A DNA stretch of 64,000 bases. It comes from a virus. The translations under genes and the position numbers were made by a program. The stretch is from positions 168,551-232,550 of IMG/VR virus record IMGVR_UViG_3300032046_000001; one strand, given 5' to 3'. Below the pieces are notes generated by a model. It saw only the letters and a list, made by a program, of their open reading frames with translations, ran no database searches and was not told where the DNA came from. Positions 1 to 64,000 of this stretch are shown one piece after another; the first letter of the stretch is position 1, and each line of letters opens with the position of its first letter.

Positions 1-133
1 CTTTCATATTTTTTACAATCTCAAGAGCTTCCCACAACATATCAAAATTAATTTCATTTGTTTCTTTCCAATGATCAATTTCTTTTTGAAGCTCATTAAA
101 CGCTCTACTTACTAAATCAGTAATTTCACCCAT
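1..133 (-). CDS. Partial unknown protein running off the left edge
   Basis: Only the first 44 codons lie in the window (start ATG at 131-133, opening MGEITDLVSRAF). The visible part is charged and probably helical, with Trp at residues 22 and 34. Three bases separate it from the stop of the acetyltransferase gene upstream, so it belongs to the same leftward operon. An all-alpha MazG-like fold is conceivable, but no EExxE metal motif is visible in this fragment, so no function is assigned. Confidence 0.6.
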   Translation of the reverse strand, partial: MGEITDLVSRAFNELQKEIDHWKETNEINFDMLWEALEIVKNMK

Positions 134-136
134 TAT

Positions 137-706
137 TTATACTTCTTTTATTATATTATGAATTAGTAATTGATATTCTTTTTGACATACCGGACATTTA
201 CCGATTTTAAATCGGAAATCTATTTTATTACCACACTCACATACCCATCCAATAATCTTGGCTGGATTCCCCACAACTAATGCGAAGTCTGGTATGTCTT
301 TTGTTACAACCGAACCAGCACCAACAAACGCATATGACCCGATGGTATGTCCACAAACTATAGTAGCGTTTGCTCCAATACTCGCTCCTTTTTTAATAAG
401 TGTTGGTCGCGTCTCATTCATTCGATTTATAAATGCCCTTGGATTGTTTACGTTCGTAAAAACAACCGATGGACCGATAAATACATCATCTTCTAACGTC
501 ACATTATAATAAACTGATACGTTATTTTGAATTTTACAACCATTACCAATTTTGACATCTGGACCTATCATACAATTCTGTCCAATGACACAGCTCTTTC
601 CTACAATAGTACCACTTAATATATGTGAAAAATGCCAAATATTTGTATTCTCTCCAATAACACAGTTATTATCAACTATAGAAGTTTTATCAATAAAATT
701 ATTCAT
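137..706 (-). CDS. Left-handed beta-helix sugar N-acetyltransferase (WbpD/WlbB-like)
   Basis: The 189-residue product is built from hexapeptide repeats ([LIV]-G-x4, e.g. [16 protein letters not shown]) over roughly residues 5-150, the left-handed beta-helix of acetyl-CoA-dependent acyltransferases. It ends in a GWVCECG segment and a CPVC pair (about 156-174), a small zinc-ribbon-like tail typical of WbpD/WlbB enzymes. Those acetylate the 3-amino group of UDP-2-acetamido-3-amino sugar acids for surface polysaccharide. An AAGGA ribosome site precedes the ATG. In a phage it could alter host surface sugars or glycosylate phage DNA or virion; the substrate is not visible. No other sugar-pathway gene is in the window. 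Family call is firm, substrate is inference. Confidence 0.85.
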
Positions 707-727
707 ATCATTTCCTTTTAAAAAATT

Positions 728-758
728 AGAAAAGGGAAGATTATATCTTCCCTTTTCT
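728..758 (-). terminator. Hairpin terminator, 13-bp stem
   Basis: AGAAAAGGGAAGA (728-740) pairs perfectly with 746-758 across a 5-nt loop. Read leftward it is followed by a T-rich run. It overlaps the last codons and stop of the membrane-protein gene ending at 741, so the hairpin is itself coding. Confidence 0.8.
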
Positions 759-980
759 CTTTAGTATTCTTTGTATCATTAAGAATATGCCGACAATAAG
801 ATTAGCCGATGCATAACCAGCAATATGATCAAATTTTAATAAACGTGCAAATCCAAAAACAGCTCCAGCAGATATAAATAAGAATGATACATCTTTTCGT
901 CGAACTGATTCTGGATCACAGATTAAAATTCCTGAGTAAATACTAACAATTATAATTATTAATAATAAAATATAAAACAA
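741..980 (-). CDS. Small membrane protein
   Basis: A 79-residue protein with an almost purely aliphatic N-terminus ([17 protein letters not shown]), a polar middle ([10 protein letters not shown]), and further hydrophobic stretches around residues 31-45 and 55-70, ending in a basic KRKGK tail. Two or three membrane helices are likely. The final codons form one arm of the 728-758 terminator. I recognise no family. It may act at the host membrane, but that is inference from hydrophobicity alone. Confidence 0.65.
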
Positions 981-984
981 TAAA

Positions 985-1377
985 TCACCTCAAATGTTGA
1001 TATAATGGTTGAATATCCAACACGTCAATCTCTTTACAACAGATTGTTCCATCGGGAATAGGAGAGTACCCATAATCACCACTCCTATAAAAATCATCAA
1101 TATACTGTTCACGGGCAACACAACTACAAAGTTCATTAGGAACTACTTCATCACCAATGGTATCAATCTCAGCAACAAAAAACTTTGATGGGTAGTTAGT
1201 TTCTTGATGTTTACAAAGCATTTGAACAAAACTGATAAGATTCTTTATGGTGTCAAATAGAATAAAACCGAGGGTTTCGTCATCACAAACCATTGATCCA
1301 ATACTATAAATTTTTTCATATCGACCAACAACAGCAAGACTTCTATTTCCTGGTTGTAATAATTTAAATCGTTTCAT
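985..1377 (-). CDS. Hypothetical protein, Cys-containing
   Basis: A 130-residue soluble protein with no recognised domain. It starts MKRFKLLQPGNRS and contains a central CSCVAREQY and a later CCKEID segment. It starts 21 nt downstream of the stop of the next gene (1399) and ends 4 nt before the start of the membrane-protein gene, so it is part of the leftward operon. Confidence 0.6.
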   Translation of the reverse strand: MKRFKLLQPGNRSLAVVGRYEKIYSIGSMVCDDETLGFILFDTIKNLISFVQMLCKHQETNYPSKFFVAEIDTIGDEVVPNELCSCVAREQYIDDFYRSGDYGYSPIPDGTICCKEIDVLDIQPLYQHLR

Positions 1378-1398
1378 ATTCTTCTCCTTTTGAATTTT

Positions 1399-1656
1399 TT
1401 AATCTGGACATGGACCAATATCCATTTCTGGAATAAGAAATACATCACTTTTAAAATTGTCCATATTTCGCCAACTTTCACCATCAGGAACTAAATATGC
1501 CTCTCCTCTACAAAAATCAGATATATTATGAACAGGATTAAATTCACCGAAATGGCCAATAACACCTATAGGTAAATTATCATCTATTTTAGATAATAGT
1601 TCTTTTAATTGACCGACTGTAACAGCGGTATATGTCTTATCCTTCTTTTTTCCCAT
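1399..1656 (-). CDS. Hypothetical small acidic protein
   Basis: 85 residues beginning MGKKKDKTYTAVTVGQLKELL; the rest is mixed alpha/beta-like and acidic (ends EMDIGPCPD). The VGQLKELLSKIDDNLPI pattern resembles a short helix followed by strands found in many phage small proteins, but no family is assigned. Its start overlaps the end of the neighbouring basic-protein gene by about 20 nt, suggesting translational coupling. Confidence 0.6.
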   Translation of the reverse strand: MGKKKDKTYTAVTVGQLKELLSKIDDNLPIGVIGHFGEFNPVHNISDFCRGEAYLVPDGESWRNMDNFKSDVFLIPEMDIGPCPD

Positions 1657-1834
1657 TTCTTTTATTGTTCAAATCGTGAAACGATTTTCCCCTCCTTTTA
1701 TCAATTTTTCTATTAGATTGTCTAAACGGATTTGATTCCTTTGACTTTTTAAATTTTTTATTTTTAGGTTCAAATGAATCACATAACTCTGCAAAATATT
1801 CATTCTTTTTTTGAATTTTAGTTGGTTTACTCAC
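1637..1834 (-). CDS. Very basic small protein
   Basis: About 65 residues, rich in Lys, Arg and Asn (FEPKNKKFKKSKESN, RKIDKRRGKSF), probably disordered and possibly nucleic-acid binding. I chose the GTG at 1834 because it overlaps the upstream stop (GTGAGTAA); a longer reading to 1843 would need a non-ATG start. No family recognised. Confidence 0.5.
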   Translation of the reverse strand: MSKPTKIQKKNEYFAELCDSFEPKNKKFKKSKESNPFRQSNRKIDKRRGKSFHDLNNKRNGKKEG

Positions 1835-2048
1835 TGTAATCAATCCCGAATTTAATAAATAAAAATCTCAAGAATAAAATAAATCCTCCAAGGATTCCTA
1901 AAACTTTTTCACAATCACAAATGATTGTTATTCGACTATTAATATCTATACAATCAAAGCATCTTAATGAAATTATAATTGGAAAATAAATCATGAATAA
2001 TATTACAAAATCCCAGAAATGATCATGCAATTTGAATTTTTCTGACAT
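1827..2048 (-). CDS. Small membrane protein
   Basis: 73 residues with two hydrophobic segments, about 13-28 (FVILFMIYFPIIISLR) and 50-67 (LGILGGFILFLRFLFI), separated by a Cys-containing polar stretch (CFDCIDIN, then CDCEK). Probably two membrane helices with cysteines between them. No homologue recognised; the position within the leftward operon gives no further clue. Confidence 0.6.
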   Translation of the reverse strand: MSEKFKLHDHFWDFVILFMIYFPIIISLRCFDCIDINSRITIICDCEKVLGILGGFILFLRFLFIKFGIDYSE

Positions 2049-2062
2049 TCAGAATCTCCAAC

Positions 2063-2311
2063 CTATTTAGTTTTTATTATTCCATATTTATCTCGGCGGT
2101 AATTATAATCATCATATAATTCTTTTTTTGTCACATCTAAATCGATTTCGATATAATCTGGTGGTTGATCTAAATTATGATAACCTACTTTCATATAATC
2201 AAAACCACCATCAATATAACACTCTCCGCAATTACAAGATCTAAAATCATGTCTGGCGCGTGAAAATATAATATCACCACATGTTGGACATTTGATTGCA
2301 TTAATCTTCAA
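2063..2311 (-). CDS. Small zinc-ribbon protein
   Basis: 82 residues starting MKINAIKCPTCGDIIFSR, with CPTC and a second cluster CNCGEC at about 27-32, a compact zinc ribbon. The remainder (YDYNYRRDKYGIIKTK) is charged. Its start overlaps the upstream gene by 11 nt. It is one of many small zinc-ribbon proteins in this genome; binding partner unknown. Confidence 0.6.
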   Translation of the reverse strand: MKINAIKCPTCGDIIFSRARHDFRSCNCGECYIDGGFDYMKVGYHNLDQPPDYIEIDLDVTKKELYDDYNYRRDKYGIIKTK

Positions 2312-2627
2312 ATTCTCTCCACTCCTCTACATAACAATTGAATATATCATATACTGTACTATCAAGTACCAAGTCTTCTTGAATTAGATCAGTTAATACG
2401 TCAAGAGTTTCAGCATTATAATGATATAATTCTTCACCGTTTTCTTCTCTTCTTGTTAACCAAATTTCATCTAATTCATTCCAAATACATTCATATTCAC
2501 TCTCTGGCCAAAAGATACCATCTGTTTCTCTATAATCAATACCGAGTGCAAATCTGATAATGGCTTTCCCATCTAATCGAAATTCGTCTTCATTTTTTTC
2601 CCATCGAGGGATTGCTGGTACAATCAT
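2301..2627 (-). CDS. Hypothetical acidic protein
   Basis: 108 residues, acidic and Trp-rich (MIVPAIPRWEKNEDEF, CIWNELDEIWLTRREEN). No recognised fold. It overlaps the genes on both sides by 4-11 nt (ATG within the preceding stop region), so it is translated as part of a tightly packed unit. The negative surface charge would fit an inhibitor or DNA mimic, but nothing direct supports this. Confidence 0.55.
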   Translation of the reverse strand: MIVPAIPRWEKNEDEFRLDGKAIIRFALGIDYRETDGIFWPESEYECIWNELDEIWLTRREENGEELYHYNAETLDVLTDLIQEDLVLDSTVYDIFNCYVEEWREFED

Positions 2628-2950
2628 GTTTTAGATCTCTTTTTAGGAACAACATCCATTCCATTCCATTCATATCTATCTCGATATTTATTTAAAAATT
2701 TTTCAATTTTTCTTTTCACTCGATCTATTTGATAGAAACTATTAGCTGTAAAAAATATATGAGGTCCAAACATACCATCAAAATCAATATCATAAGCTCC
2801 AGATTTTTCTAATTCAGTAAAAATAATTGAATCATCTTGTCGTTCATTTCGTTTCTTCCAGAAAGTATTAGAAAGTTTGTCGAATAATAAGAAATCTTCT
2901 TTGGATAAGGTCACACAAACATTATAACCAGTAATATCATGTTTTAACAT
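2624..2950 (-). CDS. Hypothetical protein
   Basis: 108 residues (MLKHDITGYNVCVTLSKEDF), mixed alpha/beta pattern with a Lys-rich C-terminus (PKKRSKT). It overlaps the downstream gene by 4 nt and the upstream gene by 14 nt. No family recognised. Confidence 0.55.
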   Translation of the reverse strand: MLKHDITGYNVCVTLSKEDFLLFDKLSNTFWKKRNERQDDSIIFTELEKSGAYDIDFDGMFGPHIFFTANSFYQIDRVKRKIEKFLNKYRDRYEWNGMDVVPKKRSKT

Positions 2951-3200
2951 ACTCAGATTCTACCCTTTCAATGTATTTATAAAATTCATCATCAGCTTTG
3001 AGATGATTCAATTCTCCTCTTTCATATTTTTCATAACATTCATGACAGACTGCTTGACCAGCCCAATTATCTGTTTTTTCTGGATCAACGATCTTGTCTT
3101 CATAGAACGGAAGATATTCATCCATATAATGAAGTTTCCAACAAATTTGACAATTCACCTCTTTTGGCCATAGTTCAATTATTCGAATACTATTTTTCAT
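2937..3200 (-). CDS. Small Cys4 zinc-binding protein
   Basis: 87 residues with CQICWKLHY near residue 17 and CHECYEKYERGEL near 52, a C-x2-C ... C-x2-C zinc-binding arrangement. The rest is charged and helical. Its ATG overlaps the stop of the neighbour at 3197 by 4 nt. Function unknown. Confidence 0.6.
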   Translation of the reverse strand: MKNSIRIIELWPKEVNCQICWKLHYMDEYLPFYEDKIVDPEKTDNWAGQAVCHECYEKYERGELNHLKADDEFYKYIERVESEYVKT

Positions 3201-3394
3201 TTTAATCGATTTGTGAAATCAGAAATTATTCTTCCAGCAAAATATATTTTAATGTCATGATTCTTTTCACACCACTCTATAAGTGATTCATCAGTCGTAA
3301 AAAATCTTTTTATTACATCGGTGGAAGAATCACTATAAATTAATAAATATTCTGCACTATTATCGAATTTATATCTGTTTCTAAGTCTTCCCAT
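3197..3394 (-). CDS. Hypothetical small protein
   Basis: 65 residues (MGRLRNRYKFDNSAEYLL), no recognised motif. Preceded by a good AAGGAGG ribosome site about 6 nt before ATG. Ends in a 4-nt overlap with the next leftward gene. Confidence 0.55.
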   Translation of the reverse strand: MGRLRNRYKFDNSAEYLLIYSDSSTDVIKRFFTTDESLIEWCEKNHDIKIYFAGRIISDFTNRLK

Positions 3395-3409
3395 TTTTCC
3401 TCCTTGATA

Positions 3410-3622
3410 TTATTTTCTCCAGTTATTTTTTTCAGCAAACCATATTTTAAAATCTTCAGGAGAACTAAATCCATCACTATACCACTTAAAAAAATCCTGT
3501 TGAGTTTTAAATTCTTGATTTAATTCAGGATCATGACTTCCTCCTTCTGGAGTCATATCAACAAAAAATCTCTTATCTTTATCATCAACCCAACCTTCAG
3601 ACATCCAATCATAATATATCAT
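3410..3622 (-). CDS. Hypothetical small acidic protein
   Basis: About 70 residues, rich in Asp, Phe and Trp (MIYYDWMSEGWVDDKDKRFF). I chose the ATG at 3622, which overlaps the stop of the release-factor-like gene (ATGA), over an in-frame extension to 3634. No family recognised. Confidence 0.55.
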   Translation of the reverse strand: MIYYDWMSEGWVDDKDKRFFVDMTPEGGSHDPELNQEFKTQQDFFKWYSDGFSSPEDFKIWFAEKNNWRK

Positions 3623-3969
3623 TCTTCGATCCACCTTCCATCTATTACTACTTCAATTTTTAGATTTTCTTCTTTCATTTCACGATCAACTTTTCTTTCA
3701 ATTTCTTTTTCGTCGTGGTCAATTTCAAATATTTTCTTTTGTAACCATAATTTAAATATTTTTGATTCTGTCAATCTTTTAAACGCATTTTTTTTATTTT
3801 GACCTTGTGATCTTTCTTCACGGGATTCACCAACGGCACCGGAGTCCCTATGTACTATACGAACGCCAGAATTTACTTTATTTACATTTTGTCCTCCAGC
3901 ACCTGAACACCTAAATGTTTGTACTTCAAAATCTTTTTTTGTTACTGAAAATAATAATTCTTTAGACAA
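3619..3969 (-). CDS. GGQ-domain peptidyl-tRNA hydrolase / release-factor-like protein
   Basis: 116 residues carrying the class-I release-factor catalytic loop: CSGAGGQNVNKVNSGVRI, with GGQ at about 24-26, followed by SREERSQGQNKKNAF, the conserved RSQxxNxxxA element. It lacks the codon-recognition domains of RF1/RF2 and ends in a basic, helical tail, so it resembles ArfB/YaeJ-type ribosome-rescue hydrolases (about 140 residues) or stand-alone RF domains known in phages. Expected role: hydrolysing peptidyl-tRNA on stalled ribosomes. Start appears to be TTG at 3967-3969 behind AGGTAGG. It is the first gene of the leftward run that ends at the window edge. Confidence 0.85.
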   Translation of the reverse strand: MSKELLFSVTKKDFEVQTFRCSGAGGQNVNKVNSGVRIVHRDSGAVGESREERSQGQNKKNAFKRLTESKIFKLWLQKKIFEIDHDEKEIERKVDREMKEENLKIEVVIDGRWIEE

Positions 3970-3992
3970 ATTAAAAACCTACCTTTCTTAAT

Positions 3993-4002
3993 GGGAACAA
4001 AT
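3993..4002 (+). promoter_or_regulatory. GGGAACAAA-type motif copy
   Basis: GGGAACAAAT lies 4 nt before the conserved homing-endonuclease leader. Closely related copies (GGGAACAAAATATTAA) occur at 12846, 15663, 53280, 53824 and 55580, all on the + strand. Role unproven; a phage transcription start or processing signal is the simplest reading. Confidence 0.4.
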
Positions 4003-4006
4003 AATT

Positions 4007-4058
4007 GAGAGATAGAACCCATGATTCGAAAAGAGAAAACCTTGATTCTCCTGCTCTC
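4007..4058 (+). promoter_or_regulatory. Conserved structured leader of HNH homing-endonuclease gene, copy 1
   Basis: GAGAG (4007-4011) can pair with CTCTC (4054-4058). Inside it, GAGAA pairs with TTCTC around a short loop, after a conserved ATAGAACCCATGATTCGAAAA stretch. Copies at 12862-12915 (+) and 36835-36887 (-) keep the same layout with different stem bases, and each lies 38-41 nt upstream of a NUMOD4/HNH gene. The structure is deduced by hand. Confidence 0.55.
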
Positions 4059-4072
4059 AGTTACTATCAAGG

Positions 4073-4092
4073 AATAACAACAAGGAGTTATT
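4073..4092 (+). promoter_or_regulatory. Hairpin with ribosome-binding site in its loop
   Basis: AATAAC (4073-4078) pairs with GTTATT (4087-4092); the 8-nt loop plus stem base holds AAGGAG, 10 nt before the ATG at 4098. Equivalent small hairpins with the ribosome site in the loop occur at 12936-12952 and 36798-36812, suggesting restrained translation of the nuclease. Confidence 0.4.
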
Positions 4093-4097
4093 AAAAA

Positions 4098-4691
4098 ATG
4101 AAAATTTATAAAAATTTAAATTTACAGGATTTAAATGGTGAAATCTGGAAAGTTATAGAAAATTTTCCAGATTATCAAGTTAGTAGTTATGGAAGAGTTA
4201 AATCACTAAAATGTAGAAAAGAATTAATAATTAAACAACATATAGATTCTAAAGGATATTTGCGTACATCTATATATAAAAAAGGTAAAAAAGTTCATAG
4301 ACTAGTTTATGAAACATTTAAAGAAAAATTAAATATAGATTATGATATCCATCATATAAATGAAAATAAAGAAGATAATAATATTAATAATTTGGAGAAA
4401 AAATCTCATATTTTACATTCAATTAATCACAATCCTAAAGGCAATAATCATAAAAATTATGGCAAACATCATTCTGAAGAATCAAAGATTAAAATAGGTA
4501 AAAATCATGTTGATATTCGTGGAATTAATAATCCAAGTAGTATATTATTAATTCAAGAAATTATTCAAATTAAATTATTATTAAAAGAAAAAATATTATC
4601 TCAAAAAGAAATAGCAGAAATATTTGAAGTTCATCCAATGACTATATCATCTATTAAAAATAAAAGAACTTGGTCATATATAATAATATAA
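4098..4691 (+). CDS. NUMOD4-HNH homing endonuclease
   Basis: 197 residues. A NUMOD4 domain at about 14-47 shows the signature WKVIENFPDYQVSSYGRVKS. An HNH nuclease core at about 80-110 contains DIHHINENKEDNNINNLE. The C-terminus (about 150-197) is a helix-turn-helix DNA-binding region (SQKEIAEIFEVHPMTISSIK). This is a free-standing homing endonuclease that would nick or cut a target in related phages to spread itself. It is the only + strand gene among leftward genes here, converging with the 4714-5784 gene through a shared terminator. Close relatives are at 12953 and 36338. Confidence 0.9.
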   Translation: MKIYKNLNLQDLNGEIWKVIENFPDYQVSSYGRVKSLKCRKELIIKQHIDSKGYLRTSIYKKGKKVHRLVYETFKEKLNIDYDIHHINENKEDNNINNLEKKSHILHSINHNPKGNNHKNYGKHHSEESKIKIGKNHVDIRGINNPSSILLIQEIIQIKLLLKEKILSQKEIAEIFEVHPMTISSIKNKRTWSYIII

Positions 4692-4698
4692 TATCATA

Positions 4699-4734
4699 AA
4701 AGAAACACCATCATTAATCTGATGGTGTTTCTTT
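4699..4734. terminator. Bidirectional hairpin terminator, 15-bp stem
   Basis: AAAGAAACACCATCA (4699-4713) pairs perfectly with 4720-4734 across a 6-nt loop. A-rich and T-rich flanks on both sides suit convergent termination of the homing endonuclease and the leftward 356-residue gene, whose stop codon lies in the loop. Confidence 0.85.
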
Positions 4735-5784
4735 CTCTTTAACTTCTTTCATTTCAACAATATCACCAATTATTTCAATACGTTTTTCATCTCGCTCTTC
4801 AGGAGTACCAAACCAAGTCAGCTCCCAGAAAATTGCCTTCATCGTTTCCAAAACTTTAAATTGTTTGTTTCCAAAATACTGTTTATCATGAAAATCATCA
4901 GAAGAGTAAATTTTGAAAACATTTTTCAATCTTAATTTCAATGTTTTCAAATAATTATTTGGAGTGAAACTTATACCATAGTAAATAAGACCATTCAGTC
5001 CCTCTGGGAGATAATCATCTTCACATGGTTCACCAATAGCATGAAAAGATGGCCATGATGTCAAAGTTTCATATTCAGCATCATGTTCAACATCCCAATA
5101 TATTTCGAGATATTTCAATTCTCCAGAACCACTGAATTCTTTTTTAGATTCTTCTATTATCGGTTTGATTCTTTCACCAGTAATAATCTCCCAAAGATCA
5201 ATATTGTTTTCAACAATATCAAATATTCTTCCAAGAGTAACATCATCATTTAATCTTACATTCTCCCATATGAAATGAATCAACTTATCAGGAGCAATAA
5301 TTTGTTCTTGTCTGCCTGCTTTCCAATAAGAACGAATTATTGAATTATTGGTTATTATGATACCTTCAAAATCATCTTCCTCTTCTTTCTCTGAAAAGAT
5401 ATGATATTTTTCATTTAAGCGTTTATCGAGTTCGGTTTTCCACTCTTTCTCAGTCCATCCATGATCAAGAAGAGTCTCATTCCACTTTCTCCACTGTTTT
5501 TTAGGTTGTTTAAAATCAGGACATAGAAGAATCATTTCCGATAACTCATCAAATATATTAGAAATCTCTTCATATGGTGTACGGACTTCTATACTATCTT
5601 TTGGTGGTATTTTAATAGAAACTGGAAATTCAAATGCCTCACCAAAAACAAGATCATTAACAGCTTTAAATTGAACTGACTTATTATATTGATTTCCCAA
5701 AAATTTTAAAATTCCATCATAATCATCGTGTGCAAAATGTATAACATACTCGCCATTTGGGTCATATATTTTGGTAAAAATCAT
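4714..5784 (-). CDS. Hypothetical 356-residue protein
   Basis: A large acidic, Trp-rich soluble protein without recognised motifs (starts MIFTKIYDPNGEYVIHFAHD; ends KEVKEKETPSD). The C-terminal tail is Glu/Lys-rich and probably disordered. It ends at the bidirectional terminator, so it closes the leftward unit coming from about 12.7 kb. No frameshift or truncation is visible. Function unknown. Confidence 0.65.
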   Translation of the reverse strand: MIFTKIYDPNGEYVIHFAHDDYDGILKFLGNQYNKSVQFKAVNDLVFGEAFEFPVSIKIPPKDSIEVRTPYEEISNIFDELSEMILLCPDFKQPKKQWRKWNETLLDHGWTEKEWKTELDKRLNEKYHIFSEKEEEDDFEGIIITNNSIIRSYWKAGRQEQIIAPDKLIHFIWENVRLNDDVTLGRIFDIVENNIDLWEIITGERIKPIIEESKKEFSGSGELKYLEIYWDVEHDAEYETLTSWPSFHAIGEPCEDDYLPEGLNGLIYYGISFTPNNYLKTLKLRLKNVFKIYSSDDFHDKQYFGNKQFKVLETMKAIFWELTWFGTPEERDEKRIEIIGDIVEMKEVKEKETPSD

Positions 5785-5788
5785 TTTA

Positions 5789-5989
5789 TTATTTCTCCTT
5801 TATTATATCAGGAGATACTTCTATACCATACCATTCAATACAACTCGGACAAACAAGAATATGATTTTTATCCGAATAAGTTAAATCACTTTCATCTCCA
5901 ACCCAACCACATTCAGGACATTTATATTTTCCAGAACATATCTCATCATCATCAAAATCATTATAATGGTGATTTCCAAATAATGCCAT
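5789..5989 (-). CDS. Small zinc-ribbon protein
   Basis: 66 residues with CPECGWVGDESDL at about 24 and CPSC at about 48, a two-knuckle zinc ribbon (YKCPECGWVG is rubredoxin/ribbon-like). The N-terminal MALFGNHHYNDFDDDE is acidic. It sits 4 nt before the downstream 356-residue gene. Function unknown. Confidence 0.6.
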   Translation of the reverse strand: MALFGNHHYNDFDDDEICSGKYKCPECGWVGDESDLTYSDKNHILVCPSCIEWYGIEVSPDIIKEK

Positions 5990-6006
5990 ATTTTAATTCC
6001 TCTTTC

Positions 6007-7452
6007 TTAAACTAAATGGTGACATTCTTTTTTAGACATAATAATTTTCAGTTCTTCATACGATACTGGTTTGAAATTATTATTATCAACTCCAACATCG
6101 TAGGACTTTCCTAATGACGGAAGTTCTCCATGTGAATTGCCCACTATTATATGTTTTCCATTTCTTCTAATAACTATAGTTTTATTTTTAACCTTAACAC
6201 ACCAAAAATGTTCATTATTTACAGTCTCAATAAAAACTTTATTTTTTAAATTATCGTGTGTTCTACACGATCGTTTAGTTACTACCAATTCATAATTAAT
6301 TTTTTTTGCAAAACCACCGCGTCGTTCAGAAATATTACACATGTATTCATTTCTTATACATGCTGTTTGTATTAAATCTGCTTCTATTTTTTTAGATGTG
6401 TATATTAAAATTGAAGTTTTATTTTTATAACCATCTGTATGAGTATATTCTTCTAATATTATATCTAATTGATTTTGATTTGAATCAATAATTATATCAC
6501 TAATAGGTTTTAATCTAATATTATAAAAATAATCTGGTTTATGAAAATTAAAACAAATTGAATCATCTTTCTGTTTATTTCTGCTATAATTAATATTCAA
6601 TTTTTTTAATAAATTTTCTATTCTGTTAATTTTTCTTGTTTTAAAAACTCTAATTCTTATTAAATCAGTATTACATAAATTACCATCTGCCGCTATCCAA
6701 ACTAATAACTTAATTTGGTCATTGTTTAAATTAATTCCAGTTTGATTGCCAATTGCAGATTTTTTAAATTTTCTTTTATTGATTTTAAAAATTTCATCCG
6801 TATAAAATTTTCTAAATTCCTCTTTTTTTCTTCCTATTAAAATATCAATCAATATATGATTTGGTGTTAATCTTAAATCTAACCCCTTTGATTTTATATT
6901 ATACACATCACCTGTATGATTATAATCTATAATTTCGTCTATTTCATTATATTCTAATTTTTTATTTTCAATATTTAAAGTTAATATTTTATGACCATAT
7001 AATAATTCACTTCTTTTTTTCCAACCGTTATCTGTTAAAATTTCTGTTTCATCATCTAAACAATGGGCATATAGTTCCCATGCTCCATGATGAGAACAAT
7101 TCCAAACTCTCATCGCATAATGACACAGAGTTATTTTTTGTTGTCCAATCCTAATATCATGAAGATTGTGAACTTCTTTACAATATTCTTTAATTGTATT
7201 TATAAATCGAAAATCATGATTCCCAAGGATGAATATTTTTTGACCATTCATTTTACTAAGTGCAGTTATTGCACCTTCCTTGGTCATCGCAATATCACCT
7301 AAATAATAAACAGTGTCTTTTGTCCTAACGATTGAATTATGGTTATCCAAAAGACACTGTTGTTGTTCGTACTCATTTTTAAAAGGCCGATTGCAGTACC
7401 TCAATATATTATAATGAAGATTGTGCCAATCAGCAGTAAAGAAAATATTCAT
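6007..7452 (-). CDS. Calcineurin-like metallophosphoesterase interrupted by an intein
   Basis: 481-residue precursor. Extein residues 1-130 plus 440-481 form a compact metallophosphoesterase with the metal motifs D8-x-H10 (FTADWH), G52-D53, G77-N78-H79-D80, H111, and the spliced AH-SHG motif. The last His pair is created only when the intein (131-439) leaves, so the precursor should be inactive until splicing. The mature protein would have about 172 residues. Phage enzymes of this type hydrolyse phosphodiesters or phosphomonoesters; the substrate here is unknown. The downstream neighbour at 5789 and the upstream one at 7463 are small zinc-ribbon proteins. Confidence 0.9.
   Translation of the reverse strand: MNIFFTADWHNLHYNILRYCNRPFKNEYEQQQCLLDNHNSIVRTKDTVYYLGDIAMTKEGAITALSKMNGQKIFILGNHDFRFINTIKEYCKEVHNLHDIRIGQQKITLCHYAMRVWNCSHHGAWELYAHCLDDETEILTDNGWKKRSELLYGHKILTLNIENKKLEYNEIDEIIDYNHTGDVYNIKSKGLDLRLTPNHILIDILIGRKKEEFRKFYTDEIFKINKRKFKKSAIGNQTGINLNNDQIKLLVWIAADGNLCNTDLIRIRVFKTRKINRIENLLKKLNINYSRNKQKDDSICFNFHKPDYFYNIRLKPISDIIIDSNQNQLDIILEEYTHTDGYKNKTSILIYTSKKIEADLIQTACIRNEYMCNISERRGGFAKKINYELVVTKRSCRTHDNLKNKVFIETVNNEHFWCVKVKNKTIVIRRNGKHIIVGNSHGELPSLGKSYDVGVDNNNFKPVSYEELKIIMSKKECHHLV
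6136..7062 (-). mobile_element. Intein with LAGLIDADG-like homing endonuclease domain
   Basis: The 309-residue intein starts at Cys131 (CLDDETEILTDNGWK, block A) and ends at Asn439 before Ser (IIVGN|SHG, block G). Block B-like LRLTPNHILI lies after it. The middle contains LLVWIAADGNL, a degenerate LAGLIDADG helix, followed by a typical alpha/beta nuclease-like region. It lacks the usual penultimate His (Gly-Asn instead), which occurs in some active inteins. It sits exactly in the active-site AHSHG of the host protein. Confidence 0.88.
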
Positions 7453-7462
7453 TTTATCTTAT

Positions 7463-7768
7463 CTACACCTTCTTATTTTTAATATCACGTAATGTAAATC
7501 CAAGTATATTAACAATCTTAACAACTCTTGGTTCAAGTTTTGATTGTTCATCAAAAAACCCGAAATCTTTTCCACATTTTAAACATGTATACGAAACAGG
7601 ATAATTAACATCTGTTCGTTCGAATGGTTCTGCAACAAATTTTGATAATTCTGGATGATTACAAGATTCTTGAACTTTCTCTTTTGCCTTCAGTAATTTT
7701 CTTTTACACTCTTTTTTAAGATCCTTAAATTCTTTTACAGCCATATCAAATTTATTTGTGTCTAACAT
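7463..7768 (-). CDS. Hypothetical zinc-binding, coiled-coil protein
   Basis: 101 residues. The first 35 residues are a Lys-rich coiled coil (FKDLKKECKRKLLKAKEKV). A C/H set follows, SCNHPELSKF then CLKCGKDFGFF, likely one zinc site. It abuts the HExxH protease gene upstream by 0 nt. Function unknown. Confidence 0.6.
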   Translation of the reverse strand: MLDTNKFDMAVKEFKDLKKECKRKLLKAKEKVQESCNHPELSKFVAEPFERTDVNYPVSYTCLKCGKDFGFFDEQSKLEPRVVKIVNILGFTLRDIKNKKV

Positions 7769-8398
7769 TCATTCCTCCACTGGACGAAAATGTCCGTCAT
7801 GTTTTTTAATATATCTAAAAGTATCGAGTGGTACACCAACAATATTCTCACCATTATTGTATTGTTTTCGATATTTCAAACGATAATAAAACGTACTCAT
7901 AATTTTCGCCATTTTATCAGATAAATATCTTTTACTAACTATTATATCATCAATATAACCAAAAGTTACACCAATCAAATCAACGATACATTCATTGGCG
8001 ACAAATATATCTGATCTATTATTAATCGAATCAAACGGAATAAAGAATGGTGCCTTTTTTAACAACAAATGGCAAAGTTCGTGAACAACATTACCTCTCA
8101 ATTCCTGATCGGTTGCTTTTTCCCATATATCGGCATTGTAGAAGATATGAATTTTATCATCTACTATGGAATTACAAATGGCCGAGATATCCACCTTAAT
8201 GGGTCTTCCATGAATAGTAAATTTTTTACTGATATTAGGTGTATTGTGAAATCTGAAAATGATAAGTTTAAACTCTTCTTCTATATAAAGTGAAGACATA
8301 ACCGCTGGAATTATTTTTAATAATCGTTGTTTGAGATTCAATTTAACATCCCTTTCTGAAAGAAAATTTTTATAATATAAAAATGACATCTCTGTCAT
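7769..8398 (-). CDS. Zinc metallopeptidase-like protein (HExxH)
   Basis: 209 residues containing VVHELCHLLLKKAPFF, the HExxH zincin signature at about residues 105-109. It is followed by NECIVDLIG, a plausible third-ligand glutamate helix as in SprT/Wss and other gluzincins. The N-terminal half is beta-rich. Likely a cytoplasmic zinc protease or zincin-fold protein; the substrate is unknown. Start is ATG at 8398 or in-frame ATG at 8389. Confidence 0.7.
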   Translation of the reverse strand: MTEMSFLYYKNFLSERDVKLNLKQRLLKIIPAVMSSLYIEEEFKLIIFRFHNTPNISKKFTIHGRPIKVDISAICNSIVDDKIHIFYNADIWEKATDQELRGNVVHELCHLLLKKAPFFIPFDSINNRSDIFVANECIVDLIGVTFGYIDDIIVSKRYLSDKMAKIMSTFYYRLKYRKQYNNGENIVGVPLDTFRYIKKHDGHFRPVEE

Positions 8399-8400
8399 AA

Positions 8401-8584
8401 CGAAAATAGAAAAGGAGAAAATTCAAGTCATCACAAATTGACAGAACGAGATGTTATTCAAATAAAATTATTATTAAAAGAAGGAAAGTTAACTCAAAAA
8501 GAAATAGCCGATATGTTTGGGGTTTCAGTATATACGATTTCAGATATAAAAAGAGAAATAACTTGGTATCATATAAAAATTTAA
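8401..8584 (+). pseudogene. Remnant of a homing endonuclease C-terminus
   Basis: The + strand frame reads ENRKGENSSHHKLTERDV and continues through an intact helix-turn-helix (LTQKEIADMFGVSVYTISDI) to a stop at 8582-8584. This closely matches the C-termini of the homing endonucleases at 12953 and 60491. No nuclease domain and no start codon remain. It lies head-on against rtcB, whose stop it overlaps by 2 nt. Confidence 0.85.
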
Positions 8585-9780
8585 TTACCTACTATAACAC
8601 CTATTGGAAATAATTTAACCACTGGTTCTATTAAATCAGATTGATCTTCAATTACTTTATCAATATTTTTATATACTGCCGGAGCTTCGTCGAGTGGAAT
8701 CTGATTTGTCCAAATTCTCTCCATTGATTTTTCCACTAATTCTCTATTTAAAGTTTTATTAGCCTCTCTTCTTCCTAATACTCTACCAGCACCATGCGAT
8801 GATGTTTCAAAACTCTCTTTATTTCCCAGTCCACGCACGATATAACTTGCTGTTCCCATAGACCCTGGTATAACACTTAGTTGATCTTTTCGAGCTGCTG
8901 TCGCTCCCTTACGATGCACAACAACATCCTTTCCAAAATGCCTTTCAAATGCTACATAGTTATGATGAATATTAATCTCTTGTTGAACTGAACAAGCTAA
9001 CATTCCACAAGTAATAGACGTAAATATATTCATCATTCTTCTTCTATTTTCAAAGGCAAATTTTAAAGCGAAATTCATCAATTCATAATACGCCTTACCT
9101 TCTTTAGTTTCAATTGGTAAATATGCCAAATTTGGATCTGGTAACTGAATATGATATATATTCATTAAGTGTGTTGCTTGATGATGAAATTCATTACATA
9201 TTTGATAACCAAGATTACGACTACCGGAATGAATCATCAACCATATATAACCATCTTCACCTTTTAACATTTCAATAAAATGGTTTCCAGACCCTAAAGT
9301 TCCTAATTGATATCTTGATTCATTCAATGCTGACTGAATATAAGTTGGAAATTCTGGGTGATCTTCAAAACCGTCCCATGTTTGTGGAAGAGTATGACCA
9401 ATTCCTTTGCCATGTGGAACAACCCGACATGTTTCACTCATGATTCTATCAATCTGTTCTGATATGATATTTTCTGATTTGAAATCGGTTTGAACTGCAA
9501 TTATACCACATGCTATATCACTACCAACTCCATAAGGAAATATAATATTCTCAGTGGCTGCAACACCACCGATGGGAAAACCATAACCACAGTGTGCATC
9601 CGCTGATAAAACTCCCCATTTATAAATAAATGGAAAACTACAGATATTACCCATCTGCTGTAGTGCTGAATTCTCAACATCTTCACACCAAGACTTGATT
9701 GGAACATGAAGATTTTGTGCAATCTCTCTTTCCGCAATTCCTCTAAATAAACTTGACTCTTTAGATAATACCCATTTCAT
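8581..9780 (-). CDS. rtcB: RNA-splicing ligase RtcB
   Basis: 399 residues, close to the family length. All diagnostic blocks are present: DAHCGYGFPIG, GVGSDIACG (Asp88/Cys91, metal ligands), GTLGSGNHFIE, HSGSRNLG, HNYVAFE, VHRKGATAA, PGSMGTASYIV and SSHGAGR, the last holding the histidine that receives GMP. RtcB joins 2',3'-cyclic-phosphate or 3'-phosphate RNA ends to 5'-OH ends using GTP and Mn2+. In a phage it probably repairs tRNAs cut by host anticodon nucleases. It overlaps the 191-residue upstream gene by 4 nt and is followed on the opposite strand by a homing-endonuclease remnant. Confidence 0.97.
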   Translation of the reverse strand: MKWVLSKESSLFRGIAEREIAQNLHVPIKSWCEDVENSALQQMGNICSFPFIYKWGVLSADAHCGYGFPIGGVAATENIIFPYGVGSDIACGIIAVQTDFKSENIISEQIDRIMSETCRVVPHGKGIGHTLPQTWDGFEDHPEFPTYIQSALNESRYQLGTLGSGNHFIEMLKGEDGYIWLMIHSGSRNLGYQICNEFHHQATHLMNIYHIQLPDPNLAYLPIETKEGKAYYELMNFALKFAFENRRRMMNIFTSITCGMLACSVQQEINIHHNYVAFERHFGKDVVVHRKGATAARKDQLSVIPGSMGTASYIVRGLGNKESFETSSHGAGRVLGRREANKTLNRELVEKSMERIWTNQIPLDEAPAVYKNIDKVIEDQSDLIEPVVKLFPIGVIVGN

Positions 9781-10352
9781 ATATGTCCCTCAATTTTCAT
9801 TGTAGTCAATTTAACATTTTTGGCATGATAGTAATATTCTGGTGAAATAAAACCTCTTGATTTTTGTATATCGATGTATATATGTTTGTTAATAAATTCT
9901 GAACCATAATCATCAATTTTATCTCCATCAATATTTTTTATTTTTAATTTCTTCTTTCCCTGAGATAAAATATGATCTTCTGTAGCTTGAAAAATCTCAT
10001 CTTTTCTATAATCTTGTTCCATCAAATCTATTAAATAACACGCCCTTAAAATATAAATTTTATTTTTCTGTATAATAGGAAATGCGTCTCTAACATCACA
10101 CAGCCATATTTCATATCTAATTCTCCCTGGAAATTTATATCTCCATGATGTTAAAACGTGTCTAAGTTCGACTTCAATATTATACAAGTCTTCTTCACGA
10201 TCAATTTTATAAATGAAAGCTGGTCTTTTTGACCACTTATTTGGTTCATATATTTGACACAATTGGTGTCCGAGAGGTAATACAGATGATGTTCTTCTAT
10301 CACCTTTTATAGAATCATCATATTCGAGAACAACTGCTTTAATAAACATCAT
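9777..10352 (-). CDS. Hypothetical protein between PurZ and RtcB
   Basis: 191 residues (MMFIKAVVLEYDDSIKGDRR), mixed alpha/beta, basic in the middle (KKKLKIKNIDGDK). No catalytic motif recognised. It overlaps purZ by 4 nt upstream and rtcB by 4 nt downstream, so the three are translationally coupled, which hints at a related nucleotide or RNA role. Confidence 0.6.
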   Translation of the reverse strand: MMFIKAVVLEYDDSIKGDRRTSSVLPLGHQLCQIYEPNKWSKRPAFIYKIDREEDLYNIEVELRHVLTSWRYKFPGRIRYEIWLCDVRDAFPIIQKNKIYILRACYLIDLMEQDYRKDEIFQATEDHILSQGKKKLKIKNIDGDKIDDYGSEFINKHIYIDIQKSRGFISPEYYYHAKNVKLTTMKIEGHI

Positions 10353-11386
10353 GACCTCCTAAATATTCCGATATCACCATAAAGTGATTCAAACTCTTCT
10401 CTTGTATATAGAGATTTTTTATCCAATCCAAAAAAATCAAATCGGATATTTAGTCTATTCTCAATACAATTAATATACTCAAATGTTTCTTCAGAAACTT
10501 CTCTGTCGATATAATCAACATGATTCATTACAAATCTTGTTGGTCTATTTACTATAATCGATTTTCTAGCAACTCCATAATCAAAACATCCAGCAATTCT
10601 TCTAATCCTATTAGTAACAGACGTATATTCAATAACTTGTCTTGATAACTGTTTTGATAACTCATCCCATGTTGTTTCTAAAAATAGTGGACCTGAATTA
10701 CCACCAACTCTTATAGGATATGATCTGAAAACCATTACTATATCATCAACATCGAGTGGGCTTAAACCAGCTTCAGACACAAAACCAGCCGCTGAAGTAT
10801 CACGAGAAGTAACAAACGGATAATGTTGTGAATGAAGAAGTGATAATCCGAATCCTTGGGTTCCCTCAATAATAATTCTATTTCCCATATCGAGTTGTAT
10901 TCTCATGAAACGTTGAGATTCTCGAATATAATCATATAATAAAGGTTCATCTCCAGCTAAACGTACTTTATCACGACCAATACGTCTAATCACAGCTTCA
11001 CCAGTTCCACTACAAGTAGAACCTATTTTGCAACCTAATAATTTTTCTTTTTCATTATTGACATCTTCATCAGATATTAACATGGCATTTGGATCTATTA
11101 TTAATCGATTTATTGAAATACCTGTTAATTCAATTTCTTTGAATAATAATTTTAAATTGATATAACTTCCAGCAGGTAATACACAATTAATACGAGAAGT
11201 AATAGCAGATACGGGAAGTTGTCTCAATATAATAGATTCACCAGAATTATTAATTATTGTATGTCCAGAATTTGGACCACCAACTCTAACAACAGTAGAG
11301 ACGTTCTTGTCAAATGATAAATAGTAAGTTACTTTGCCTTTGCCTTCAGAACCATATTGACCACCAACTATAACTGTAACTGGCAT
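10349..11386 (-). CDS. purZ: PurZ-type adenylosuccinate synthetase homologue (2-aminoadenine pathway)
   Basis: 345 residues, about 80 shorter than bacterial PurA. The P-loop region reads GGQYGSEGKGK: position 13, the catalytic Asp of PurA (GDEGKGK), is Ser here. The His of PurA (GGxNAGHT) is kept in GGPNSGHTI (His42), as are GTQGFG and the VTSRDTSAAG block. In phage PurZ enzymes, loss of this Asp is linked, to my knowledge, to using dGMP rather than IMP. They make N6-succino-2-amino-dAMP on the way to dZTP. The fold assignment is firm; use of dGMP is inferred from the Ser and the short length. No DatZ or MazZ partner is recognisable in this window. Confidence 0.85.
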   Translation of the reverse strand: MPVTVIVGGQYGSEGKGKVTYYLSFDKNVSTVVRVGGPNSGHTIINNSGESIILRQLPVSAITSRINCVLPAGSYINLKLLFKEIELTGISINRLIIDPNAMLISDEDVNNEKEKLLGCKIGSTCSGTGEAVIRRIGRDKVRLAGDEPLLYDYIRESQRFMRIQLDMGNRIIIEGTQGFGLSLLHSQHYPFVTSRDTSAAGFVSEAGLSPLDVDDIVMVFRSYPIRVGGNSGPLFLETTWDELSKQLSRQVIEYTSVTNRIRRIAGCFDYGVARKSIIVNRPTRFVMNHVDYIDREVSEETFEYINCIENRLNIRFDFFGLDKKSLYTREEFESLYGDIGIFRRS

Positions 11387-11676
11387 TTATTTTTTCCTCT
11401 ATTTCTAAGTTTATTATTATAATTTTCAACATCATTTTTGATTTTTTCAACTAGAAATTCTATAAAAGTATCTTTATCAAATTGTGTCATTTCTTCATCA
11501 GATATTTTAAATGTACGCGTGAGTGTACCTGAATATGTTTTCATACCTTCAATAAAAAATACTGAAATTTCTATCTGATTATCAAAAATATCAAAAGATA
11601 AGGTATTACTGTAAGGTAATTTTTGTGAGACTGTGTATAATAAATTTTTTGTCTCTAAAAGAAAAGTCAGTGGCAT
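11368..11676 (-). CDS. Hypothetical protein upstream of purZ
   Basis: 102 residues, beta-rich N-terminal half (MPLTFLLETKNLLYTVSQKL) and a basic tail (NRGKNKCQLQL). It overlaps the purZ start by 19 nt, suggesting coupled translation. No family recognised. Confidence 0.55.
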   Translation of the reverse strand: MPLTFLLETKNLLYTVSQKLPYSNTLSFDIFDNQIEISVFFIEGMKTYSGTLTRTFKISDEEMTQFDKDTFIEFLVEKIKNDVENYNNKLRNRGKNKCQLQL

Positions 11677-11697
11677 ACAATGTTCTCCATTTGTTTT

Positions 11698-12147
11698 TCA
11701 ATCTTCATGATTTTCTTCTAAAATTTTTTTCATTATTTCTATGGCATCTTGTTTAGCATGTTCTTCATCAGTGGCAAATAAATAAACTCCTCGATGATGA
11801 ATATAACCTATATACTGCATAAACGTTTCTGGTGATTCATACACATAATCTTTTTCAACAACTTTAATTTCTTTTATTTTTAGATTCTTAGAATCATATT
11901 TTGAAGGTTTCGGATAGTTTGCAAAGTTTGATCTAATATCAGGTTCAAAAATAATACAAAAATAACTTAAGTTGTGTGTGTTTGTTTTTTCAACATTTTC
12001 TACTTCGTGTTCTTCAATATAAAAATCATTTTCATCTGGAAAATTTTTCTTAAACTCTTCAAGATTTGGATTATTCATTACGGTTATTATTGGGCGATAA
12101 TTATCATCTCTATCTTCATCATTTTTAAAAAAAATATAAATTTTCAT
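11698..12147 (-). CDS. Hypothetical protein, tandem paralogue A
   Basis: 149 residues. Its C-terminal segment (FATDEEHAKQDAIEIMKKIL) matches that of the neighbour at 12144 (YAEDEDHARFEAVKIMIDFL), and both start MK(I/V)Y. These are therefore tandem duplicates with diverged centres. It overlaps the upstream paralogue by 4 nt. Function unknown. Confidence 0.6.
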   Translation of the reverse strand: MKIYIFFKNDEDRDDNYRPIITVMNNPNLEEFKKNFPDENDFYIEEHEVENVEKTNTHNLSYFCIIFEPDIRSNFANYPKPSKYDSKNLKIKEIKVVEKDYVYESPETFMQYIGYIHHRGVYLFATDEEHAKQDAIEIMKKILEENHED

Positions 12148-12554
12148 ATCTTCTCTTTCTCCTTATCTAAAAAATCAATCATTATTTTTACAGCCTCAAA
12201 TCTGGCATGATCTTCATCTTCAGCATACACACATGTACTGTATTGATTTTCAGCAGGTACTGAATAATTACGATTGATTCGATTTAACCCTTTTAAATGA
12301 TATATATTTTTTTTCCATTTTCTAACAGATAAAATAACTGTAGATTTCCCTTTAAAATTTATAATATATAAATCCCTATCATCAAATGGTTCTGTATCAT
12401 CAATATGAATTCCATTTAAATTTCCCAATTCAAATGGTTTTATATATACCTCTTCCATTCTTGAAAATTTTCTCAAAAATTCATCTCTTTGTTCTTCTGT
12501 TAATATCCCGACAGTTGTATCATCTTCTTCGTCGATTATAGCGTATACTTTCAC
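12144..12554 (-). CDS. Hypothetical protein, tandem paralogue B
   Basis: 136 residues (MKVYAIIDEEDDTTVGILTE), sharing its N-terminal strand pattern and the C-terminal E(D/E)(D/E)HA helix with the 11698 product. Acidic overall. Function unknown; duplication is visible in the sequence. Confidence 0.6.
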   Translation of the reverse strand: MKVYAIIDEEDDTTVGILTEEQRDEFLRKFSRMEEVYIKPFELGNLNGIHIDDTEPFDDRDLYIINFKGKSTVILSVRKWKKNIYHLKGLNRINRNYSVPAENQYSTCVYAEDEDHARFEAVKIMIDFLDKEKEKI

Positions 12555-12556
12555 AA

Positions 12557-12745
12557 TTATCCTCCTAAAATTTCTATTAGATCATTTAAAAATGACAAGA
12601 TTTCATTTTTATTTTTTGATTCTGTTATTTCATCTTTATAATTTGAAAAATAATGTATGATGATATTTCTAATATCTTTTAATATTAGAATATCAACCTT
12701 AATAAACTCAATTCTATCGCTAGAAAAAAATGGATGAATATACAT
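12557..12745 (-). CDS. Hypothetical small protein, first gene of the leftward unit
   Basis: 62 residues (MYIHPFFSSDRIEFIKVDIL), no recognised motif. Preceded by AAAGGAGAATAAATAAAAC, a good ribosome site. It is the first gene of the unit that runs leftward from the divergent region 12745-12953. Confidence 0.5.
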   Translation of the reverse strand: MYIHPFFSSDRIEFIKVDILILKDIRNIIIHYFSNYKDEITESKNKNEILSFLNDLIEILGG

Positions 12746-12805
12746 GTTTTATTTATTCTCCTTTAATTTTTTTATAAAAAAAATATAATGTTTATTTTAT
12801 ATTCA

Positions 12806-12861
12806 CTTATTAATATATATAGTTTTCTGACTATTAAATTAAACAGGGAACAAAATATTAA
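12806..12861 (+). promoter_or_regulatory. Divergent control region with AT-box and GGGAACAAAATATTAA
   Basis: Between a leftward unit (start 12745) and a rightward unit (12953) lie TATTAATATATATAG (about 12807-12821) and, about 24 nt on, GGGAACAAAATATTAA (12846-12861). The same pair with nearly the same spacing recurs at 53242-53295, which makes a rightward phage promoter likely. Apart from this and the adjacent leader, I see nothing else in the 208-nt gap. Confidence 0.5.
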
Positions 12862-12915
12862 GAGGGATAGAACTCATGATTCGAAAAGAAGTAGTCCCTA
12901 ACTTCCTTCTCTCTC
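12862..12915 (+). promoter_or_regulatory. Conserved structured leader of HNH homing-endonuclease gene, copy 2
   Basis: GAGGG (12862-12866) can pair with CTCTC near 12909-12915 (with one G-U), and GAAGT pairs with ACTTC around an 8-nt loop. The ATAGAACTCATGATTCGAAAA stretch differs from copy 1 by one base. Stem bases differ from copy 1 in compensating ways. A TTTAA-GGGAGAA-TTAAA hairpin holding the ribosome site follows at 12936-12952. Confidence 0.55.
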
Positions 12916-12952
12916 TTTATTATATTTAGGGAAAATTTAAGGGAGAATTAAA

Positions 12953-13573
12953 ATGAAAATATTTGAAAATTTAGAAAATGAATTGTGGAAAGTTATAATA
13001 GAATTTCCAGATTATTCTGTTAGTAATATTGGTAGAATTAAGTCATTAAAATTTGGAAAAGAAAAAATATTAAAACAATGTAAAGATGGTAAAGGTTATT
13101 TTTGTATTAATTTATATAAAAATGGAAAATGTAAGTTAAGAAAAATTCATATATTATTATACGAAACTTTTAATAATTATAAATTAAAAAATAATGAATG
13201 TATTCATCATAAAGATGAAAATAAAGAAAATAATAATTTTGATAATTTTAAGTTGATGACAAAATCTAAACATAGATATTATCACATGAAATATGATAAT
13301 AATCTAAGAAGTATGTTAGGAAAACATCATACTAATAATACCAAAAATATCATAAGTAAAACGATGAAAGAAAAATTTAAAAATAAAGAATTAAATTTAA
13401 AAGGTGAAAATCATCCAAGACACAAACTAACAGAAGAACAAGTAATTCAAATTAAATTATTATTAAAAGAAGGTATATTAACTCAACAAGAAATAGCTGA
13501 TATGTTTTGTGTTAGTCAAATGACAATTTCATATATAAAAAGAGGAAAACATTGGAACCATATAAAAATTTAA
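12953..13573 (+). CDS. NUMOD4-HNH homing endonuclease
   Basis: 206 residues. NUMOD4 at about 9-45 (WKVIIEFPDYSVSNIGRIKS), HNH core at about 80-105 (ECIHHKDENKENNNFDNF), and a C-terminal helix-turn-helix (LTQQEIADMFCVSQMTISYI). Free-standing mobile gene at the head of the rightward block, just before the endolysin. Its C-terminus is the closest match to the remnant at 8401, and its HNH core matches the segment fused into the gene at 33316. Confidence 0.9.
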   Translation: MKIFENLENELWKVIIEFPDYSVSNIGRIKSLKFGKEKILKQCKDGKGYFCINLYKNGKCKLRKIHILLYETFNNYKLKNNECIHHKDENKENNNFDNFKLMTKSKHRYYHMKYDNNLRSMLGKHHTNNTKNIISKTMKEKFKNKELNLKGENHPRHKLTEEQVIQIKLLLKEGILTQQEIADMFCVSQMTISYIKRGKHWNHIKI

Positions 13574-13588
13574 AAGGGAATATAAAAA

Positions 13589-14071
13589 ATGAGAAATTTG
13601 AATGAAAAAATAACAGAAAACTTCACATTTAGAGAATTTATTTATTCAGATGTAGCCACCAGACATAATATAGATAATACTCCAAAAGATGATATAATTT
13701 GGAAAAATTTAGAAAAATTGATTATTGATTGCCTCCAACCAATTAGAAATGAGTTTGGTCCTATTAGAATCTTATCGGGATTTCGATGCCAAGAATTAAA
13801 TAGAGTAGTTGGTGGTTCTAAAACATCATCTCATTGTTTTGGATTTGCATCCGACTTTGAACCAATCGATATAAGTATTAAATTAATTGATATTGTTAAT
13901 TGGATATATAATAATCTTAAATGGAAGGAGCTTATTGCTGAATATTTTCCTGGAGGATGGATACATCTATCATATGTAAAAAATCTTTATACAACAGATA
14001 TAAAGTTAAAGGACGAGAATCATAATTATAAAGTTGTAAGTTTGAACTATTTAAATAAATTATATAAATAA
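13589..14071 (+). CDS. Endolysin, M15-type peptidase
   Basis: 160 residues of the Peptidase_M15 (D-Ala-D-Ala carboxypeptidase / VanY-like) type. The zinc site is visible as S-x-H82-x6-D89 (SSHCFGFASDFEP) and GGWIHLSY (His126). Upstream, RILSGFRCQELNRVVGG is the usual first part of the fold. It would cut the peptide stem or cross-link of peptidoglycan at lysis. No signal peptide is seen, so release should need a holin; a candidate lies at 17691 in the same block. There is no extra cell-wall-binding domain. Confidence 0.88.
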   Translation: MRNLNEKITENFTFREFIYSDVATRHNIDNTPKDDIIWKNLEKLIIDCLQPIRNEFGPIRILSGFRCQELNRVVGGSKTSSHCFGFASDFEPIDISIKLIDIVNWIYNNLKWKELIAEYFPGGWIHLSYVKNLYTTDIKLKDENHNYKVVSLNYLNKLYK

Positions 14072-14090
14072 GGAATGAAAAGAAAAATGA

Positions 14091-14528
14091 ATGTCGGCTA
14101 TTCCAGCACCTTTAAGGTTAATTCAAAAAAACGGGATTATATATTTTTATGATAGGAGTAGATCAAAGTGGTTGAGTATTACCAGGGAATTTATTTTTTT
14201 TAATATTAATCATAATAATTTACAAACAAGTCAATGGATGATCCATAATGGGATCAGATCTAATATACAAGGGTATTTCATTTCTAAAAATTCAACTATA
14301 ATATCAGCATCATTCCTTAGTAATAATGATTCCAACTCTAAAATTAAACTTTATAATAATGATTTGAATATTTTAAATATTTCTATATCAAATCAAAATA
14401 AAAAAATAATAGAAGATTTAAATCTTGATATAGATAAAAATCAAACTATCAAAACATTATTGGAAATTAAAAATGATATTATAAATTTTCCAACATTGAA
14501 ATTAGAATTGTGTTGGAGAAAGGATTAA
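14091..14528 (+). CDS. Virion-associated protein, single C-terminal-type domain
   Basis: 145 residues. KNGIIYFYDRSRSKWLS and the following beta-rich region match the C-terminal domain (about 145-290) of the next gene (KNGIVFIYDGTRSKWLS). It lacks that protein's N-terminal domain. Probably a tail-surface or fibre-like protein, judging from the location among virion genes and the Asn/Ser-rich beta pattern. It ends just before the ribosome site of the next gene. Confidence 0.6.
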   Translation: MSAIPAPLRLIQKNGIIYFYDRSRSKWLSITREFIFFNINHNNLQTSQWMIHNGIRSNIQGYFISKNSTIISASFLSNNDSNSKIKLYNNDLNILNISISNQNKKIIEDLNLDIDKNQTIKTLLEIKNDIINFPTLKLELCWRKD

Positions 14529-14530
14529 CA

Positions 14531-15403
14531 ATGTCGCAGTGGAATATAATAGTTAAAAATATAAGTGGTATACCTCAAACTGTTGAAGATCTTGGTATAA
14601 TCGTTGATTCAACTGCTGAACTCAACCTTGATGAAATTTTTACATATGAGGAAATCGCTGAATCTAATGATCTTAAAAATTTTATTATCAATAATGATTT
14701 TTCAATTAGTGATGGTACTAGTGACCTCACTATAACTCAGGCAATTGATTATTTAACAACTGATAATCTTTATTATTTAAAAGAAAATTATTATAATAAA
14801 GATTATATTGACAATCAATTACTTGATAAGAATACATTAGATGAGGCATACGACGAAGGTGGTTCAGGTGCAGGAAGAATAATAAATGCCACAGACGGCG
14901 CAGTTAAAATTGATACTGGTGTTGCAACCAACGCACCACTCGAATTAACAGAAAAAAGTTCTCTTCCAACAACCGAATTATCATCTGGTCAATTGGCTGT
15001 CAAAAATGGAATAGTTTTTATTTATGATGGAACGAGATCAAAATGGTTAAGCGTCACAAGAATGTTTTTGGTTTTTGGAAAATCTGGTAATACAAAAAAT
15101 CAATATTTGTATTTCTATGCCGGATCATTACCATCGAATAATAGCGGATTACGACTATCAAGAAACGCAACTATTGTTTCCTTATCTGGACAATTTGATG
15201 ATGTTGATACTGGAACATTTGAAATTAGAAAAAATGATGGTGTGCTTGGTATAACCAGTTTAACTGTCACATCGGCAATTGGAAATCATGATAATACTAT
15301 AAATATTGATTTAAACGAAGGTGATTATTTACAATCATATTTTTCGTCAAATGAAAAAATTCCAGATCCAATGATAATCGTTGAAATAGCGTGGAGAGGA
15401 TAA
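14531..15403 (+). CDS. Two-domain virion surface protein
   Basis: 290 residues from the ATG at 14531, which follows GGAGAAAGGATT; an in-frame ATG at 14510 lies inside the previous gene. An N-terminal domain (about 1-80, WNIIVKNISGIPQTVEDLGI) is shared with the 15405 protein, and a C-terminal beta domain (about 145-290) with the 14091 protein. A linker with NKDYIDNQLLDKNTLDEAY joins them. Neighbouring genes thus look like separated halves of this architecture. Likely a tail-fibre or decoration protein. Confidence 0.65.
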   Translation: MSQWNIIVKNISGIPQTVEDLGIIVDSTAELNLDEIFTYEEIAESNDLKNFIINNDFSISDGTSDLTITQAIDYLTTDNLYYLKENYYNKDYIDNQLLDKNTLDEAYDEGGSGAGRIINATDGAVKIDTGVATNAPLELTEKSSLPTTELSSGQLAVKNGIVFIYDGTRSKWLSVTRMFLVFGKSGNTKNQYLYFYAGSLPSNNSGLRLSRNATIVSLSGQFDDVDTGTFEIRKNDGVLGITSLTVTSAIGNHDNTINIDLNEGDYLQSYFSSNEKIPDPMIIVEIAWRG

Positions 15404-15404
15404 C

Positions 15405-15635
15405 TTGATTATAAATGTCAAAAATAATACAAATACTCCCATAATGATTAACAATCTGGGAATCGAAGTTCCTACTAATGAAATAATTAATTTATCTGAT
15501 TTATTTTTTATTTTTGAGATTCTCAATTCTCAAGATTTAAAGGATAAAATCATTAGTGGTGAATTAATTATAAATAATGGAGAATATGATCTAAATATCT
15601 CAGATAGTCTGGAATATTTAAATTTTTATATATGA
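15405..15635 (+). CDS. Virion-associated protein, single N-terminal-type domain
   Basis: 76 residues. INVKNNTNTPIMINNLGIEV aligns with the N-terminal domain of the 14531 product. Start appears to be TTG at 15405 behind GAGAGG. Same operon, 1 nt after the preceding stop. Likely a duplicated, separated domain; function otherwise unknown. Confidence 0.6.
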   Translation: MIINVKNNTNTPIMINNLGIEVPTNEIINLSDLFFIFEILNSQDLKDKIISGELIINNGEYDLNISDSLEYLNFYI

Positions 15636-15662
15636 CAATTTTTTTCAGTTAAAATATTTAAC

Positions 15663-15678
15663 GGGAACAAAATAGAAA
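15663..15678 (+). promoter_or_regulatory. GGGAACAAAAT motif copy
   Basis: GGGAACAAAATAGAAA lies 28 nt before the ATG at 15691, in the only gap of this part of the operon. TTTTTATATATG sits about 34 nt further upstream. Same motif as at 12846, 53280 and 55580. Confidence 0.4.
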
Positions 15679-15690
15679 AGGAAAAATAAT

Positions 15691-16167
15691 ATGTCAGTTG
15701 CAACTTTAATTAACGCTCTTTCAGTAGAATATACCGATCAATTTATGATTTGCGAATATGCTGCTGAAGAAATCGGAGCGGATTCTACAGGTTTAATAGA
15801 ATTAGTATTACCAGGAAAAGATTTAGATCAAAAAAGCTATCGACATATTCCAGATGTTACGACAACTGGAAAAAGTTATGCTATTGAATTTATCAACATG
15901 TCTATATCCTGTAATTCGAGAAATTTTGATGCACATGTATTTAATAGAAACGGTGCTAACTCTCTAAATACAATATACGAAGTTATTAATTATTTAAATC
16001 AAAACATGCTGATCCTTGATAAACAAAATGAACCTTTTGTTGTTAGAAATCGTGATACAACTTTAACCAATAAATTATATCTTTTTATAAATAATAATGA
16101 TTCTATTTCAACAGGAATAATCAGAGTTGAATTAGTCTACATACCAATTCAAAATAGAGAGTTTTAA
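15691..16167 (+). CDS. Probable structural protein
   Basis: 158 residues (MSVATLINALSVEYTDQFMI), beta-rich, higher G+C than the small leftward genes, as is common for highly expressed virion proteins. No family recognised. It stands first after a GGGAACAAAAT motif and is followed at 2 nt by the next gene. Confidence 0.55.
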   Translation: MSVATLINALSVEYTDQFMICEYAAEEIGADSTGLIELVLPGKDLDQKSYRHIPDVTTTGKSYAIEFINMSISCNSRNFDAHVFNRNGANSLNTIYEVINYLNQNMLILDKQNEPFVVRNRDTTLTNKLYLFINNNDSISTGIIRVELVYIPIQNREF

Positions 16168-16169
16168 TC

Positions 16170-16469
16170 ATGAATACAAAAGAAAAAATTATTAATCTTT
16201 TAGAATGTTATTATAAAGAAGATAAAAATTCAATTAAAACCGTTTCCGAAATAGGTGGTCTTGGTGCTGGCATTGGTGGAACCCCAGTTGTACAACAGAC
16301 TAAAATGCCAATGCCTGAACCTCAACTCAAAAAAACTCCAGGTCTTGAAAAAATTCTTGATTTGGTCCAAACCGAAGATTCAGAATTACCAGTTAAGACT
16401 CAAATGAAGAAATTAAAAAAAATAATAACGTCTGGTAAGAAAAAAATTAATAAAAAATCTCAATTTTAA
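16170..16469 (+). CDS. Hypothetical small basic protein
   Basis: 99 residues: a helical N-terminus, a Gly-rich hinge (IGGLGAGIGGTPVV), a Pro/Met segment (KMPMPEPQLKKTPG) and a Lys-rich tail. Probably flexible. It lies in the virion/lysis operon; function unknown. Confidence 0.5.
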   Translation: MNTKEKIINLLECYYKEDKNSIKTVSEIGGLGAGIGGTPVVQQTKMPMPEPQLKKTPGLEKILDLVQTEDSELPVKTQMKKLKKIITSGKKKINKKSQF

Positions 16470-16480
16470 TAAATATCGCA

Positions 16481-16723
16481 ATGAATATATATGATATAAA
16501 TAAAGAGACGATTAAATCAATTTCAAATAAAGAATTGATATCACTTCATTATCGTATTCATCAATTATACGGAAATTATAAAAGTAAAAAAAGTCCAAAA
16601 ATTAATGAATTGAAAAAAATTTTAAAAAATGCACATAAATTAATAATAAAAGAAATGGAGTATAGAAATTTACATCATAAATCAATAATTAAAAGTTATC
16701 TAAAAAAAATCAATGATGATTAA
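16481..16723 (+). CDS. Hypothetical small helical protein
   Basis: 80 residues, Lys/Asn/Ile-rich and helical throughout (SKKSPKINELKKILKNAHK). No motif recognised. Its end overlaps a possible upstream start of the next gene. Confidence 0.5.
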   Translation: MNIYDINKETIKSISNKELISLHYRIHQLYGNYKSKKSPKINELKKILKNAHKLIIKEMEYRNLHHKSIIKSYLKKINDD

Positions 16724-16745
16724 TCAAATTGAATGTGAGACAATT

Positions 16746-17048
16746 ATGTCTAATTTTTTTAAAAAAATACCAGCTCCTATAATAGTTTTAATAGTAACAT
16801 TAATTATTTCCTGGACAACATGGGTAACAGCTCAATCATATACATCACAACAAACAAAAATAACAGTAGAAAATCATATAGTAGAAGTACAAAAACAACA
16901 GAATTATATTGTTGATCAATTAGATAAAATTAAAAATCAAATGACTAAAGAAAATGAAAAATTATCGGATAAAATTAGTCAAAATAATAAAGAAATGTAC
17001 CAACTTTTATTAGACATTCAAAAACAAATGGGAGGTAAAAATGGCTAA
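16746..17048 (+). CDS. Single-pass membrane protein with coiled coil (lysis candidate)
   Basis: About 100 residues from ATG 16746 (an in-frame ATG at 16713 is possible). A single hydrophobic helix at about 8-28 (PIIVLIVTLIISWTTWVTA) is followed by a Gln/Lys/Asn-rich coiled coil. An N-in, C-out topology resembles inner-membrane spanins or small antiholin-like proteins. Proximity to the endolysin and the holin-like gene supports a lysis role, but no spanin partner with a lipobox was found. Confidence 0.5.
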   Translation: MSNFFKKIPAPIIVLIVTLIISWTTWVTAQSYTSQQTKITVENHIVEVQKQQNYIVDQLDKIKNQMTKENEKLSDKISQNNKEMYQLLLDIQKQMGGKNG

Positions 17049-17628
17049 GAAAAATGACGAAGTTGATTTACTTATAAACAAAAAGCCCAAAGTAGATGAC
17101 GAAAAAGAAACTGAAAATGAAGCTATGTACACAGCTCTTCCTGGACAGAGAAAACCAACACAGTTACCCAGACAAACTGCTAATGCTGCTTTAGCCTCCG
17201 CAAAGAGTCCAGCAGCTCAGAGATTGTATAGTCCACAACAAACCAAAATTCCTCTAAGAACTCCCACTAAATTAGCTACTGAAGATATTGAAGTTGAGGC
17301 ACAGAAAATAGTCGAGGCGTTTAAAGCTTTCTATGGCATTAATTATGATGTAGTTACTGAAGCTGATGAACCAAAAGTTAAGATTCCTGTTGAACCAGGA
17401 GGTATGGAGTTAAAAAAAGGACAAGATGTTGAAGATACCAGTGTAGAACATTTTAAGAAACTTATTCAAAAAGATGGTTGGGACACTGTATCAAAACGAA
17501 TCATCACTTTAAAAGTTTTCAATAAAAATAAAAATCCAAACTTAAGTTCTCGGATGGATTCATTGCAGGCAAAACTGGCAAAATGGGTTGAAGATAAAAG
17601 GAAAAGTGATCCTGGTTTTGGTAAATAA
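17041..17628 (+). CDS. Probable virion protein with disordered N-terminus
   Basis: 195 residues. The first 90 are low-complexity, Lys/Pro/Gln/Ala-rich (LPGQRKPTQLPRQTANAALA). The rest is helical (IVEAFKAFYGINYD and a C-terminal RMDSLQAKLAKWVEDKRK). No family recognised. It overlaps the previous gene by 8 nt. Confidence 0.5.
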   Translation: MAKKNDEVDLLINKKPKVDDEKETENEAMYTALPGQRKPTQLPRQTANAALASAKSPAAQRLYSPQQTKIPLRTPTKLATEDIEVEAQKIVEAFKAFYGINYDVVTEADEPKVKIPVEPGGMELKKGQDVEDTSVEHFKKLIQKDGWDTVSKRIITLKVFNKNKNPNLSSRMDSLQAKLAKWVEDKRKSDPGFGK

Positions 17629-17690
17629 TTTAACGTTGATATTTACGTCATTATATTAACTGATCCGAATTTTTATATGAGGAAAACAAT

Positions 17691-18239
17691 ATGGCTGATT
17701 TATGGAATAAAATTAAGAATGTAGTGGGAATATCTGCACCAGTATTAGGAAATGCGATTGTTCCAGGAATAGGTGGTGCGGCTGGATCTTTAATAGCAAA
17801 AGCATTGGGATGTGAACCAAAACCAGAAGCAATAGAGACAGCTATTTCAAAAGATCCTCAAGCAGCATTAAAATTAAAAGAACTTGAAACAAAGCATTCT
17901 GAATTTCTTATCAGTGCTGCACATGAGAATGATAAGATGTATTTGACCGATGTTCAAAGTGCCAGACAACGAGAGATTGAAGTTACCAGATCAACTGGCA
18001 AAATAAATTGGCCAATGTACCTGATTGCTCTTGTAATATTTTTGGGATTTTTTATAGTTTTAGGTTTGTTATTTAAAATTCCATTAATTATGGCAAATAA
18101 AGATATTATTGTATATACCGTTGGTGGATTACAAACAGCATTCATTACTGTAGTTGCTTACTTCTTTGGATCTTCTAAAGGTTCTTCAGAAAAAAATGAT
18201 ATTTTATCAAAAACCGCAACCAAAGGGGATACAAAATAA
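17691..18239 (+). CDS. Holin-like protein (3TM-holin type)
   Basis: 182 residues. An N-terminal Gly/Ala-rich helix (VPGIGGAAGSLIAKALG) is followed by a charged helix with VQSARQREIEVTRSTG, a motif I associate with the 3TM holin family. Then come two strong membrane helices at about 108-128 (MYLIALVIFLGFFIVLGLLF) and 143-162 (VGGLQTAFITVVAYFFG), and a Ser/Lys tail. It would permeabilise the inner membrane and free the M15 endolysin. The family match is from memory of the pattern. The next gene starts immediately after its stop. Confidence 0.65.
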   Translation: MADLWNKIKNVVGISAPVLGNAIVPGIGGAAGSLIAKALGCEPKPEAIETAISKDPQAALKLKELETKHSEFLISAAHENDKMYLTDVQSARQREIEVTRSTGKINWPMYLIALVIFLGFFIVLGLLFKIPLIMANKDIIVYTVGGLQTAFITVVAYFFGSSKGSSEKNDILSKTATKGDTK

Positions 18240-18914
18240 ATGGATGATACGCAAAAACAAAATTTTCAAATCGAGATATTTGAACAATACGGAGAACATT
18301 GTTTAAAAGACTGTCTTGGTTTAGTTGAAACTTCAGATCGAAAACCCAAGGGTTATGTAGAAATATATGAAATGACTCCTGAAGGTGAAAAGAAATTAGT
18401 TGGTAAATCTAATCTTGTACTTTATACAGGACGAGAATTTGTAGCACAATCTATTTTTGGTGTTGACAATCCCGCCGTAACATCATCATATAATGATCAT
18501 ATTTTTTGGTTTGGTGTTGGTGATGGTGGTGCTCCGATATTAGATCCATTGACACCAACTGCACCTACAAATACAGATACAGGTTTGGGAAATGATGTTG
18601 TAATAAGTTCTGATAGTACAAATGCTGATTATCGGATAACTCCAGTTGCTGGTTATTATAAGAAACCAATTTATTCAGTTGAATATCAACAAGATGTTTA
18701 TAATAACAATTCATATTTAATAGCAAAAGTTACTATGATATTAGATGCTGGTGATTCAGATGGTTATAATATAAGTGAAGCTGGATTATTTGCCTCACCT
18801 TCATCCGCAGGTGGATCTTCTGGACCGTTTACATGTTACGCTAGGGTAACTTTTCCATCTATTGTCAAAACTACAGCAAGAATTTTAACTATTATTTGGT
18901 ATGTATTTTGTTGA
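18240..18914 (+). CDS. Tail/virion structural protein
   Basis: 224 residues, beta-rich. TGREFVAQSIFG, FWFGVGDGGAP and the ending YNISEAGLF ... ARVTFPSIVKTTARIL-TIIWYVF form a pattern I know from tail-fibre-associated proteins of large myophages. A TGA stop at 18912-18914 ends the frame. The GIY-YIG homing endonuclease follows after 8 nt, typical of insertion beside a conserved structural gene. Precise role not determined. Confidence 0.6.
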   Translation: MDDTQKQNFQIEIFEQYGEHCLKDCLGLVETSDRKPKGYVEIYEMTPEGEKKLVGKSNLVLYTGREFVAQSIFGVDNPAVTSSYNDHIFWFGVGDGGAPILDPLTPTAPTNTDTGLGNDVVISSDSTNADYRITPVAGYYKKPIYSVEYQQDVYNNNSYLIAKVTMILDAGDSDGYNISEAGLFASPSSAGGSSGPFTCYARVTFPSIVKTTARILTIIWYVFC

Positions 18915-18922
18915 AAAAAATT

Positions 18923-19702
18923 ATGAATAGTTTTTATATCTATATTTATTTAGATCCAAGAAAATCTGGACAATATTGTTATGGTGATTTTTGTTTTTTA
19001 TTTGAACCAATCTATGTTGGAAAAGGAAAGAATGAAAGATGGAAAGATATATATCACAGAACAAAATATTTTAAAAATATACTAAATAAAATTAAAAATT
19101 CTGGGTTAGAACATATTGTTTTTAAATTATATGAAAATTTGAATGAAGGACAATCTTTTGAAAAAGAAATTGAATTAATAGAAGAAATTGGAAGAAAAAA
19201 TATAAAAACTGGATTTCTTGTTAATGAAACTATTGGTGGAGACGGATGTAGTGGATGTAAACGTAATAAAGAATCTATAAAACTAAGTTCTGAAAAACGA
19301 AGAAAAAATTTTCAAGAGATTAAAAATGAATTTGAAAATAGAGAATATATTTTATTAACAACAGAAATAGAATATAAAAACGCACACCAAAAATTGAAAT
19401 ATATTTGTTCAAAAGGACATAATGGTTCTATTAGATGGAATGATTTTCAACAAGGACAAGGTTGTTATATTTGTAAATATGAATCACATTCTAAAAATCA
19501 GAGAAAAAACTTTGATGAGATTAAAAAAGAATTTGAAAATAGAGGTTATAAATTATTAACGAAAGAAGAAGAATATAAAAATAATAAACAAAAATTAGAT
19601 TATATTTGTCCAAAAGGCCATAATGGTTTAATAGATTGGAGTCATTTTCATCGAGGACAAGGTTGTTCAAATAATATTTGTTTAATAAAAAATAAATTAT
19701 AA
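18923..19702 (+). CDS. GIY-YIG homing endonuclease with tandem zinc repeats
   Basis: About 259 residues from ATG 18923 ([16 protein letters not shown]). The GIY-YIG core is FYIYIY ... PIYVGKGKNERW (Tyr and Gly-Lys-Gly conserved). The C-terminal half holds two copies of a zinc-finger-like repeat, each of form EFENR-Y-LLT ... Y-C-KGH ... W-F-GQGC. No good ribosome site precedes the ATG, so translation may be coupled to the upstream gene. Free-standing mobile gene inserted between a structural gene and the tail sheath; same family start as those at 60491 and 63853. Confidence 0.88.
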   Translation: MNSFYIYIYLDPRKSGQYCYGDFCFLFEPIYVGKGKNERWKDIYHRTKYFKNILNKIKNSGLEHIVFKLYENLNEGQSFEKEIELIEEIGRKNIKTGFLVNETIGGDGCSGCKRNKESIKLSSEKRRKNFQEIKNEFENREYILLTTEIEYKNAHQKLKYICSKGHNGSIRWNDFQQGQGCYICKYESHSKNQRKNFDEIKKEFENRGYKLLTKEEEYKNNKQKLDYICPKGHNGLIDWSHFHRGQGCSNNICLIKNKL

Positions 19703-19808
19703 AATTATTTATATATAGAAATAAAATAAAGGATATATATTATTTTATATAATTTTTTGATTACTAGATGTAAATTTTAACCCTTTAAAAATTTAAAGGA
19801 ATATAAAT

Positions 19809-21767
19809 ATGTGTGCAGTTAATATTTCACCGGGCGTGTATACTAAAATTATTGACCTGAGTACTTACGTCCAAGCAGTCCCAGGTACTATTGGTTTTAT
19901 CTGTGCTCTGACCGAGAAAGGTAGAGACAATGAATTAATATTCGTTGGTTCTCGAAGTGAGTTAATTAGCGAATTTGGGGAACCCAACATTAATACTTAT
20001 GGTGTTTCTTATGGTCAAGGGCTTTACGAAGCTTATAATTATCTTGGTGAGTCTGGATCTCTTTATTTTATGAGATGCCTCCCAGATGATGCAGCTTACT
20101 CTAATTTAAGACTTGATGCCACATTAGCTTCCACTGACAGTAGTGCGAGTATTACTATTAGTTATGTTGATGATATTAATAACAATACAACTGATATTAC
20201 TACAGCACTAACAGCATCGGGTGACACAAAACGACTCTGTATATTCTATCCTATTGGTCGTGGACAGTACTATAACGGCCTTGGTATCAGAATTACAGAT
20301 CACTCTAATCCATTACTGTTCGGTGTATATGTTCTTGATATATATGAAAGACAAAGTGATGGAACTGATGTTATCATAGAATCTTTTGATATTTCATTTG
20401 ATCCTACAGCCAAAGACAATTCTGGTGCATCAATTTATATTGAAGATGTTTTAAAAACATATTCTTCAGTATTGAGGGCACAAGTTGGTTCTTCTGGTTA
20501 TGATCTGATTGCAAAAGTATATGATAAAAATATTGGTACTATTAGTGTTGAATTAACTTCTGGTTCAGCTTCATTAACCGATGATAAACAAGATTTTTCA
20601 GATTGGGAAAATGTGACTGAAACTGGGTGGTCAACTTATATTGTTATCGCTAAAGACGGTAAAGGTAAAACCATCTATGGTTGGGCTGGCGCAGCTACTG
20701 GATCTGATGATGATGAAATTAAAGTTTTTAATTACAGAAACATCGATTCTACAAATGTCACGGTTATACAAGCATGGTCTGGTGATACAGATACATTCGA
20801 TGTTGATTCTGAAATTACTTATATTATTAAGAAATCAAATACATCAGTTTCAACAGCTTTCTTGTCATCTACACCGAAACCTTTGAAAAAGGGGTCAGAT
20901 GGTGCTATACTTGATGGTACTGGAGATATTGTTACCGCTGAGGCAACTGAAGTTTTGGCTAATGGTTATGCTGGTACAATATACCCTGATATTTTAGATA
21001 CTGATAATATTTATTTTACACTTATATTTGATGCTGGTTATCCAACCGATGTCAAAGCACAAATTGTAACTTTAGCTCAAACTCGTGCTGACTGTATTGC
21101 TATCTGTGATAATGGTGATAATTCATCTTATACTACTTCAATATACGCCAGACAAAATAGTCATAAATACAATACTTATCTTGCTGCTTTGTATGAAGAA
21201 TATAACAAGGTATATGATATATTCACTGGAAAAGATGTTTGGTTTTCACCAATATTTCATATGTCATATTTACTTCCTCGAAATGATGCAGTGTCAGAAC
21301 TTTGGTATGCTGCTGCTGGTTTCAACAGAGCTTCTATTAGTACAATTAAAGAACTGAGATTCAATCCTAGATTGGGTCAACGTGATCAAATGTATCTTAA
21401 TCAGATTAATCCTATTGTTAAATTTACAGCAGGTTATGTTGTTTGGGGTCAGTTGACTACACAATCCAAAGCTTCAGCTTTACAAGATTTGAATATTGCC
21501 AGATTGGTTCTTTATATTAAACGAGCATTGGAGCAATATTGTAGAAACTTTCTATTCGAGCAAAATGACCAAGTTACTTGGGGTCAAGTAAGTAATGATG
21601 TAACTTCTTTTCTTGAGTCAGTAAAAAAGAAACGTGGTCTTTATAGTTATACGGTAGATGTTGGGGCAAGTGATTATGAAAAGAAGACTAAAACATTTCA
21701 TTGTAACGTCACTCTTGAACCAGTTAGAACTGTAGAGAAAGTCGAACTTAATTTTTATATAAAATAA
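19809..21767 (+). CDS. Tail sheath protein
   Basis: 652 residues, the size of T4 gp18. The N-terminus ISPGVYTKIIDLSTYVQAVP and the C-terminal half (QSKASALQDLNIARLVLYIK, then an FEQND helix and a final beta segment VEKVELNFYIK) match contractile tail sheaths. It polymerises around the tail tube and contracts on infection. The second sheath gene at 23949 is clearly paralogous at both ends. A strong terminator follows at 21788. Codon use is less A+T-skewed than in the flanking endonucleases, as expected for an abundant virion protein. Confidence 0.92.
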   Translation: MCAVNISPGVYTKIIDLSTYVQAVPGTIGFICALTEKGRDNELIFVGSRSELISEFGEPNINTYGVSYGQGLYEAYNYLGESGSLYFMRCLPDDAAYSNLRLDATLASTDSSASITISYVDDINNNTTDITTALTASGDTKRLCIFYPIGRGQYYNGLGIRITDHSNPLLFGVYVLDIYERQSDGTDVIIESFDISFDPTAKDNSGASIYIEDVLKTYSSVLRAQVGSSGYDLIAKVYDKNIGTISVELTSGSASLTDDKQDFSDWENVTETGWSTYIVIAKDGKGKTIYGWAGAATGSDDDEIKVFNYRNIDSTNVTVIQAWSGDTDTFDVDSEITYIIKKSNTSVSTAFLSSTPKPLKKGSDGAILDGTGDIVTAEATEVLANGYAGTIYPDILDTDNIYFTLIFDAGYPTDVKAQIVTLAQTRADCIAICDNGDNSSYTTSIYARQNSHKYNTYLAALYEEYNKVYDIFTGKDVWFSPIFHMSYLLPRNDAVSELWYAAAGFNRASISTIKELRFNPRLGQRDQMYLNQINPIVKFTAGYVVWGQLTTQSKASALQDLNIARLVLYIKRALEQYCRNFLFEQNDQVTWGQVSNDVTSFLESVKKKRGLYSYTVDVGASDYEKKTKTFHCNVTLEPVRTVEKVELNFYIK

Positions 21768-21787
21768 ATTTATATTCTTCTTAACAA

Positions 21788-21822
21788 ATAGGAAGTAGAG
21801 ATAGAAATATCCTACTTCCTAT
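21788..21822 (+). terminator. Hairpin terminator after tail sheath
   Basis: ATAGGAAGTAG (21788-21798) pairs with CTACTTCCTAT (21812-21822), 11 bp, followed by ATTTTTTAAAATTTT. Located 20 nt after the sheath stop. Confidence 0.85.
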
Positions 21823-21849
21823 ATTTTTTAAAATTTTAAGGAGAATATA

Positions 21850-23880
21850 ATGTATAAATGTGAAATTTGTGGAAGAGAATTTAAAAATATATCGGCATTG
21901 GTTTCTCATATATCAAATCCAAATAAAAGTTGTAAAATATCAATAAAAGAATACTATGATAAATATTTAAGAAAGGAAAATGAAGGATATTGTAAAATTT
22001 GTGGAAAAGAAACTGGTTTTCATAGTATCGTTAAAGGATATAAATATAATATATGTGGAGAATGTAAAAATATTAATCCAGAATATATAAAAAAACAAGT
22101 AAATTCTAGATATAAAACAATTAAAAAATTCAAATCAACTAAATTAGAAAAAAATTATCACAACTTTAATATTCAATGTAAAATATGTCATAAAAAATTT
22201 AAAAATTATAGTGGATTATCAAAACATATATACCAAATTCATAAAATTTCTATAGAAGATTATTATTTAAAATATATAAATTCAAATAAAAATATTTGTA
22301 CTGTTTGTGATAAAGAAACCAATTTCGATTGTTTAGAAAGAGGATATTATAAATTTCATAGAAATTGTTCCTCTAAAGATTTAGTAATAAGAAAAAAAAT
22401 AAATAAAAGTTTTAAAGAAAGTTTCAAAAATATTAATCAAGAAAAAAGAATTGAAAAATACAAAGAAACTAGAAATAAAAATAATGAAATTAAAATATTA
22501 AGAAAAAAATTAATTTTTATTTTAAAAATATTATCTATTAATAAAAGTAATAAAAAACAATGTCAAATTTGTGGTGAAATATTCAATACATACAATGGTA
22601 TAATTTCACATATACGTAAACATAAAATTGATTTAAAAAAATATTATGATAAATTTTTTAAATTAGAAAATGAAGGAGTATGTTCAGTATCTGATTTAAA
22701 AACTAATTTTTCAAGTTTAGAAAACGGATATTGTCAATATTGTAAAAATTATCAACAAAAAGATCTGAAATTAATAAATAATAATAAAATTTTACAATCT
22801 GGTAGACTAAGAGAAAAAATATTAAAATACCAAAATAATTTTAATATTGAATTTATAAATATAGATAAAATACATAAAAATAATGATATGACAAATATTA
22901 AATGTTTGGATTGTGGTCATATATATCAAAATAGATGGTATAATGTAATATTGGGATATGGTAAATGTCCAATATGTCATCCAAGAAATCAAAAAATTTC
23001 ATCATATGAAATAGAAATATATAATTTTATAAGAGAAATAGATAAAGATATAAAAATTTTAACTAGTTATTTTGGATTGATTAAAAATAAAAATAATAAA
23101 AGTTTAGAACTTGATATTTATATTCCAGAAAAAAATATAGCGATTGAATTTGATGGTCTATATTGGCATTCCGAAGAACAGGGAAAAGATAAAAATTATC
23201 ATCTATTAAAAACAGACGAATGTAATAAAAAAGGAATAAGATTAATTCATATATTTGAGGATGAATGGGTTTTGAAACGTAATATATGTGAAAATAAATT
23301 AAAACAAATATTAAATTTTAATAAAAATATTAATCGAATTCATGCTCGTAAATGTGAAATAAAAGAAATTGATTCAAAATTAAAAAATGAATTTCTTAAT
23401 AAATATCACTTACAAGGTTCAGATTCATCTAATATAAAATTAGGTGCTTTTTATAATAATGAATTAATATCAGTTATGACTTTTTCACATGGAAATATTT
23501 CAAAAGGTTCTAAAAATATTGAAGGAGTGTATGAATTAAATCGTTTTTGTTCTAATTATAATTATCATATTCCAGGTATAGCAAGTAAATTATTATCATA
23601 TTTTAAGAAGAATTATGAGTGGAAAGAACTTTATTCTTATGCTGATAAACGATGGAGTTTAGGAAATTTGTACTATAAACTTGGTTTTGAACTTGTTAGT
23701 GAATCATTACCAGAATATTGGTATGTAAGTAATAATGGAATAAAAAGAATTCATAGATTCAATCTTCGTAAACGTCCAAATGAACCTAAAGATATTACAG
23801 AAGCAGTATTACGTTCTAAAGAAGGTTATCATAGAATATATGATTGTGGACATTTAAAATTTAAGATGATTAAAACATAG
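21850..23880 (+). CDS. Vsr-like (EDxHD-type) homing endonuclease with zinc fingers
   Basis: 676 residues. Three C2H2-like fingers (starting C-EICGREFKN-L-H, CKICHKKFKN, CQICGEIFNT) with interleaved C-x2-C units (CKICGKETGF, CTVCDKETNF) occupy about 1-310. A CLDCGHIYQNRW / CPICHPRN ribbon leads into the catalytic part at about 385-480: SYEIEIYNFI ... ELDIYIPEKNIAIEFDGLYW-H, the very-short-patch-repair fold of I-Bth0305I-type homing nucleases. A C-terminal domain (LGAFYNNELISVMTF) follows. It sits precisely between the two sheath paralogues, where duplicated sequence would help it home. Confidence 0.85.
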   Translation: MYKCEICGREFKNISALVSHISNPNKSCKISIKEYYDKYLRKENEGYCKICGKETGFHSIVKGYKYNICGECKNINPEYIKKQVNSRYKTIKKFKSTKLEKNYHNFNIQCKICHKKFKNYSGLSKHIYQIHKISIEDYYLKYINSNKNICTVCDKETNFDCLERGYYKFHRNCSSKDLVIRKKINKSFKESFKNINQEKRIEKYKETRNKNNEIKILRKKLIFILKILSINKSNKKQCQICGEIFNTYNGIISHIRKHKIDLKKYYDKFFKLENEGVCSVSDLKTNFSSLENGYCQYCKNYQQKDLKLINNNKILQSGRLREKILKYQNNFNIEFINIDKIHKNNDMTNIKCLDCGHIYQNRWYNVILGYGKCPICHPRNQKISSYEIEIYNFIREIDKDIKILTSYFGLIKNKNNKSLELDIYIPEKNIAIEFDGLYWHSEEQGKDKNYHLLKTDECNKKGIRLIHIFEDEWVLKRNICENKLKQILNFNKNINRIHARKCEIKEIDSKLKNEFLNKYHLQGSDSSNIKLGAFYNNELISVMTFSHGNISKGSKNIEGVYELNRFCSNYNYHIPGIASKLLSYFKKNYEWKELYSYADKRWSLGNLYYKLGFELVSESLPEYWYVSNNGIKRIHRFNLRKRPNEPKDITEAVLRSKEGYHRIYDCGHLKFKMIKT

Positions 23881-23948
23881 AAAAAATCAATAATTTTACA
23901 TAAAAATTTTAGATGCTGGATTAACAATTTAACTTAAAAGAGAATAAA

Positions 23949-26900
23949 ATGGCAAATATATCAGCGGGTGTATATACCAAAATTATTGATCTCTCCACTT
24001 TCGTACAAATAGTTCCGAGTACTATTGGTTTTATTTGTGCGTTGACTGAGAAAGGTGAGGACAATAAACTTAAATTTCTTGGTTCAAGAAGTGAACTGGT
24101 TGATGAATTTGGTTCACCAAATATTTCAACATATGGACAACAATATGGGCAAGGTCCGTATGTTGCTTACAATTATTTAGGCGAGTCTGGTTCTTTATAT
24201 TTTATGAGATGTCTTCCAGATGATGCTACATACTCCAATTTACGAATATATGCGAATTCTGATACAACTACCGCACTTTTTATTGATTATGTTCCAAGTT
24301 TGAATTCTACTGCTGATATAACAACCGCAATGCAAGTATTTGGAAATAATACACCACTTGTTATTTTTTATCCGATAGGTAGAGGTACTTATTATAATAA
24401 TATAGGAATTGAAATTACAGAAGATGAAACACATGCTGATGAGGGTGTTTATAATATAGACATATATGAAACTCAATCTGATGGATCATATACTTTAATT
24501 GAATCTTTTAAAATATCATTTGATAGTTCCGCAATTAGTACAAATCCAGGTGAATCAATTTATGTTGAACATGTTTTAGAAACATATTCTAAAGTTCTTA
24601 GAGCTAAAGTTGGTAAAGATGGTTTTGATTTAATCGATAAAATATATACAACAGAAGTTCATACAATAACTCCAACTGGACAAGATGTTACTGATGTAGA
24701 TGTTTCTTCATCTGGATCTACTAGTTATATAGATAGTACGAGCATAATAAATATAGACTCAACGGAAATAATAATTATTGATTCTACTACTGTTGAACAT
24801 GTTCAAGTATATGATGGTTCTTCGTGGGCAACTACACCATCTTTAAATCAAGCAAGAAGAGGTTTGGCTGGTTGTGGTAGTACCGTTGGTGCCTTAAGTG
24901 TGGGTGGTGGAACTACGGCTGTAGTGGCTACTACAGAGAAGTGGAATAGCCATACTTTTGCTGGATTGTGGTTTACAACTTCAGCTTTAAATACTGCGAG
25001 ATATTATTTAGCCGGATGTGGTACTGTAACTGCGAGTTTAAGTTTTGGTGGTGGAACTGTTGCCGTTGTAAATACAACTGAAAAATGGAATGGTTCTTCG
25101 TGGGCAACTACTGGTAGTTTAACTCAAACTAAAAGTAATGTGTCTGGATGTGGAACTACAACTGATGCGTTATGTATGGGTGGTGGAACTACGGCTGTAG
25201 TAAATACTACAGAGAAGTGGAACGGTTCTACTTGGGCAACCACAAATGCACTAAATGTGGCTAAATATCGTTTAGCATCATGCGGAACAACTTCTGATGC
25301 TCTTAGTTTTGGTGGAAATACTAATAGTGCTTCTGATTCGGCTAGTACAAGTATAACAGAAATATGGAATGGTTCAACTTGGTATACAGGATCTAATTTA
25401 AATCAAGCTAGATATTATTTAGCTGGATGTGGAACTACATCAGACGCCTTAGCTTTTGGTGGTTGTTCAACAGCATCGTCTGCGTATGTTAATACTACTG
25501 AAAAGTATAGTGGTGCTACACTTGGTTATATTTGGGCAAGTACTTCTAGTTTAAATATTGTAAAACATCTTGCTGCCGGTTCTGGTAATATGACAGATGC
25601 TCTATCTTTTGGTGGATATAGTGGTTCAACTACTAGTATAACTGAAAAATGGAATAATGTGGTGTGGAGCACTGTTAATAATTTAAATCAGGCAAGATTT
25701 TCTCTTTGTGGATGTGGAACTACAAGTGATTCGTTATCTTTTGGAGGAAGCACCACAAATGTAGTATTAAAAAATACAGAACGATGGAATGGATCATCGT
25801 GGTCAACTACAGCAAACATTAATACTGCACGTCATCTTGCTGCTGGTTGTGGAATAATTTCTTCTGCTCTCGTACTTGGTGGGAATACTAACGCTGCTGA
25901 TGGTTCAAGTCAAAATGCATTAACAGAAGTTTGGACTGGATATTCTTGGTATACTGCAACCAATTTAAATGAATCTAAATATTATATCGCTGCGTGTGGT
26001 ACAACTTCTGGTGCTTTATGTTTTGGTGGTTCAACAGCAGAAACAAGTGCGTATGTAAATACAACTGAAAAATGGTCAACATCAGTATTTGATTATATTT
26101 GGACTACAACATCTGTTTTAAATCAAGGTAGATATCAAACATCAGGTTGTGGTGATTCAAACAATGCATTGGTTTTTGGTGGATATACTGGTGCTGTCAT
26201 AAACACTACAGAAATATGGTCAGTATCTTCTTGGGCAACTACTACAAATATGACACTAGGAAGAAATCATTTATCTGGTTGTGGTAATACAACAGATGCA
26301 TTAAATTTTGGTGGTGTTAGTTCAACAACACGAGCAACAACTGAAATTTGGAATGGTTCTTCGTGGGCAACAACATCAAATTTAAATACTGCGAGATTTT
26401 CATTGACTGGATGTGGGGTTACATCAGGTGCATTAAGCATTGGTGGAGAAACAGGAACAGCACCAGTTAATAATGTTGAAATATGGAATGGTTCTTCATG
26501 GGTAACTACAACGGCAATAAGTGTTGCTAAATATGGATTGGCTGGATGTGGTACAACAACTGACGCTTTAAGTTTTTGCGGTTGGACAGCATCCGTAACA
26601 GTTGCAACAACAGAAATATGGAATGGTTCTTCGTGGGCAACTACTACTTCATCAACACAACAGAGATATTACTTAGCGGGTTGCGGAACCACTTTAGATG
26701 CTTTAAATTTTGGTGGTAGTACTAGTTTTAGTCAAAGACGAACAACAACTGAAAAATGGAACGGTTCATTATGGGCAACTGTAAATGGTTTAAATGTAGC
26801 TAAAGATTACTTGGCTGGATGTGGTGCTACTAATGCAGCATTAAGTTTTGGTGGTTCTTCTGGTTCATCACCATATGATATTACAGAAAAATATTTACAA

Positions 26901-29900
26901 TTGGACATTGGATCGTGGGTAACAACATCTGCGTTAAATACCGCTAGAAGAGGTTTGGCTGGATGTGGAACTACTTCTAATGCCTTAAGTTTTGGTGGAT
27001 ATAGTGGTGCATCAATAAATGTAACCGAAATATGGAATGGATTGCTTTGGACAACCGGAAATCCTTTAAATATTCCAAGATATAATTTATCAGGGTGTGG
27101 TGCCACTAATGCAGCATTAAGTTTTGGTGGATTTATGGGTTCAACAGTATCAACTACAGAAAAATACGCAGAATTCTCAGTCGGGTCGTGGGTAACTACA
27201 ACAGCGTTAACTTCTACAAAACGTTCTTTGGCTGGATGTGGAACAACTTCTGACGCTTTATGTTTTGGTGGATATACTGGTTCTGCAACTGGTATTAACG
27301 TAACTGAATTATGGAATGGTTCGTTATGGGCTACTACAAATATTTTAAATCAAACTAGATATGGTTTGGCTGGTTCTGGTGATTCTCTTAACGCATTATC
27401 TTTTGGTGGATATACTGGAGCAGTAATCAATACAACTGAAATATGGACACAAACCTATTTTGATTATTGGACATTAACTTCATCATTGAATCAAGCCAGA
27501 GAATACTTAGCCTCAAGTGGAGATACATCAGGTGCTTTAGCGTTTGGTGGTGGAACTACTGCTGTTGTTAATTCAACTGAAAAGTGGAGTGGTTCTTCTT
27601 GGGTTACTACCTCGGCTTTAAATACTGCTATAAGAGGTTTGGCTGGATGTGGAACTGTAACTGATACATTGTCTATTGGTGGTGGGACTACTACGGTTGT
27701 TAATACTACTGAAAAATGGAATGGAAGTTCTTGGACAACAACATATGGATTAAATCAATCTCGATTTGATTTGGCGGCATGTGGTACTACATCAGACGCC
27801 CTATGTTTTGGTGGTGGAACTACTGCTGTTGTAAATACTACTGAAAAATATTCTCAAGTTGTATCTAATATATGGGCTACTACAAATAGTATGACCGTTG
27901 GAAGAAAGAAACTTGTCGGTATTGGTACTGTTTATGATGCTTTGTCTATGAGCGGTTCAACTGGAACAAATAAAACAGAAATATGGAATGGTTCTTCTTG
28001 GGCAACTACAACTAATTTAAACTATGGTAGATATTTTGCAGCCGGTTCTGGAATAACTTCTGATGCGCTTATTTTTTCAGGTAATACAACACCGTCAACA
28101 GAAAAATGGAATGGTAGTACATGGAGCACTACAAATGATATTAATAATATATTGCTCGCTCCTGCTGGTGTTGGAACTACGAGTGCCACAATATCTTTTG
28201 GTGGTGGAACGACAACGGATGGTAGTGGTATTCCTATTACTTTTTCAAAACCCGGTCAAATATGGTATGGATCTGGTTGGTATACTGCATCATTATTAAA
28301 TGTTGGAAGAGCATTACTTGCTATGAGCGGAACAACATCTGATGCTCTCGCTTTTGGTGGAAATACAGCAGGTGGATATACAGCACCTACCACTGCAACA
28401 GAAAAATTTAGTATTGCAACCCAAAATAATATATGGGCAACAACATCTAATATGGTTGTAGCTAAACAAGAACCTGAAGAATGTGGTGATGTTAATAGTA
28501 GTTTAGTATTTGGTGGATATACTACTGATGTATCTAATAAAACCGAAATATGGAATGGTTCATCATGGGCAACTACAACCAATATGGTTGCTACAATACG
28601 AAAACATGCAGGTTGTGGTACAACTTCTAATGCTCTTAGTTTCGGTGGTCAAACTACAAATAAAACAGAAATATGGAATGGTTCTTCTTGGGCAACTACC
28701 AGCAATCTAGATCAAAATCGTATTGGTCTTGCTGGATGTGGAACAACATCTGATACTCTTGGTTTCGGTGGTGGTACTACTGTGGATGGATATGGTACAG
28801 TAATCGGATGGATCACTTCTTCAGTAATCTGGAATGGATCAGTTTGGACTACAACTGCTGGACTAAATCAACCAAGATCTATGTTAGCTGGTTGTGGTAA
28901 TACAACAGATGCTCTTTCTTTTGGTGGAACAACGGCTGGAGGATATACTGGTGAAGTTACGACTACTGAATTATGGAATGGATCATCATGGACTACAACA
29001 ACTGCTACCACATTTGCAAGATTTTCAAATTCGGGTTCTGGTAATACATCATCAGCATTATGTTTTGGTGGTGGTCCGGTATATTCAACACCAACAACTA
29101 TCGTTGATTATTGGAATGGATCGATATGGGCAACAACATCAGTATTAAATATTGCACGAAATGATGGTGCTGGTAGTGGAACGGGATCAAATGCTCTTAG
29201 TTCTGGTGGTTATACTGGCAGTAGTGTAAATACTACGGAAAAATATACACAGTTTTCTATTGGAGCATGGGCAACAACAAGTGCTTTAAATTTATCCCGT
29301 TATGGTTTGGCTGGTTGTGGAACTACAAATGCATCTCTTGCCTATGGAGGTTCAACAGGTACTGGTGTTCCAAGATTAAGTACGGAAATATGGAATGGTT
29401 CATCATGGGCGACTACAATGGATCAAACTGTAGCACGACAATATCAAGCTGGTTGTGGAACAACTGCTGCTGCTTTAAGTTTTGGTGGTGAAACATATGC
29501 AAGTTCGTCTTATAATACAACAGAAATTTGGCTTCCAGTTTTATATGGCGCGTGGGCAACTACAAGTGCTTTAAATCAAGCCAAATCTAAATTATCAGGT
29601 TGTGGAACTACTACAGACGCTTTAAGTTTTGGTGGTGATTCTAATAGTGGTAATGTTGTATCTACAACTGAAATATGGAATGGTTCTTCATGGGCTACTA
29701 CATCAGCTTTAAATGTCGCTAGACAATATTTAGCAGGTTGTGGGACAACATCCGACGCTCTAAGTTTTGGTGGTGGAACTACTGCTCAAGTAAATACTAC
29801 TGAAAAATGGTATGCTACATATCATACTAACACAATAGTTCATCATATAGAAACACCGGAAATTATTCATGTTGTTACACCACATGTTATTCATACGATT

Positions 29901-31097
29901 ACACCAGTCATTACTGATGTATTTCAATTAATTGATAATAATCAAGATTTTACTCCTTGGTCAACAGATCCAGAAACTGGTACTGCTCAATATATTGCAA
30001 TTGTTAAAGATTCTTTCAACAGAACAATATGGGGATGGTTAGGATCTACATCAGAATACGGAACAGTAGTTAATATATGGAAAAATAATAATTTAGATAC
30101 TTCAGATAGAGGTTGGAATGGTGATACTTCAACTTTTGATTATAATGATGAAAATATAACTTATCAAATTAAAAAATCTGATGTTTCAATTCCAGATTTA
30201 TTTTCAGTTAAGACTCTTAGAAAAGGTTCTGATGGATCATTAGTTCTAAAAGGGACTTTTGATGAAGATATTGCTACTCAAATATTATCACAAGGTTATG
30301 CTGGATTGATTGACAGTAATGTTCTTGATATTGATGGTACTTATTTTAGTTTGGTATATGATGCTGGTTATCCAAAAGATGTTAAAGATCAAATTGTAGG
30401 TTTAGCACAAGCCAGAGGTGACTGTGTAGCTATCATTGATAATGGTGACAATATTTCAGTTAATAGTTCTATTTTATCACGTAAAAATAATTATCAATAT
30501 AATACTTATTATGCCTCTATATTTGAATCATATAATAGAATATTTGATATTTTTACAGAACGACAAATTTGGTTTTCACCATGTTATCACTTAGGTTATA
30601 TATTACCAAGAAATGATAAGATAGGAGAACTTTGGTTTGCTGCTTCGGGTAATAATAGAGGTAGTTGTAGAGATATTAAAGAACTTAGATTCAGTCCAAA
30701 TCAATCACAACGTGATATGTTATATGGTTATCAAATAAATCCGATAATTAAACAAAATACTGATTATGTTTTATGGGGTCAATTAACATCACAAAGTAAA
30801 GCATCAGCTTTACAAGATCTAAATATAGTTAGATTACTTCTTTATATTAAACGTGGTGTTCAACAATATGCAAATAATTTTATATTTGATGACAATTCTC
30901 AATTAGTTTGGAACACTGTAAGGAACGATGTTACCGACTTCTTAGAACAAATTAAAAAGAGACGTGGGTTAATTAATTACACAATCAATGTTGGTGCTAC
31001 ACTGTTAGAAATAAAAAATAAAACTTTTCATGTTGATATTATATTAGAACCTACAGGTACTACGGAAAAAATTGAACTGAATTTTTATATCAAATAA
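23949..31097 (+). CDS. Giant tail sheath paralogue with inserted kelch-like beta-propeller array
   Basis: 2382 residues in one uninterrupted frame. Residues 1 to about 240 (ISAGVYTKIIDLSTFVQIVP) and about 1990-2382 (ending EKIELNFYIK) align with the 652-residue sheath at 19809. Between them, about 295-1955 is a run of roughly 36 repeats of 42-52 residues with consensus LN-AR-LAGCGTTSDAL-FGG ... TTEKWNGSSWATT, a kelch/galactose-oxidase-like blade. Short Thr/Ile beta segments (YIDSTSIINIDSTEIIIIDS; VHHIETPEIIHVVTPHVIH) flank the array. The simplest reading is a minor or decorating sheath subunit that displays propellers on the outside of the contractile tail, perhaps for adhesion. It is preceded by a homing endonuclease and followed by a small gene and a terminator. 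Confidence 0.9.
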   Translation: MANISAGVYTKIIDLSTFVQIVPSTIGFICALTEKGEDNKLKFLGSRSELVDEFGSPNISTYGQQYGQGPYVAYNYLGESGSLYFMRCLPDDATYSNLRIYANSDTTTALFIDYVPSLNSTADITTAMQVFGNNTPLVIFYPIGRGTYYNNIGIEITEDETHADEGVYNIDIYETQSDGSYTLIESFKISFDSSAISTNPGESIYVEHVLETYSKVLRAKVGKDGFDLIDKIYTTEVHTITPTGQDVTDVDVSSSGSTSYIDSTSIINIDSTEIIIIDSTTVEHVQVYDGSSWATTPSLNQARRGLAGCGSTVGALSVGGGTTAVVATTEKWNSHTFAGLWFTTSALNTARYYLAGCGTVTASLSFGGGTVAVVNTTEKWNGSSWATTGSLTQTKSNVSGCGTTTDALCMGGGTTAVVNTTEKWNGSTWATTNALNVAKYRLASCGTTSDALSFGGNTNSASDSASTSITEIWNGSTWYTGSNLNQARYYLAGCGTTSDALAFGGCSTASSAYVNTTEKYSGATLGYIWASTSSLNIVKHLAAGSGNMTDALSFGGYSGSTTSITEKWNNVVWSTVNNLNQARFSLCGCGTTSDSLSFGGSTTNVVLKNTERWNGSSWSTTANINTARHLAAGCGIISSALVLGGNTNAADGSSQNALTEVWTGYSWYTATNLNESKYYIAACGTTSGALCFGGSTAETSAYVNTTEKWSTSVFDYIWTTTSVLNQGRYQTSGCGDSNNALVFGGYTGAVINTTEIWSVSSWATTTNMTLGRNHLSGCGNTTDALNFGGVSSTTRATTEIWNGSSWATTSNLNTARFSLTGCGVTSGALSIGGETGTAPVNNVEIWNGSSWVTTTAISVAKYGLAGCGTTTDALSFCGWTASVTVATTEIWNGSSWATTTSSTQQRYYLAGCGTTLDALNFGGSTSFSQRRTTTEKWNGSLWATVNGLNVAKDYLAGCGATNAALSFGGSSGSSPYDITEKYLQLDIGSWVTTSALNTARRGLAGCGTTSNALSFGGYSGASINVTEIWNGLLWTTGNPLNIPRYNLSGCGATNAALSFGGFMGSTVSTTEKYAEFSVGSWVTTTALTSTKRSLAGCGTTSDALCFGGYTGSATGINVTELWNGSLWATTNILNQTRYGLAGSGDSLNALSFGGYTGAVINTTEIWTQTYFDYWTLTSSLNQAREYLASSGDTSGALAFGGGTTAVVNSTEKWSGSSWVTTSALNTAIRGLAGCGTVTDTLSIGGGTTTVVNTTEKWNGSSWTTTYGLNQSRFDLAACGTTSDALCFGGGTTAVVNTTEKYSQVVSNIWATTNSMTVGRKKLVGIGTVYDALSMSGSTGTNKTEIWNGSSWATTTNLNYGRYFAAGSGITSDALIFSGNTTPSTEKWNGSTWSTTNDINNILLAPAGVGTTSATISFGGGTTTDGSGIPITFSKPGQIWYGSGWYTASLLNVGRALLAMSGTTSDALAFGGNTAGGYTAPTTATEKFSIATQNNIWATTSNMVVAKQEPEECGDVNSSLVFGGYTTDVSNKTEIWNGSSWATTTNMVATIRKHAGCGTTSNALSFGGQTTNKTEIWNGSSWATTSNLDQNRIGLAGCGTTSDTLGFGGGTTVDGYGTVIGWITSSVIWNGSVWTTTAGLNQPRSMLAGCGNTTDALSFGGTTAGGYTGEVTTTELWNGSSWTTTTATTFARFSNSGSGNTSSALCFGGGPVYSTPTTIVDYWNGSIWATTSVLNIARNDGAGSGTGSNALSSGGYTGSSVNTTEKYTQFSIGAWATTSALNLSRYGLAGCGTTNASLAYGGSTGTGVPRLSTEIWNGSSWATTMDQTVARQYQAGCGTTAAALSFGGETYASSSYNTTEIWLPVLYGAWATTSALNQAKSKLSGCGTTTDALSFGGDSNSGNVVSTTEIWNGSSWATTSALNVARQYLAGCGTTSDALSFGGGTTAQVNTTEKWYATYHTNTIVHHIETPEIIHVVTPHVIHTITPVITDVFQLIDNNQDFTPWSTDPETGTAQYIAIVKDSFNRTIWGWLGSTSEYGTVVNIWKNNNLDTSDRGWNGDTSTFDYNDENITYQIKKSDVSIPDLFSVKTLRKGSDGSLVLKGTFDEDIATQILSQGYAGLIDSNVLDIDGTYFSLVYDAGYPKDVKDQIVGLAQARGDCVAIIDNGDNISVNSSILSRKNNYQYNTYYASIFESYNRIFDIFTERQIWFSPCYHLGYILPRNDKIGELWFAASGNNRGSCRDIKELRFSPNQSQRDMLYGYQINPIIKQNTDYVLWGQLTSQSKASALQDLNIVRLLLYIKRGVQQYANNFIFDDNSQLVWNTVRNDVTDFLEQIKKRRGLINYTINVGATLLEIKNKTFHVDIILEPTGTTEKIELNFYIK
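24830..29815 (+). repeat. About 36 coding kelch-like repeats
   Basis: Counted by hand from recurring AL-FGG and NGSSWATT units. The period is about 126-156 bp at DNA level, with synonymous scatter between copies, so it is an old array under protein-level selection rather than a fresh tandem duplication. Some units carry 5-10 extra residues in the loop after FGG. Confidence 0.9.
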
Positions 31098-31109
31098 GGA
31101 GATAATTAA

Positions 31110-31289
31110 GTGAGCGAATATGATGAATTTTTAGAAAAGGTTGAAAAAACATTCAACAAATTTATGAAGAAAGCGAGAGCGATCAAGGTAAACGATAAGA
31201 GTCCAGAGAATATGTCAATTAAAAGTGAGGCGATTCGATATAATATCGAATTACGATCACTTTTACAAAAATTCAGAGGAAATAGTTGA
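31110..31289 (+). CDS. Small helical protein after the giant sheath
   Basis: 59 residues starting at GTG 31110 (MSEYDEFLEKVEKTFNKFMK), behind AAGGAG with 7-nt spacing, and ending TGA 31287-31289. Charged, helical, Lys-rich. It lies 13 nt after the sheath stop and before a terminator, so it closes the rightward unit. Possibly a tail assembly helper; not recognised. Confidence 0.6.
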   Translation: MSEYDEFLEKVEKTFNKFMKKARAIKVNDKSPENMSIKSEAIRYNIELRSLLQKFRGNS

Positions 31290-31344
31290 AGATGTTCTAA
31301 ATAATTTTCTGGTTCAGAAAAAAAAAATAAAATAATTAAAAGAA

Positions 31345-31372
31345 GGAGGAACAGGATTATTCCTGTTCCTCC
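31345..31372. terminator. Hairpin terminator, 12-bp stem, between convergent units
   Basis: GGAGGAACAGGA (31345-31356) pairs perfectly with 31361-31372 across TTAT. It serves the rightward sheath unit and probably also the leftward unit, since the stop codon TAA of the leftward frame (31357-31359) lies in its loop. Confidence 0.85.
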
Positions 31373-31596
31373 TCAATTCTGTAATATTTTTGATTTGAAT
31401 ATTTAAGTTCTACATCTTTAAATATTTCAAAATGATACTCTGGCCTTTTTTCATCAATTAATCTTCTTTTTAGTTCCTTATCAAATACCATAGTATAAGT
31501 ATTATCTGAAAAAATATGAAATTCTACTGTTATATAATGTTTATCGATTAATTTAGAAATACATGCATACTTAATTTTATTTTGTACTAAAATATC
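31357..31596 (-). pseudogene. In-frame continuation of the zinc-ribbon gene beyond a TGA
   Basis: After the TGA at 31597-31599 the same frame stays open for 79 codons (DILVQNKIKYACISKLIDKH ... RIEEEQE) and stops in the loop of the 31345-31372 terminator. No ATG, GTG or TTG with a ribosome site starts it; the first ATG is 36 codons in. Coding character is good. It is either the true 3' half of the upstream gene cut by a mutation or error, or a readthrough extension. Confidence 0.5.
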
Positions 31597-31782
31597 TCAA
31601 ACTTCTTTTATTGAATTGGCATATAATTTATTTTGAATCCATTTTAAATACCAACCATTATATATCCATTCGCCTTCGTCACGATCATAATTGTCTTCTT
31701 TACAAGCTACTTCAATTTTATATTTTAATTTCTCTGTTTTAATTTCAATGTCTTCACCACAATGTGGACATTTAAATATCAT
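31597..31782 (-). CDS. Small zinc-ribbon protein (possibly truncated by TGA)
   Basis: 61 residues from ATG 31782 (MIFKCPHCGEDIEIKTEKL), whose start overlaps the stop of the upstream gene. An upstream ATG at 31854 is in frame but overlaps that gene entirely. CPHC is followed by a lone later Cys (VACKEDN), so the zinc site would be incomplete unless the downstream frame is included. It ends at TGA 31597. Confidence 0.5.
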   Translation of the reverse strand: MIFKCPHCGEDIEIKTEKLKYKIEVACKEDNYDRDEGEWIYNGWYLKWIQNKLYANSIKEV

Positions 31783-31939
31783 TGTTTCTTTTCCAATCAT
31801 CAAGATTAACCGTGGTCTTACCTTTAGTCTTTGGTAAATCACGATATTCTTCATTGTTTATAAGCCATTCATTATATCGTGAATCTTCTTTTGGATTCTT
31901 TATTTTTGGAATAAATTCATATTTATCTAAGGGATTCAT
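31772..31939 (-). CDS. Hypothetical small protein
   Basis: 55 residues (MNPLDKYEFIPKIKNPKEDS), acidic/basic mixed, starting within the end of the VTNSSS protein gene (31923) and ending over the start of the zinc-ribbon gene. Not recognised. Confidence 0.55.
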   Translation of the reverse strand: MNPLDKYEFIPKIKNPKEDSRYNEWLINNEEYRDLPKTKGKTTVNLDDWKRNNDI

Positions 31940-32264
31940 CAACTTTAATTGAGACTAAATTAGTTACTAATTCATCTCTCATACAATAATCGAATATACG
32001 TCCTGCTACAGTATTATGTTCATCACCAAAAACTTCATAATTACTTCCAGGTTTTAATTCGAAGTGATAATCTTCTTCGAGGGATTTGATAAGATCTTCT
32101 TTCGTGTATTCTTTATGATATTCATAATAATCCATAATACTAAATAATCCATTATGCCATAAATTCTCGACAAACTCTCTTGCTGTTAATATCTTATTTG
32201 TTTTATTAACAATAATAAAACTTGTAGAACTACTATTGGTAACAAAATCATTTTTAAGTTTCAT
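31923..32264 (-). CDS. VTNSSS-family small protein 1
   Basis: 113 residues opening MKLKNDFVTNSSSTSFIIVN. The shared N-terminal signature M-K-[IVL]-K-x2-[FY]-V-T-N-S-S-S occurs in 12 genes between 31.9 and 42.1 kb. This copy lacks the C-x-W-G that follows in most members, and its C-terminal part is different (DYHFELKPGSNYEVFGDEHN), ending KVDESLR. It is the last signature-bearing gene of the leftward field. Function unknown. Confidence 0.7.
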   Translation of the reverse strand: MKLKNDFVTNSSSTSFIIVNKTNKILTAREFVENLWHNGLFSIMDYYEYHKEYTKEDLIKSLEEDYHFELKPGSNYEVFGDEHNTVAGRIFDYCMRDELVTNLVSIKVDESLR

Positions 32265-32281
32265 TTAATTCCCTCCATATA

Positions 32282-32524
32282 TCAATCATCCTCATCTTCA
32301 GGCGATTCTTCTATTTTTAAAACATGACCATATTTATCATAGAATATTAAACCAAAACTTCCTTTATCGCCTTGACAATCTCCACACACTGAAAGTACGT
32401 ATAAAGCACCTTTAGGATCTGATTTTACTCTTGTTACTATATTAGATTCTCGACAAATAGGACATTCAAAAGTAATTTCTCGTTCATTCTCCGAATATTT
32501 AACTGTTGGTAGAAGTTGACTCAT
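32282..32524 (-). CDS. Zinc-ribbon family protein A
   Basis: 80 residues with CPICRESNIV and CGDCQG knuckles, then FYDKYGHVLKI. The layout (CPxC, about 25 residues, CxDC, then YDKYG-V) is shared with the products at 32499, 33094, 33316 and 33719. It overlaps the 32499 gene by 26 nt in another frame. Probably zinc-binding; target unknown. Confidence 0.65.
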   Translation of the reverse strand: MSQLLPTVKYSENEREITFECPICRESNIVTRVKSDPKGALYVLSVCGDCQGDKGSFGLIFYDKYGHVLKIEESPEDEDD

Positions 32525-32717
32525 TCACCACACATCCATATTTATCATAATATATTGTATCTTCATCATCACCACTTCGACAATCATTACATGTAAATAA
32601 TGCGTAAATACTACTTGGTGGATCACAAGATAAACGACGATTTTCAACTATTTTACGACATCTTGGACATAAGAGCATAATATGTTTTTCAGTTGGAAAT
32701 TTGATTGTATCCAACAT
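32499..32717 (-). CDS. Zinc-ribbon family protein B
   Basis: 72 residues (MLDTIKFPTEKHIMLLCPRC), with CPRC, CNDC and YYDKYGCVV. Clear paralogue of 33094 (MLETIPIPQENEILVKCPKC). Its ATG lies at the stop of the upstream VTNSSS gene. Confidence 0.65.
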   Translation of the reverse strand: MLDTIKFPTEKHIMLLCPRCRKIVENRRLSCDPPSSIYALFTCNDCRSGDDEDTIYYDKYGCVVNESTSTNS

Positions 32718-33094
32718 TAGTTTAATCGAACAACTTTTCTTGATCGTTTAACTTCAATGTCTGGATCATCATCATATTCATCATCTTCATAATCATTATA
32801 ATATCCGATTGAAAAATTTGGAGTATTAACTTTTTGTAAATCGTTGTCCATATAATATAATGTCTGCATTAAAGGACAATCACAATCTTCACTTGATATC
32901 TCTAATCTATATACAGTATTAGGTTCCATTGTTTTGACTTTATTATTTAAACCCTCTTTGAATGATTTTTTAAAACTGTCGGCAAGATATCTCCATAGTT
33001 CATCAACAAAATCATCAAAAGTTAATGTGTTTTTCATCATGATCATAAAACATGTTGAACTACTATTTGTAACAAAACTTGTTTTGGCTTTCAT
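32717..33094 (-). CDS. VTNSSS-family small protein 2
   Basis: 125 residues opening MKAKTSFVTNSSSTCFMIMM. Like protein 1 it has a variant continuation (FMIMMKNTLTFDDFVDELWR). The C-terminus is acidic then basic (DDPDIEVKRSRKVVRLN). It is flanked on both sides by zinc-ribbon paralogues, so the two families alternate here. Confidence 0.7.
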   Translation of the reverse strand: MKAKTSFVTNSSSTCFMIMMKNTLTFDDFVDELWRYLADSFKKSFKEGLNNKVKTMEPNTVYRLEISSEDCDCPLMQTLYYMDNDLQKVNTPNFSIGYYNDYEDDEYDDDPDIEVKRSRKVVRLN

Positions 33095-33312
33095 TATTCT
33101 TCCTCATATTTTAATAAATATCCATATTTATCATAAAATTGATATAGATCTTTTATTTTATTTCTATTTTGATGGCATCTCGCACACATGAGTATTAAAA
33201 GAATACTTCCTGATGGGTCATCTGAACACTTAGTTTCAATTTTTGTTTTGTGGCATTTCGGACACTTCACTAAGATCTCATTTTCTTGTGGAATTGGTAT
33301 TGTTTCTAACAT
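33094..33312 (-). CDS. Zinc-ribbon family protein C
   Basis: 72 residues with CPKCHKTKIETKC, CARCHQN and FYDKYGYLLKYEEE. Paralogue of 32499. Its stop overlaps the ATG of the next VTNSSS gene by 1 nt. Confidence 0.65.
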   Translation of the reverse strand: MLETIPIPQENEILVKCPKCHKTKIETKCSDDPSGSILLILMCARCHQNRNKIKDLYQFYDKYGYLLKYEEE

Positions 33313-33315
33313 TCC

Positions 33316-33741
33316 TTAATAAGATGTTATGTCTTGATGAACAAGATTCATGTGTTCATCATAACACAAAACACTAACTTCGAAATTTCCATCACCATCA
33401 TAATCTTCTTCGAAATATTCCAAGTCATTATAACAATCATAACATATAAAAACTATAAATTTAATTTTCTTTTTGTTGATAATGTCATTATCAAAATCTG
33501 TGATATCAATATTCCATCCATCTTTATTAAATAAACCTTTATCAAATATTTTTCCACATATTGGACATTTCAAAAATACTTCATTTTCACTCGGTTTCTT
33601 ATTATTAACAGGAAGATTTTCTTCGATGCTTTTTTTTCTATTGTGATGTAAACTAACATGATTTGACTTATTCATTAATTTAAAATTATTAATATTATTA
33701 TTTTCTTTATTTTCATCTTTATGATGAATACATTGAAACAT
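33316..33741 (-). CDS. Zinc-ribbon family protein D fused to a homing-endonuclease fragment
   Basis: 141 residues from ATG 33741 (behind GAAGGAGAG). The first ~36 residues (FQCIHHKDENKENNNINNF, KLMNKSNHVSLHHN) are an HNH core piece nearly identical to that of the homing endonuclease at 12953. They run in frame into the zinc-ribbon family body (SENEVFLKCPICGKIF ... CYDCYND ... LCYDEHMNLV). The normal N-terminus of the family (M-x5-P-x-E-N-E) has been partly replaced by the fragment. Confidence 0.7.
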   Translation of the reverse strand: MFQCIHHKDENKENNNINNFKLMNKSNHVSLHHNRKKSIEENLPVNNKKPSENEVFLKCPICGKIFDKGLFNKDGWNIDITDFDNDIINKKKIKFIVFICYDCYNDLEYFEEDYDGDGNFEVSVLCYDEHMNLVHQDITSY

Positions 33742-34066
33742 AAATACACTCTCCTTCAGAAATAACATTCATGTATTTGTCATAACATAATACAGGACAT
33801 GTATACGAACATGTATAATATTCAGCATCAATAATTCCTTCAGTAAATAAATTTAAATTATTATCATTTTCATAACAATCCAGACATATATAAATAATAT
33901 ATTTGATTTCTTTACCAAATTTAGAATCTTGATGAAGTTTCATATCATTAAGTGATTTTACATCTATTTTTCCACATACTGGACATCTTACACATATATG
34001 ATTATCATCTAATTGAGTTAAATCTGGAAAAGTGTCCAAAATTTTAATATAATTATACGGACTCAT
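33719..34066 (-). CDS. Zinc-ribbon family protein E
   Basis: 115 residues: CPVCGKIDVKSL, CLDCYEND and LCYDKYMNVI, the longest family form and closest to protein D. Its last codons (ECIYVSMYSS) overlap, in another frame, the start of the fused homing-endonuclease fragment. Its natural C-terminus may therefore have been altered by that insertion. Confidence 0.65.
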   Translation of the reverse strand: MSPYNYIKILDTFPDLTQLDDNHICVRCPVCGKIDVKSLNDMKLHQDSKFGKEIKYIIYICLDCYENDNNLNLFTEGIIDAEYYTCSYTCPVLCYDKYMNVISEGECIYVSMYSS

Positions 34067-34265
34067 ATTTTCTTAATGGACAATTATTCGGCCATTTCCA
34101 GATAACTGTATTTCTTGATTGACAATGATGAATGAAACCAACATCACTCTCTGGAAATATACAATAATATCCACCATCGGCACGATTAGGATCTAAATCT
34201 TCATTACATTCACAAAATGGACAATCTCCACAACAAGTAATTTCAAGTTCGATATTAAATTTCAT
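34053..34265 (-). CDS. Small Cys-rich protein
   Basis: About 70 residues from ATG 34265 (ATGA overlap with the previous gene). Cys pattern CCGDCPFCECNED, then YYCIF, HHCQSRN and NNCPLRKY; probably metal-binding. Reminiscent of small phage proteins that bind one zinc, but not recognised. Confidence 0.6.
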   Translation of the reverse strand: MKFNIELEITCCGDCPFCECNEDLDPNRADGGYYCIFPESDVGFIHHCQSRNTVIWKWPNNCPLRKYESV

Positions 34266-34693
34266 CCATTGTACCAACATGCGGAAAAGAAGTGAACTAA
34301 TTGTTTAAAACCTAAATTATTCAAAGTAGTTTGAACTTGTTCAATTATCTCATTTATTGTTTTATCTTTTGGTGCGTCATTTGGATGCAACGCTATATAA
34401 ATAAGGTCATTACAATCAGAATGTTGTCTAATACCTATTTTAGTTCCTTCAAAAATTTCATTGAGATAATCTTCCCAGTAATATTCTTGAGATACTTCTT
34501 TAAATTCTTCAAATGATAATTGACATGAGGAAGCGTCACCATCAGTTGCAGTAGACTCATCTTTCATTATTTTATCAAATAATAATTTTTGAACATATTC
34601 AGGCAAATCATCAAATTCACCACGAAATTCAATTCCCCATCCTACAAAGCTTACACTACTACTATTCGTTACAAAACCAAGTTTTATTTTCAT
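34262..34693 (-). CDS. VTNSSS-family small protein 3
   Basis: 143 residues opening MKIKLGFVTNSSSVSFVGWG. It has both family ends: the N-terminal signature with G-W-G-I, and the C-terminal block (IALHPNDAPKDKTINEI ... LNNLGF). In other members this block reads IG-x3-P-x2-M-x2-D-x-T-L-x-E-F-K ... L-x2-L-G-F. Overlaps both neighbours by 4 nt. Confidence 0.72.
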   Translation of the reverse strand: MKIKLGFVTNSSSVSFVGWGIEFRGEFDDLPEYVQKLLFDKIMKDESTATDGDASSCQLSFEEFKEVSQEYYWEDYLNEIFEGTKIGIRQHSDCNDLIYIALHPNDAPKDKTINEIIEQVQTTLNNLGFKQLVHFFSACWYNG

Positions 34694-35109
34694 TCATCGT
34701 CCTCATCTTCTGAAGTATAATCCTCCATTTCAAAAATCATAAACCTTAATCCTCTATCAATATCAAGTTGTTTTAATTTTTCTATAATTGAATTTTTAAA
34801 TTCTCTCAATGTTTGGTCATCATTCATGTTTTCTAAATGTTCACCGATATAACATTCATCAAATTCTATGGCATACCCAAGTCCAGACTCATGAAGTATA
34901 TGTATAATTGCATTTCTAAATTGTGATGGGTGTTCACTGAGACCTTCAAGAAAATTTTCATATGATATATTCTTATCATAGTATGTCACATATTCATTAT
35001 ATATAAGTTTCTTTAATTTTTCAGGAAATTTATCAACCGTCTGATAAATACACCACATACAATATGATGTGCTACTACTGTTAGTAACAAAATCTGATTT
35101 TATTTTCAT
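34690..35109 (-). CDS. VTNSSS-family small protein 4
   Basis: 139 residues opening MKIKSDFVTNSSSTSYCMWC. C-terminal family block IGEHLENMNDDQTLREFKNS, then an acidic tail (DYTSEDEDDE). Overlaps both neighbours by 4 nt (ATGA). Confidence 0.72.
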   Translation of the reverse strand: MKIKSDFVTNSSSTSYCMWCIYQTVDKFPEKLKKLIYNEYVTYYDKNISYENFLEGLSEHPSQFRNAIIHILHESGLGYAIEFDECYIGEHLENMNDDQTLREFKNSIIEKLKQLDIDRGLRFMIFEMEDYTSEDEDDE

Positions 35110-35585
35110 CTTTCAATTATAGTGAATATTTCACTCATCCTTTCTTTATCAAATCCCAATTTTTCTAATTTAGCCTTGATAAATTCCTTATAAAATCTTG
35201 CCGTCATATCATCTGGAATTTCTAAGGATGATTTACCAATAATAAATTCGCTACCAAAAGAATTAATTTCACAAAATAAATTATATTTTTCTGCAATGAT
35301 TTTAAAAAATTCGAAGTACCATCTATTAATTTCAACTTCTTCTCCGTTGTCAACTAAATTCTCAAATGTTTCTCTATTATAAGCTCCGAGAGCTTGTGTA
35401 CAAAAATCATCTATAGATAATTTTGAAATTTTATGTTTTTCACAATGTTCTAAATAATAATTATATACCTCATCTAAAAACTTTTTAGGTATATCATCAT
35501 CATTAGAAAATTCAAATAATTCAATTCCCCATCCTGCAAAAGAAACAGAAGAACTGTTTGTAACATAATCAGATTTAACTTTCAT
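35106..35585 (-). CDS. VTNSSS-family small protein 5, with possible N-terminal extension
   Basis: 159 residues from ATG 35585 (MKVKSDYVTNSSSVSFAGWG), which has an excellent GGAGAGG ribosome site. The frame is open upstream to an ATG at 35774, adding 63 charged helical residues (SDKMKKLLDDYRKRYRPRW). Either two products arise or this is a fusion. C-terminal family block IGKSSLEIPDDMTARFYKEF ... LEKLGF. Confidence 0.68.
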   Translation of the reverse strand: MKVKSDYVTNSSSVSFAGWGIELFEFSNDDDIPKKFLDEVYNYYLEHCEKHKISKLSIDDFCTQALGAYNRETFENLVDNGEEVEINRWYFEFFKIIAEKYNLFCEINSFGSEFIIGKSSLEIPDDMTARFYKEFIKAKLEKLGFDKERMSEIFTIIER

Positions 35586-35770
35586 TTCCCTCTCCAAACA
35601 TTCGACGTACTCATGTTGTGCTAATTCATATTCATCTTTAAGTTTTTTCACAAATTCATTTTCTTTTACTTTTTTATCTAATAAACTTTCGGATAGATCA
35701 ATCCATCTTGGTCGGTATCTTTTTCTATAATCATCGAGCAACTTTTTCATTTTATCACTCATTCGTGCTT

Positions 35771-36115
35771 TCATTTATCCTCCAAAATTATTTTACGTTT
35801 TTCAAACCACTCATCCAATGTCAAAATTTCATAATGAACATGTTTTTTATAAGTATTATAATCAAAGTGAAGAAAGTCCCATGTTCGAAACCTATTATCT
35901 GAAATAGTAAATTCTGTTGGAACCATTTCTTTAGACCATTCTCTTATACCCCATGTCCAAGATGGTGGCATTTCAATAATTTTATTGACAAATTCTTCCA
36001 GAATTGGATTCAACATCTCTTTTATTTTTTCTTTTGATTCTGATTCAATTTTATAAATATTATAGGTTATATATCCGTCAATACTATTCGAGCATTCTAT
36101 AATAAATTTATTCAT
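35771..36115 (-). CDS. Hypothetical protein, LDEWF family member 1
   Basis: 114 residues. Related to the products at 36927 and 39965: a strand-rich start (MNKFIIECSN), a helix E-x2-I-x2-L-x-P-[IV]-L, aromatic middle, and ending YEILTLDEWFEKRK. A third small paralogous family interspersed in this field. Function unknown. It overlaps the previous gene by 4 nt. Confidence 0.6.
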   Translation of the reverse strand: MNKFIIECSNSIDGYITYNIYKIESESKEKIKEMLNPILEEFVNKIIEMPPSWTWGIREWSKEMVPTEFTISDNRFRTWDFLHFDYNTYKKHVHYEILTLDEWFEKRKIILEDK

Positions 36116-36360
36116 TTGAGTCTTTTATCCACACTTTTTTTATATTTCATCCAAGAACATTCTTTTAGGTGTTTACTATAAAGTCCTTTTATAATATTTT
36201 TACCACAACCAGGACATACACGACAACAGGGAATACGGTGTTTTACCGTACTCCCTGATATATGACAACGACAAGTACATTCTTCTAATGATTTAACCAT
36301 CTCTTTCAATTTTTGTTTAGTTTCTTTTTTAATTTCTTTAACTCCTTTTATTTTTTTCAA
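36112..36360 (-). CDS. Small basic zinc-binding protein
   Basis: 82 residues: Lys-rich helical N-terminus (MKKIKGVKEIKKETKQK), then CTCRCH, CCRVCPGCGK and a C2H2-like LYSKHLKECSWMK. Its start lies 22 nt inside the end of the truncated homing endonuclease, in another frame. Confidence 0.6.
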   Translation of the reverse strand: MKKIKGVKEIKKETKQKLKEMVKSLEECTCRCHISGSTVKHRIPCCRVCPGCGKNIIKGLYSKHLKECSWMKYKKSVDKRLK

Positions 36361-36796
36361 TAAAAACTTTCCTTTTTTTACTGATTATTTCTTTAGTTTT
36401 TTCTAAATGATGTTTTCCGAAGAATGGATTATTTTTACCTTTATTGTGATCAACATTATGATTATATTTTGTTTTCTTTTCTAAATTTTCATAATAATTA
36501 TTTAATTTAATATCATCTTTGTGATGAATACATTCATTTAATTTTAATTTATCATTATAAAAAGTTTCATATACTAAAATGTGAACTCTTTTAGTTTTTT
36601 GTTTTTTATTCTTGCATAAAATAACTTGAAAATAACCCTTACTATCTATTCCTTGTTTTAGTATTCTTTCTTTTTTATATTTTAATGATTTAACTCTACC
36701 CAAGTTGCTAACACGATAGTCATTAAAATCTTGAATAATTTTCCATATTTCATTTTCTAAATCATCTATATCTAAATTTTTAAAAATTTTAATCAT
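36338..36796 (-). CDS. NUMOD4-HNH homing endonuclease, C-terminally shortened
   Basis: 152 residues from ATG 36796 (GGAGATTATA ribosome site). NUMOD4 (WKIIQDFNDYRVSNLGRVKS) and HNH (ECIHHKDDIKLNNYYENLE) are intact. The protein ends at KRKVFIEKNKRS without the helix-turn-helix present in the copies at 4098 and 12953. It probably lost its DNA-recognition tail to a deletion, since the next gene begins inside its end. Confidence 0.85.
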   Translation of the reverse strand: MIKIFKNLDIDDLENEIWKIIQDFNDYRVSNLGRVKSLKYKKERILKQGIDSKGYFQVILCKNKKQKTKRVHILVYETFYNDKLKLNECIHHKDDIKLNNYYENLEKKTKYNHNVDHNKGKNNPFFGKHHLEKTKEIISKKRKVFIEKNKRS

Positions 36797-36797
36797 T

Positions 36798-36812
36798 ATA
36801 ATCTCCAATTAT
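36798..36812 (-). promoter_or_regulatory. Hairpin with ribosome-binding site in its loop
   Basis: Read leftward, ATAAT-TGGAG-ATTAT: a 5-bp stem with GGAG in the loop, 2 nt before the ATG. Matches the arrangement at 4073 and 12936. Confidence 0.35.
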
Positions 36813-36834
36813 TATTCTCAAGTTTAAATTTAAA

Positions 36835-36887
36835 GAGAGAAGGAAGTTTGAGATCACTTCTTTTCAAGTCGTGATTCTCTATCTCTC
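36835..36887 (-). promoter_or_regulatory. Conserved structured leader of HNH homing-endonuclease gene, copy 3
   Basis: Leftward: GAGAG at 36887 pairs with CTCTC at 36835-36839, and inner GAAGT pairs with ACTTC around GATCTCAA. The intervening region (ATAGAGAATCACGACTTGAAAA) is the most diverged of the three copies but keeps length and GAAAA. Only copy on the minus strand; no GGGAACAAA motif precedes it. It accounts for the 119-nt gap here. Confidence 0.55.
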
Positions 36888-36926
36888 TTTTATTATCATA
36901 TAATGAAAAATAAATTTATAATAAAA

Positions 36927-37232
36927 TCATTCTTCGTCTTCAAATTTAAAATCGTCCGTTTTCTTTTTAAAATCATCAAACCAATCATTTAATTCATAAA
37001 TTGTAATTTCTGGAGAAAAACAAGGTTTTTGATTCCCATCTTCACCATAATAGGCGAAATCATAAAACCTATAATATATACTACCACGAAATTCAAAATA
37101 ATATGGTGGTTCTTTTAATTCACAAAATTGATTTATTAATGATTCCAATTCAGTTTTTACTTCTTCAACTGAATTGGCTATAATAGGATAAACACCACCA
37201 GGGGTATCAATTATAATTTTCATATCAATCAT
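36927..37232 (-). CDS. Hypothetical protein, LDEWF family member 2
   Basis: 101 residues (MIDMKIIIDTPGGVYPIIAN). Shares SVEEVKTELESLI, aromatic strands and an ELNDWFDDF ending with 35771 and 39965. Overlaps the upstream VTNSSS gene by 8 nt. Confidence 0.58.
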   Translation of the reverse strand: MIDMKIIIDTPGGVYPIIANSVEEVKTELESLINQFCELKEPPYYFEFRGSIYYRFYDFAYYGEDGNQKPCFSPEITIYELNDWFDDFKKKTDDFKFEDEE

Positions 37233-37614
37233 CCCTCCAACTATCTTCTACAATTCCACATTCTGATGAATCAAAACCAAGTTGTTCAAAAACTTTATCA
37301 AGTCTTTTTTCAAATTGTTTCTTAGTTTCATCATCATTCATATCACTGTATTCTATGCCAATATAATTGGTATCATCCCAAGGATTAGAATGTACCTCAA
37401 GATCAACACTCATTGTTTTACAAGCTATATCGGCTACCATGTAAAGATCCACACCTCTCTTAAATTTTTCATAAGTACAATCTGGAGCAAGTTTATCTTT
37501 CATAGCATCATAAGTTTTTTGAATAACCGACTCTGGAATTTTAGACATAGATAACCCATACATACAAAAACTTACACTACTGCTGTTTGTCACATAATCA
37601 ATTTTTACTTTCAT
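37225..37614 (-). CDS. VTNSSS-family small protein 6
   Basis: 129 residues opening MKVKIDYVTNSSSVSFCMYG. C-terminal family block IGIEYSDMNDDETKKQFEKR ... FEQLGFDSSE. The Cys directly after VSF is shared by about half of the members. Confidence 0.72.
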   Translation of the reverse strand: MKVKIDYVTNSSSVSFCMYGLSMSKIPESVIQKTYDAMKDKLAPDCTYEKFKRGVDLYMVADIACKTMSVDLEVHSNPWDDTNYIGIEYSDMNDDETKKQFEKRLDKVFEQLGFDSSECGIVEDSWRDD

Positions 37615-37624
37615 TATTTTCCTT

Positions 37625-38027
37625 TTAGTAATTTACATTCTTCTTTGGGGTGACATCAGAATAATAACTTTCCTCAATATATTCAACATCACCATAAATT
37701 CCCAATAACATTAATAAATTTTCAATTCTTTTTATTAAATCATCTTCTGTTTCACCAGTTTCTTTATCGTATGATGATAAACCAATAACTACTTCATGTT
37801 CATTCTGAAGATATTTTAACTCCAATTTTCTACATTCACCTTTAAGATCATTAAGCTGAGCTTGAAGATCTAATTTATACTCTTCAAATGTCCCAGTATA
37901 CCTGGAAAATTTAAATAAGTTTTTGATAATACTCTCGTTTAATCCGTCACGAATAAACACATAGGTGCCCCCAAACACAAAATGAAGTGCTACTACTATT
38001 CGTTACAAAACCCAATTTAATTTTCAT
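37625..38027 (-). pseudogene. VTNSSS-family small protein 7, split by one extra base
   Basis: From ATG 38027 (ATGA overlap with the previous gene) the frame reads MKIKLGFVTNSSSTSFCVWG and then hits a stop. The rest of the protein (TYVFIRDGLNESIIKNLFKF ... to 37625) lies in the +1 frame. Removing one base from the five-C run at 37968-37972 restores CVWGTYVFIRDG, matching CVWGTYLD of the 40315 paralogue. Length with the correction is about 133 residues. Sequencing error or real inactivation cannot be told apart here. Confidence 0.75.
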
Positions 38028-38464
38028 TCGTACCACTCCTTATCAATATATTCGATTTTATTACAAAATTCTTTAAAATCAACAGCATTGGTTTCTTTAA
38101 ACATTAATTCAAAGATCTCTTTGATTATATTTATATCACTGGAACAATCTTCATATATATATTCTCCGGTTCTACAATTATATTGTCCTCTGGCATACAA
38201 ACCGATAAAAATTTCTTCAGTTTCACAACAATAACGAGCAATTAATTTGTGATCTTCAATAAAATCATAAAAAATCTCATTTATAGTACTAAGTACGAAT
38301 TCTTCAAAACATTCAATCTTTCTCATATTATGATATCTATCTGATTTTTTAAAATAATCATATATTGGATGCCATAGACTTTCGGGAACATATTTAATCT
38401 TGATACCATAACCAGTGAATGATGTACTACTACTATTAGTTACGAAATCAAATTTTATTTTCAT
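38024..38464 (-). CDS. VTNSSS-family small protein 8
   Basis: 146 residues from ATG 38464 (MKIKFDFVTNSSSTSFTGYG). Very close to 38461: both share GYGIK, P-E-x-L-W, CF/NFEEFVL and the ending E(Y/F)IDKEWY. Recent tandem duplicates. They lack the M-x2-D-x-T-L block of other members. Confidence 0.72.
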   Translation of the reverse strand: MKIKFDFVTNSSSTSFTGYGIKIKYVPESLWHPIYDYFKKSDRYHNMRKIECFEEFVLSTINEIFYDFIEDHKLIARYCCETEEIFIGLYARGQYNCRTGEYIYEDCSSDINIIKEIFELMFKETNAVDFKEFCNKIEYIDKEWYE

Positions 38465-38907
38465 TGATACCATTCCTTATCAATAAATTCAATTTTTTCG
38501 ATCATTTCATTAAAATCAACAATTGCGGTTTCTGAAAATAGTACTTTAAAAATTTCTTTTACTTTTTCTGGATTTCTGGTTGATTCATCATAAATATATT
38601 TTTTTATTTTGACATCATAATGTCCTCGTTCTTTTATACCAATAAAAAATACACTTTCTTCTTGACAGTATTTAATATTTAAATTAAAATCTTCAATAAA
38701 ATCTTGAAATACTCCACCAATACGACCGTTCAAAACAAATTCTTCAAAATTCATATCTTCCATATCATAATTATTTTCTTCATTATGCGCCTTGGCATAG
38801 TTGTATAGAAGATGCCATAATCTCTCAGGAATATTTTTTAATTTGATACCATATCCCGTGAATGATGTACTACTACTGTTTGTAACATAATCAAATTTAA
38901 TTTTCAT
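38461..38907 (-). CDS. VTNSSS-family small protein 9
   Basis: 148 residues opening MKIKFDYVTNSSSTSFTGYG; tandem duplicate of the 38024 product (shared KNIPERLWH / KYVPESLWH, FIEDF/H, FIDKEWYQ). Overlaps both neighbours by 4 nt. Confidence 0.72.
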   Translation of the reverse strand: MKIKFDYVTNSSSTSFTGYGIKLKNIPERLWHLLYNYAKAHNEENNYDMEDMNFEEFVLNGRIGGVFQDFIEDFNLNIKYCQEESVFFIGIKERGHYDVKIKKYIYDESTRNPEKVKEIFKVLFSETAIVDFNEMIEKIEFIDKEWYQ

Positions 38908-39266
38908 ATAATTTCCCCATATGACTCGAATTTCCTTTCTCTCAACAGATCAAAATCAACAAATTCAAGTTTAATAACATCTAAAAAACAATCCCATGCA
39001 TCTAACTCTGATATAAAATCTTTTTGTACCATTGTATCGTCGTTTCCTGAAACAACAACAATAAATATTGAACTTCCATCCATGTCGTGACTTCTATTAA
39101 AACTGACTTCTACATAATCATGAATAATTTCTCTAACAACTTCATTATTACAATATTCAGTAAATATTTTGACTTTAAAGTTTGGACACCATTCATCATG
39201 GGTTCTTTTAAGAACAGTAATATGTTGTGGAACTGATCGTTTATAACAACCATTTTCATCTTTCAT
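38904..39266 (-). CDS. Hypothetical protein, DCF family member 1
   Basis: About 120 residues from ATG 39266 (AAGGAG 13 nt upstream); a longer frame to 39374 overlaps the previous gene and is less likely. The C-terminal DAWDCFLDVIKLEFVDFDLL matches DAKDCFMNIIQLKFINFKDL of the 39678 product, so they are paralogues. Function unknown. Confidence 0.58.
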   Translation of the reverse strand: MKDENGCYKRSVPQHITVLKRTHDEWCPNFKVKIFTEYCNNEVVREIIHDYVEVSFNRSHDMDGSSIFIVVVSGNDDTMVQKDFISELDAWDCFLDVIKLEFVDFDLLRERKFESYGEII

Positions 39267-39270
39267 ACTT

Positions 39271-39474
39271 TTAATCAAACTCCTTATATAAATCTGATTT
39301 CCAATGATTTGGAATTGTTGATTGGGAAATATTAATAATCCCGCCACAAACTTTACATATGATGTAGTCACCACTGAATTCTACAACATGGATATCATCT
39401 TTATATACACCAAGAACACTCTTACAGAATGGACAACTTTTTCTAATAAAATCGTTATTTATTATAACATCCAT
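39271..39474 (-). CDS. Small zinc-ribbon protein
   Basis: 67 residues with CPFCKSVLGVYKDD and CKVCGGIINIS, a standard Cys4 ribbon. Lies between the two DCF-family genes. Not otherwise recognised. Confidence 0.62.
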   Translation of the reverse strand: MDVIINNDFIRKSCPFCKSVLGVYKDDIHVVEFSGDYIICKVCGGIINISQSTIPNHWKSDLYKEFD

Positions 39475-39483
39475 ATCTATCTC

Positions 39484-39681
39484 CTATACAGATTTATATC
39501 GAGGATTCCTTTTTAAATTAATATGTCTTATACCAATTCGTTTCTTATGTTTTTCTATGTTAGCAGTATATGCAAGTACCATCTTTCTAAAATTTTCGGG
39601 ATCTGTTAAGTCAACGAGTGGCATTTTCTCATATTTTTCTCTCAAATCATCCATTATTTTTTTCTTTTCTTCTTCTGTCAT
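39484..39681 (-). CDS. Small helical basic protein
   Basis: 65 residues from ATG 39681 (MTEEEKKKIMDDLREKYEKM), overlapping the upstream stop (ATGA). Charged helical N-terminus and basic tail (RHINLKRNPRYKSV). Unknown. Confidence 0.55.
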   Translation of the reverse strand: MTEEEKKKIMDDLREKYEKMPLVDLTDPENFRKMVLAYTANIEKHKKRIGIRHINLKRNPRYKSV

Positions 39682-39980
39682 TTTATACACACCTTCAAAA
39701 AATTCATTTTTTCGAGATCTTTAAAATTTATAAATTTTAATTGAATTATATTCATAAAACAATCTTTCGCGTCGGATTCTGTATCAAAATCATGCAACAT
39801 TTTAATACCGTTACAACCGCCACCAGAAATAAATATTCTGAATTTTGGTTGATATGCAAACTCTCCCGTCAATAATTCTATAAGTTGTATCATAACTAAT
39901 CCAAAATAACTTGATCGCCAATCATCACTCGTTGATTTAAATACTTCTATATATAATTTTTCACTCAATCTTCTGACCAT
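39678..39980 (-). CDS. Hypothetical protein, DCF family member 2
   Basis: 100 residues (MVRRLSEKLYIEVFKSTSDD), sharing ISGGG, D-A-K-D-C-F and the final helix with 38904. Starts 16 nt inside the end of the 39965 gene in another frame. Confidence 0.57.
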   Translation of the reverse strand: MVRRLSEKLYIEVFKSTSDDWRSSYFGLVMIQLIELLTGEFAYQPKFRIFISGGGCNGIKMLHDFDTESDAKDCFMNIIQLKFINFKDLEKMNFLKVCIK

Positions 39981-40318
39981 CTATCTCTATGCTGAATTAC
40001 AGCACTGTTTTCATCATCTTCTTCAAATAATTTTATTTCATCTCTAATATACCATTCATTAATAGTTATTATCTTATATTCAAACCATACTTTGCTTTGA
40101 TACCAATCACAGTATATAAAATTAGATGCGAAAAATTCTATTCCATTAATTTGAAATTCCCATTCATGAATAAAATTTGTACTGTCGCCTTTTTCCCAAT
40201 AACCTTCGTCTATTATCTGTTGAAGTACAGGGTCTAATATATTTCTAATCTGTTGTTCAGATTTAGCAGTAATCCTATATATGTGGTCATTTGGACAAAG
40301 TATAATATATTTATTCAT
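39965..40318 (-). CDS. Hypothetical protein, LDEWF family member 3
   Basis: 117 residues (MNKYIILCPNDHIYRITAKS), with the IRNILDPVLQQII helix and YKIITINEWYIRDE ending of the 35771 product. Overlaps the upstream VTNSSS gene by 4 nt, the same order as for family member 1. Confidence 0.6.
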   Translation of the reverse strand: MNKYIILCPNDHIYRITAKSEQQIRNILDPVLQQIIDEGYWEKGDSTNFIHEWEFQINGIEFFASNFIYCDWYQSKVWFEYKIITINEWYIRDEIKLFEEDDENSAVIQHRDRWSED

Positions 40319-40701
40319 CTATCCTCCCAAGAAGTTAATATAAATTCTGGTTCTTTGTTAATACCGATGATTTTTAATTTTTCTTTAATTTCATTTTTGA
40401 ATTCATCCAGAGTTTGATCACCTCTCATTTTCTCAGGACTTCTTCCAAATATAATATACGATGTGCTAAACATATCACCTTTTTCTATAAAATCAAAATT
40501 ATTATTACGACAAAATTCTCTAATATCATCATATTGACTATTTTTATTTTTAAAATATAATTCTATATTACCAATTCCACCCACATATTTATATAATTTT
40601 TCTGCGATATCTTTAGTGATATCGCAGAAATCAAGATATGTTCCCCATACACAAAAAGAGACTGAACTACTATTCGTAACAAACGATGTTTTTATTTTCA
40701 T
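40315..40701 (-). CDS. VTNSSS-family small protein 10
   Basis: 128 residues opening MKIKTSFVTNSSSVSFCVWG, with the C-terminal block FGRSPEKMRGDQTLDEFKNE ... LKIIGI. A perfect 13-bp inverted repeat (40599-40611 with 40618-40630) lies inside the coding region at DFCDITKDIAEKL. Overlaps both neighbours by 4 nt. Confidence 0.72.
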   Translation of the reverse strand: MKIKTSFVTNSSSVSFCVWGTYLDFCDITKDIAEKLYKYVGGIGNIELYFKNKNSQYDDIREFCRNNNFDFIEKGDMFSTSYIIFGRSPEKMRGDQTLDEFKNEIKEKLKIIGINKEPEFILTSWEDR

Positions 40702-40863
40702 TCTACACTATCCCACAACTTTTTAATCTGATCCTGTTCTTCTAAAGTAGATTTCTTTTTAAATTGAAACCAACCAAATGTTTTTTCAAATAATTCCCAT
40801 GTTGGTTCAAATCCAGCTTTTCTAATTTCATTTTTTAATTTTTTATTACCGTTTTGGTTTCAT
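40698..40863 (-). pseudogene. Small gene with an apparent extra base near its start
   Basis: ATG 40861-40863 follows the upstream stop directly, but its frame stops after 5 codons. The adjoining frame is clearly coding (NKKLKNEIRKAGFEPTWELF ... KKLWDSVE) and ends in an ATGA overlap with the 40315 gene. The total, 166 nt, is exactly one base too long. One extra A in the AAA or AAAA run just after ATG explains it. The product would be about 54 residues, basic, unknown. Confidence 0.6.
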
Positions 40864-41202
40864 TTAATATCCAGGATCGAGATCAACATAATAATCAATC
40901 TCTGTATTATCAAATCCAATTTGTTTTAATTTATTTTTTATTTTTTCTTTAAATTCACGAAGAGTTTGATCTTCTTCCATATCACATGGATGTAAACCTA
41001 TAAATATATTATCAATTTCATCTTTATGATATATCAACCCAAATGATTTACATAATTCTTCAAGTTCATCATAAAATAATACTGAATATTTTTTATAGTC
41101 ATCAATAGTTTTAAATATTTGATATTCACTATTAAATAATATTTCTAAAGTTTTACTTGGAAGATCTCTTTTGGATGTTTCAATTCCCCAAATTGTCAAC
41201 AT
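40864..41202 (-). CDS. VTNSSS-family relative lacking the signature
   Basis: 112 residues starting MLTIWGIETSKRDLP, that is, at the W-G-I point that follows the signature in other members. The C-terminal block is among the best matches (IGLHPCDMEEDQTLREFKEK ... LKQIGF). It has lost the first ~18 residues. Start overlaps the upstream stop (ATGTTGA). Confidence 0.68.
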   Translation of the reverse strand: MLTIWGIETSKRDLPSKTLEILFNSEYQIFKTIDDYKKYSVLFYDELEELCKSFGLIYHKDEIDNIFIGLHPCDMEEDQTLREFKEKIKNKLKQIGFDNTEIDYYVDLDPGY

Positions 41203-41612
41203 TGAATTATTCCATTACAAAATTCGATTTGATCTGCCCAAAATACACAATCCTTTTTTGGTATAAGTCCTGTTTTATTAATTTCATCAACAATTCGTAT
41301 CTTAAAATCTTTTAAAGTTTCATTATCTTTCATCTTATCTGGACTCATACCAACTATCTTTTCACCATCGTCTGTGTATATAATTTCGAGAACATCTTCC
41401 AATTTTTCCATTATATAATTAAAACAATCATAATCTTCCATGAAATATTCACGAGTGATTGGTTTTGATCGTGTTGAATTGTAACCTCTATCATATTCTT
41501 CCCACGCCTTCTGTTTCATTTCTTCAGTAATATTATCTCTTGTTATAACAACACCCCAAAGACAATAAGCGCAACTACTACTATTTGTTACGAAACCCAA
41601 TTTTACTTTCAT
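41196..41612 (-). CDS. VTNSSS-family small protein 11
   Basis: 138 residues opening MKVKLGFVTNSSSCAYCLWG; the only member with two Cys in the motif. C-terminal block VGMSPDKMKDNETLKDFKIR, then a CNGIIQC end. Overlaps neighbours by 4-7 nt. Confidence 0.72.
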   Translation of the reverse strand: MKVKLGFVTNSSSCAYCLWGVVITRDNITEEMKQKAWEEYDRGYNSTRSKPITREYFMEDYDCFNYIMEKLEDVLEIIYTDDGEKIVGMSPDKMKDNETLKDFKIRIVDEINKTGLIPKKDCVFWADQIEFCNGIIQC

Positions 41613-42107
41613 GTATTTATTTCCTCACATATTGAATCCAAACGTATAGAATCTTTATCAAAACCAGCTTCAATAAACGCTGTCTTAATTGATTCTTTAT
41701 AATCTTTTAAAGTTTCATCTTCCTTCATACTGAATGGGGATTTTCCAATAAGTACTAACTCACATTCATGAGAAAAAATAACATCAAGTCCATGATCGCA
41801 TAAATAACGAATTATATATTCTGTGAAATTATAATCAAATTCTCTTACTTTTCTACGAAAAAAATCATAAGTTACTTTTTTTGATTCTATTGGATGACCT
41901 GTACTATAATAATTATATGTCTCACGATAAAAAACCACCATCTTTATTATTATCCAAGTAATATTGATAAGATCTTCTTAGTACTTCTTCTGGTAAATAA
42001 TCTGGTGTAATTCCATTATCATCACAATCTTTAGCATGAAACTCCATTCCCCACACACAAAATGAAGTGCTACTACTGTTTGTAACAAAACCTAATTTTA
42101 TTTTCAT
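41609..42107 (-). pseudogene. VTNSSS-family small protein 12, split by one extra base
   Basis: ATG 42107 starts MKIKLGFVTNSSSTSFCVWG and the frame ends at NNKDGGFLS. The rest (FYRETYNYYSTGHPIESKKV ... IGKSPFSMKEDETLKDYKES) is in the +1 frame down to 41609. Dropping one base from the six-A run at about 41933-41938 (T run on the coding strand) joins them into one normal member of about 165 residues. Confidence 0.75.
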
Positions 42108-42313
42108 ATCTCGAAATAATACTCCTCATTTATTTTAATATCTGGACCACTATCGTGGCAACCTTCAAATACGAAATTACCCTTATTTGTCTTAATTACT
42201 AATCGATATGAACAATACTGTCCGATATAATCTCCTTCTTGAACATCATCATCATCATAAATATTTATTTCTTCGATTATTGCGCCATTGAGATTTTTGG
42301 GTATTAATTTCAT
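42104..42313 (-). CDS. Hypothetical small beta-rich protein
   Basis: 69 residues (MKLIPKNLNGAIIEEINIYD), with beta-strand pattern and FVFEGCHDSGPDI, ending EYYFEI. Overlaps the VTNSSS protein 12 start by 4 nt. Preceded by a terminator, so it heads the leftward sub-unit that contains most VTNSSS genes. Confidence 0.58.
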   Translation of the reverse strand: MKLIPKNLNGAIIEEINIYDDDDVQEGDYIGQYCSYRLVIKTNKGNFVFEGCHDSGPDIKINEEYYFEI

Positions 42314-42337
42314 TTTATTTACTCTCCAAAAAAAATT

Positions 42338-42366
42338 AAGACCTCACCCAATTTGAGTGAGGTCTT
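42338..42366 (-). terminator. Hairpin terminator, 10-bp stem
   Basis: AAGACCTCAC (42338-42347) pairs with GTGAGGTCTT (42357-42366). Read leftward it follows the stop of the 42372 gene and is trailed by TTAATTTTTTTT. It separates the radical SAM sub-unit from the main VTNSSS run. Confidence 0.85.
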
Positions 42367-42371
42367 TTATA

Positions 42372-42752
42372 CTAACTAATCCAAACTTCATTGATAAGAT
42401 ATGGTTCTTGAGTAAATCCGAGTTCTTTTAACTCATTTTGGATTCTATTTTTTAATTCTCCAAGTGTCATATCATTTTTCAAATAGTCTGGACCTAATCC
42501 CAAACAATAGGTAAAACCTCTTTGTATACAACGTAAATTTAAATTTGAAAAACTTTCAAATTCACTTTGATAAAATTTATTATCTATATATTCACGATAT
42601 CCGTTACAGATATTTGTAGAATTTATTCGGTTGTGTCTCTCATACATCTTAACAAGAACTTCATATGGTAATGATCGAACATCTACATAAATACCCCACA
42701 TACAAACGCTATTTATAGTTATGGGTTGTTTAAAATGATACGTGTTATCCAC
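42372..42752 (-). CDS. VTNSSS-family relative next to radical SAM gene
   Basis: 126 residues. The N-terminus reads MDNTYHFKQPITINSVCMWG, where ITINSVCMWGIYVD stands in place of VTNSSSxSFCxWGxxxD. The C-terminal block (LGLGPDYLKNDMTLGELKNR ... LKELGF) is typical. It overlaps the radical SAM gene by 8 nt, so the two are translationally coupled, which links this family physically to the enzyme. Confidence 0.68.
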   Translation of the reverse strand: MDNTYHFKQPITINSVCMWGIYVDVRSLPYEVLVKMYERHNRINSTNICNGYREYIDNKFYQSEFESFSNLNLRCIQRGFTYCLGLGPDYLKNDMTLGELKNRIQNELKELGFTQEPYLINEVWIS

Positions 42753-43761
42753 AATTCTCCTCTATCGTTTCAGATATATCTTCCAATTGAAACGGACAAC
42801 TTGTATTATGATTTCTCAAAAACTCACGACATCCAATAAATGATTCAGATTCATTCCAAATCTTTTGAATTGGATTATCATCTGTTATTTGGACTCCGTG
42901 AGACGAATAGCAGGCGAATGAACAAGGAACAACCTTACCATCAGGAGTAATATACATACTCGCTCTACTGGCCTCACAGGTATCTAAACAGACATCTTCT
43001 ATACCTGTCAGTTCAGTTATCCTTTTAATCCGATTTACCAAACAAGAATCAACACCCATCTTGAATTGAGTTTTACCAGCTCTCAATTTATCGATAAATA
43101 TTTTTATTTGATCATCACTTGGAATAAGATCATAACGATTCTTTGATCTTCCTTGCGGTTTGAATAACAAAAATACAACAGCATTCAATTTGGAAATATC
43201 AAACTGACCATTCCAAATATCTTCACCATCTAATAACCGACACGCTCTTTCAAATCTCTCAGTTGAAAGAATGAAATGAATATTGGTCTTGATACCAGAG
43301 TCAATAAATCTGTTAATCGCGCTATAGGTGAATGGGCGATCATAATCCGATACAGCACATGCTCCACATATTTTGGAGAGTTCAATTTGTCCATCAGTCA
43401 GACTATTACCCGATGTTGTATAATTTGGAACAACACCATTTGTTCTGGCATATGAAATAATTTCTCCAAAATTTGGATGAAGATTGGGATCACCACGTCC
43501 ACCAAGAGCGATTTGAGTGACGTGATTTTTAGCCTGATCGATAATTTTCTTAAATGTCTCTAATTCCATATGAGGTTGTTCATCATCTCCCTGATAACAA
43601 ACAGGACATCGATTTAAACAATGTCCCATAATACCGATATCGAGGAGACTTGGAAAATCCAAACTGAATGGATCAGGATTTCCATTAACACCTTGTAAAA
43701 TTTCAAATCCCGTTTCACTATTAAACATGATAACATATGTACTACCCTTAATAATTTTCAT
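42745..43761 (-). CDS. Radical SAM protein with SPASM-like C-terminal Cys cluster
   Basis: 338 residues. The 4Fe-4S site is C48-x3-C52-x2-C55 (HCLNRCPVCYQ), followed by GGRGDPNLHP, the GGE-like SAM-binding turn. The C-terminal part has CLDTCEASR, PDGKVVPCSFACY, FIGCREFL and TSCPFQ, a SPASM/twitch-type set of Cys for auxiliary clusters, common in peptide-modifying enzymes. It lacks features of QueE or NrdG. It sits beside a small-protein family with a conserved N-terminal Ser/Cys signature, so a peptide or protein maturase is plausible but unproven. Start ATG 43761. Confidence 0.87.
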   Translation of the reverse strand: MKIIKGSTYVIMFNSETGFEILQGVNGNPDPFSLDFPSLLDIGIMGHCLNRCPVCYQGDDEQPHMELETFKKIIDQAKNHVTQIALGGRGDPNLHPNFGEIISYARTNGVVPNYTTSGNSLTDGQIELSKICGACAVSDYDRPFTYSAINRFIDSGIKTNIHFILSTERFERACRLLDGEDIWNGQFDISKLNAVVFLLFKPQGRSKNRYDLIPSDDQIKIFIDKLRAGKTQFKMGVDSCLVNRIKRITELTGIEDVCLDTCEASRASMYITPDGKVVPCSFACYSSHGVQITDDNPIQKIWNESESFIGCREFLRNHNTSCPFQLEDISETIEENCG

Positions 43762-44287
43762 TGAATCGTTTTCTCCTCATATAATAAAGTTCTTCGAGAT
43801 CCTTCTGCGGAATTCGTCTTACAAGTTTAATTTTTTTAGAAACAAGAACAAGATTTTTATATCCGTCTTTTCCAATTTCATATCCCTCGACTATTATCTC
43901 ATCAATCTGGACTTTAAATGCCCAATACTTAGTTTCATCATCAAAATCAGTATTTATTAATTCAACTGGATAATTGTCTACTAATGAGTATAGATGTTTA
44001 TATGAGTGAAAACCACTAAAATAAGTATCATTGGTTTTCACTTCATGTTCATTCCATATGGTTATTTGACATTGAGGAAAATTAGTTCCATCATCATCGA
44101 GTTCTGAATTCATCCATTTATTGAGGGTATAACAATAAAAATAATCACCTCTGCGAAAGAGTCCAACGGCAGATCCAGAATACATACTATAGAATCCATA
44201 CATATCTTCCTGAATTATTTTATAACCAAATGTGGCTTTCTTAGTAACTGGTTCATTATAAATATTTCGAATAATATGGAGACACAT
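43748..44287 (-). CDS. GFHSY-family protein 1
   Basis: 179 residues from ATG 44287 (MCLHIIRNIYNEPV), aligned with the start MCLTILEKSYS of 44628. Shared core: YKI-x-Q, W-S/I, FSGFHSYKHLYSL and the ending VSKKIKLVRRIPQKDLEELY. Three paralogues (here, 44628, 46711) occur within 3.5 kb. The fold is probably beta-rich; function not recognised. Overlaps the radical SAM start by 14 nt. Confidence 0.65.
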   Translation of the reverse strand: MCLHIIRNIYNEPVTKKATFGYKIIQEDMYGFYSMYSGSAVGLFRRGDYFYCYTLNKWMNSELDDDGTNFPQCQITIWNEHEVKTNDTYFSGFHSYKHLYSLVDNYPVELINTDFDDETKYWAFKVQIDEIIVEGYEIGKDGYKNLVLVSKKIKLVRRIPQKDLEELYYMRRKRFNENY

Positions 44288-44289
44288 AA

Positions 44290-44619
44290 CTAAAACATCG
44301 AATTCAAAAAGTTTATTAGAAAGTCTTGTCGATAACAATTAAATTTCAAATTTACAATATCTGACAATGTTGATCTAAAAAGTTTGTTATAATCAATTTT
44401 TGATTCGTGATGAGATCTTGGATGATGATGATGATATTTTGCTTTATAAACATCACTATATTGAACATTCACAGTATATGCGTTATTTACTGTATTATTG
44501 TTAGTTGCTTGAGTTGTAGTCGTGATATTATTATTAATTACAGGATCTATTGGAGTATTATCTTCTGGTGGATTATTTTTCTCATTTTTAACATAACCAG
44601 GAACATGACTGATTTTCAT
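44290..44619 (-). CDS. Asn/Thr- and His-rich small protein
   Basis: 109 residues, with a low-complexity middle (NNNITTTTQATNNNTVNN) and YHHHHPRSHHES. The C-terminus is helical. Probably a flexible linker or metal-binding segment. It sits between two GFHSY paralogues. No family recognised. Confidence 0.55.
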   Translation of the reverse strand: MKISHVPGYVKNEKNNPPEDNTPIDPVINNNITTTTQATNNNTVNNAYTVNVQYSDVYKAKYHHHHPRSHHESKIDYNKLFRSTLSDIVNLKFNCYRQDFLINFLNSMF

Positions 44620-44627
44620 ATTTCCTC

Positions 44628-45110
44628 CTACATAAATTTTTTCAATTCTTCAGGTAATATTTTACGTATTAATTTAATTTTCTGGGAAACCGTAACTGTA
44701 TGTAAAGTTCCATAATTCGGAAGTAATGCTGAACATTCTAATCTCTCACATCCACGAGCAAGAATCTGTCCAGCCTCTACTTCATAAACTACGAAAAGTC
44801 CATGATTGTGAAGAATTTCATTTATGAGAAAATTTCGATGTATTTGATATAAACTACTGAGAGTTAAATATGAATGAAAACCAGATTGATACTCTTTATC
44901 ATCAGATGATCTAATCATGACTTTATTAAATTTATTACCTTTTACATCAACCGTACAATCTAGTTCTTCTCCAATATTAAAATAGTATTCTCCAATCTGA
45001 ATTGATGCATAATTAATTATATTTTCGTTATGAAATTGAAATATTTTATATCGTTTCTGAGTTAAATCCAAGTGTGGACTATATGATTTTTCAAGTATTG
45101 TTAGACACAT
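44628..45110 (-). CDS. GFHSY-family protein 2
   Basis: 160 residues (MCLTILEKSYSPHLDLTQKR). Shares YQSGFHSYLTLSSLYQ and VSQKIKLIRKILPEELKKFM with the 43748 product. Follows the pentapeptide-repeat gene without a gap. Confidence 0.65.
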   Translation of the reverse strand: MCLTILEKSYSPHLDLTQKRYKIFQFHNENIINYASIQIGEYYFNIGEELDCTVDVKGNKFNKVMIRSSDDKEYQSGFHSYLTLSSLYQIHRNFLINEILHNHGLFVVYEVEAGQILARGCERLECSALLPNYGTLHTVTVSQKIKLIRKILPEELKKFM

Positions 45111-46091
45111 TTAATCTTCCTCATGATCTTCTAATATCTCATCAATTTCTTTATCTGATAATTTTTTATAAAGCTGTAATCTTGATGTTCGGATTTCACC
45201 GTCAGTCTCATATGGAACGACAATTCCAGGAAACCATTCCCGTCGAATATAACATTCCCATATATCTTTTACTCCCCGACCATGTTTTGGATCTGTATTA
45301 GTTTTTATATAATTCGCTAACCACTTTTCAGATCCTACATATATGCCACATCCATGATAATCGGTTCTATCTGGATTAACAATATCTGTTATGATCGAAT
45401 CTTCTTTTATTATCCACTTTGGATTTGGTTTATGATAATCACCAAAGATCTTATATACAATAAGTCCAGACGCATCTTCACAAAAATTAGCATCTATATA
45501 TTCAATAGGATCTAAAAATCCCGACGATCCTGAAAAATTAGTTCCAATTAAACTCACACGACGTAATCCAGATCTTATAAATCTCAGATTAGTCATTATG
45601 GCATTTTTTAATGTAGAATTTTCAAAAACGTTAAAAAGTATTTCAGACTCATCCCAATCAGAATCATCTAAATCAACTTTATCAAATGAAACTGTATTTG
45701 GTTTTGATTTTTTAAAAATACATCCTCCCATTTTATTATTTCCGAATTTACAGAGTAATAATTTACACGAATCAAATCTTGAATATTCCATATTACAGAA
45801 ATTGAAACGAGTGTATTTCAAATCTGACTGACTAAAATTAGTATCATTTATGTCACATCCAATGAATTCAACTTTGTCTAATTCGGTATGGGTGAATAAA
45901 CATTTGTTGAGATTGCAGTTCTCAAATATCAACCCGCTAAGTTTCTTTCCAGCAAAATTAAATTGATCAAGATGAATGTTTTGAAAGCCATAAATAGTGT
46001 GACCACTTGAATTCCAGGATTCTGGATTATTCAAATAGTACTCTATTAATCCGTGGGTTAACTTATTTCTTGAATACATAACATCGCTCAT
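45111..46091 (-). CDS. Pentapeptide-repeat protein
   Basis: 326 residues. Repeats of A/C/S-x-[LF]-x2 spacing run from about 30 to 205 (FNFAGKKLSGLIFENCNLNK, CLFTHTELDKVEF, FSQSDLKYTRFNFCNMEYS), forming a right-handed quadrilateral beta-helix. The last 120 residues (CGIYVGSEKWLANYIK) are non-repetitive. Some pentapeptide proteins bind DNA gyrase by mimicking DNA; here no such role can be shown. TATTAATATATA occurs just upstream of the start and may be a promoter. Confidence 0.85.
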   Translation of the reverse strand: MSDVMYSRNKLTHGLIEYYLNNPESWNSSGHTIYGFQNIHLDQFNFAGKKLSGLIFENCNLNKCLFTHTELDKVEFIGCDINDTNFSQSDLKYTRFNFCNMEYSRFDSCKLLLCKFGNNKMGGCIFKKSKPNTVSFDKVDLDDSDWDESEILFNVFENSTLKNAIMTNLRFIRSGLRRVSLIGTNFSGSSGFLDPIEYIDANFCEDASGLIVYKIFGDYHKPNPKWIIKEDSIITDIVNPDRTDYHGCGIYVGSEKWLANYIKTNTDPKHGRGVKDIWECYIRREWFPGIVVPYETDGEIRTSRLQLYKKLSDKEIDEILEDHEED

Positions 46092-46108
46092 AATTCACCT
46101 CTCATATA

Positions 46109-46303
46109 TTAATATATATACTCGAAACCACAATTCTTACAAATATATTTTATATTGAAACTCCAAAATTTTTTTGATTTTTTTAAATTTTTACTATCAC
46201 AACTTGGACAATATCCGTTTCTTAAGAAACGTCTGATTTTACAATCTTGTACACATTCTTCCAATTCTTTTTTATATAGAAAGTCATCGCGTTCTTTGTT
46301 CAT
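46109..46303 (-). CDS. Tandem zinc-ribbon protein a
   Basis: 64 residues from ATG 46303 (MNKERDDFLYKKELEECVQD). CPSCDSKNLKKSKK and CKNCGFEYIY make a ribbon. One of three adjacent paralogues with a charged helical N-terminus and a Cys4 C-terminus. Confidence 0.62.
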   Translation of the reverse strand: MNKERDDFLYKKELEECVQDCKIRRFLRNGYCPSCDSKNLKKSKKFWSFNIKYICKNCGFEYIY

Positions 46304-46305
46304 TT

Positions 46306-46515
46306 TTAATAATATTTTTCTATATATAGATTTCCACATTTTTCACATTCATGTGTGATATCATGATTTAAAAAATTTCTCTTTTTAATAATTCTCATTT
46401 TACCGCCACATTTTTGACAGACATTATAGCTTAGACAAAGTTGTCTAAATTTTCTTTCTCTTTCTTCCTGTCTACGGCGTTCTTTAAGTTGTTTATATAA
46501 TTCTTCATTTATCAT
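46306..46515 (-). CDS. Tandem zinc-ribbon protein b
   Basis: 69 residues from ATG 46515 (MINEELYKQLKERRRQEERE), with CQKCGGKMRIIKK and CEKCGNLYIE. Paralogue of 46517, which starts MVINEELYKNL. Confidence 0.62.
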   Translation of the reverse strand: MINEELYKQLKERRRQEERERKFRQLCLSYNVCQKCGGKMRIIKKRNFLNHDITHECEKCGNLYIEKYY

Positions 46516-46516
46516 A

Positions 46517-46702
46517 TCAATCAACCTTTATGTAATCACATTCTTCACATCTAAAATTACCACTGACTTCAAGTGGGATTAATGGACTACCACAAACAGG
46601 ACAAACTTTATTTTTTAGACATAATTTTATATATTTTTTTTCTTTCTTTTCAGTTTTCTCTTTCTCAATTAAATTTTTGTAGAGTTCTTCATTGATTACC
46701 AT
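46517..46702 (-). CDS. Tandem zinc-ribbon protein c
   Basis: 61 residues (MVINEELYKNLIEKEKTEKK), with CPVCGSPLIPLEV and CEECDYIKVD. Third copy of the tandem set. Confidence 0.62.
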   Translation of the reverse strand: MVINEELYKNLIEKEKTEKKEKKYIKLCLKNKVCPVCGSPLIPLEVSGNFRCEECDYIKVD

Positions 46703-46710
46703 ATATTTAT

Positions 46711-47124
46711 TTAAATCTCCTTTATTATTTTTAATCCACGAGATATTAATATTCTTGTTTGAATGATATCATTCTCAAATTTATAATTTTTTAAAATTTC
46801 ATACATACGATATTTTATGTGGCATTTACAAAGAACATAGTTTGGTAGGTTATATAGTTTTTCAAATATAATTTTTGAGTCTTCTAATGATAAAAATGAA
46901 CAAAAACCAGTATGGTATTCTATATTATTATCTTTTATAATAATGTCATCCCATCTATTTTTATCATAACTCCAATAACAACTAATCCATTCATTTATTG
47001 GTGGGAATTGAAAAAATTTATTATTATATTCATTAATATTATAGTAACAATCGTCTATTTTTTGAAATATTTTATAACTAATAATTTCTTTTTTATTAGG
47101 CAATAAAAATTTTTTTATTATCAT
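46711..47124 (-). CDS. GFHSY-family protein 3, diverged
   Basis: 137 residues. YHTGFCSFLSLEDSKIIFEK and the ending ISRGLKIIKEI correspond to GFHSY and S-KIKL-R-I in 43748 and 44628. Its ATG overlaps the TGA of a homing-endonuclease remnant upstream (ATGA), so that remnant now forms its leader. Confidence 0.6.
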   Translation of the reverse strand: MIIKKFLLPNKKEIISYKIFQKIDDCYYNINEYNNKFFQFPPINEWISCYWSYDKNRWDDIIIKDNNIEYHTGFCSFLSLEDSKIIFEKLYNLPNYVLCKCHIKYRMYEILKNYKFENDIIQTRILISRGLKIIKEI

Positions 47125-47216
47125 AAATTACTCACAGAATAGTTTGGAAAGTCATAACAGACTTTCCAAACTTCACCATCTGAGTCATTAACATCTAAAT
47201 TTTTATAAATTCCCAT
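47121..47216 (-). pseudogene. N-terminal remnant of a NUMOD4 homing endonuclease
   Basis: 31 codons: MGIYKNLDVNDSDGEVWKVC, then YDFPNYSVSNL and a stop. This is the start of the NUMOD4-HNH proteins (compare MKIYKNLNLQDLNGEIWKVI at 4098). HNH and C-terminus are gone. It has a good GGAG site and ends in an ATGA overlap with the next gene. Confidence 0.85.
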
Positions 47217-47242
47217 CTAAAATCTCCAGTTTATAATATTAA

Positions 47243-47440
47243 TTATTTATTTGTTGAATTGTGAAAGTGTTCCCAATTCAATTTAAAACTGTTTTTACTA
47301 ATAAGTTTGACTGTTTCTTCATCAAAAAATAGATCTTTTTTACACATATCACAAAAGATAGTATCGGGTGGATCATTCAATGGATGTCGAACTTCTATAA
47401 TATAACCGCAATTCTTACACCGATATTCATAAATTGGCAT
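47243..47440 (-). CDS. FmdB-like zinc-ribbon protein
   Basis: 65 residues starting MPIYEYRCKNCGYIIEVRHP, the classic FmdB-family opening, with the second pair FCDMCKKD at about 30. FmdB proteins are small putative regulators of unknown mechanism. The C-terminal half is family-atypical. Confidence 0.75.
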   Translation of the reverse strand: MPIYEYRCKNCGYIIEVRHPLNDPPDTIFCDMCKKDLFFDEETVKLISKNSFKLNWEHFHNSTNK

Positions 47441-47450
47441 TTTATTAACC

Positions 47451-47759
47451 TCAGTTAGTACAGATTTTTGATAATTTCTTATACATTACTTCTATCTCTG
47501 ATATATCAACTTTTAATATAATCGGGGTATTAAGTACTGATATTGTCCTTTCTAAAATAAATGATTTTCCGTACTGTTGAATTTCACTTATATGAAACGA
47601 ATCTCCAAAGATATCAATAAAATCGTCATGTTTCATATCAAAAATTAATTTTTGTCTATCAATATCAAAAATAATATTAATAGGTTTTAGATCTTGTTCA
47701 CCAATAAATCTGATATGGTTTACTAATCCATCCATTAAAGATTCAAATTCTTTTGTCAT
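47451..47759 (-). CDS. Hypothetical protein
   Basis: 102 residues (MTKEFESLMDGLVNHIRFIG), amphipathic helix then beta strands. Its start lies inside the end of a homing-endonuclease remnant in another frame. No family recognised. Confidence 0.58.
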   Translation of the reverse strand: MTKEFESLMDGLVNHIRFIGEQDLKPINIIFDIDRQKLIFDMKHDDFIDIFGDSFHISEIQQYGKSFILERTISVLNTPIILKVDISEIEVMYKKLSKICTN

Positions 47760-47844
47760 TATTATTCTCCAATTTTATATAACTCCAAGTTTTTCCAATT
47801 TTAATATGATAGATTGTCATTTCTAAATTTTCATAAATTTTCAT
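47743..47844 (-). pseudogene. Internally deleted homing-endonuclease remnant (both ends kept)
   Basis: 33 codons: MKIYENLE joined directly to MTIYHIKIGKTWSYIKLE. The first part is the N-terminus, the second the extreme C-terminus (compare MTISYIKRGKHWNHIKI at 12953) of a NUMOD4-HNH protein. About 170 residues between them are missing. A GGAG ribosome site remains. Confidence 0.8.
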
Positions 47845-47859
47845 TAAAAATCTCCAAAA

Positions 47860-48090
47860 TTAATCTATTAAATTTAATTCAATTAACTCACTATATGTCA
47901 ATTCGAATAAATCAGAAGACCAATAATCATCATTAATTAAATGTCGTAAATTAACAAAATAATTCCACAATTTAAGATCTATCATTTCTTGTTTGGTGAG
48001 TCTGATTACTTTTTTCTTCGCTTCTTCATCACGAATTTCGTTAATTAAAAGACAATACTCAAAATAATCATTGTCATTATAAAATCTCAT
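47860..48090 (-). CDS. Hypothetical acidic protein
   Basis: 76 residues from ATG 48090 (MRFYNDNDYFEYCLLINEIR), overlapping the upstream stop (ATGA). Helical, Asp/Glu/Leu-rich. No family recognised. Confidence 0.55.
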   Translation of the reverse strand: MRFYNDNDYFEYCLLINEIRDEEAKKKVIRLTKQEMIDLKLWNYFVNLRHLINDDYWSSDLFELTYSELIELNLID

Positions 48091-48413
48091 ATAAATGCTT
48101 GACAACATTGTCCTTTATAACAATATAATAAATCCTTATCATTCAAATCTTTAAGTAACTTTATAAATGTCTCTAACCCTCCATTTAATAAAAATTCTGT
48201 TCGTTCTTCATATTTCATTTCACTAATTTTATCAGTAAAATTAACAAGTATTTTATTAGATTCAATTTCTCTATCCATTGCCTCAGTGAATAGTGTATCA
48301 TAACCACAATAATATGCCCTTGCTACTTTCTCAGTAATCAATTCTCTCATTTTATCTTCTGATTCTTGGATTGTATCTCTAATAATATTTTCAACCTGTT
48401 CAGATGTTTTCAT
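48087..48413 (-). CDS. Hypothetical helical protein
   Basis: 108 residues (MKTSEQVENIIRDTIQESED), helical throughout, ending LLYCYKGQCCQAF. Unknown. It lies just downstream of the YGW tandem array. Confidence 0.55.
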   Translation of the reverse strand: MKTSEQVENIIRDTIQESEDKMRELITEKVARAYYCGYDTLFTEAMDREIESNKILVNFTDKISEMKYEERTEFLLNGGLETFIKLLKDLNDKDLLYCYKGQCCQAFI

Positions 48414-48417
48414 TTTT

Positions 48418-48648
48418 TCAAATCTTCTCTATTAATTGACCTTCAATTTCAATTATTGGCCAATTGTGCTCATCCCAATCAGAATACTCATTAACTCTCA
48501 TGATTATTTTATCATATTTTTTTTCATTTTCTTTTTTAATTTCTTCTAATTTATTGATAACTTCTTGAATTGTACAACCATCTATATCATTAATTAAATC
48601 TACACTTTGAATATTACACGTTCCAGTGATAATCATTTTACCATCCAT
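48418..48648 (-). CDS. YGW-array protein 1 (short form)
   Basis: 76 residues starting MDGKMIITGTCNI, with the family core C-TIQEVINKLEEIKKENEKKY-DKIIMRVNEYSDW. It ends before the usual R-x-E-T-D-E-E-Y segment and C-terminal YGW. Last member of a tandem array of seven genes, 48418-50766. Confidence 0.65.
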   Translation of the reverse strand: MDGKMIITGTCNIQSVDLINDIDGCTIQEVINKLEEIKKENEKKYDKIIMRVNEYSDWDEHNWPIIEIEGQLIEKI

Positions 48649-49000
48649 ATTGTTCTTTTAACCTCTTAAAAATCATTCTATCGATAACTTCTTTACCTCT
48701 ACGTTTCTGGGAATCTTTTATTTTATCAAGTTCATCGTTTAATTTTTTTAATTCACTCATTCTTTTTTCAAATTCTTCATCAGTTTCTTCTTTGACACCT
48801 TTAACTGAAATAAGTTCATGTGTCATTTCACGTTCTCTTTCATACCAAGAATCTATATCTATAAATATTTCAGTATATTTATTTTCATTTTCTTTTTTAA
48901 TTTTTTCAAAAATATCTATAAATTCTTGAATAGATAAACCGGATAATTTATAACCTCTAATCTCTTCTATATAATTTATAGATCTTTGTTTAGACTCCAT
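48638..49000 (-). CDS. YGW-array protein 2
   Basis: 120 residues (MESKQRSINYIEEIRG). Family core FIDIFEKIKKENENKYTEIF, E-T-D-E-E-FEKR, and C-terminal FKRLKEQYGW. The last 11 nt (ATGGATGGTAA) also start the next gene as MDGK. Confidence 0.68.
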   Translation of the reverse strand: MESKQRSINYIEEIRGYKLSGLSIQEFIDIFEKIKKENENKYTEIFIDIDSWYEREREMTHELISVKGVKEETDEEFEKRMSELKKLNDELDKIKDSQKRRGKEVIDRMIFKRLKEQYGW

Positions 49001-49364
49001 ATTTATTTTTCAACCTTTCAAATTCTTGACGTTCCCATTCTTCGAATTCTTTCACCTGTTTTTGTCGTTCTTCTTCTTGTTTTATTTTTAATTCTTTTAT
49101 TTTTCTTTCATTAATAAGTCGTTTTTCATACTCATCATCTGTTTCTAATCTATCACCATTAAAATAAATACCGGCTTCGGGATCACCATGATCATAATCA
49201 CCATCGTTGGCATAACTATAAAAATCAACTGATATATTAGAATAGTCAGGATTTTTTTCTTCTACATCATCAAATATCTTTCTAAGATCGGATATAAATA
49301 TTGGTTCACCATATTTTAATTCAACTACTAAAAATTCTTTGTTTATAATTTTCTTACCATCCAT
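48990..49364 (-). CDS. YGW-array protein 3
   Basis: 124 residues (MDGKKIINKEFLVVELKYGE), with RLETDDEYEKRLI, a Lys/Glu coiled coil and the ending FERLKNKYGV. Closest to protein 5 (49679). Overlaps both neighbours by 11 nt. Confidence 0.68.
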   Translation of the reverse strand: MDGKKIINKEFLVVELKYGEPIFISDLRKIFDDVEEKNPDYSNISVDFYSYANDGDYDHGDPEAGIYFNGDRLETDDEYEKRLINERKIKELKIKQEEERQKQVKEFEEWERQEFERLKNKYGV

Positions 49365-49689
49365 ATTGTTTTCTCAACTTTTCAAAATTTTTTCGATCTT
49401 CATCTTTTTTGTGGGATTTCTCTAATTCTTTCATATTTTCCCAATGTTTTTCATACGCAATTCGTCGTTCATATTCTTCATCATTTTCTTCTCGTATACC
49501 TTGAAAATGAAATTCTATTTCACCATAATATGAATAGATTCTCATAGTTATATCTTTATATTCTTTTTTATATAAATTTTTAATTTCATTTAATTTATCA
49601 GTTATTTTATCAACAGATAATTCATCAATATCATAATCATATAATATTATATCATCTAAATTTATTTGTATGTCTTTTTTACCAGCCAT
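49354..49689 (-). CDS. YGW-array protein 4
   Basis: 111 residues (MAGKKDIQINLDDIILYDYD), core LNEIKNLYKKEYKDITMRIY, REENDEEYERRIA and ending FEKLRKQYGW. 11-nt overlaps on both sides. Confidence 0.68.
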   Translation of the reverse strand: MAGKKDIQINLDDIILYDYDIDELSVDKITDKLNEIKNLYKKEYKDITMRIYSYYGEIEFHFQGIREENDEEYERRIAYEKHWENMKELEKSHKKDEDRKNFEKLRKQYGW

Positions 49690-50065
49690 ATTTTTCTTTT
49701 AATCTCTCAAATGTTTGTTTATCAAAATCTTTTTGATGATCTTGTCTAATTTTTTCTCGTTCAGCTTCTTCTTTATCAAGTTCTATTTTTCTCAACCGTT
49801 GTTTTTCTTCATATATTAATCGTTTTTGATATTCTTCATCAGTTTCTAATCGTTCACCATAAAAAGTTGCTCTTGCTACAGGATTAAATCCCTGTTCTCG
49901 ATTACCTCCCCATTCATCAAATTCAACGGTTAAATTTTCAAATTTTCCAAGATATTCTATCCTAATTCTATTAAACATTGTTTCAACTTCTGTGAGTGTT
50001 AATGGTTTACCATAAATTAATGGAATCTCAACGAGTTCACAATTTATATATTTTTTACCATCCAT
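49679..50065 (-). CDS. YGW-array protein 5
   Basis: 128 residues (MDGKKYINCELVEIPLIYGK), RLETDEEYQKRLIYEEKQ, coiled coil, ending FERLKEKYGW. 11-nt overlaps on both sides. Confidence 0.68.
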   Translation of the reverse strand: MDGKKYINCELVEIPLIYGKPLTLTEVETMFNRIRIEYLGKFENLTVEFDEWGGNREQGFNPVARATFYGERLETDEEYQKRLIYEEKQRLRKIELDKEEAEREKIRQDHQKDFDKQTFERLKEKYGW

Positions 50066-50486
50066 ACTGTTTTTTCATCCTCTCAAATTCAGCTCGATCC
50101 TTTTCAACTTTCTTTGACAATGTTTCACTTTCATCTTTCTTCTTTTTTTCTTCTTGTTTTCTTTTAAGATCATCTAATTTCTTTTGATAATCTTCTTCCC
50201 ATTTAATTCTTGAATTATATTCTTCATCCGTTTCATCACGTCTACCTCTAAAAGTTATTTCACTATGTGGTTCATCTTCGTCATTTTGATCATAATCATA
50301 ATATGAGCTTACTTGAATAAAAATATCATCATATTTTCCTTTATACATTCTTAATATACCACACAAATATCCCATATGATCTCTTATGGTTGTGTTGTGA
50401 AGATCCTCACTATATATAATCCCCTCTAAATCATCAAATTTTTTTATTCGATTTCTATTCACTTCGAATTCTTTTTTCGTATCCAT
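50055..50486 (-). CDS. YGW-array protein 6
   Basis: 143 residues from ATG 50486 (MDTKKEFEVNRNRIKKFDDL), chosen because it sits at the same place relative to the upstream reading frame as in the other junctions. An in-frame start at 50507 is possible. R-RDETDEEYNSRIKWEEDY and ending FERMKKQYGW. Confidence 0.67.
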   Translation of the reverse strand: MDTKKEFEVNRNRIKKFDDLEGIIYSEDLHNTTIRDHMGYLCGILRMYKGKYDDIFIQVSSYYDYDQNDEDEPHSEITFRGRRDETDEEYNSRIKWEEDYQKKLDDLKRKQEEKKKKDESETLSKKVEKDRAEFERMKKQYGW

Positions 50487-50766
50487 ATTCCCTATACTTC
50501 CTTTCAAGTCTCAATCTTTCAGCTTTTTCTTCATTATTCTCTAATCTCATAAAACCTATTCTCGGATATAAACTACCGTCACTATATTGACCATATCCAA
50601 GTTCTATTCTAATTTCATTATCTGGATATCCAGCTTGAATTTCATCTAATTTATCTTTTAATTCTTGAATGGTAAAATTGTAAACATCATCACCAACAAT
50701 TTCATCTTCTAACAAAACACCAACACTCAATAAATCATCTATATCTTCAATCAAGACTTTCTCCAT
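50455..50766 (-). CDS. YGW-array protein 7 (first of the array)
   Basis: 103 residues (MEKVLIEDIDDLLSVGVLLE), core FTIQELKDKLDEIQAGYPDN. The C-terminus reads YREYGYEKRIRSE: where others have YGW-stop, one or two base changes turn W-stop into YE and extend it nine residues. Overlaps thyX by 20 nt. Confidence 0.65.
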   Translation of the reverse strand: MEKVLIEDIDDLLSVGVLLEDEIVGDDVYNFTIQELKDKLDEIQAGYPDNEIRIELGYGQYSDGSLYPRIGFMRLENNEEKAERLRLERKYREYGYEKRIRSE

Positions 50767-51535
50767 TCATTGTTAGTTCATTATAATATCTATCAAGATC
50801 AGCATACTTCTCTTTTACTTCTAAAAATTTCCCACATGTACGTTTACCTTCATTACACTTACCACTATGTAGACATTTAGGACCAGCATTCTCAAAGATT
50901 GTAGGAGCTGCATCTTTCACAAGATATAACATCTTATCAACAATATCGTGTATTTCTTTTGAAGCTAAATTACAACACCTCAGACTAAAAATATGAAGTA
51001 ACTCTCTGGCATTACACGTATGAATTATTTGAGTAGTACATGCTTCTGGTAAAACATATCTCCTATCATCATTTGGTATATCACCAGTCATCATATTATA
51101 CAATCTCTGAGCAATTGCCATGAATCTTAGGTATCTTTTATGGTATTTTGAATTTTTTATTGTTTCTGGAATATAATAATCAAAGTGATCATGATTTACA
51201 TATCGTTGGGATCTAACTGAAAATGAACAAATTCTATGTCTCGTAACCTGTGCCAACATTGATCGTGAAACACCTGAATATCCAAAGGTAAAACATGGAT
51301 GTTCAAATGGTGATAGATGTCCAACTGTAAGTAACATCTTGACAAATTTTGACGTGTCAACTTCAACTGATTTTACAAATTCTTCGTATGTCATACTTTC
51401 TTTGTCATATTCACTCAAACTATAAAACTTTAATATCAAATCTTTTAGATCTAAGGGTGAATAACAGTTCTTTGCCGCAGTAGCAACTAATCTGTCAGGA
51501 TTGGGTGTGTGTGCTATTAAATAAACTTCAGACAT
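50747..51535 (-). CDS. thyX: Flavin-dependent thymidylate synthase ThyX
   Basis: 262 residues. The ThyX signature RHR-x7-S is present at 99-109 (RHRICSFSVRSQRY). The FAD/dUMP-binding surroundings SPFEHPCFTF and LPEACTTQI, plus the NARELLHIFSLR block, also fit. A C-terminal Cys cluster (GPKCLHSGKCNEGKRTCGKF) occurs in some bacterial ThyX. It methylates dUMP to dTMP using methylene-THF and NADPH, supporting phage DNA synthesis. It is the first gene of the leftward unit that runs into the YGW array and is preceded by a terminator. Fits the nucleotide-pool theme with purZ. Confidence 0.96.
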   Translation of the reverse strand: MSEVYLIAHTPNPDRLVATAAKNCYSPLDLKDLILKFYSLSEYDKESMTYEEFVKSVEVDTSKFVKMLLTVGHLSPFEHPCFTFGYSGVSRSMLAQVTRHRICSFSVRSQRYVNHDHFDYYIPETIKNSKYHKRYLRFMAIAQRLYNMMTGDIPNDDRRYVLPEACTTQIIHTCNARELLHIFSLRCCNLASKEIHDIVDKMLYLVKDAAPTIFENAGPKCLHSGKCNEGKRTCGKFLEVKEKYADLDRYYNELTMNGESLD

Positions 51536-51569
51536 TAAATACTCCTTAAAAAAAAATTAAAATGGGATT

Positions 51570-51595
51570 AAAGGGGGATTTTACAATCCCCCTTT
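51570..51595 (-). terminator. Strong hairpin terminator, 11-bp GC-rich stem
   Basis: AAAGGGGGATT (51570-51580) pairs perfectly with AATCCCCCTTT (51585-51595) across TTAC. Read leftward a T-rich run follows (TTTTAATTTTTTTTT). It ends the single gene 51610-52020. Confidence 0.92.
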
Positions 51596-51609
51596 ATCAT
51601 CAAGATTGC

Positions 51610-52020
51610 TTAAGCAACCTTTTCTTCCGGTTTTTCTTCAGGTATTTCAGATACTTCTACATTTCGTTGAATCGCGGTCAATAGTTGTAAATTAATTTCA
51701 TTCAGGATTTGTTGTGAAATATTCATAGCATCAAAGAAGTCGGTTGCCTCAATATTAATAGAAACCATCCGATAGAGTTTGCTATTCAACATGACCAACT
51801 CACCCGATTGAAGTTGTCGTTCAAAAACAACTTCGGTGGTTAATTTTGGATTGATCGTCAAGGTTTCTTTGTTGATAATAGGAATGAAAACAACGAGTTT
51901 GAAAATGAATTTTTTCTCGATGTCATTTAAATCAATTTTCCACCAATAGTCACCGAAAAAAGTTCCCTCGATCGTAAAATCAAAGATGTGTTTGAAAACA
52001 TTAACCATACAACTACTCAT
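51610..52020 (-). CDS. Monocistronic unknown protein, probably highly expressed
   Basis: 136 residues (MSSCMVNVFKHIFDFTIEGT), beta-rich, with an acidic C-terminal tail (VSEIPEEKPEEKVA) like those of single-strand DNA-binding proteins, though no OB-fold motif is evident. Codon use is less A+T-biased than in neighbours. It has its own AT-box upstream (52082), AAGGAG ribosome site and strong terminator, so it is transcribed alone. Function unknown. Confidence 0.72.
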   Translation of the reverse strand: MSSCMVNVFKHIFDFTIEGTFFGDYWWKIDLNDIEKKFIFKLVVFIPIINKETLTINPKLTTEVVFERQLQSGELVMLNSKLYRMVSINIEATDFFDAMNISQQILNEINLQLLTAIQRNVEVSEIPEEKPEEKVA

Positions 52021-52081
52021 AGTTTAAACTCCTTTTTTAACATGATTTTAAAAATAAAATTGATAGTTTATTACTATCATA

Positions 52082-52097
52082 CATTAATATATATAGT
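52082..52097 (-). promoter_or_regulatory. AT-box, candidate promoter for 51610-52020
   Basis: Read leftward ACTATATATATTAATG; the same near-palindromic TTAATATATATAG box occurs at 12807 and 53242. It lies about 62 nt upstream of the start of the monocistronic gene. Assignment by recurrence only. Confidence 0.4.
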
Positions 52098-52112
52098 TGC
52101 AGTTAATTATAA

Positions 52113-52277
52113 TTAAATCTCCTCTTCATTGTTCTTGTTCTTCTTCTTCTTAATTTTCTCAAATTTTTCTGATTTAAAAATTAATATTTTTCCTTTAACC
52201 ATAACTTCTACTTTGTCTTCTTGTAAATCATCATCAAAATAAAAATCTTCAACCTGTTTATTACTTTGTTTCTTCAC
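52113..52277 (-). CDS. Small Lys-rich protein
   Basis: About 54 residues from GTG 52277, or 72 from ATG 52331, which lies 71 nt inside the HNH gene. Acidic DFYFDDDLQEDKVEV then VMVKGKILIF and a KKKKNKNNEEE tail. Low complexity; possibly nucleic-acid binding. Start uncertain. Confidence 0.45.
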   Translation of the reverse strand: MKKQSNKQVEDFYFDDDLQEDKVEVMVKGKILIFKSEKFEKIKKKKNKNNEEEI

Positions 52278-52722
52278 TTGGTAAATATCTCTCCCAATTA
52301 ATATCTTCTGGATGATACTTTCTTTTGACATTGTACCGTAAAAATCGTGCGGTCCATGCCGTTAAATATTTAAGTTCAATCGTATTAGCCTTCTTTTCAT
52401 TACAGATATGACACATAGTCTGTAAGTTAAATAATCTACGTGGTCCACCCATACTTTTTGGAATGATATGGTCCACAGTCATTAATACACCATGACCATC
52501 TTTAATGGCAAATAAATTAAGGTGTGGTGTTTCATTGGGATGATGACGCTGTAATTTAAATATACTACCGATTAAACCACATTCAACACAAACTAATGAT
52601 CGTTTGAATGCTTTTAATCTTTCGGATATAACAGCAACATCCCAATCAAGTAAATGGGCTTTTTCACTCACTCCAATCAAAGGAAGTATCTCTTCAAGCG
52701 GATATATAGCAATTGTTTCCAT
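52261..52722 (-). CDS. HNH endonuclease-domain protein
   Basis: 153 residues from ATG 52722 (METIAIYPLEEILPLIGV, GGAGAG ribosome site). CVECG ... HHP ... TVDHIIPKSMGGPRRLFNLQ-TMCHICNEKKA is a complete HNH with a Cys4 zinc frame. The 52-residue N-terminal region is shared with the next gene. Could be a homing nuclease or a phage HNH with another role; lacks NUMOD domains. Confidence 0.85.
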   Translation of the reverse strand: METIAIYPLEEILPLIGVSEKAHLLDWDVAVISERLKAFKRSLVCVECGLIGSIFKLQRHHPNETPHLNLFAIKDGHGVLMTVDHIIPKSMGGPRRLFNLQTMCHICNEKKANTIELKYLTAWTARFLRYNVKRKYHPEDINWERYLPSEETK

Positions 52723-53183
52723 AGTAATTCTCTCCAATTAATTGTCCAAGTTTTCTCATGCCTTTACGTCCGAAAAACTGCATTCCCGCACCGCTATAAA
52801 ATAATTTTTTAGCCAGATCATCATTCAAGTCTGCTAAGTCAATTTTATTACCTCTTCTTACATTACAAGGAAAACACATGGTTCGTAAATTATTCATATC
52901 GTTCTTCCCACCTTTACTCTTAGGAATGATATGATCCACGGTCATCATAACTTCAATGTCGGTAAGAGAAAATAAATTTAAAATTCGTCTTCCCTTTTCA
53001 TTTTCCTGTAAATAAAATACTGTTCCTATACGACCACACTCGGCACACACAAGTGATTTCTTAAAAACCAGTAATTTTTTTACTACCAACTCCTATACCT
53101 TTATATTCATTTAGATCGACAACGATATTTTTTTCAATGAGTGGTATAATCTGTGATATGCTAAATGTGGCTATAGTTTTCAT
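52694..53183 (-). pseudogene. HNH endonuclease-domain protein, split by one extra base
   Basis: ATG 53183 (GGAGAAGATA site) reads MKTIATFSISQIIPLIEKNI ... GVGSKKITGF and stops. The remaining HNH frame (LLVFKKSLVCAECGRIG ... TVDHIIPKSKGGKNDMNNLR-TMCFPCN) is in +1. Removing one base of the seven-T run at 53075-53081 (A7 on the coding strand) gives GSKKLLVFKKSLVCAECG, matching LKAFKRSLVCVECG in the paralogue. Corrected length is 162 residues; tandem duplicate of 52261. Confidence 0.8.
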
Positions 53184-53241
53184 TATCTTCTCCATATTTT
53201 AAAAATTATTAATTCATAAAACCTCCGAAAAATCTATCATC

Positions 53242-53295
53242 TATTAATATATATATAGATGAGCAAGCTTATTAAAACTGGGAACAAAATATTAA
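53242..53295 (+). promoter_or_regulatory. Divergent control region with AT-box and GGGAACAAAATATTAA
   Basis: TATTAATATATATATAG (about 53242-53258) and, 21-24 nt on, GGGAACAAAATATTAA (53280-53295). Same pair and order as at 12807-12861. It lies between the leftward HNH gene (start 53183) and the rightward HAD gene. Confidence 0.5.
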
Positions 53296-53324
53296 ACTAT
53301 ATATTTGTTATTGGGGTTAATGAA

Positions 53325-53843
53325 ATGAATATTGTCAAAAAATATTTAGATAAAATTCAAAATGAAGTGTCGAGTGCATCTGGTATATCATGCCGTATGG
53401 ATTATTTCCCACCAACTAAAACTGATGTAAAAAAAAATTTAATAAGTTTCAATGAACAAAGTCAATCTAAAAAAGATCGTATCATGATTGATTTTGATAA
53501 AACCATTCATAGCTATGACAAAGGTTGGCAGAATGGTGAAATATATGGTGATATTCTCGAAGATGCAAAAGAATCAATAGAAACTCTACGAAAACTTTTT
53601 GATGTTGAGATATATATCTTTACAACAAGATTATCAGATGATAATAAAGATAAAGATATACAGATTCAAAAAATAAATGAGTGGTTGGACAATTACGGTA
53701 TACAAGTTGATGGTATAACATCTGATAAATTGGGCGCATTGATGTATATTGATGATAAAGGATTCAGATTATATAATTGGAAAGAAAATCTTCCACAAAT
53801 AATCGAAATAATTAAAAGTGAGCGGGAACAAAATATAAAATGA
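53325..53843 (+). CDS. HAD-superfamily phosphatase-like protein
   Basis: About 172 residues from ATG 53325; a longer frame from 53259 would put the promoter motif inside the gene. HAD motifs: I D-F-D-K-T (IMIDFDKTIHS), II IYIFTTR, III/IV SDKLGALMYIDDKG. No large cap domain. Such small HADs act as nucleotidases or polynucleotide 3'-phosphatases; the partner is unknown. The last codons (SEREQNIK) coincide with a further GGGAACAAAAT motif at 53824. Confidence 0.78.
   Translation: MNIVKKYLDKIQNEVSSASGISCRMDYFPPTKTDVKKNLISFNEQSQSKKDRIMIDFDKTIHSYDKGWQNGEIYGDILEDAKESIETLRKLFDVEIYIFTTRLSDDNKDKDIQIQKINEWLDNYGIQVDGITSDKLGALMYIDDKGFRLYNWKENLPQIIEIIKSEREQNIK
53824..53839 (+). promoter_or_regulatory. GGGAACAAAAT motif copy inside the HAD gene end
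   Basis: GGGAACAAAATATAAA spans the last codons of the HAD gene and precedes the homing endonuclease at 53882 by about 45 nt. Same motif as at 53280. Confidence 0.35.
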
Positions 53844-53881
53844 TTTAATAAATTAATAAATATTGAAAGGAGGTTCATTGA

Positions 53882-54796
53882 TTGAAGTGTAAAATATGTG
53901 AAAAAGAACTTAAAGATTCATTAAAATCTTTGGCACAACATATATTAAATAATCATAAAGAAATTGGAATAAAAAATTATTATGATGAATATTTTAAAAA
54001 AGAAAAAGAGAATGTTTGTTTAGAATGTGGAAAAGAAACTAAATTTGAAGGTTTGAAAAAAGGTTATAGACAGTTTTGTTCAACCAAATGTTCAAATTCA
54101 AATAAAAATAAATTAGAAAAAACAAGAGAAATAAATTTAAATAAGTATGGTGGTACGGGATTTCAAGTCAAAGAACTTTCTGATAAATCGAGAAAAACAA
54201 CCAAAGATAAATATGGAGTAGAATTTGGAAGTCAGTCTAAAGAAGTTCAAAAGAAACAAATAGAAACCTTTAGAAAAACTTTAGGTGTCGATTGGCCATC
54301 CCAAAATAGAGTGGTAAGAGAAAAACAAGTTAAAACATTACAACATAAATATAATACTGATAATCCAATGAAGGTTGAAAAAATTAAAAATAAACAACAT
54401 GAAAGTATGTTGAAGAAGTATGGCGTAGAAACTTATTCTCAGACACAAGAGTGGAGAAATAAGATGTTAAATGGTTTTGCTTCTCATGTATATTCTTTTG
54501 TTAAAAATCCCTCAAAACCACAGGTTAAAACTTTTGAACTTGTAAAAAGTATATTCGGAGAGGCTGTTTTAAATTTTCCTATATATGAAATAAATAGAAT
54601 TATTGACGTTGCAATACCATCCTTAAAGATTGCGATTGAATATGATGGTTCTTACTGGCATAAAGATGAAAATTTAGATATAATTCGTCAAAGAGAAGTG
54701 GAAAATTTAGGATGGAAATTTATACGGTACAGAGATCGTATTCCGAGTTTAGAAGAACTTAAATACGACATTGATAAAATAACAAACATTAGCTAA
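53882..54796 (+). CDS. Homing endonuclease, zinc finger plus Vsr/DUF559-like nuclease
   Basis: 304 residues; start TTG 53882 behind AAAGGAGG. One C2H2-like finger (CKICEKELKDSLKSLAQHI), a CLECGKETKF unit, and several KYGV-E-SQ repeats (KYGVEFGSQSKEVQ, KYGVETYSQTQEW) that occur in mobile nucleases. A C-terminal PD-(D/E)xK/Vsr-like core follows (IDVAIPSLKIAIEYDGSYW-H). Free-standing; placed just before the tail tube gene. Confidence 0.83.
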   Translation: MKCKICEKELKDSLKSLAQHILNNHKEIGIKNYYDEYFKKEKENVCLECGKETKFEGLKKGYRQFCSTKCSNSNKNKLEKTREINLNKYGGTGFQVKELSDKSRKTTKDKYGVEFGSQSKEVQKKQIETFRKTLGVDWPSQNRVVREKQVKTLQHKYNTDNPMKVEKIKNKQHESMLKKYGVETYSQTQEWRNKMLNGFASHVYSFVKNPSKPQVKTFELVKSIFGEAVLNFPIYEINRIIDVAIPSLKIAIEYDGSYWHKDENLDIIRQREVENLGWKFIRYRDRIPSLEELKYDIDKITNIS

Positions 54797-54810
54797 AGGA
54801 TTGAAAAATA

Positions 54811-55530
54811 ATGAAATACAGCTTCGCAGAATTAGGCCAGAACATCTCTACCAGAAAATTTGGCGGTACTACAGTGGGTGTTGCGGACCCTTATATCTCT
54901 GGTTATTTTTTTGTATGGTTTGATAAATTACCAAATAATCTTATATCATATGTATCATTGGGTAATGCAGGTATTGGAAGTAATTCCGAAATTAAGAATA
55001 TTCTTGCAGCCTCATGTACAGGTGTTACACCTCCTGGTGGAACATTGAATAAAATTGAGTTTGCTGGTTTAGGTGGAGTAAAATGGGCGGTGCCTGGAAA
55101 TATTGATTATGGTAATAGTTTAACAGTGAAGTTCTTAGAATTTAATAAAACACCAATTCTTGACATTATGCATGGTTGGATAAAGATGATTAGGGATTAC
55201 AGAACAGGAGTTACTGGTCTTAATGATGGCGACGATGGTTCTGGTTATTCAAAAAATACTTATGCAGGTATAATGTACTACTGGACTACGGCACCTGACG
55301 GTAATAGTATTGAATACTATGCTGCATATGATGGTTTATTCCCAACTAAAGATCCTCAAGATTTATATTCCGGTGATGTTGAAAACGTGGCACGTCTTGA
55401 TGTTGAAATCGAATTCAATGTAGATTATATCTGGCATGAACCGTGGGTTTATGACAAATGTAAAGCTCTTTCTGATGGTATCTTTGCTTCTTCTAAAGCA
55501 GTTGTTGAAAATTATGGATTATCAATTTAA
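54811..55530 (+). CDS. Tail tube protein (gp19-like)
   Basis: 239 residues. IDYGNSLTVKFLEFNKTPIL, then DIMHGWIKMIRDYRTGV and LFPTKDPQDLYSGDVENVAR match tail tube subunits of T4-like and large myophages, slightly longer than T4 gp19 (163). It forms the inner tube inside the sheath. It is followed by a GGGAACAAAAT motif 50 nt beyond its stop. Confidence 0.82.
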   Translation: MKYSFAELGQNISTRKFGGTTVGVADPYISGYFFVWFDKLPNNLISYVSLGNAGIGSNSEIKNILAASCTGVTPPGGTLNKIEFAGLGGVKWAVPGNIDYGNSLTVKFLEFNKTPILDIMHGWIKMIRDYRTGVTGLNDGDDGSGYSKNTYAGIMYYWTTAPDGNSIEYYAAYDGLFPTKDPQDLYSGDVENVARLDVEIEFNVDYIWHEPWVYDKCKALSDGIFASSKAVVENYGLSI

Positions 55531-55579
55531 TTTTTTTTATTTATAATTTATTATAAAAAACAAATTTTAAATTATTAAT

Positions 55580-55595
55580 GGGAACAAAATATTAA
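55580..55595 (+). promoter_or_regulatory. GGGAACAAAATATTAA motif copy
   Basis: GGGAACAAAATATTAA, 15 nt before AAGAAGGAAC and the ATG at 55610; identical to the copies at 12846 and 53280. Candidate start of a separate transcript. Confidence 0.4.
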
Positions 55596-55609
55596 AGAAG
55601 GAACAAGAA

Positions 55610-56185
55610 ATGACATCGAAAGATCTTAAACTACTTGCTGGTTACTTAGTGATGGAGTCTGATTATTCAGACTCCGCTAAGAAACAATTACTAAATTTTA
55701 TTAAAGAAGCGACTGATTATCAAATTAAAACATTTATTCTTGATGACACAATTGAAAAATTGGATGAAGACGCATTTGATATAATTGATAAACGATTTAA
55801 TGTCATTGAAGAATGTCTTATTCAAGATGATAATGTTGAATTACTCAATGAAGATATAGAAACGGTTGCTAAAGCTGCTATTGCTACTCTTATCGGTGGT
55901 CCTGCTGGATTAGCTGCATATGGCGCATATAAATTATATCAACGATATATGACAAAGGCTGGTAGAGAATGTAGAAATGCCATAAATCGTAGAGCTTGTA
56001 GAAAGCAGTATAAAATCAATGCTATTAAAATTCTAATTAAGGATCTACATAACAGTATGACTAAATGTGGTCAATCAAAGAATCCAGAAAAATGTAAATC
56101 AACACTGGAGAAAAGAATAAAACAATTAGAATCTAGATTGGCTGGAACCGCTCAGTCATCACAACAAAGAGCGAGAAAAGACTAA
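55610..56185 (+). CDS. Cys-module virion protein A
   Basis: 191 residues. Shared N-terminal module (MTSKDLKLLAGYLVMESDYS, DSAKKQLLNFI) with 56224 and 59346. Then a Gly/Ala hydrophobic helix (LIGGPAGLAAYGAYKLYQRY) and a C-terminal four-Cys helical module (ECRNAINRRACRKQ ... KCGQSKNPEKCK). Likely tail-associated or membrane-interacting, judging by place among tail genes. Not recognised as a known family. Confidence 0.62.
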   Translation: MTSKDLKLLAGYLVMESDYSDSAKKQLLNFIKEATDYQIKTFILDDTIEKLDEDAFDIIDKRFNVIEECLIQDDNVELLNEDIETVAKAAIATLIGGPAGLAAYGAYKLYQRYMTKAGRECRNAINRRACRKQYKINAIKILIKDLHNSMTKCGQSKNPEKCKSTLEKRIKQLESRLAGTAQSSQQRARKD

Positions 56186-56223
56186 TTTTTTTAAATAAAT
56201 TATTTTTTTAAAGGAGTGTCATT

Positions 56224-57474
56224 ATGACATCAAAAGATGTAAAATTATTGGCTGGTAATATTGTACTTGAGTCTGAATATTCAGATTCTGCTAAGAAACA
56301 ACTTTTAAATTTTATTGCCAATGAAGCAACTGAACATCAAATCAAGACTTTGATTCTTGACGGAAATATTGAAAATATTGCTGAAGATGCCAAGACCATT
56401 GTTGATAAAAGATTTGATCTTGTATCTGAAAGTGCTGTTTCTGAAGTTGTAGAAGATACCGTTGCTTTCTTATCAATTGGTCGTGATACAATATGTGAAT
56501 TTATTGAGTCTCAGGGACACAATGGCAATCAGTTGAAAGAAATGAAAAATTTTATAATGAATGAAGCTAGTGATTATCAGATTTTGTCAGTTCTTACTGA
56601 TGATATTTTACCTGATGAAACTTCTAATCCAGTTGCTGAAGCTATGTTGTTTGAAGGTTTAAATATGGCAACTGGAACTAATTTTGTAGCTCTTTCAGAA
56701 TATGGTATTTCTTCTATTCTTAATGAACAAGGTGGACACACGCCTATGAATCCAAGATTGATCGGTATTTATAAGAAAATCGATTCAACAATGGATGAAC
56801 TTAAGAGATGGACTGGTAAGAGTGTCAAAGGTCCAAAAGCTGCTGAACATGTTAAAGACCTTAAAGATGAATTAAATTATCTTAAAGGAGAAGCGGGTAA
56901 AATTCGTGGTGCTGTAGCTCATGCTGCTGGTGCTGTTACTCCTGGTGCTATGGCTGCTAAAGTTAGTGGTATTAAAAAACCTGAAAGAATTAGTGCTGGT
57001 GGTATGGCCAAGGCTGGTTATGAAAAAGGCAAAGAACTTGCTGGTAAAGCTGTATCTAAAGGAAAAGAAATAGCTGGTGTTGCGGCGGTCAAAGGTAAGG
57101 AAATTGCTGGTGCAGCAAAAGAAAAAATTTCTGGTTCTTTAAAAGGTCTTCCAAGTGCTGCTACTATCGGCGGAAAAATTTCTGCTGCTGCTACATCTCC
57201 TGCTGGAATGGCCGTTGGTGGTTTGGCTGCTGCTGCTCTGCTTGGTTATGGTGCTTATAAGATTTATAAAAACTATTTTAGTGCTGCTGCTAAAAAGTGT
57301 GCTGGTTCTCCCGATAAAGCCGCTTGTATGAAAGCTGCCAGATCTGGTGCTGTAAAAGCTCAAATTGCCGATCTTAGTAAAGGTGCTTCTGCTTGTTCGA
57401 AAGCTAAAGATCCTGCTAAGTGTAAAGCTGCTGTACAAAATAAAATCGCCAAGTTGAGATCAAAAATGGCGTAA
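56224..57474 (+). CDS. Cys-module virion protein B, long form
   Basis: 416 residues. Same N-terminal module (MTSKDVKLLAGNIVLESEYS) and, partly repeated, a second related helix set (ESQGHNGNQLKEMKNFIMNE). A Lys/Ala/Gly-rich middle (KGKEIAGVAAVKGKEIAGAA) repeats a K-E-x-A-G pattern. It ends in a glycine-zipper helix (GMAVGGLAAAALLGYGAYKI) and the four-Cys module (KCAGSPDKAACMKA ... KAKDPAKCKA). Could insert in the host envelope during DNA delivery; inference only. Confidence 0.65.
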   Translation: MTSKDVKLLAGNIVLESEYSDSAKKQLLNFIANEATEHQIKTLILDGNIENIAEDAKTIVDKRFDLVSESAVSEVVEDTVAFLSIGRDTICEFIESQGHNGNQLKEMKNFIMNEASDYQILSVLTDDILPDETSNPVAEAMLFEGLNMATGTNFVALSEYGISSILNEQGGHTPMNPRLIGIYKKIDSTMDELKRWTGKSVKGPKAAEHVKDLKDELNYLKGEAGKIRGAVAHAAGAVTPGAMAAKVSGIKKPERISAGGMAKAGYEKGKELAGKAVSKGKEIAGVAAVKGKEIAGAAKEKISGSLKGLPSAATIGGKISAAATSPAGMAVGGLAAAALLGYGAYKIYKNYFSAAAKKCAGSPDKAACMKAARSGAVKAQIADLSKGASACSKAKDPAKCKAAVQNKIAKLRSKMA

Positions 57475-57482
57475 TTTAATTA

Positions 57483-57522
57483 TAATAGGTGGAATATAAA
57501 AATATTCCACCTATTATTTTTT
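57483..57522 (+). terminator. Hairpin terminator, 14-bp stem
   Basis: TAATAGGTGGAATA (57483-57496) pairs perfectly with 57503-57516 across TAAAAA, followed by TTTTTT. Located 8 nt after the stop of the long Cys-module gene. Confidence 0.9.
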
Positions 57523-57590
57523 AAGGAAATTTATAAATTAGAGTTAAAAATGTGAAAAAGTTTTGAATCAAAAAATAAATAAAAGGAGAA

Positions 57591-58370
57591 ATGATGTTTA
57601 AAGGATTTTCAATACAGTATCCATCATATGAAGTAATCACACCTCAAACAAAACAATCATTTTGTGTACAAACTCTCAACGTAATGAAGGAAGAACGTCT
57701 CAAGGGTTCTCTCGTAACACCTGTACAAGTTACTGATCACCTCAATACAATTATTTGGGAATCAATTGTCAAGAAACCAGAAAATATTAAAACATTCGAT
57801 GATTTCTTAAAACAAACCACGGTAAAAGATCGTGATGCCATTTTATATGGATTATATCACATAACATATGAGGAAGTTCGCAATTATAATGTGAACTGTA
57901 TTTCTTGTGGTAAAGATTTTCAAATCACAGTAGCTGCAAGTTCAACATTCGATTTTAATGGTTATCCAGATGATAATATTTTATCCGCTAAGATTAAAGT
58001 ACCTCTTCCAAAATCACCATCTGTGTACGCGATTTTAAGACAACCTACTTTGTTTGATGAAATTAATTCTTTAAAAAATATATCGGCAAAAATTGATTTA
58101 ATTACCATAACTCTTCCAATTGAACAGTTTGTTCAAGAAAAAGATGGAATGGAACCTATTATATATAAAGAACGTGGTGATGTTCTTGATGCGTATCTTT
58201 CACTTCCTCCTCTTGATAAAAGAGCAATTTATAATCAATATTATGAAAATTTTGGAAAATATTGTATTACCTTGAAATGTAAAACCTATTGTCCAAAATG
58301 TGGGAATGAAGAGGTGATAGACATCGATCTTGTCGATCAGTTTTTTAGGATGGTATACACAATCAGATAA
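57591..58370 (+). CDS. Baseplate hub protein, gp26-like
   Basis: 259 residues. The YPSYEVITPQTKQSFCVQTL opening, a central CISCGKDFQI ribbon half and the C-terminal CPKCGNEEVIDIDLVDQFF resemble the T4 baseplate (gp26-type) family of large myophages, which keep a zinc site. The position, directly before a small chaperone-like gene and the gp25 homologue, supports baseplate assembly. Family assignment is moderate. Start ATG 57591 or the ATG right after it. Confidence 0.6.
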   Translation: MMFKGFSIQYPSYEVITPQTKQSFCVQTLNVMKEERLKGSLVTPVQVTDHLNTIIWESIVKKPENIKTFDDFLKQTTVKDRDAILYGLYHITYEEVRNYNVNCISCGKDFQITVAASSTFDFNGYPDDNILSAKIKVPLPKSPSVYAILRQPTLFDEINSLKNISAKIDLITITLPIEQFVQEKDGMEPIIYKERGDVLDAYLSLPPLDKRAIYNQYYENFGKYCITLKCKTYCPKCGNEEVIDIDLVDQFFRMVYTIR

Positions 58371-58371
58371 C

Positions 58372-58557
58372 ATGGAAAAATATAAAAAAAATTTACAACA
58401 AAATATTTTTCTTTGTATGGATATGATGAATATCGGATATTTAGATGTTATGTTAATGCCAGTTAAAAGATTTTATGATTTGATTAAGTGGAAAATTGAA
58501 ATAGAAGAAGAAAAAATAAAACAAATGGAAAAAATAAACACTGGTTCTAAAAGGTAA
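58372..58557 (+). CDS. Small tail-assembly chaperone-like protein
   Basis: 61 residues from ATG 58372, 1 nt after the gp26-like stop (a longer frame from 58330 overlaps it). GYLDVMLMPVKRFYDLIKWK followed by a Glu/Lys coiled coil resembles short proteins encoded beside baseplate hub genes in other myophages. Call rests on pattern and location. Confidence 0.55.
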   Translation: MEKYKKNLQQNIFLCMDMMNIGYLDVMLMPVKRFYDLIKWKIEIEEEKIKQMEKINTGSKR

Positions 58558-58594
58558 CTAAACAACGATCTCATGTTAATTAAAGGAGAATAAA

Positions 58595-59023
58595 ATGAAC
58601 CTTCTTGATCGCTTCAATCAACAGATTGTTGGTTCACAAAAAAAATTATTTGATTATATATCAATAATATCACCGTCTGGAGATTTTTCTAAGATTCAAG
58701 ATATTGAAGTGATATTATCTTCTTGGAATAATATTTTATTAACCCCAACTGGAACATTTCCTTTTGATAAAGATTTTGGATCAAATCTAATGAATTTTAT
58801 TTTCGAACCAGCAGATACTGGTACTGCTGAAATGATTAAAAGTGAAATTAGATCGAAGTTGAATAAGTATGATGATAGAGCTTCAATAACCAATATTCAA
58901 ATAAATTTTTTAAACAATCAAAAAGGTTTTAACGTTGATATAGAAGTCAGTTATAATGGTGAAAAAGCTCTATTATCTGCTACAATTAGTGAATCATTAT
59001 ATTTTCAATTTCTCCGACAATAG
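58595..59023 (+). CDS. Baseplate wedge protein, gp25-like
   Basis: 142 residues, the T4 gp25 / P2 W family size. NNILLTPTGTFPFDKDFGSN and IFEPADTGTAEMIKSEIR are the characteristic core; NIQINFLNNQKGFNVDIEV is the closing strand pair. It nucleates sheath assembly on the baseplate. AAAGGAG precedes the ATG. Confidence 0.9.
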   Translation: MNLLDRFNQQIVGSQKKLFDYISIISPSGDFSKIQDIEVILSSWNNILLTPTGTFPFDKDFGSNLMNFIFEPADTGTAEMIKSEIRSKLNKYDDRASITNIQINFLNNQKGFNVDIEVSYNGEKALLSATISESLYFQFLRQ

Positions 59024-59031
59024 GTGATAGT

Positions 59032-59340
59032 ATGGCTGAAGACGTAACAAAAAAATTAATAACACAATTATATAAAAAGATGGAAGCGGATGCATCTAAC
59101 TCATGTAAAGCCAGAAGTAAAGATGAGATAGAACACAAAATTTGTTTTTATCAAAAAATGTCAAATAATGCCAGAAATTTAATTTCCAAATTGAATGGAC
59201 AAATGGGCGCATGTATTGGTTCAAAGAATCCTCTTTCTTGTAGAAAAAGATTACAATCAATAATTGATTATTTAAGAACTAAAGAAGATAAATTCGATAC
59301 AAACATCCAACAATTAAAAAATTTACAGTCTGAGGTATAA
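59032..59340 (+). CDS. Cys-module protein C (stand-alone)
   Basis: 102 residues, helical, with SCKARSKDEIEHKICFYQ and ACIGSKNPLSCRKRL: the same four-Cys spacing (C-x10-13-C, about 30 residues, C-x6-7-C with K-N/D-P) as the C-terminal modules of 55610, 56224 and 59346. It lacks their N-terminal and hydrophobic parts. Confidence 0.58.
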   Translation: MAEDVTKKLITQLYKKMEADASNSCKARSKDEIEHKICFYQKMSNNARNLISKLNGQMGACIGSKNPLSCRKRLQSIIDYLRTKEDKFDTNIQQLKNLQSEV

Positions 59341-59345
59341 GGTTA

Positions 59346-59825
59346 ATGACAAAAAAAGAACTTAAAATATTTGTTGGAAAAATAGTATTATTATCTGAAT
59401 ATTCAGATTGTGCTAAAATAAATCTTTTAAAACTTATAATAGAATCTGATATTAATCAAATCAAAAATATAGCACTTGAAACTATTGATCATATTGATGA
59501 GAGTAATTTTATTGGTGTTGGAAGTAATATACTTTCTATGGCACAACAAAATCCTGTTACTACATACTACTTAGTAACATCAATGATTGATATTGCTCAT
59601 AAATTATATAAAAATATTTTTAGTCAATCTGCACAAGCATGTGTTGATGCGACTAATAAAGAAGAATGTATTAAAAAATATAAAATAAAAGCTCTTCAAG
59701 CCCAATTAAAAAAATTGACTGATGATATCCATTTATGTAAAAATGTCAAAGATCCAAATAAATGTTTTTATACAATCCAGAAAAAAATAAATAAATTAAA
59801 GTTCAAATTAAGGAAACTTAAATAA
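59346..59825 (+). CDS. Cys-module virion protein D
   Basis: 159 residues. N-terminal module (MTKKELKIFVGKIVLLSEYS, DCAKINLLKLI), hydrophobic helix (TTYYLVTSMIDIAHKLYKNI) and four-Cys module (ACVDATNKEECIKK ... CKNVKDPNKCFY). Shortest complete member of the family. Sits between baseplate genes. Confidence 0.62.
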   Translation: MTKKELKIFVGKIVLLSEYSDCAKINLLKLIIESDINQIKNIALETIDHIDESNFIGVGSNILSMAQQNPVTTYYLVTSMIDIAHKLYKNIFSQSAQACVDATNKEECIKKYKIKALQAQLKKLTDDIHLCKNVKDPNKCFYTIQKKINKLKFKLRKLK

Positions 59826-59827
59826 TT

Positions 59828-60481
59828 ATGTCAAACTTCCAATACTATAATAGAATTTATGATTATGTACGTGATTATCAAAGACTTGTATATGATAAAT
59901 ATTCAAAACATGGTGTGGCGTTTCCTGTAACTTACTATAATATAAATAAAAATAAAACAGTATGGGAAGATGAAAAAATATTTGGTGGAGCATATGAAAG
60001 AACTGGAGATTTATCTGGTATAAAATGGGATAAATATTTATTGCTACCAGTTTATTTTAATGAAGATGTAACAACAATTTTTGACGGTTCAGAAATTGGT
60101 TATATTAAGGAAGGTATAGGAACAATAACGATTCCTAGTTCATATGGTATTTTACCATATCCTGGAGATATAATAAAATTTGAACAAAGTTTTTTACAAC
60201 CGACGAATGACGTTTTTCCAATATATATAGTCACTGGTGTTGAAACAGCCACAAATTGTGAACTAACCTTTTGGAAATTAACCATTAATGTTTATCGATC
60301 AAGAACAATTAGTGATGTAGAAGAACAATTATCCGATAGTTATGTCTTTTTTGATTATACCAAAAAAATATATACGGTTCCCCAATCAACTTTCTTAACC
60401 AGGATGTTGATAAAAAATGAAGAAATTAAAAGTAGACTAAATAATATTTTTGACCAAAACAGCGGGTTCTACTTGTTATAG
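59828..60481 (+). CDS. Baseplate-region structural protein
   Basis: 217 residues (MSNFQYYNRIYDYVRDYQRL). Beta-rich centre with ITIPSSYGILPYPGDIIKFE, then TGVETATNCELTFWKLTINV. Placed between gp25-like and gp6-like genes, where T4-like phages encode wedge or tail-completion proteins, but no specific match. Followed by a GIY-YIG homing endonuclease. Confidence 0.6.
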   Translation: MSNFQYYNRIYDYVRDYQRLVYDKYSKHGVAFPVTYYNINKNKTVWEDEKIFGGAYERTGDLSGIKWDKYLLLPVYFNEDVTTIFDGSEIGYIKEGIGTITIPSSYGILPYPGDIIKFEQSFLQPTNDVFPIYIVTGVETATNCELTFWKLTINVYRSRTISDVEEQLSDSYVFFDYTKKIYTVPQSTFLTRMLIKNEEIKSRLNNIFDQNSGFYLL

Positions 60482-60490
60482 GATTTAATA

Positions 60491-61315
60491 ATGAATAATT
60501 TTTATATTTATGTTTATTTAGATTCCAGAAAGCCTGGAAAACATTGTTATGATAATATCTGTTTTTTATATGAACCAATTTATATTGGAAAAGGAAAAAA
60601 TGATAGATGGAAAGTTATTAATGGAAGAACTCCAATTTTTATTAATAAATTTAATAAAATTAAAAAATATGGGTTAAAACCAATTGTTATAAAGTTATAT
60701 GAAAATTTAAATGAAAATTTATCTCTTGAACTAGAAAAAAAATTAATTATTGAAATTGATAAAATAAATCCTGGAATTCTTATTAATATGACCAGTGGTG
60801 GTGAAGGAACGAGCGGGTATATACACACAGATGAAACAAAAAAAAGATTATCAGAGATAAGGAAAAATAAACAAATATCATTAGGTCAAAATAATCCAAT
60901 GTTTGATATTCATCGTTTTGGGAATAATGCACCACATTTTGGAAAAAAACATTCAGAAGAATCAAAAATTAAAATAAGTGAAAATAGAAAAGGAAAAAAT
61001 ACTGGAAAAGATAATCATAATTTTGGAAAACATCTTCCTAAAGAAACAAGAAATAAAATTAGTGAAAAACATAAAGGAAAATATATTTCACAAGAAACAA
61101 AAGTAAAACTATGTGAAAAACGTAAAAATAAAAAAGGAAATAATAGTCCAAACCATAAACTAACAGAACAACAAGTTATCCAAATAAAAATATTATTAAA
61201 AGAAGGAAATTTAACTCAACAAGAAATTGCCGATATGTTTGGAGTTAGTTCTATAACAATTTCAAAAATAAAAACAGGAAAAATTTGGTCGCATATTAAA
61301 TTGGGAGAAAATTAA
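60491..61315 (+). CDS. GIY-YIG homing endonuclease with NUMOD3 and HTH
   Basis: 274 residues. GIY-YIG core FYIYVYLDSRKPGKH ... PIYIGKGKNDRW at 3-40. NUMOD3-like repeats follow in the middle (HFGKKHSEESKIKISENRKG, NFGKHLPKETRNKISEKHKG), then the C-terminal helix-turn-helix (LTQQEIADMFGVSSITISKI). The C-terminus is nearly the same as the remnant at 8401. Stop/start overlap with the gp6-like gene (1 nt). Confidence 0.9.
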   Translation: MNNFYIYVYLDSRKPGKHCYDNICFLYEPIYIGKGKNDRWKVINGRTPIFINKFNKIKKYGLKPIVIKLYENLNENLSLELEKKLIIEIDKINPGILINMTSGGEGTSGYIHTDETKKRLSEIRKNKQISLGQNNPMFDIHRFGNNAPHFGKKHSEESKIKISENRKGKNTGKDNHNFGKHLPKETRNKISEKHKGKYISQETKVKLCEKRKNKKGNNSPNHKLTEQQVIQIKILLKEGNLTQQEIADMFGVSSITISKIKTGKIWSHIKLGEN

Positions 61316-63816
61316 TGGCAAATACACAAACATCATTATCATCTCAAATATATTCAAGTAGAGATCAAATTCGTAATCAGATAATTGATTATGCTAGAAC
61401 ATATCTGGAACTTGAAAATATAAGTCTCGTAAAGGGTAGTTTTCTTAGTTTTCTTGTTGAAACTCTAAGTACTCTCACAAGTAATTTAATTTTTTATGAA
61501 AGTTCGGTTTATAAAGAATTTTTCCTCACTAAAGCTCAAATTCCCGAAAGCGTTTTCAATTTATCGGCTTTTTTGGGATACAATACTGTTGAAGCATCAT
61601 ACGCTACAGCCAATGTGATGATGACTATTCCACTTGATTTTAATAATAGTCCAATTACAATTAATATACCAGAAGGTTTTCAATTTCATGCGAAAACTGT
61701 TCCATTTACAACCTATTATAATACTGATATTGTCATTACCAACAACAATCAAGTTTCAATAACTGTGACCGAAGATAATAAAATAGTAAATATTCCATAT
61801 ATTATTGACACAACAGCTAACAATAATTTCATGTTTGTATTACCAGTTAGACAATACGAAACTGTAACACAACAATTTCAAATAGATGAGGATCTTCAAA
61901 CTTTTCAGTTTTCATATGTTGATGTGCCATTAACAGGAAAAGTATCAACAATGACTGTTAGTGTGACAGATCCAGATGGGATAGCATCAACTTTATATAC
62001 TGAGTATAATAGTCTATATTTGATGTCTGCTGATGACTATGGTTATGTTTCTCGTAGAACTGATTTTGGTAGAAGAATATATTTTGGTAATGGTTTAATC
62101 GGTGTTCAACCAACTCCTGGATCTACAGTTACAGTGGCTGTTCAACAAACTTTAGGTTTAAATGGTAATGTTATTGGTGGTTCGATTGCCACTGGGGATA
62201 ATTTATATACCTTAGATGGTACAATCAATAAAAATATAAGTTATACTATAATAAATCCAGTTGCCGCAACTGGTGGTGAAGATGAAGAATCAGTAGAAGA
62301 AATTAGAAAAAATTCTATTGATAATTTAACATCATTACATAGACTTGTATCTCAAAATGATTATGTCAATGCTAATATTGTAATGCCAGATTCGCCTATT
62401 ACAGCCAATTCTCTCCCAGTTTTAAAACGTTCAGATCTTAGAGTTAATGAAATTCAATTATATACAAATTTAATATTTGGAACTAGTTCTGAAGAAACTG
62501 ATAATTTAGTTCCAACTAGAAACGCTTATCATTCTTATCCTTCAGGAACCACATATGTTCCACGTTTAAGTACTGTTAGTGTTGATGATACAGATTATTA
62601 TACTATGTTTGATATGAGAATTGATTCAATATATAATAGTGCGGCATATTATACCTATATTATGAATGAGATTTCTCAAACACCTACTTTGGTAAGAAGT
62701 TTTCTATTATCAACACCATATATTTTGACAGCAAATAATCTTGTCGTTTCAAAAACTGGTTCGTCGGCTGTTTTTGAATTAAGTTATAATTCAACCGAAG
62801 TTGATTATGATATGGCTGAATGTACTATGCAGATATTATCTACTGGATCAACTTATACAATGACGAATGATTATTTAAATAAAAAATTTACTTATACATT
62901 CACAAATTATACTGATGTTCCAGAAGATGAACAAACATTCTATTTTACTTTGATAAATCCCTCAAGTCAGAGTATCTCTATATATTCAAATGTTTTCACA
63001 TATAGAAAACCATTAGATTCGTTCATGTTAAGTAATCTTTCAACAGATGGTACAAGTATTGTAGTTTATGACATTCCGGTCATTCAACAATCTTATTATG
63101 ATTCCATAAATCAAGATACATTTGAATTACAGGTTTTACAATCTATATTAACCAATATGAATTTTATTAATTATAGGATGTTGACAGACTTTGTTAATCT
63201 TAAATTTGGTAATACAATTGGAAAATCAAGAGCAATGTTATTAAATAGTACTACTAAATTACCAGTTATTGATATATCATCATTACCAATTAATCCAAGT
63301 TTAGGTGACAGATATATTGTGGCCGAGTGTGATACAGTGAACGAAACTTATAAAAATCAGATTGCACAATGTATCACAGATACTACTAATGTAACTTGGG
63401 TTTATACAATACCAGTTTCAAATGATATAATATATGTTATGAATAAAGATAAAAAATATTTATATACAGGTAAAGACTGGTTTAGTCCTGTTTGTGATAT
63501 TCCTCTTGTAGTATCGTTGGAAGTATTTAAAGATGATCTTTATTCGGGTTCAGAAATAGATTTAACTAATTCAATACGATCTGGTTTGATAACTGAATTT
63601 GGTTCTAGATTTGGTTTAAACTGTCAAATTTACAGATCTGAAATTATTAAATATGTGCAAGGAATAGACGGGGTTGCTTATTGTACATTAATTGAACCCA
63701 AATCAGATATATTTTTTAATTTTGACTTAGAAGATTTAACTCAAGATGAATTACTTAAATATGGACCAGAATTCATATATTTCGATCAGAATTCAATTTC
63801 TATAATGATTTTATAA
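61315..63816 (+). CDS. Baseplate wedge protein, gp6-like
   Basis: 833 residues. The start (ARTYLELENISLVKGSF, VETLSTLTSNLIFYESSVYK) and AFLGYNTVEASYATANVM, then TDFGRRIYFGNGLIGVQPTP and TGGEDEESVEEIRKNSIDNL match T4 gp6 / phage Mu gp47 (baseplate J-like) proteins. It forms the core wedge ring around the hub. The C-terminal third (LEVFKDDLYSGSEIDL, FGSRFGLNCQIYRSEI) is also typical. Complete in the window. Confidence 0.85.
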   Translation: MANTQTSLSSQIYSSRDQIRNQIIDYARTYLELENISLVKGSFLSFLVETLSTLTSNLIFYESSVYKEFFLTKAQIPESVFNLSAFLGYNTVEASYATANVMMTIPLDFNNSPITINIPEGFQFHAKTVPFTTYYNTDIVITNNNQVSITVTEDNKIVNIPYIIDTTANNNFMFVLPVRQYETVTQQFQIDEDLQTFQFSYVDVPLTGKVSTMTVSVTDPDGIASTLYTEYNSLYLMSADDYGYVSRRTDFGRRIYFGNGLIGVQPTPGSTVTVAVQQTLGLNGNVIGGSIATGDNLYTLDGTINKNISYTIINPVAATGGEDEESVEEIRKNSIDNLTSLHRLVSQNDYVNANIVMPDSPITANSLPVLKRSDLRVNEIQLYTNLIFGTSSEETDNLVPTRNAYHSYPSGTTYVPRLSTVSVDDTDYYTMFDMRIDSIYNSAAYYTYIMNEISQTPTLVRSFLLSTPYILTANNLVVSKTGSSAVFELSYNSTEVDYDMAECTMQILSTGSTYTMTNDYLNKKFTYTFTNYTDVPEDEQTFYFTLINPSSQSISIYSNVFTYRKPLDSFMLSNLSTDGTSIVVYDIPVIQQSYYDSINQDTFELQVLQSILTNMNFINYRMLTDFVNLKFGNTIGKSRAMLLNSTTKLPVIDISSLPINPSLGDRYIVAECDTVNETYKNQIAQCITDTTNVTWVYTIPVSNDIIYVMNKDKKYLYTGKDWFSPVCDIPLVVSLEVFKDDLYSGSEIDLTNSIRSGLITEFGSRFGLNCQIYRSEIIKYVQGIDGVAYCTLIEPKSDIFFNFDLEDLTQDELLKYGPEFIYFDQNSISIMIL

Positions 63817-63852
63817 TAACTATGTTAACAAAAATAATAAAGGAGATTGAAT

Positions 63853-64000
63853 TTGAATAATTATTATATTTATATTTATTTAGATCCTCGTAAATCAGGA
63901 AAATATTTATATGGAGAGTATGAATTTGAATACAAACCATTTTATATTGGTAAAGGTAAAAATAGAAGATATTTGGATAAATGTGGAAGAAATCCAATTT
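63853..64000 (+). CDS. GIY-YIG homing endonuclease, partial
   Basis: Start TTG 63853 behind AGGAG; 49 codons before the right edge: [20 protein letters not shown] ... [13 protein letters not shown]. Same N-terminal core as at 18923 and 60491. The rest lies outside the window. Confidence 0.82.

Follow-up and report, generated by a model that had tools for sequence, protein, structure and literature searches.

The 64-kb stretch of DNA analysed here (the window) was taken from an IMG/VR virus record of 312,420 bp, and it encodes two tail sheath proteins from closely spaced genes on the same strand (Table 1). Because the source is an IMG/VR virus record, this giant phage is uncultured and known from metagenomes alone; a search of genome contigs with the sheath found no relative that could point to its host. 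The upstream gene encodes a plain sheath protein. The downstream gene, here called the kelch-sheath gene, occupies 23949..31097 (+) and encodes 2382 amino acids in a single open frame with no internal stops.

The gap between the two sheath genes is filled by a homing endonuclease gene, which is a mobile element and lies outside the sheath device. Endonuclease-like genes, judged by sequence, sit in the same gap in the related contigs L009, L010, L011 and L087, and the sheath genes of L005 are adjacent without an intervening endonuclease. The window contains at least five HNH/homing-type endonuclease genes (12953-13573, 18896-19702, 21850-23880, 53882-54796 and 60491-61315), several of which adjoin structural genes, and the one at 18896-19702 contains a 201-bp tandem repeat of 1.8 copies.

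Table 1. Positions of the sheath genes, kelch arrays and associated features in the window and in related contigs (res, residues of the encoded protein)
Feature	Position	Strand	Evidence or remark
Plain sheath protein (652 aa), presumably the bulk subunit	19809..21767	+	Phage_sheath_1C 2.4e-8; phrog_19666 4.1e-74; phrog_23 4.4e-47
Homing endonuclease separating the two sheath genes	21850..23880	+	phrog_3339 6.6e-92; phrog_559 2.1e-88
Kelch-sheath, N-terminal sheath part, res 1-241	23949..24671	+	64% identical to plain sheath (match from residue 2); phrog_19666
N-side stalk-like strand, res 242-292	24672..24824	+	octads IDSTSIIN/IDSTEIII/IDSTTVEH, read from sequence
36 contiguous kelch blades, res 293-1955	24825..29813	+	blade HMM; kelch-only PDB matches; reversed control
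Blades 2-19, missing from L004	24969..27467	+	in-register difference of 18 blades; junction falls within blade 2/20
C-side stalk-like strand, res 1956-1992	29814..29924	+	octads TPEIIHVV/TPHVIHTI/TPVITD, read from sequence
Kelch-sheath, C-terminal sheath part and stop codon, res 1993-2382	29925..31097	+	Phage_sheath_1C; 55% identical to plain sheath
Tandem sheaths: plain, 12-blade, about 36-blade	L005 7149-20708
Stand-alone fibre-like kelch gene, exactly 6 blades	L011 1491-2507		short N-terminal domain first
Stand-alone fibre-like kelch gene, exactly 12 blades	L008 704-2542		short N-terminal domain first; linker after sixth blade
459-aa protein	L189 8294-9670; L192 5162-6538		CBM/DUF642-like part plus four blades

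Sheath ends, stalk-like flanks and kelch blades

An initial annotation, made from the sequence of the window, had proposed that both ends of the 2382-residue protein are tail sheath and that a long repeat array is spliced between them. Profile searches and alignment bear this out. Pfam and PHROG sheath profiles match the protein, the two ends align with the 652-aa sheath at the identities given in Table 1, and the array interrupts the sheath at a single site, following about residue 241. When the ends were separated and searched individually, sheath families were matched at both: the tail-sheath family phrog_19666 scored 3.4e-26 with residues 1-300 and 4.6e-37 with the last 465 residues. The C-terminal sheath domain PF17482 (Phage_sheath_1C) was found in the whole protein at 3.8e-6 (27.3 bits, against a cutoff of 26.9) and in the isolated C-terminal part at 3.9e-7 (30.5 bits). 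The N-terminal sheath part is likewise present and intact.

In known sheaths, terminal strands join neighbouring subunits. Both the N- and the C-terminal strands of the sheath are conserved in the kelch-sheath, the latter retaining the motif EKIELNF. An AlphaFold model of an ortholog, L005_k1, places the segments flanking the insert mostly at pLDDT 65-88 in a model whose overall confidence is low (46.7), and a Foldseek search with this model returned the tail sheaths of P1 and phiKZ as its top PDB matches (E 2e-5 to 4e-4). Taken with the retained sheath ends, this model makes it plausible that a kelch-sheath subunit is taken up into the sheath, its propellers carried on a loop.

The array is flanked on each side by a low-complexity strand with a period of eight, and from this pattern we infer that the two strands may form a paired beta stalk. 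In a longer relative, L005_k2, the outgoing strand is enlarged into a hexapeptide array of roughly 150 residues (about 25 units of [IL][IV]D[TA]T[SAC]) that precedes the blades, and VTTPEI(V/T) motifs in the linkers between its blade groups resemble the C-side strand of the window.

A hidden Markov model built from the blades of the window's own kelch-sheath finds exactly 36 contiguous units with domain E-values of 5e-14 to 3e-24, so that the estimate of roughly 36 blade-like repeats at residues 295-1955 holds with boundaries of 293-1955. The kelch assignment is also upheld. In a phmmer search of the PDB with a 341-aa piece of the array, all 60 of the 60 matches listed are kelch propellers, with KLHL12 the best (8.7e-12) and Keap1 and the designed protein SAKe6 among the others; the reversed piece, used as a control, gave a single non-kelch match at E=0.5. 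With KLHL12, Keap1 and SAKe6, which are six-bladed propellers, the array shares a GG doublet and the W/Y...W spacing in each blade, but it differs from them in having 36 blades on one chain, within another protein, and in escaping the Pfam kelch models. Since those models detect no Kelch family in the kelch-sheath up to E=1, the kelch assignment rests on the phmmer matches and the array belongs to a divergent kelch family. A single-blade profile gave no PDB match at 0.01. The families phrog_27227 and phrog_19111, both without assigned function, match the array. Structure prediction left the propellers unresolved: the model of the L004 insert, made with six sequences, had a pLDDT of 26 and was discarded, and the array is also unfolded in the model of L005_k1.

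Relatives, blade number and selection

Of the 147 distinct full-length sheath reading frames collected, five carry an insert, namely those of the window and L004, L005_k1, and L005_k2 in two copies; the other 142 are insert-free. All of the second sheaths fall in one clade (support 100/99). Ten records of the wider clade, 106-277 kb in length and none rated complete, have one sheath apiece and no match to the array.

The closest relative is L004, whose DNA is 96% identical to the window over the 3' four kilobases and 90% identical at the 5' end, and whose second sheath is the same gene with 18 blades. L005 and L006 have three sheaths in tandem, namely a plain protein of 649 aa, a 12-blade protein of 1292 aa (L005_k1, with the blade model weak at two of the blades, which were therefore counted by eye) and a copy of 2565 aa (L005_k2). 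The blades of L005_k2 stand in linker-separated groups of 6|6|6|5|6|6, the fourth of which has six in L006. The contigs of L010 and L011 stop within the first blades of the second sheath, and those of L009 and L087 are truncated upstream of any blade.

The 36 blades had been suggested to form either six six-bladed or five seven-bladed rings. Counts of 36, 18, 12 and 6, the last seen in a stand-alone gene, together with the linker-separated sextets, point to six-bladed rings; of the two arrangements it is thus the first that the relatives favour, and five rings of seven are less well accommodated. Within the window itself, the blades show no similarity of period six, which counts against six-fold rings, and the extended junctions, which follow blades 1, 5, 9, 15, 17, 19, 22, 26, 32 and 34, do not recur every six. 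The four-blade protein of L189 and L192 is an exception to multiples of six. In both contigs its gene adjoins one that reads, by eye, like a terminase ATPase, and the phrog_27227 match at the four-blade gene crosses one stop codon.

Substitution rates distinguish the parts of the protein. When the window is compared with L004, the sheath parts of the kelch copy have dN/dS values of 0.14 and 0.06; compared with L005_k1 they have values of 0.16-0.17, and the array has 0.37. Purifying selection acts on these sheath parts, and the array is less constrained.

Proposed role, precedents and alternatives

In type 3 multi-domain sheaths (T4 gp18, phiKZ gp29, PBS1/AR9), as in the kelch-sheath, variable domains are inserted between N- and C-terminal parts of a core; their extra domains are mostly Ig-like, and helical in AR9/PBS1, whereas the kelch-sheath carries a 1,660-residue kelch array in a duplicated copy (PMC9230969). 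The added domains of published sheaths point away from the tube (PMC9230969). The initial annotation knew of no sheath with such an insertion, and a literature search of openly licensed papers likewise found no kelch or propeller insert in a sheath.

We consider it rather likely that the kelch-sheath is built into the sheath lattice as a minor subunit and holds its propellers outward for surface binding. The sheath gene would have been duplicated and one copy would have become a dedicated kelch-bearing subunit, whose N- and C-terminal parts would polymerise with the plain sheath. A stalk rising from a loop in the outer part of the sheath would lift the propellers, perhaps six of six blades each, off the tail surface. 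On account of its steric bulk (252 kDa against 72 kDa, at six copies per ring), the subunit is likely to be scarce and restricted to a single ring or a few. The propellers would most probably act as multivalent, low-affinity binders of glycans or proteins on the host surface or in the environment. Tail rings carrying the kelch-sheath would then probably bristle with binding domains.

Two jumbo phages offer partial parallels. Pseudomonas phage PaBG has two sheath proteins, both in the structural proteome, and like the phage of the window it is a jumbo phage with a diverged sheath pair from gene duplication; unlike the kelch-sheath and its partner, the PaBG proteins are equal in size (about 58 kDa each) and lack an added domain (PMC7412058). 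The sheath of phAPEC6 bears hairs at three ring positions along its length (PMC7247149). The ring-positioned hairs of phAPEC6 and the two-component sheath of PaBG are precedents for the two halves of the decorated-ring proposal, and neither phage has been described as having a kelch array in its sheath (PMC7247149, PMC7412058). The hairs of CBB and phAPEC6 are filaments on the sheath surface (PMC5259590, PMC7247149). CBB also has kelch-like proteins, one of which, CBB_552, is in the virion; these are encoded by separate genes, unlike the sheath-embedded array (PMC5259590). A profile comparison of the array with the CBB kelch proteins aligned them at the GG motif with low probability.

The propellers could instead be structural, clamping adjacent rings or the neck or baseplate end of the sheath, or holding other fibres, with no binding to the host. 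We regard this as unlikely, although added sheath domains have been proposed as tail stabilisers (PMC9230969) and arrays of differing length could label different rings, for example in the three-sheath phage L005. The change from 36 to 18 blades between relatives with 96% DNA identity over their shared 3' part, and the faster evolution of the array (dN/dS 0.37, against 0.06-0.14 for the sheath parts), are more in keeping with a flexible binder than with a fixed clamp. The stand-alone kelch genes of L008 and L011 suggest a further reading, in which the kelch-sheath is made yet functions outside the tail, as a free binder, decoy or assembly factor, with its sheath ends as leftovers. This is improbable given that both sheath ends are whole, that purifying selection acts on them (dN/dS 0.06-0.17) and that the conserved terminal strands would be needless in a free protein.

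Purine-rich, ribosome-binding-like sites precede both sheath genes, and this would suit a kelch-sheath that is the main subunit, with propellers over the whole tail and the plain sheath as the minor component. Such an arrangement is very improbable, since the plain sheath is the sole kind in the wider clade and 36 blades per subunit in every ring would presumably cause extreme crowding. Finally, repeats misassemble easily and two contigs terminate in the first blades, as would be expected if the gene were an assembly artefact or a chimera of a kelch gene and a sheath gene. This we find scarcely credible, because the amino-acid identity among the window's blades is only about 48% and because the same fusion recurs with diverged sequence on separate contigs (the window, L004, L005/L006, L010 and L011). 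Misassembly could nevertheless have put the array length off by a few blades; L005 and L006 differ by one.

If the kelch-sheath is indeed a minor, outward-facing subunit, it bears on the hairs that electron microscopy has revealed on jumbo-phage sheaths, which have yet to be assigned genes or a mode of anchoring (PMC5259590, PMC7247149). An appendage carried within the chain of a sheath paralog would provide a concrete and testable genetic basis for hairy tails, and the gene is a lead on how such tails might be built. The sheath, usually a mechanical spring, could thus also serve as a scaffold that displays a propeller array far exceeding 1,000 residues. As a tentative extension, one that we put forward with more doubt than conviction, tail whiskers might arise by sheath duplication plus a stalked propeller insert, producing decorated rings whose reach would be set by the gain or loss of whole six-blade propellers; two such paralogs would make two differently armed rings.

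Further observations in the related records

In L139 (43-2013) the sheath gene is present as two adjoining reading frames of 317 and 339 aa, reflecting a frameshift or an assembly error. In Synechococcus phage S-SKS1 (L194), the gene at 3363-5212 has different GG-containing repeats (SYGYFGGG...IDRIDFSNET), and a weak match to the array sits in an unannotated stretch 3' of it. The first 540 bp of L005 (1-540, minus strand) read, by eye, like an RtcB RNA ligase broken by the start of an intein (GCFTGNTKILLADGTT).
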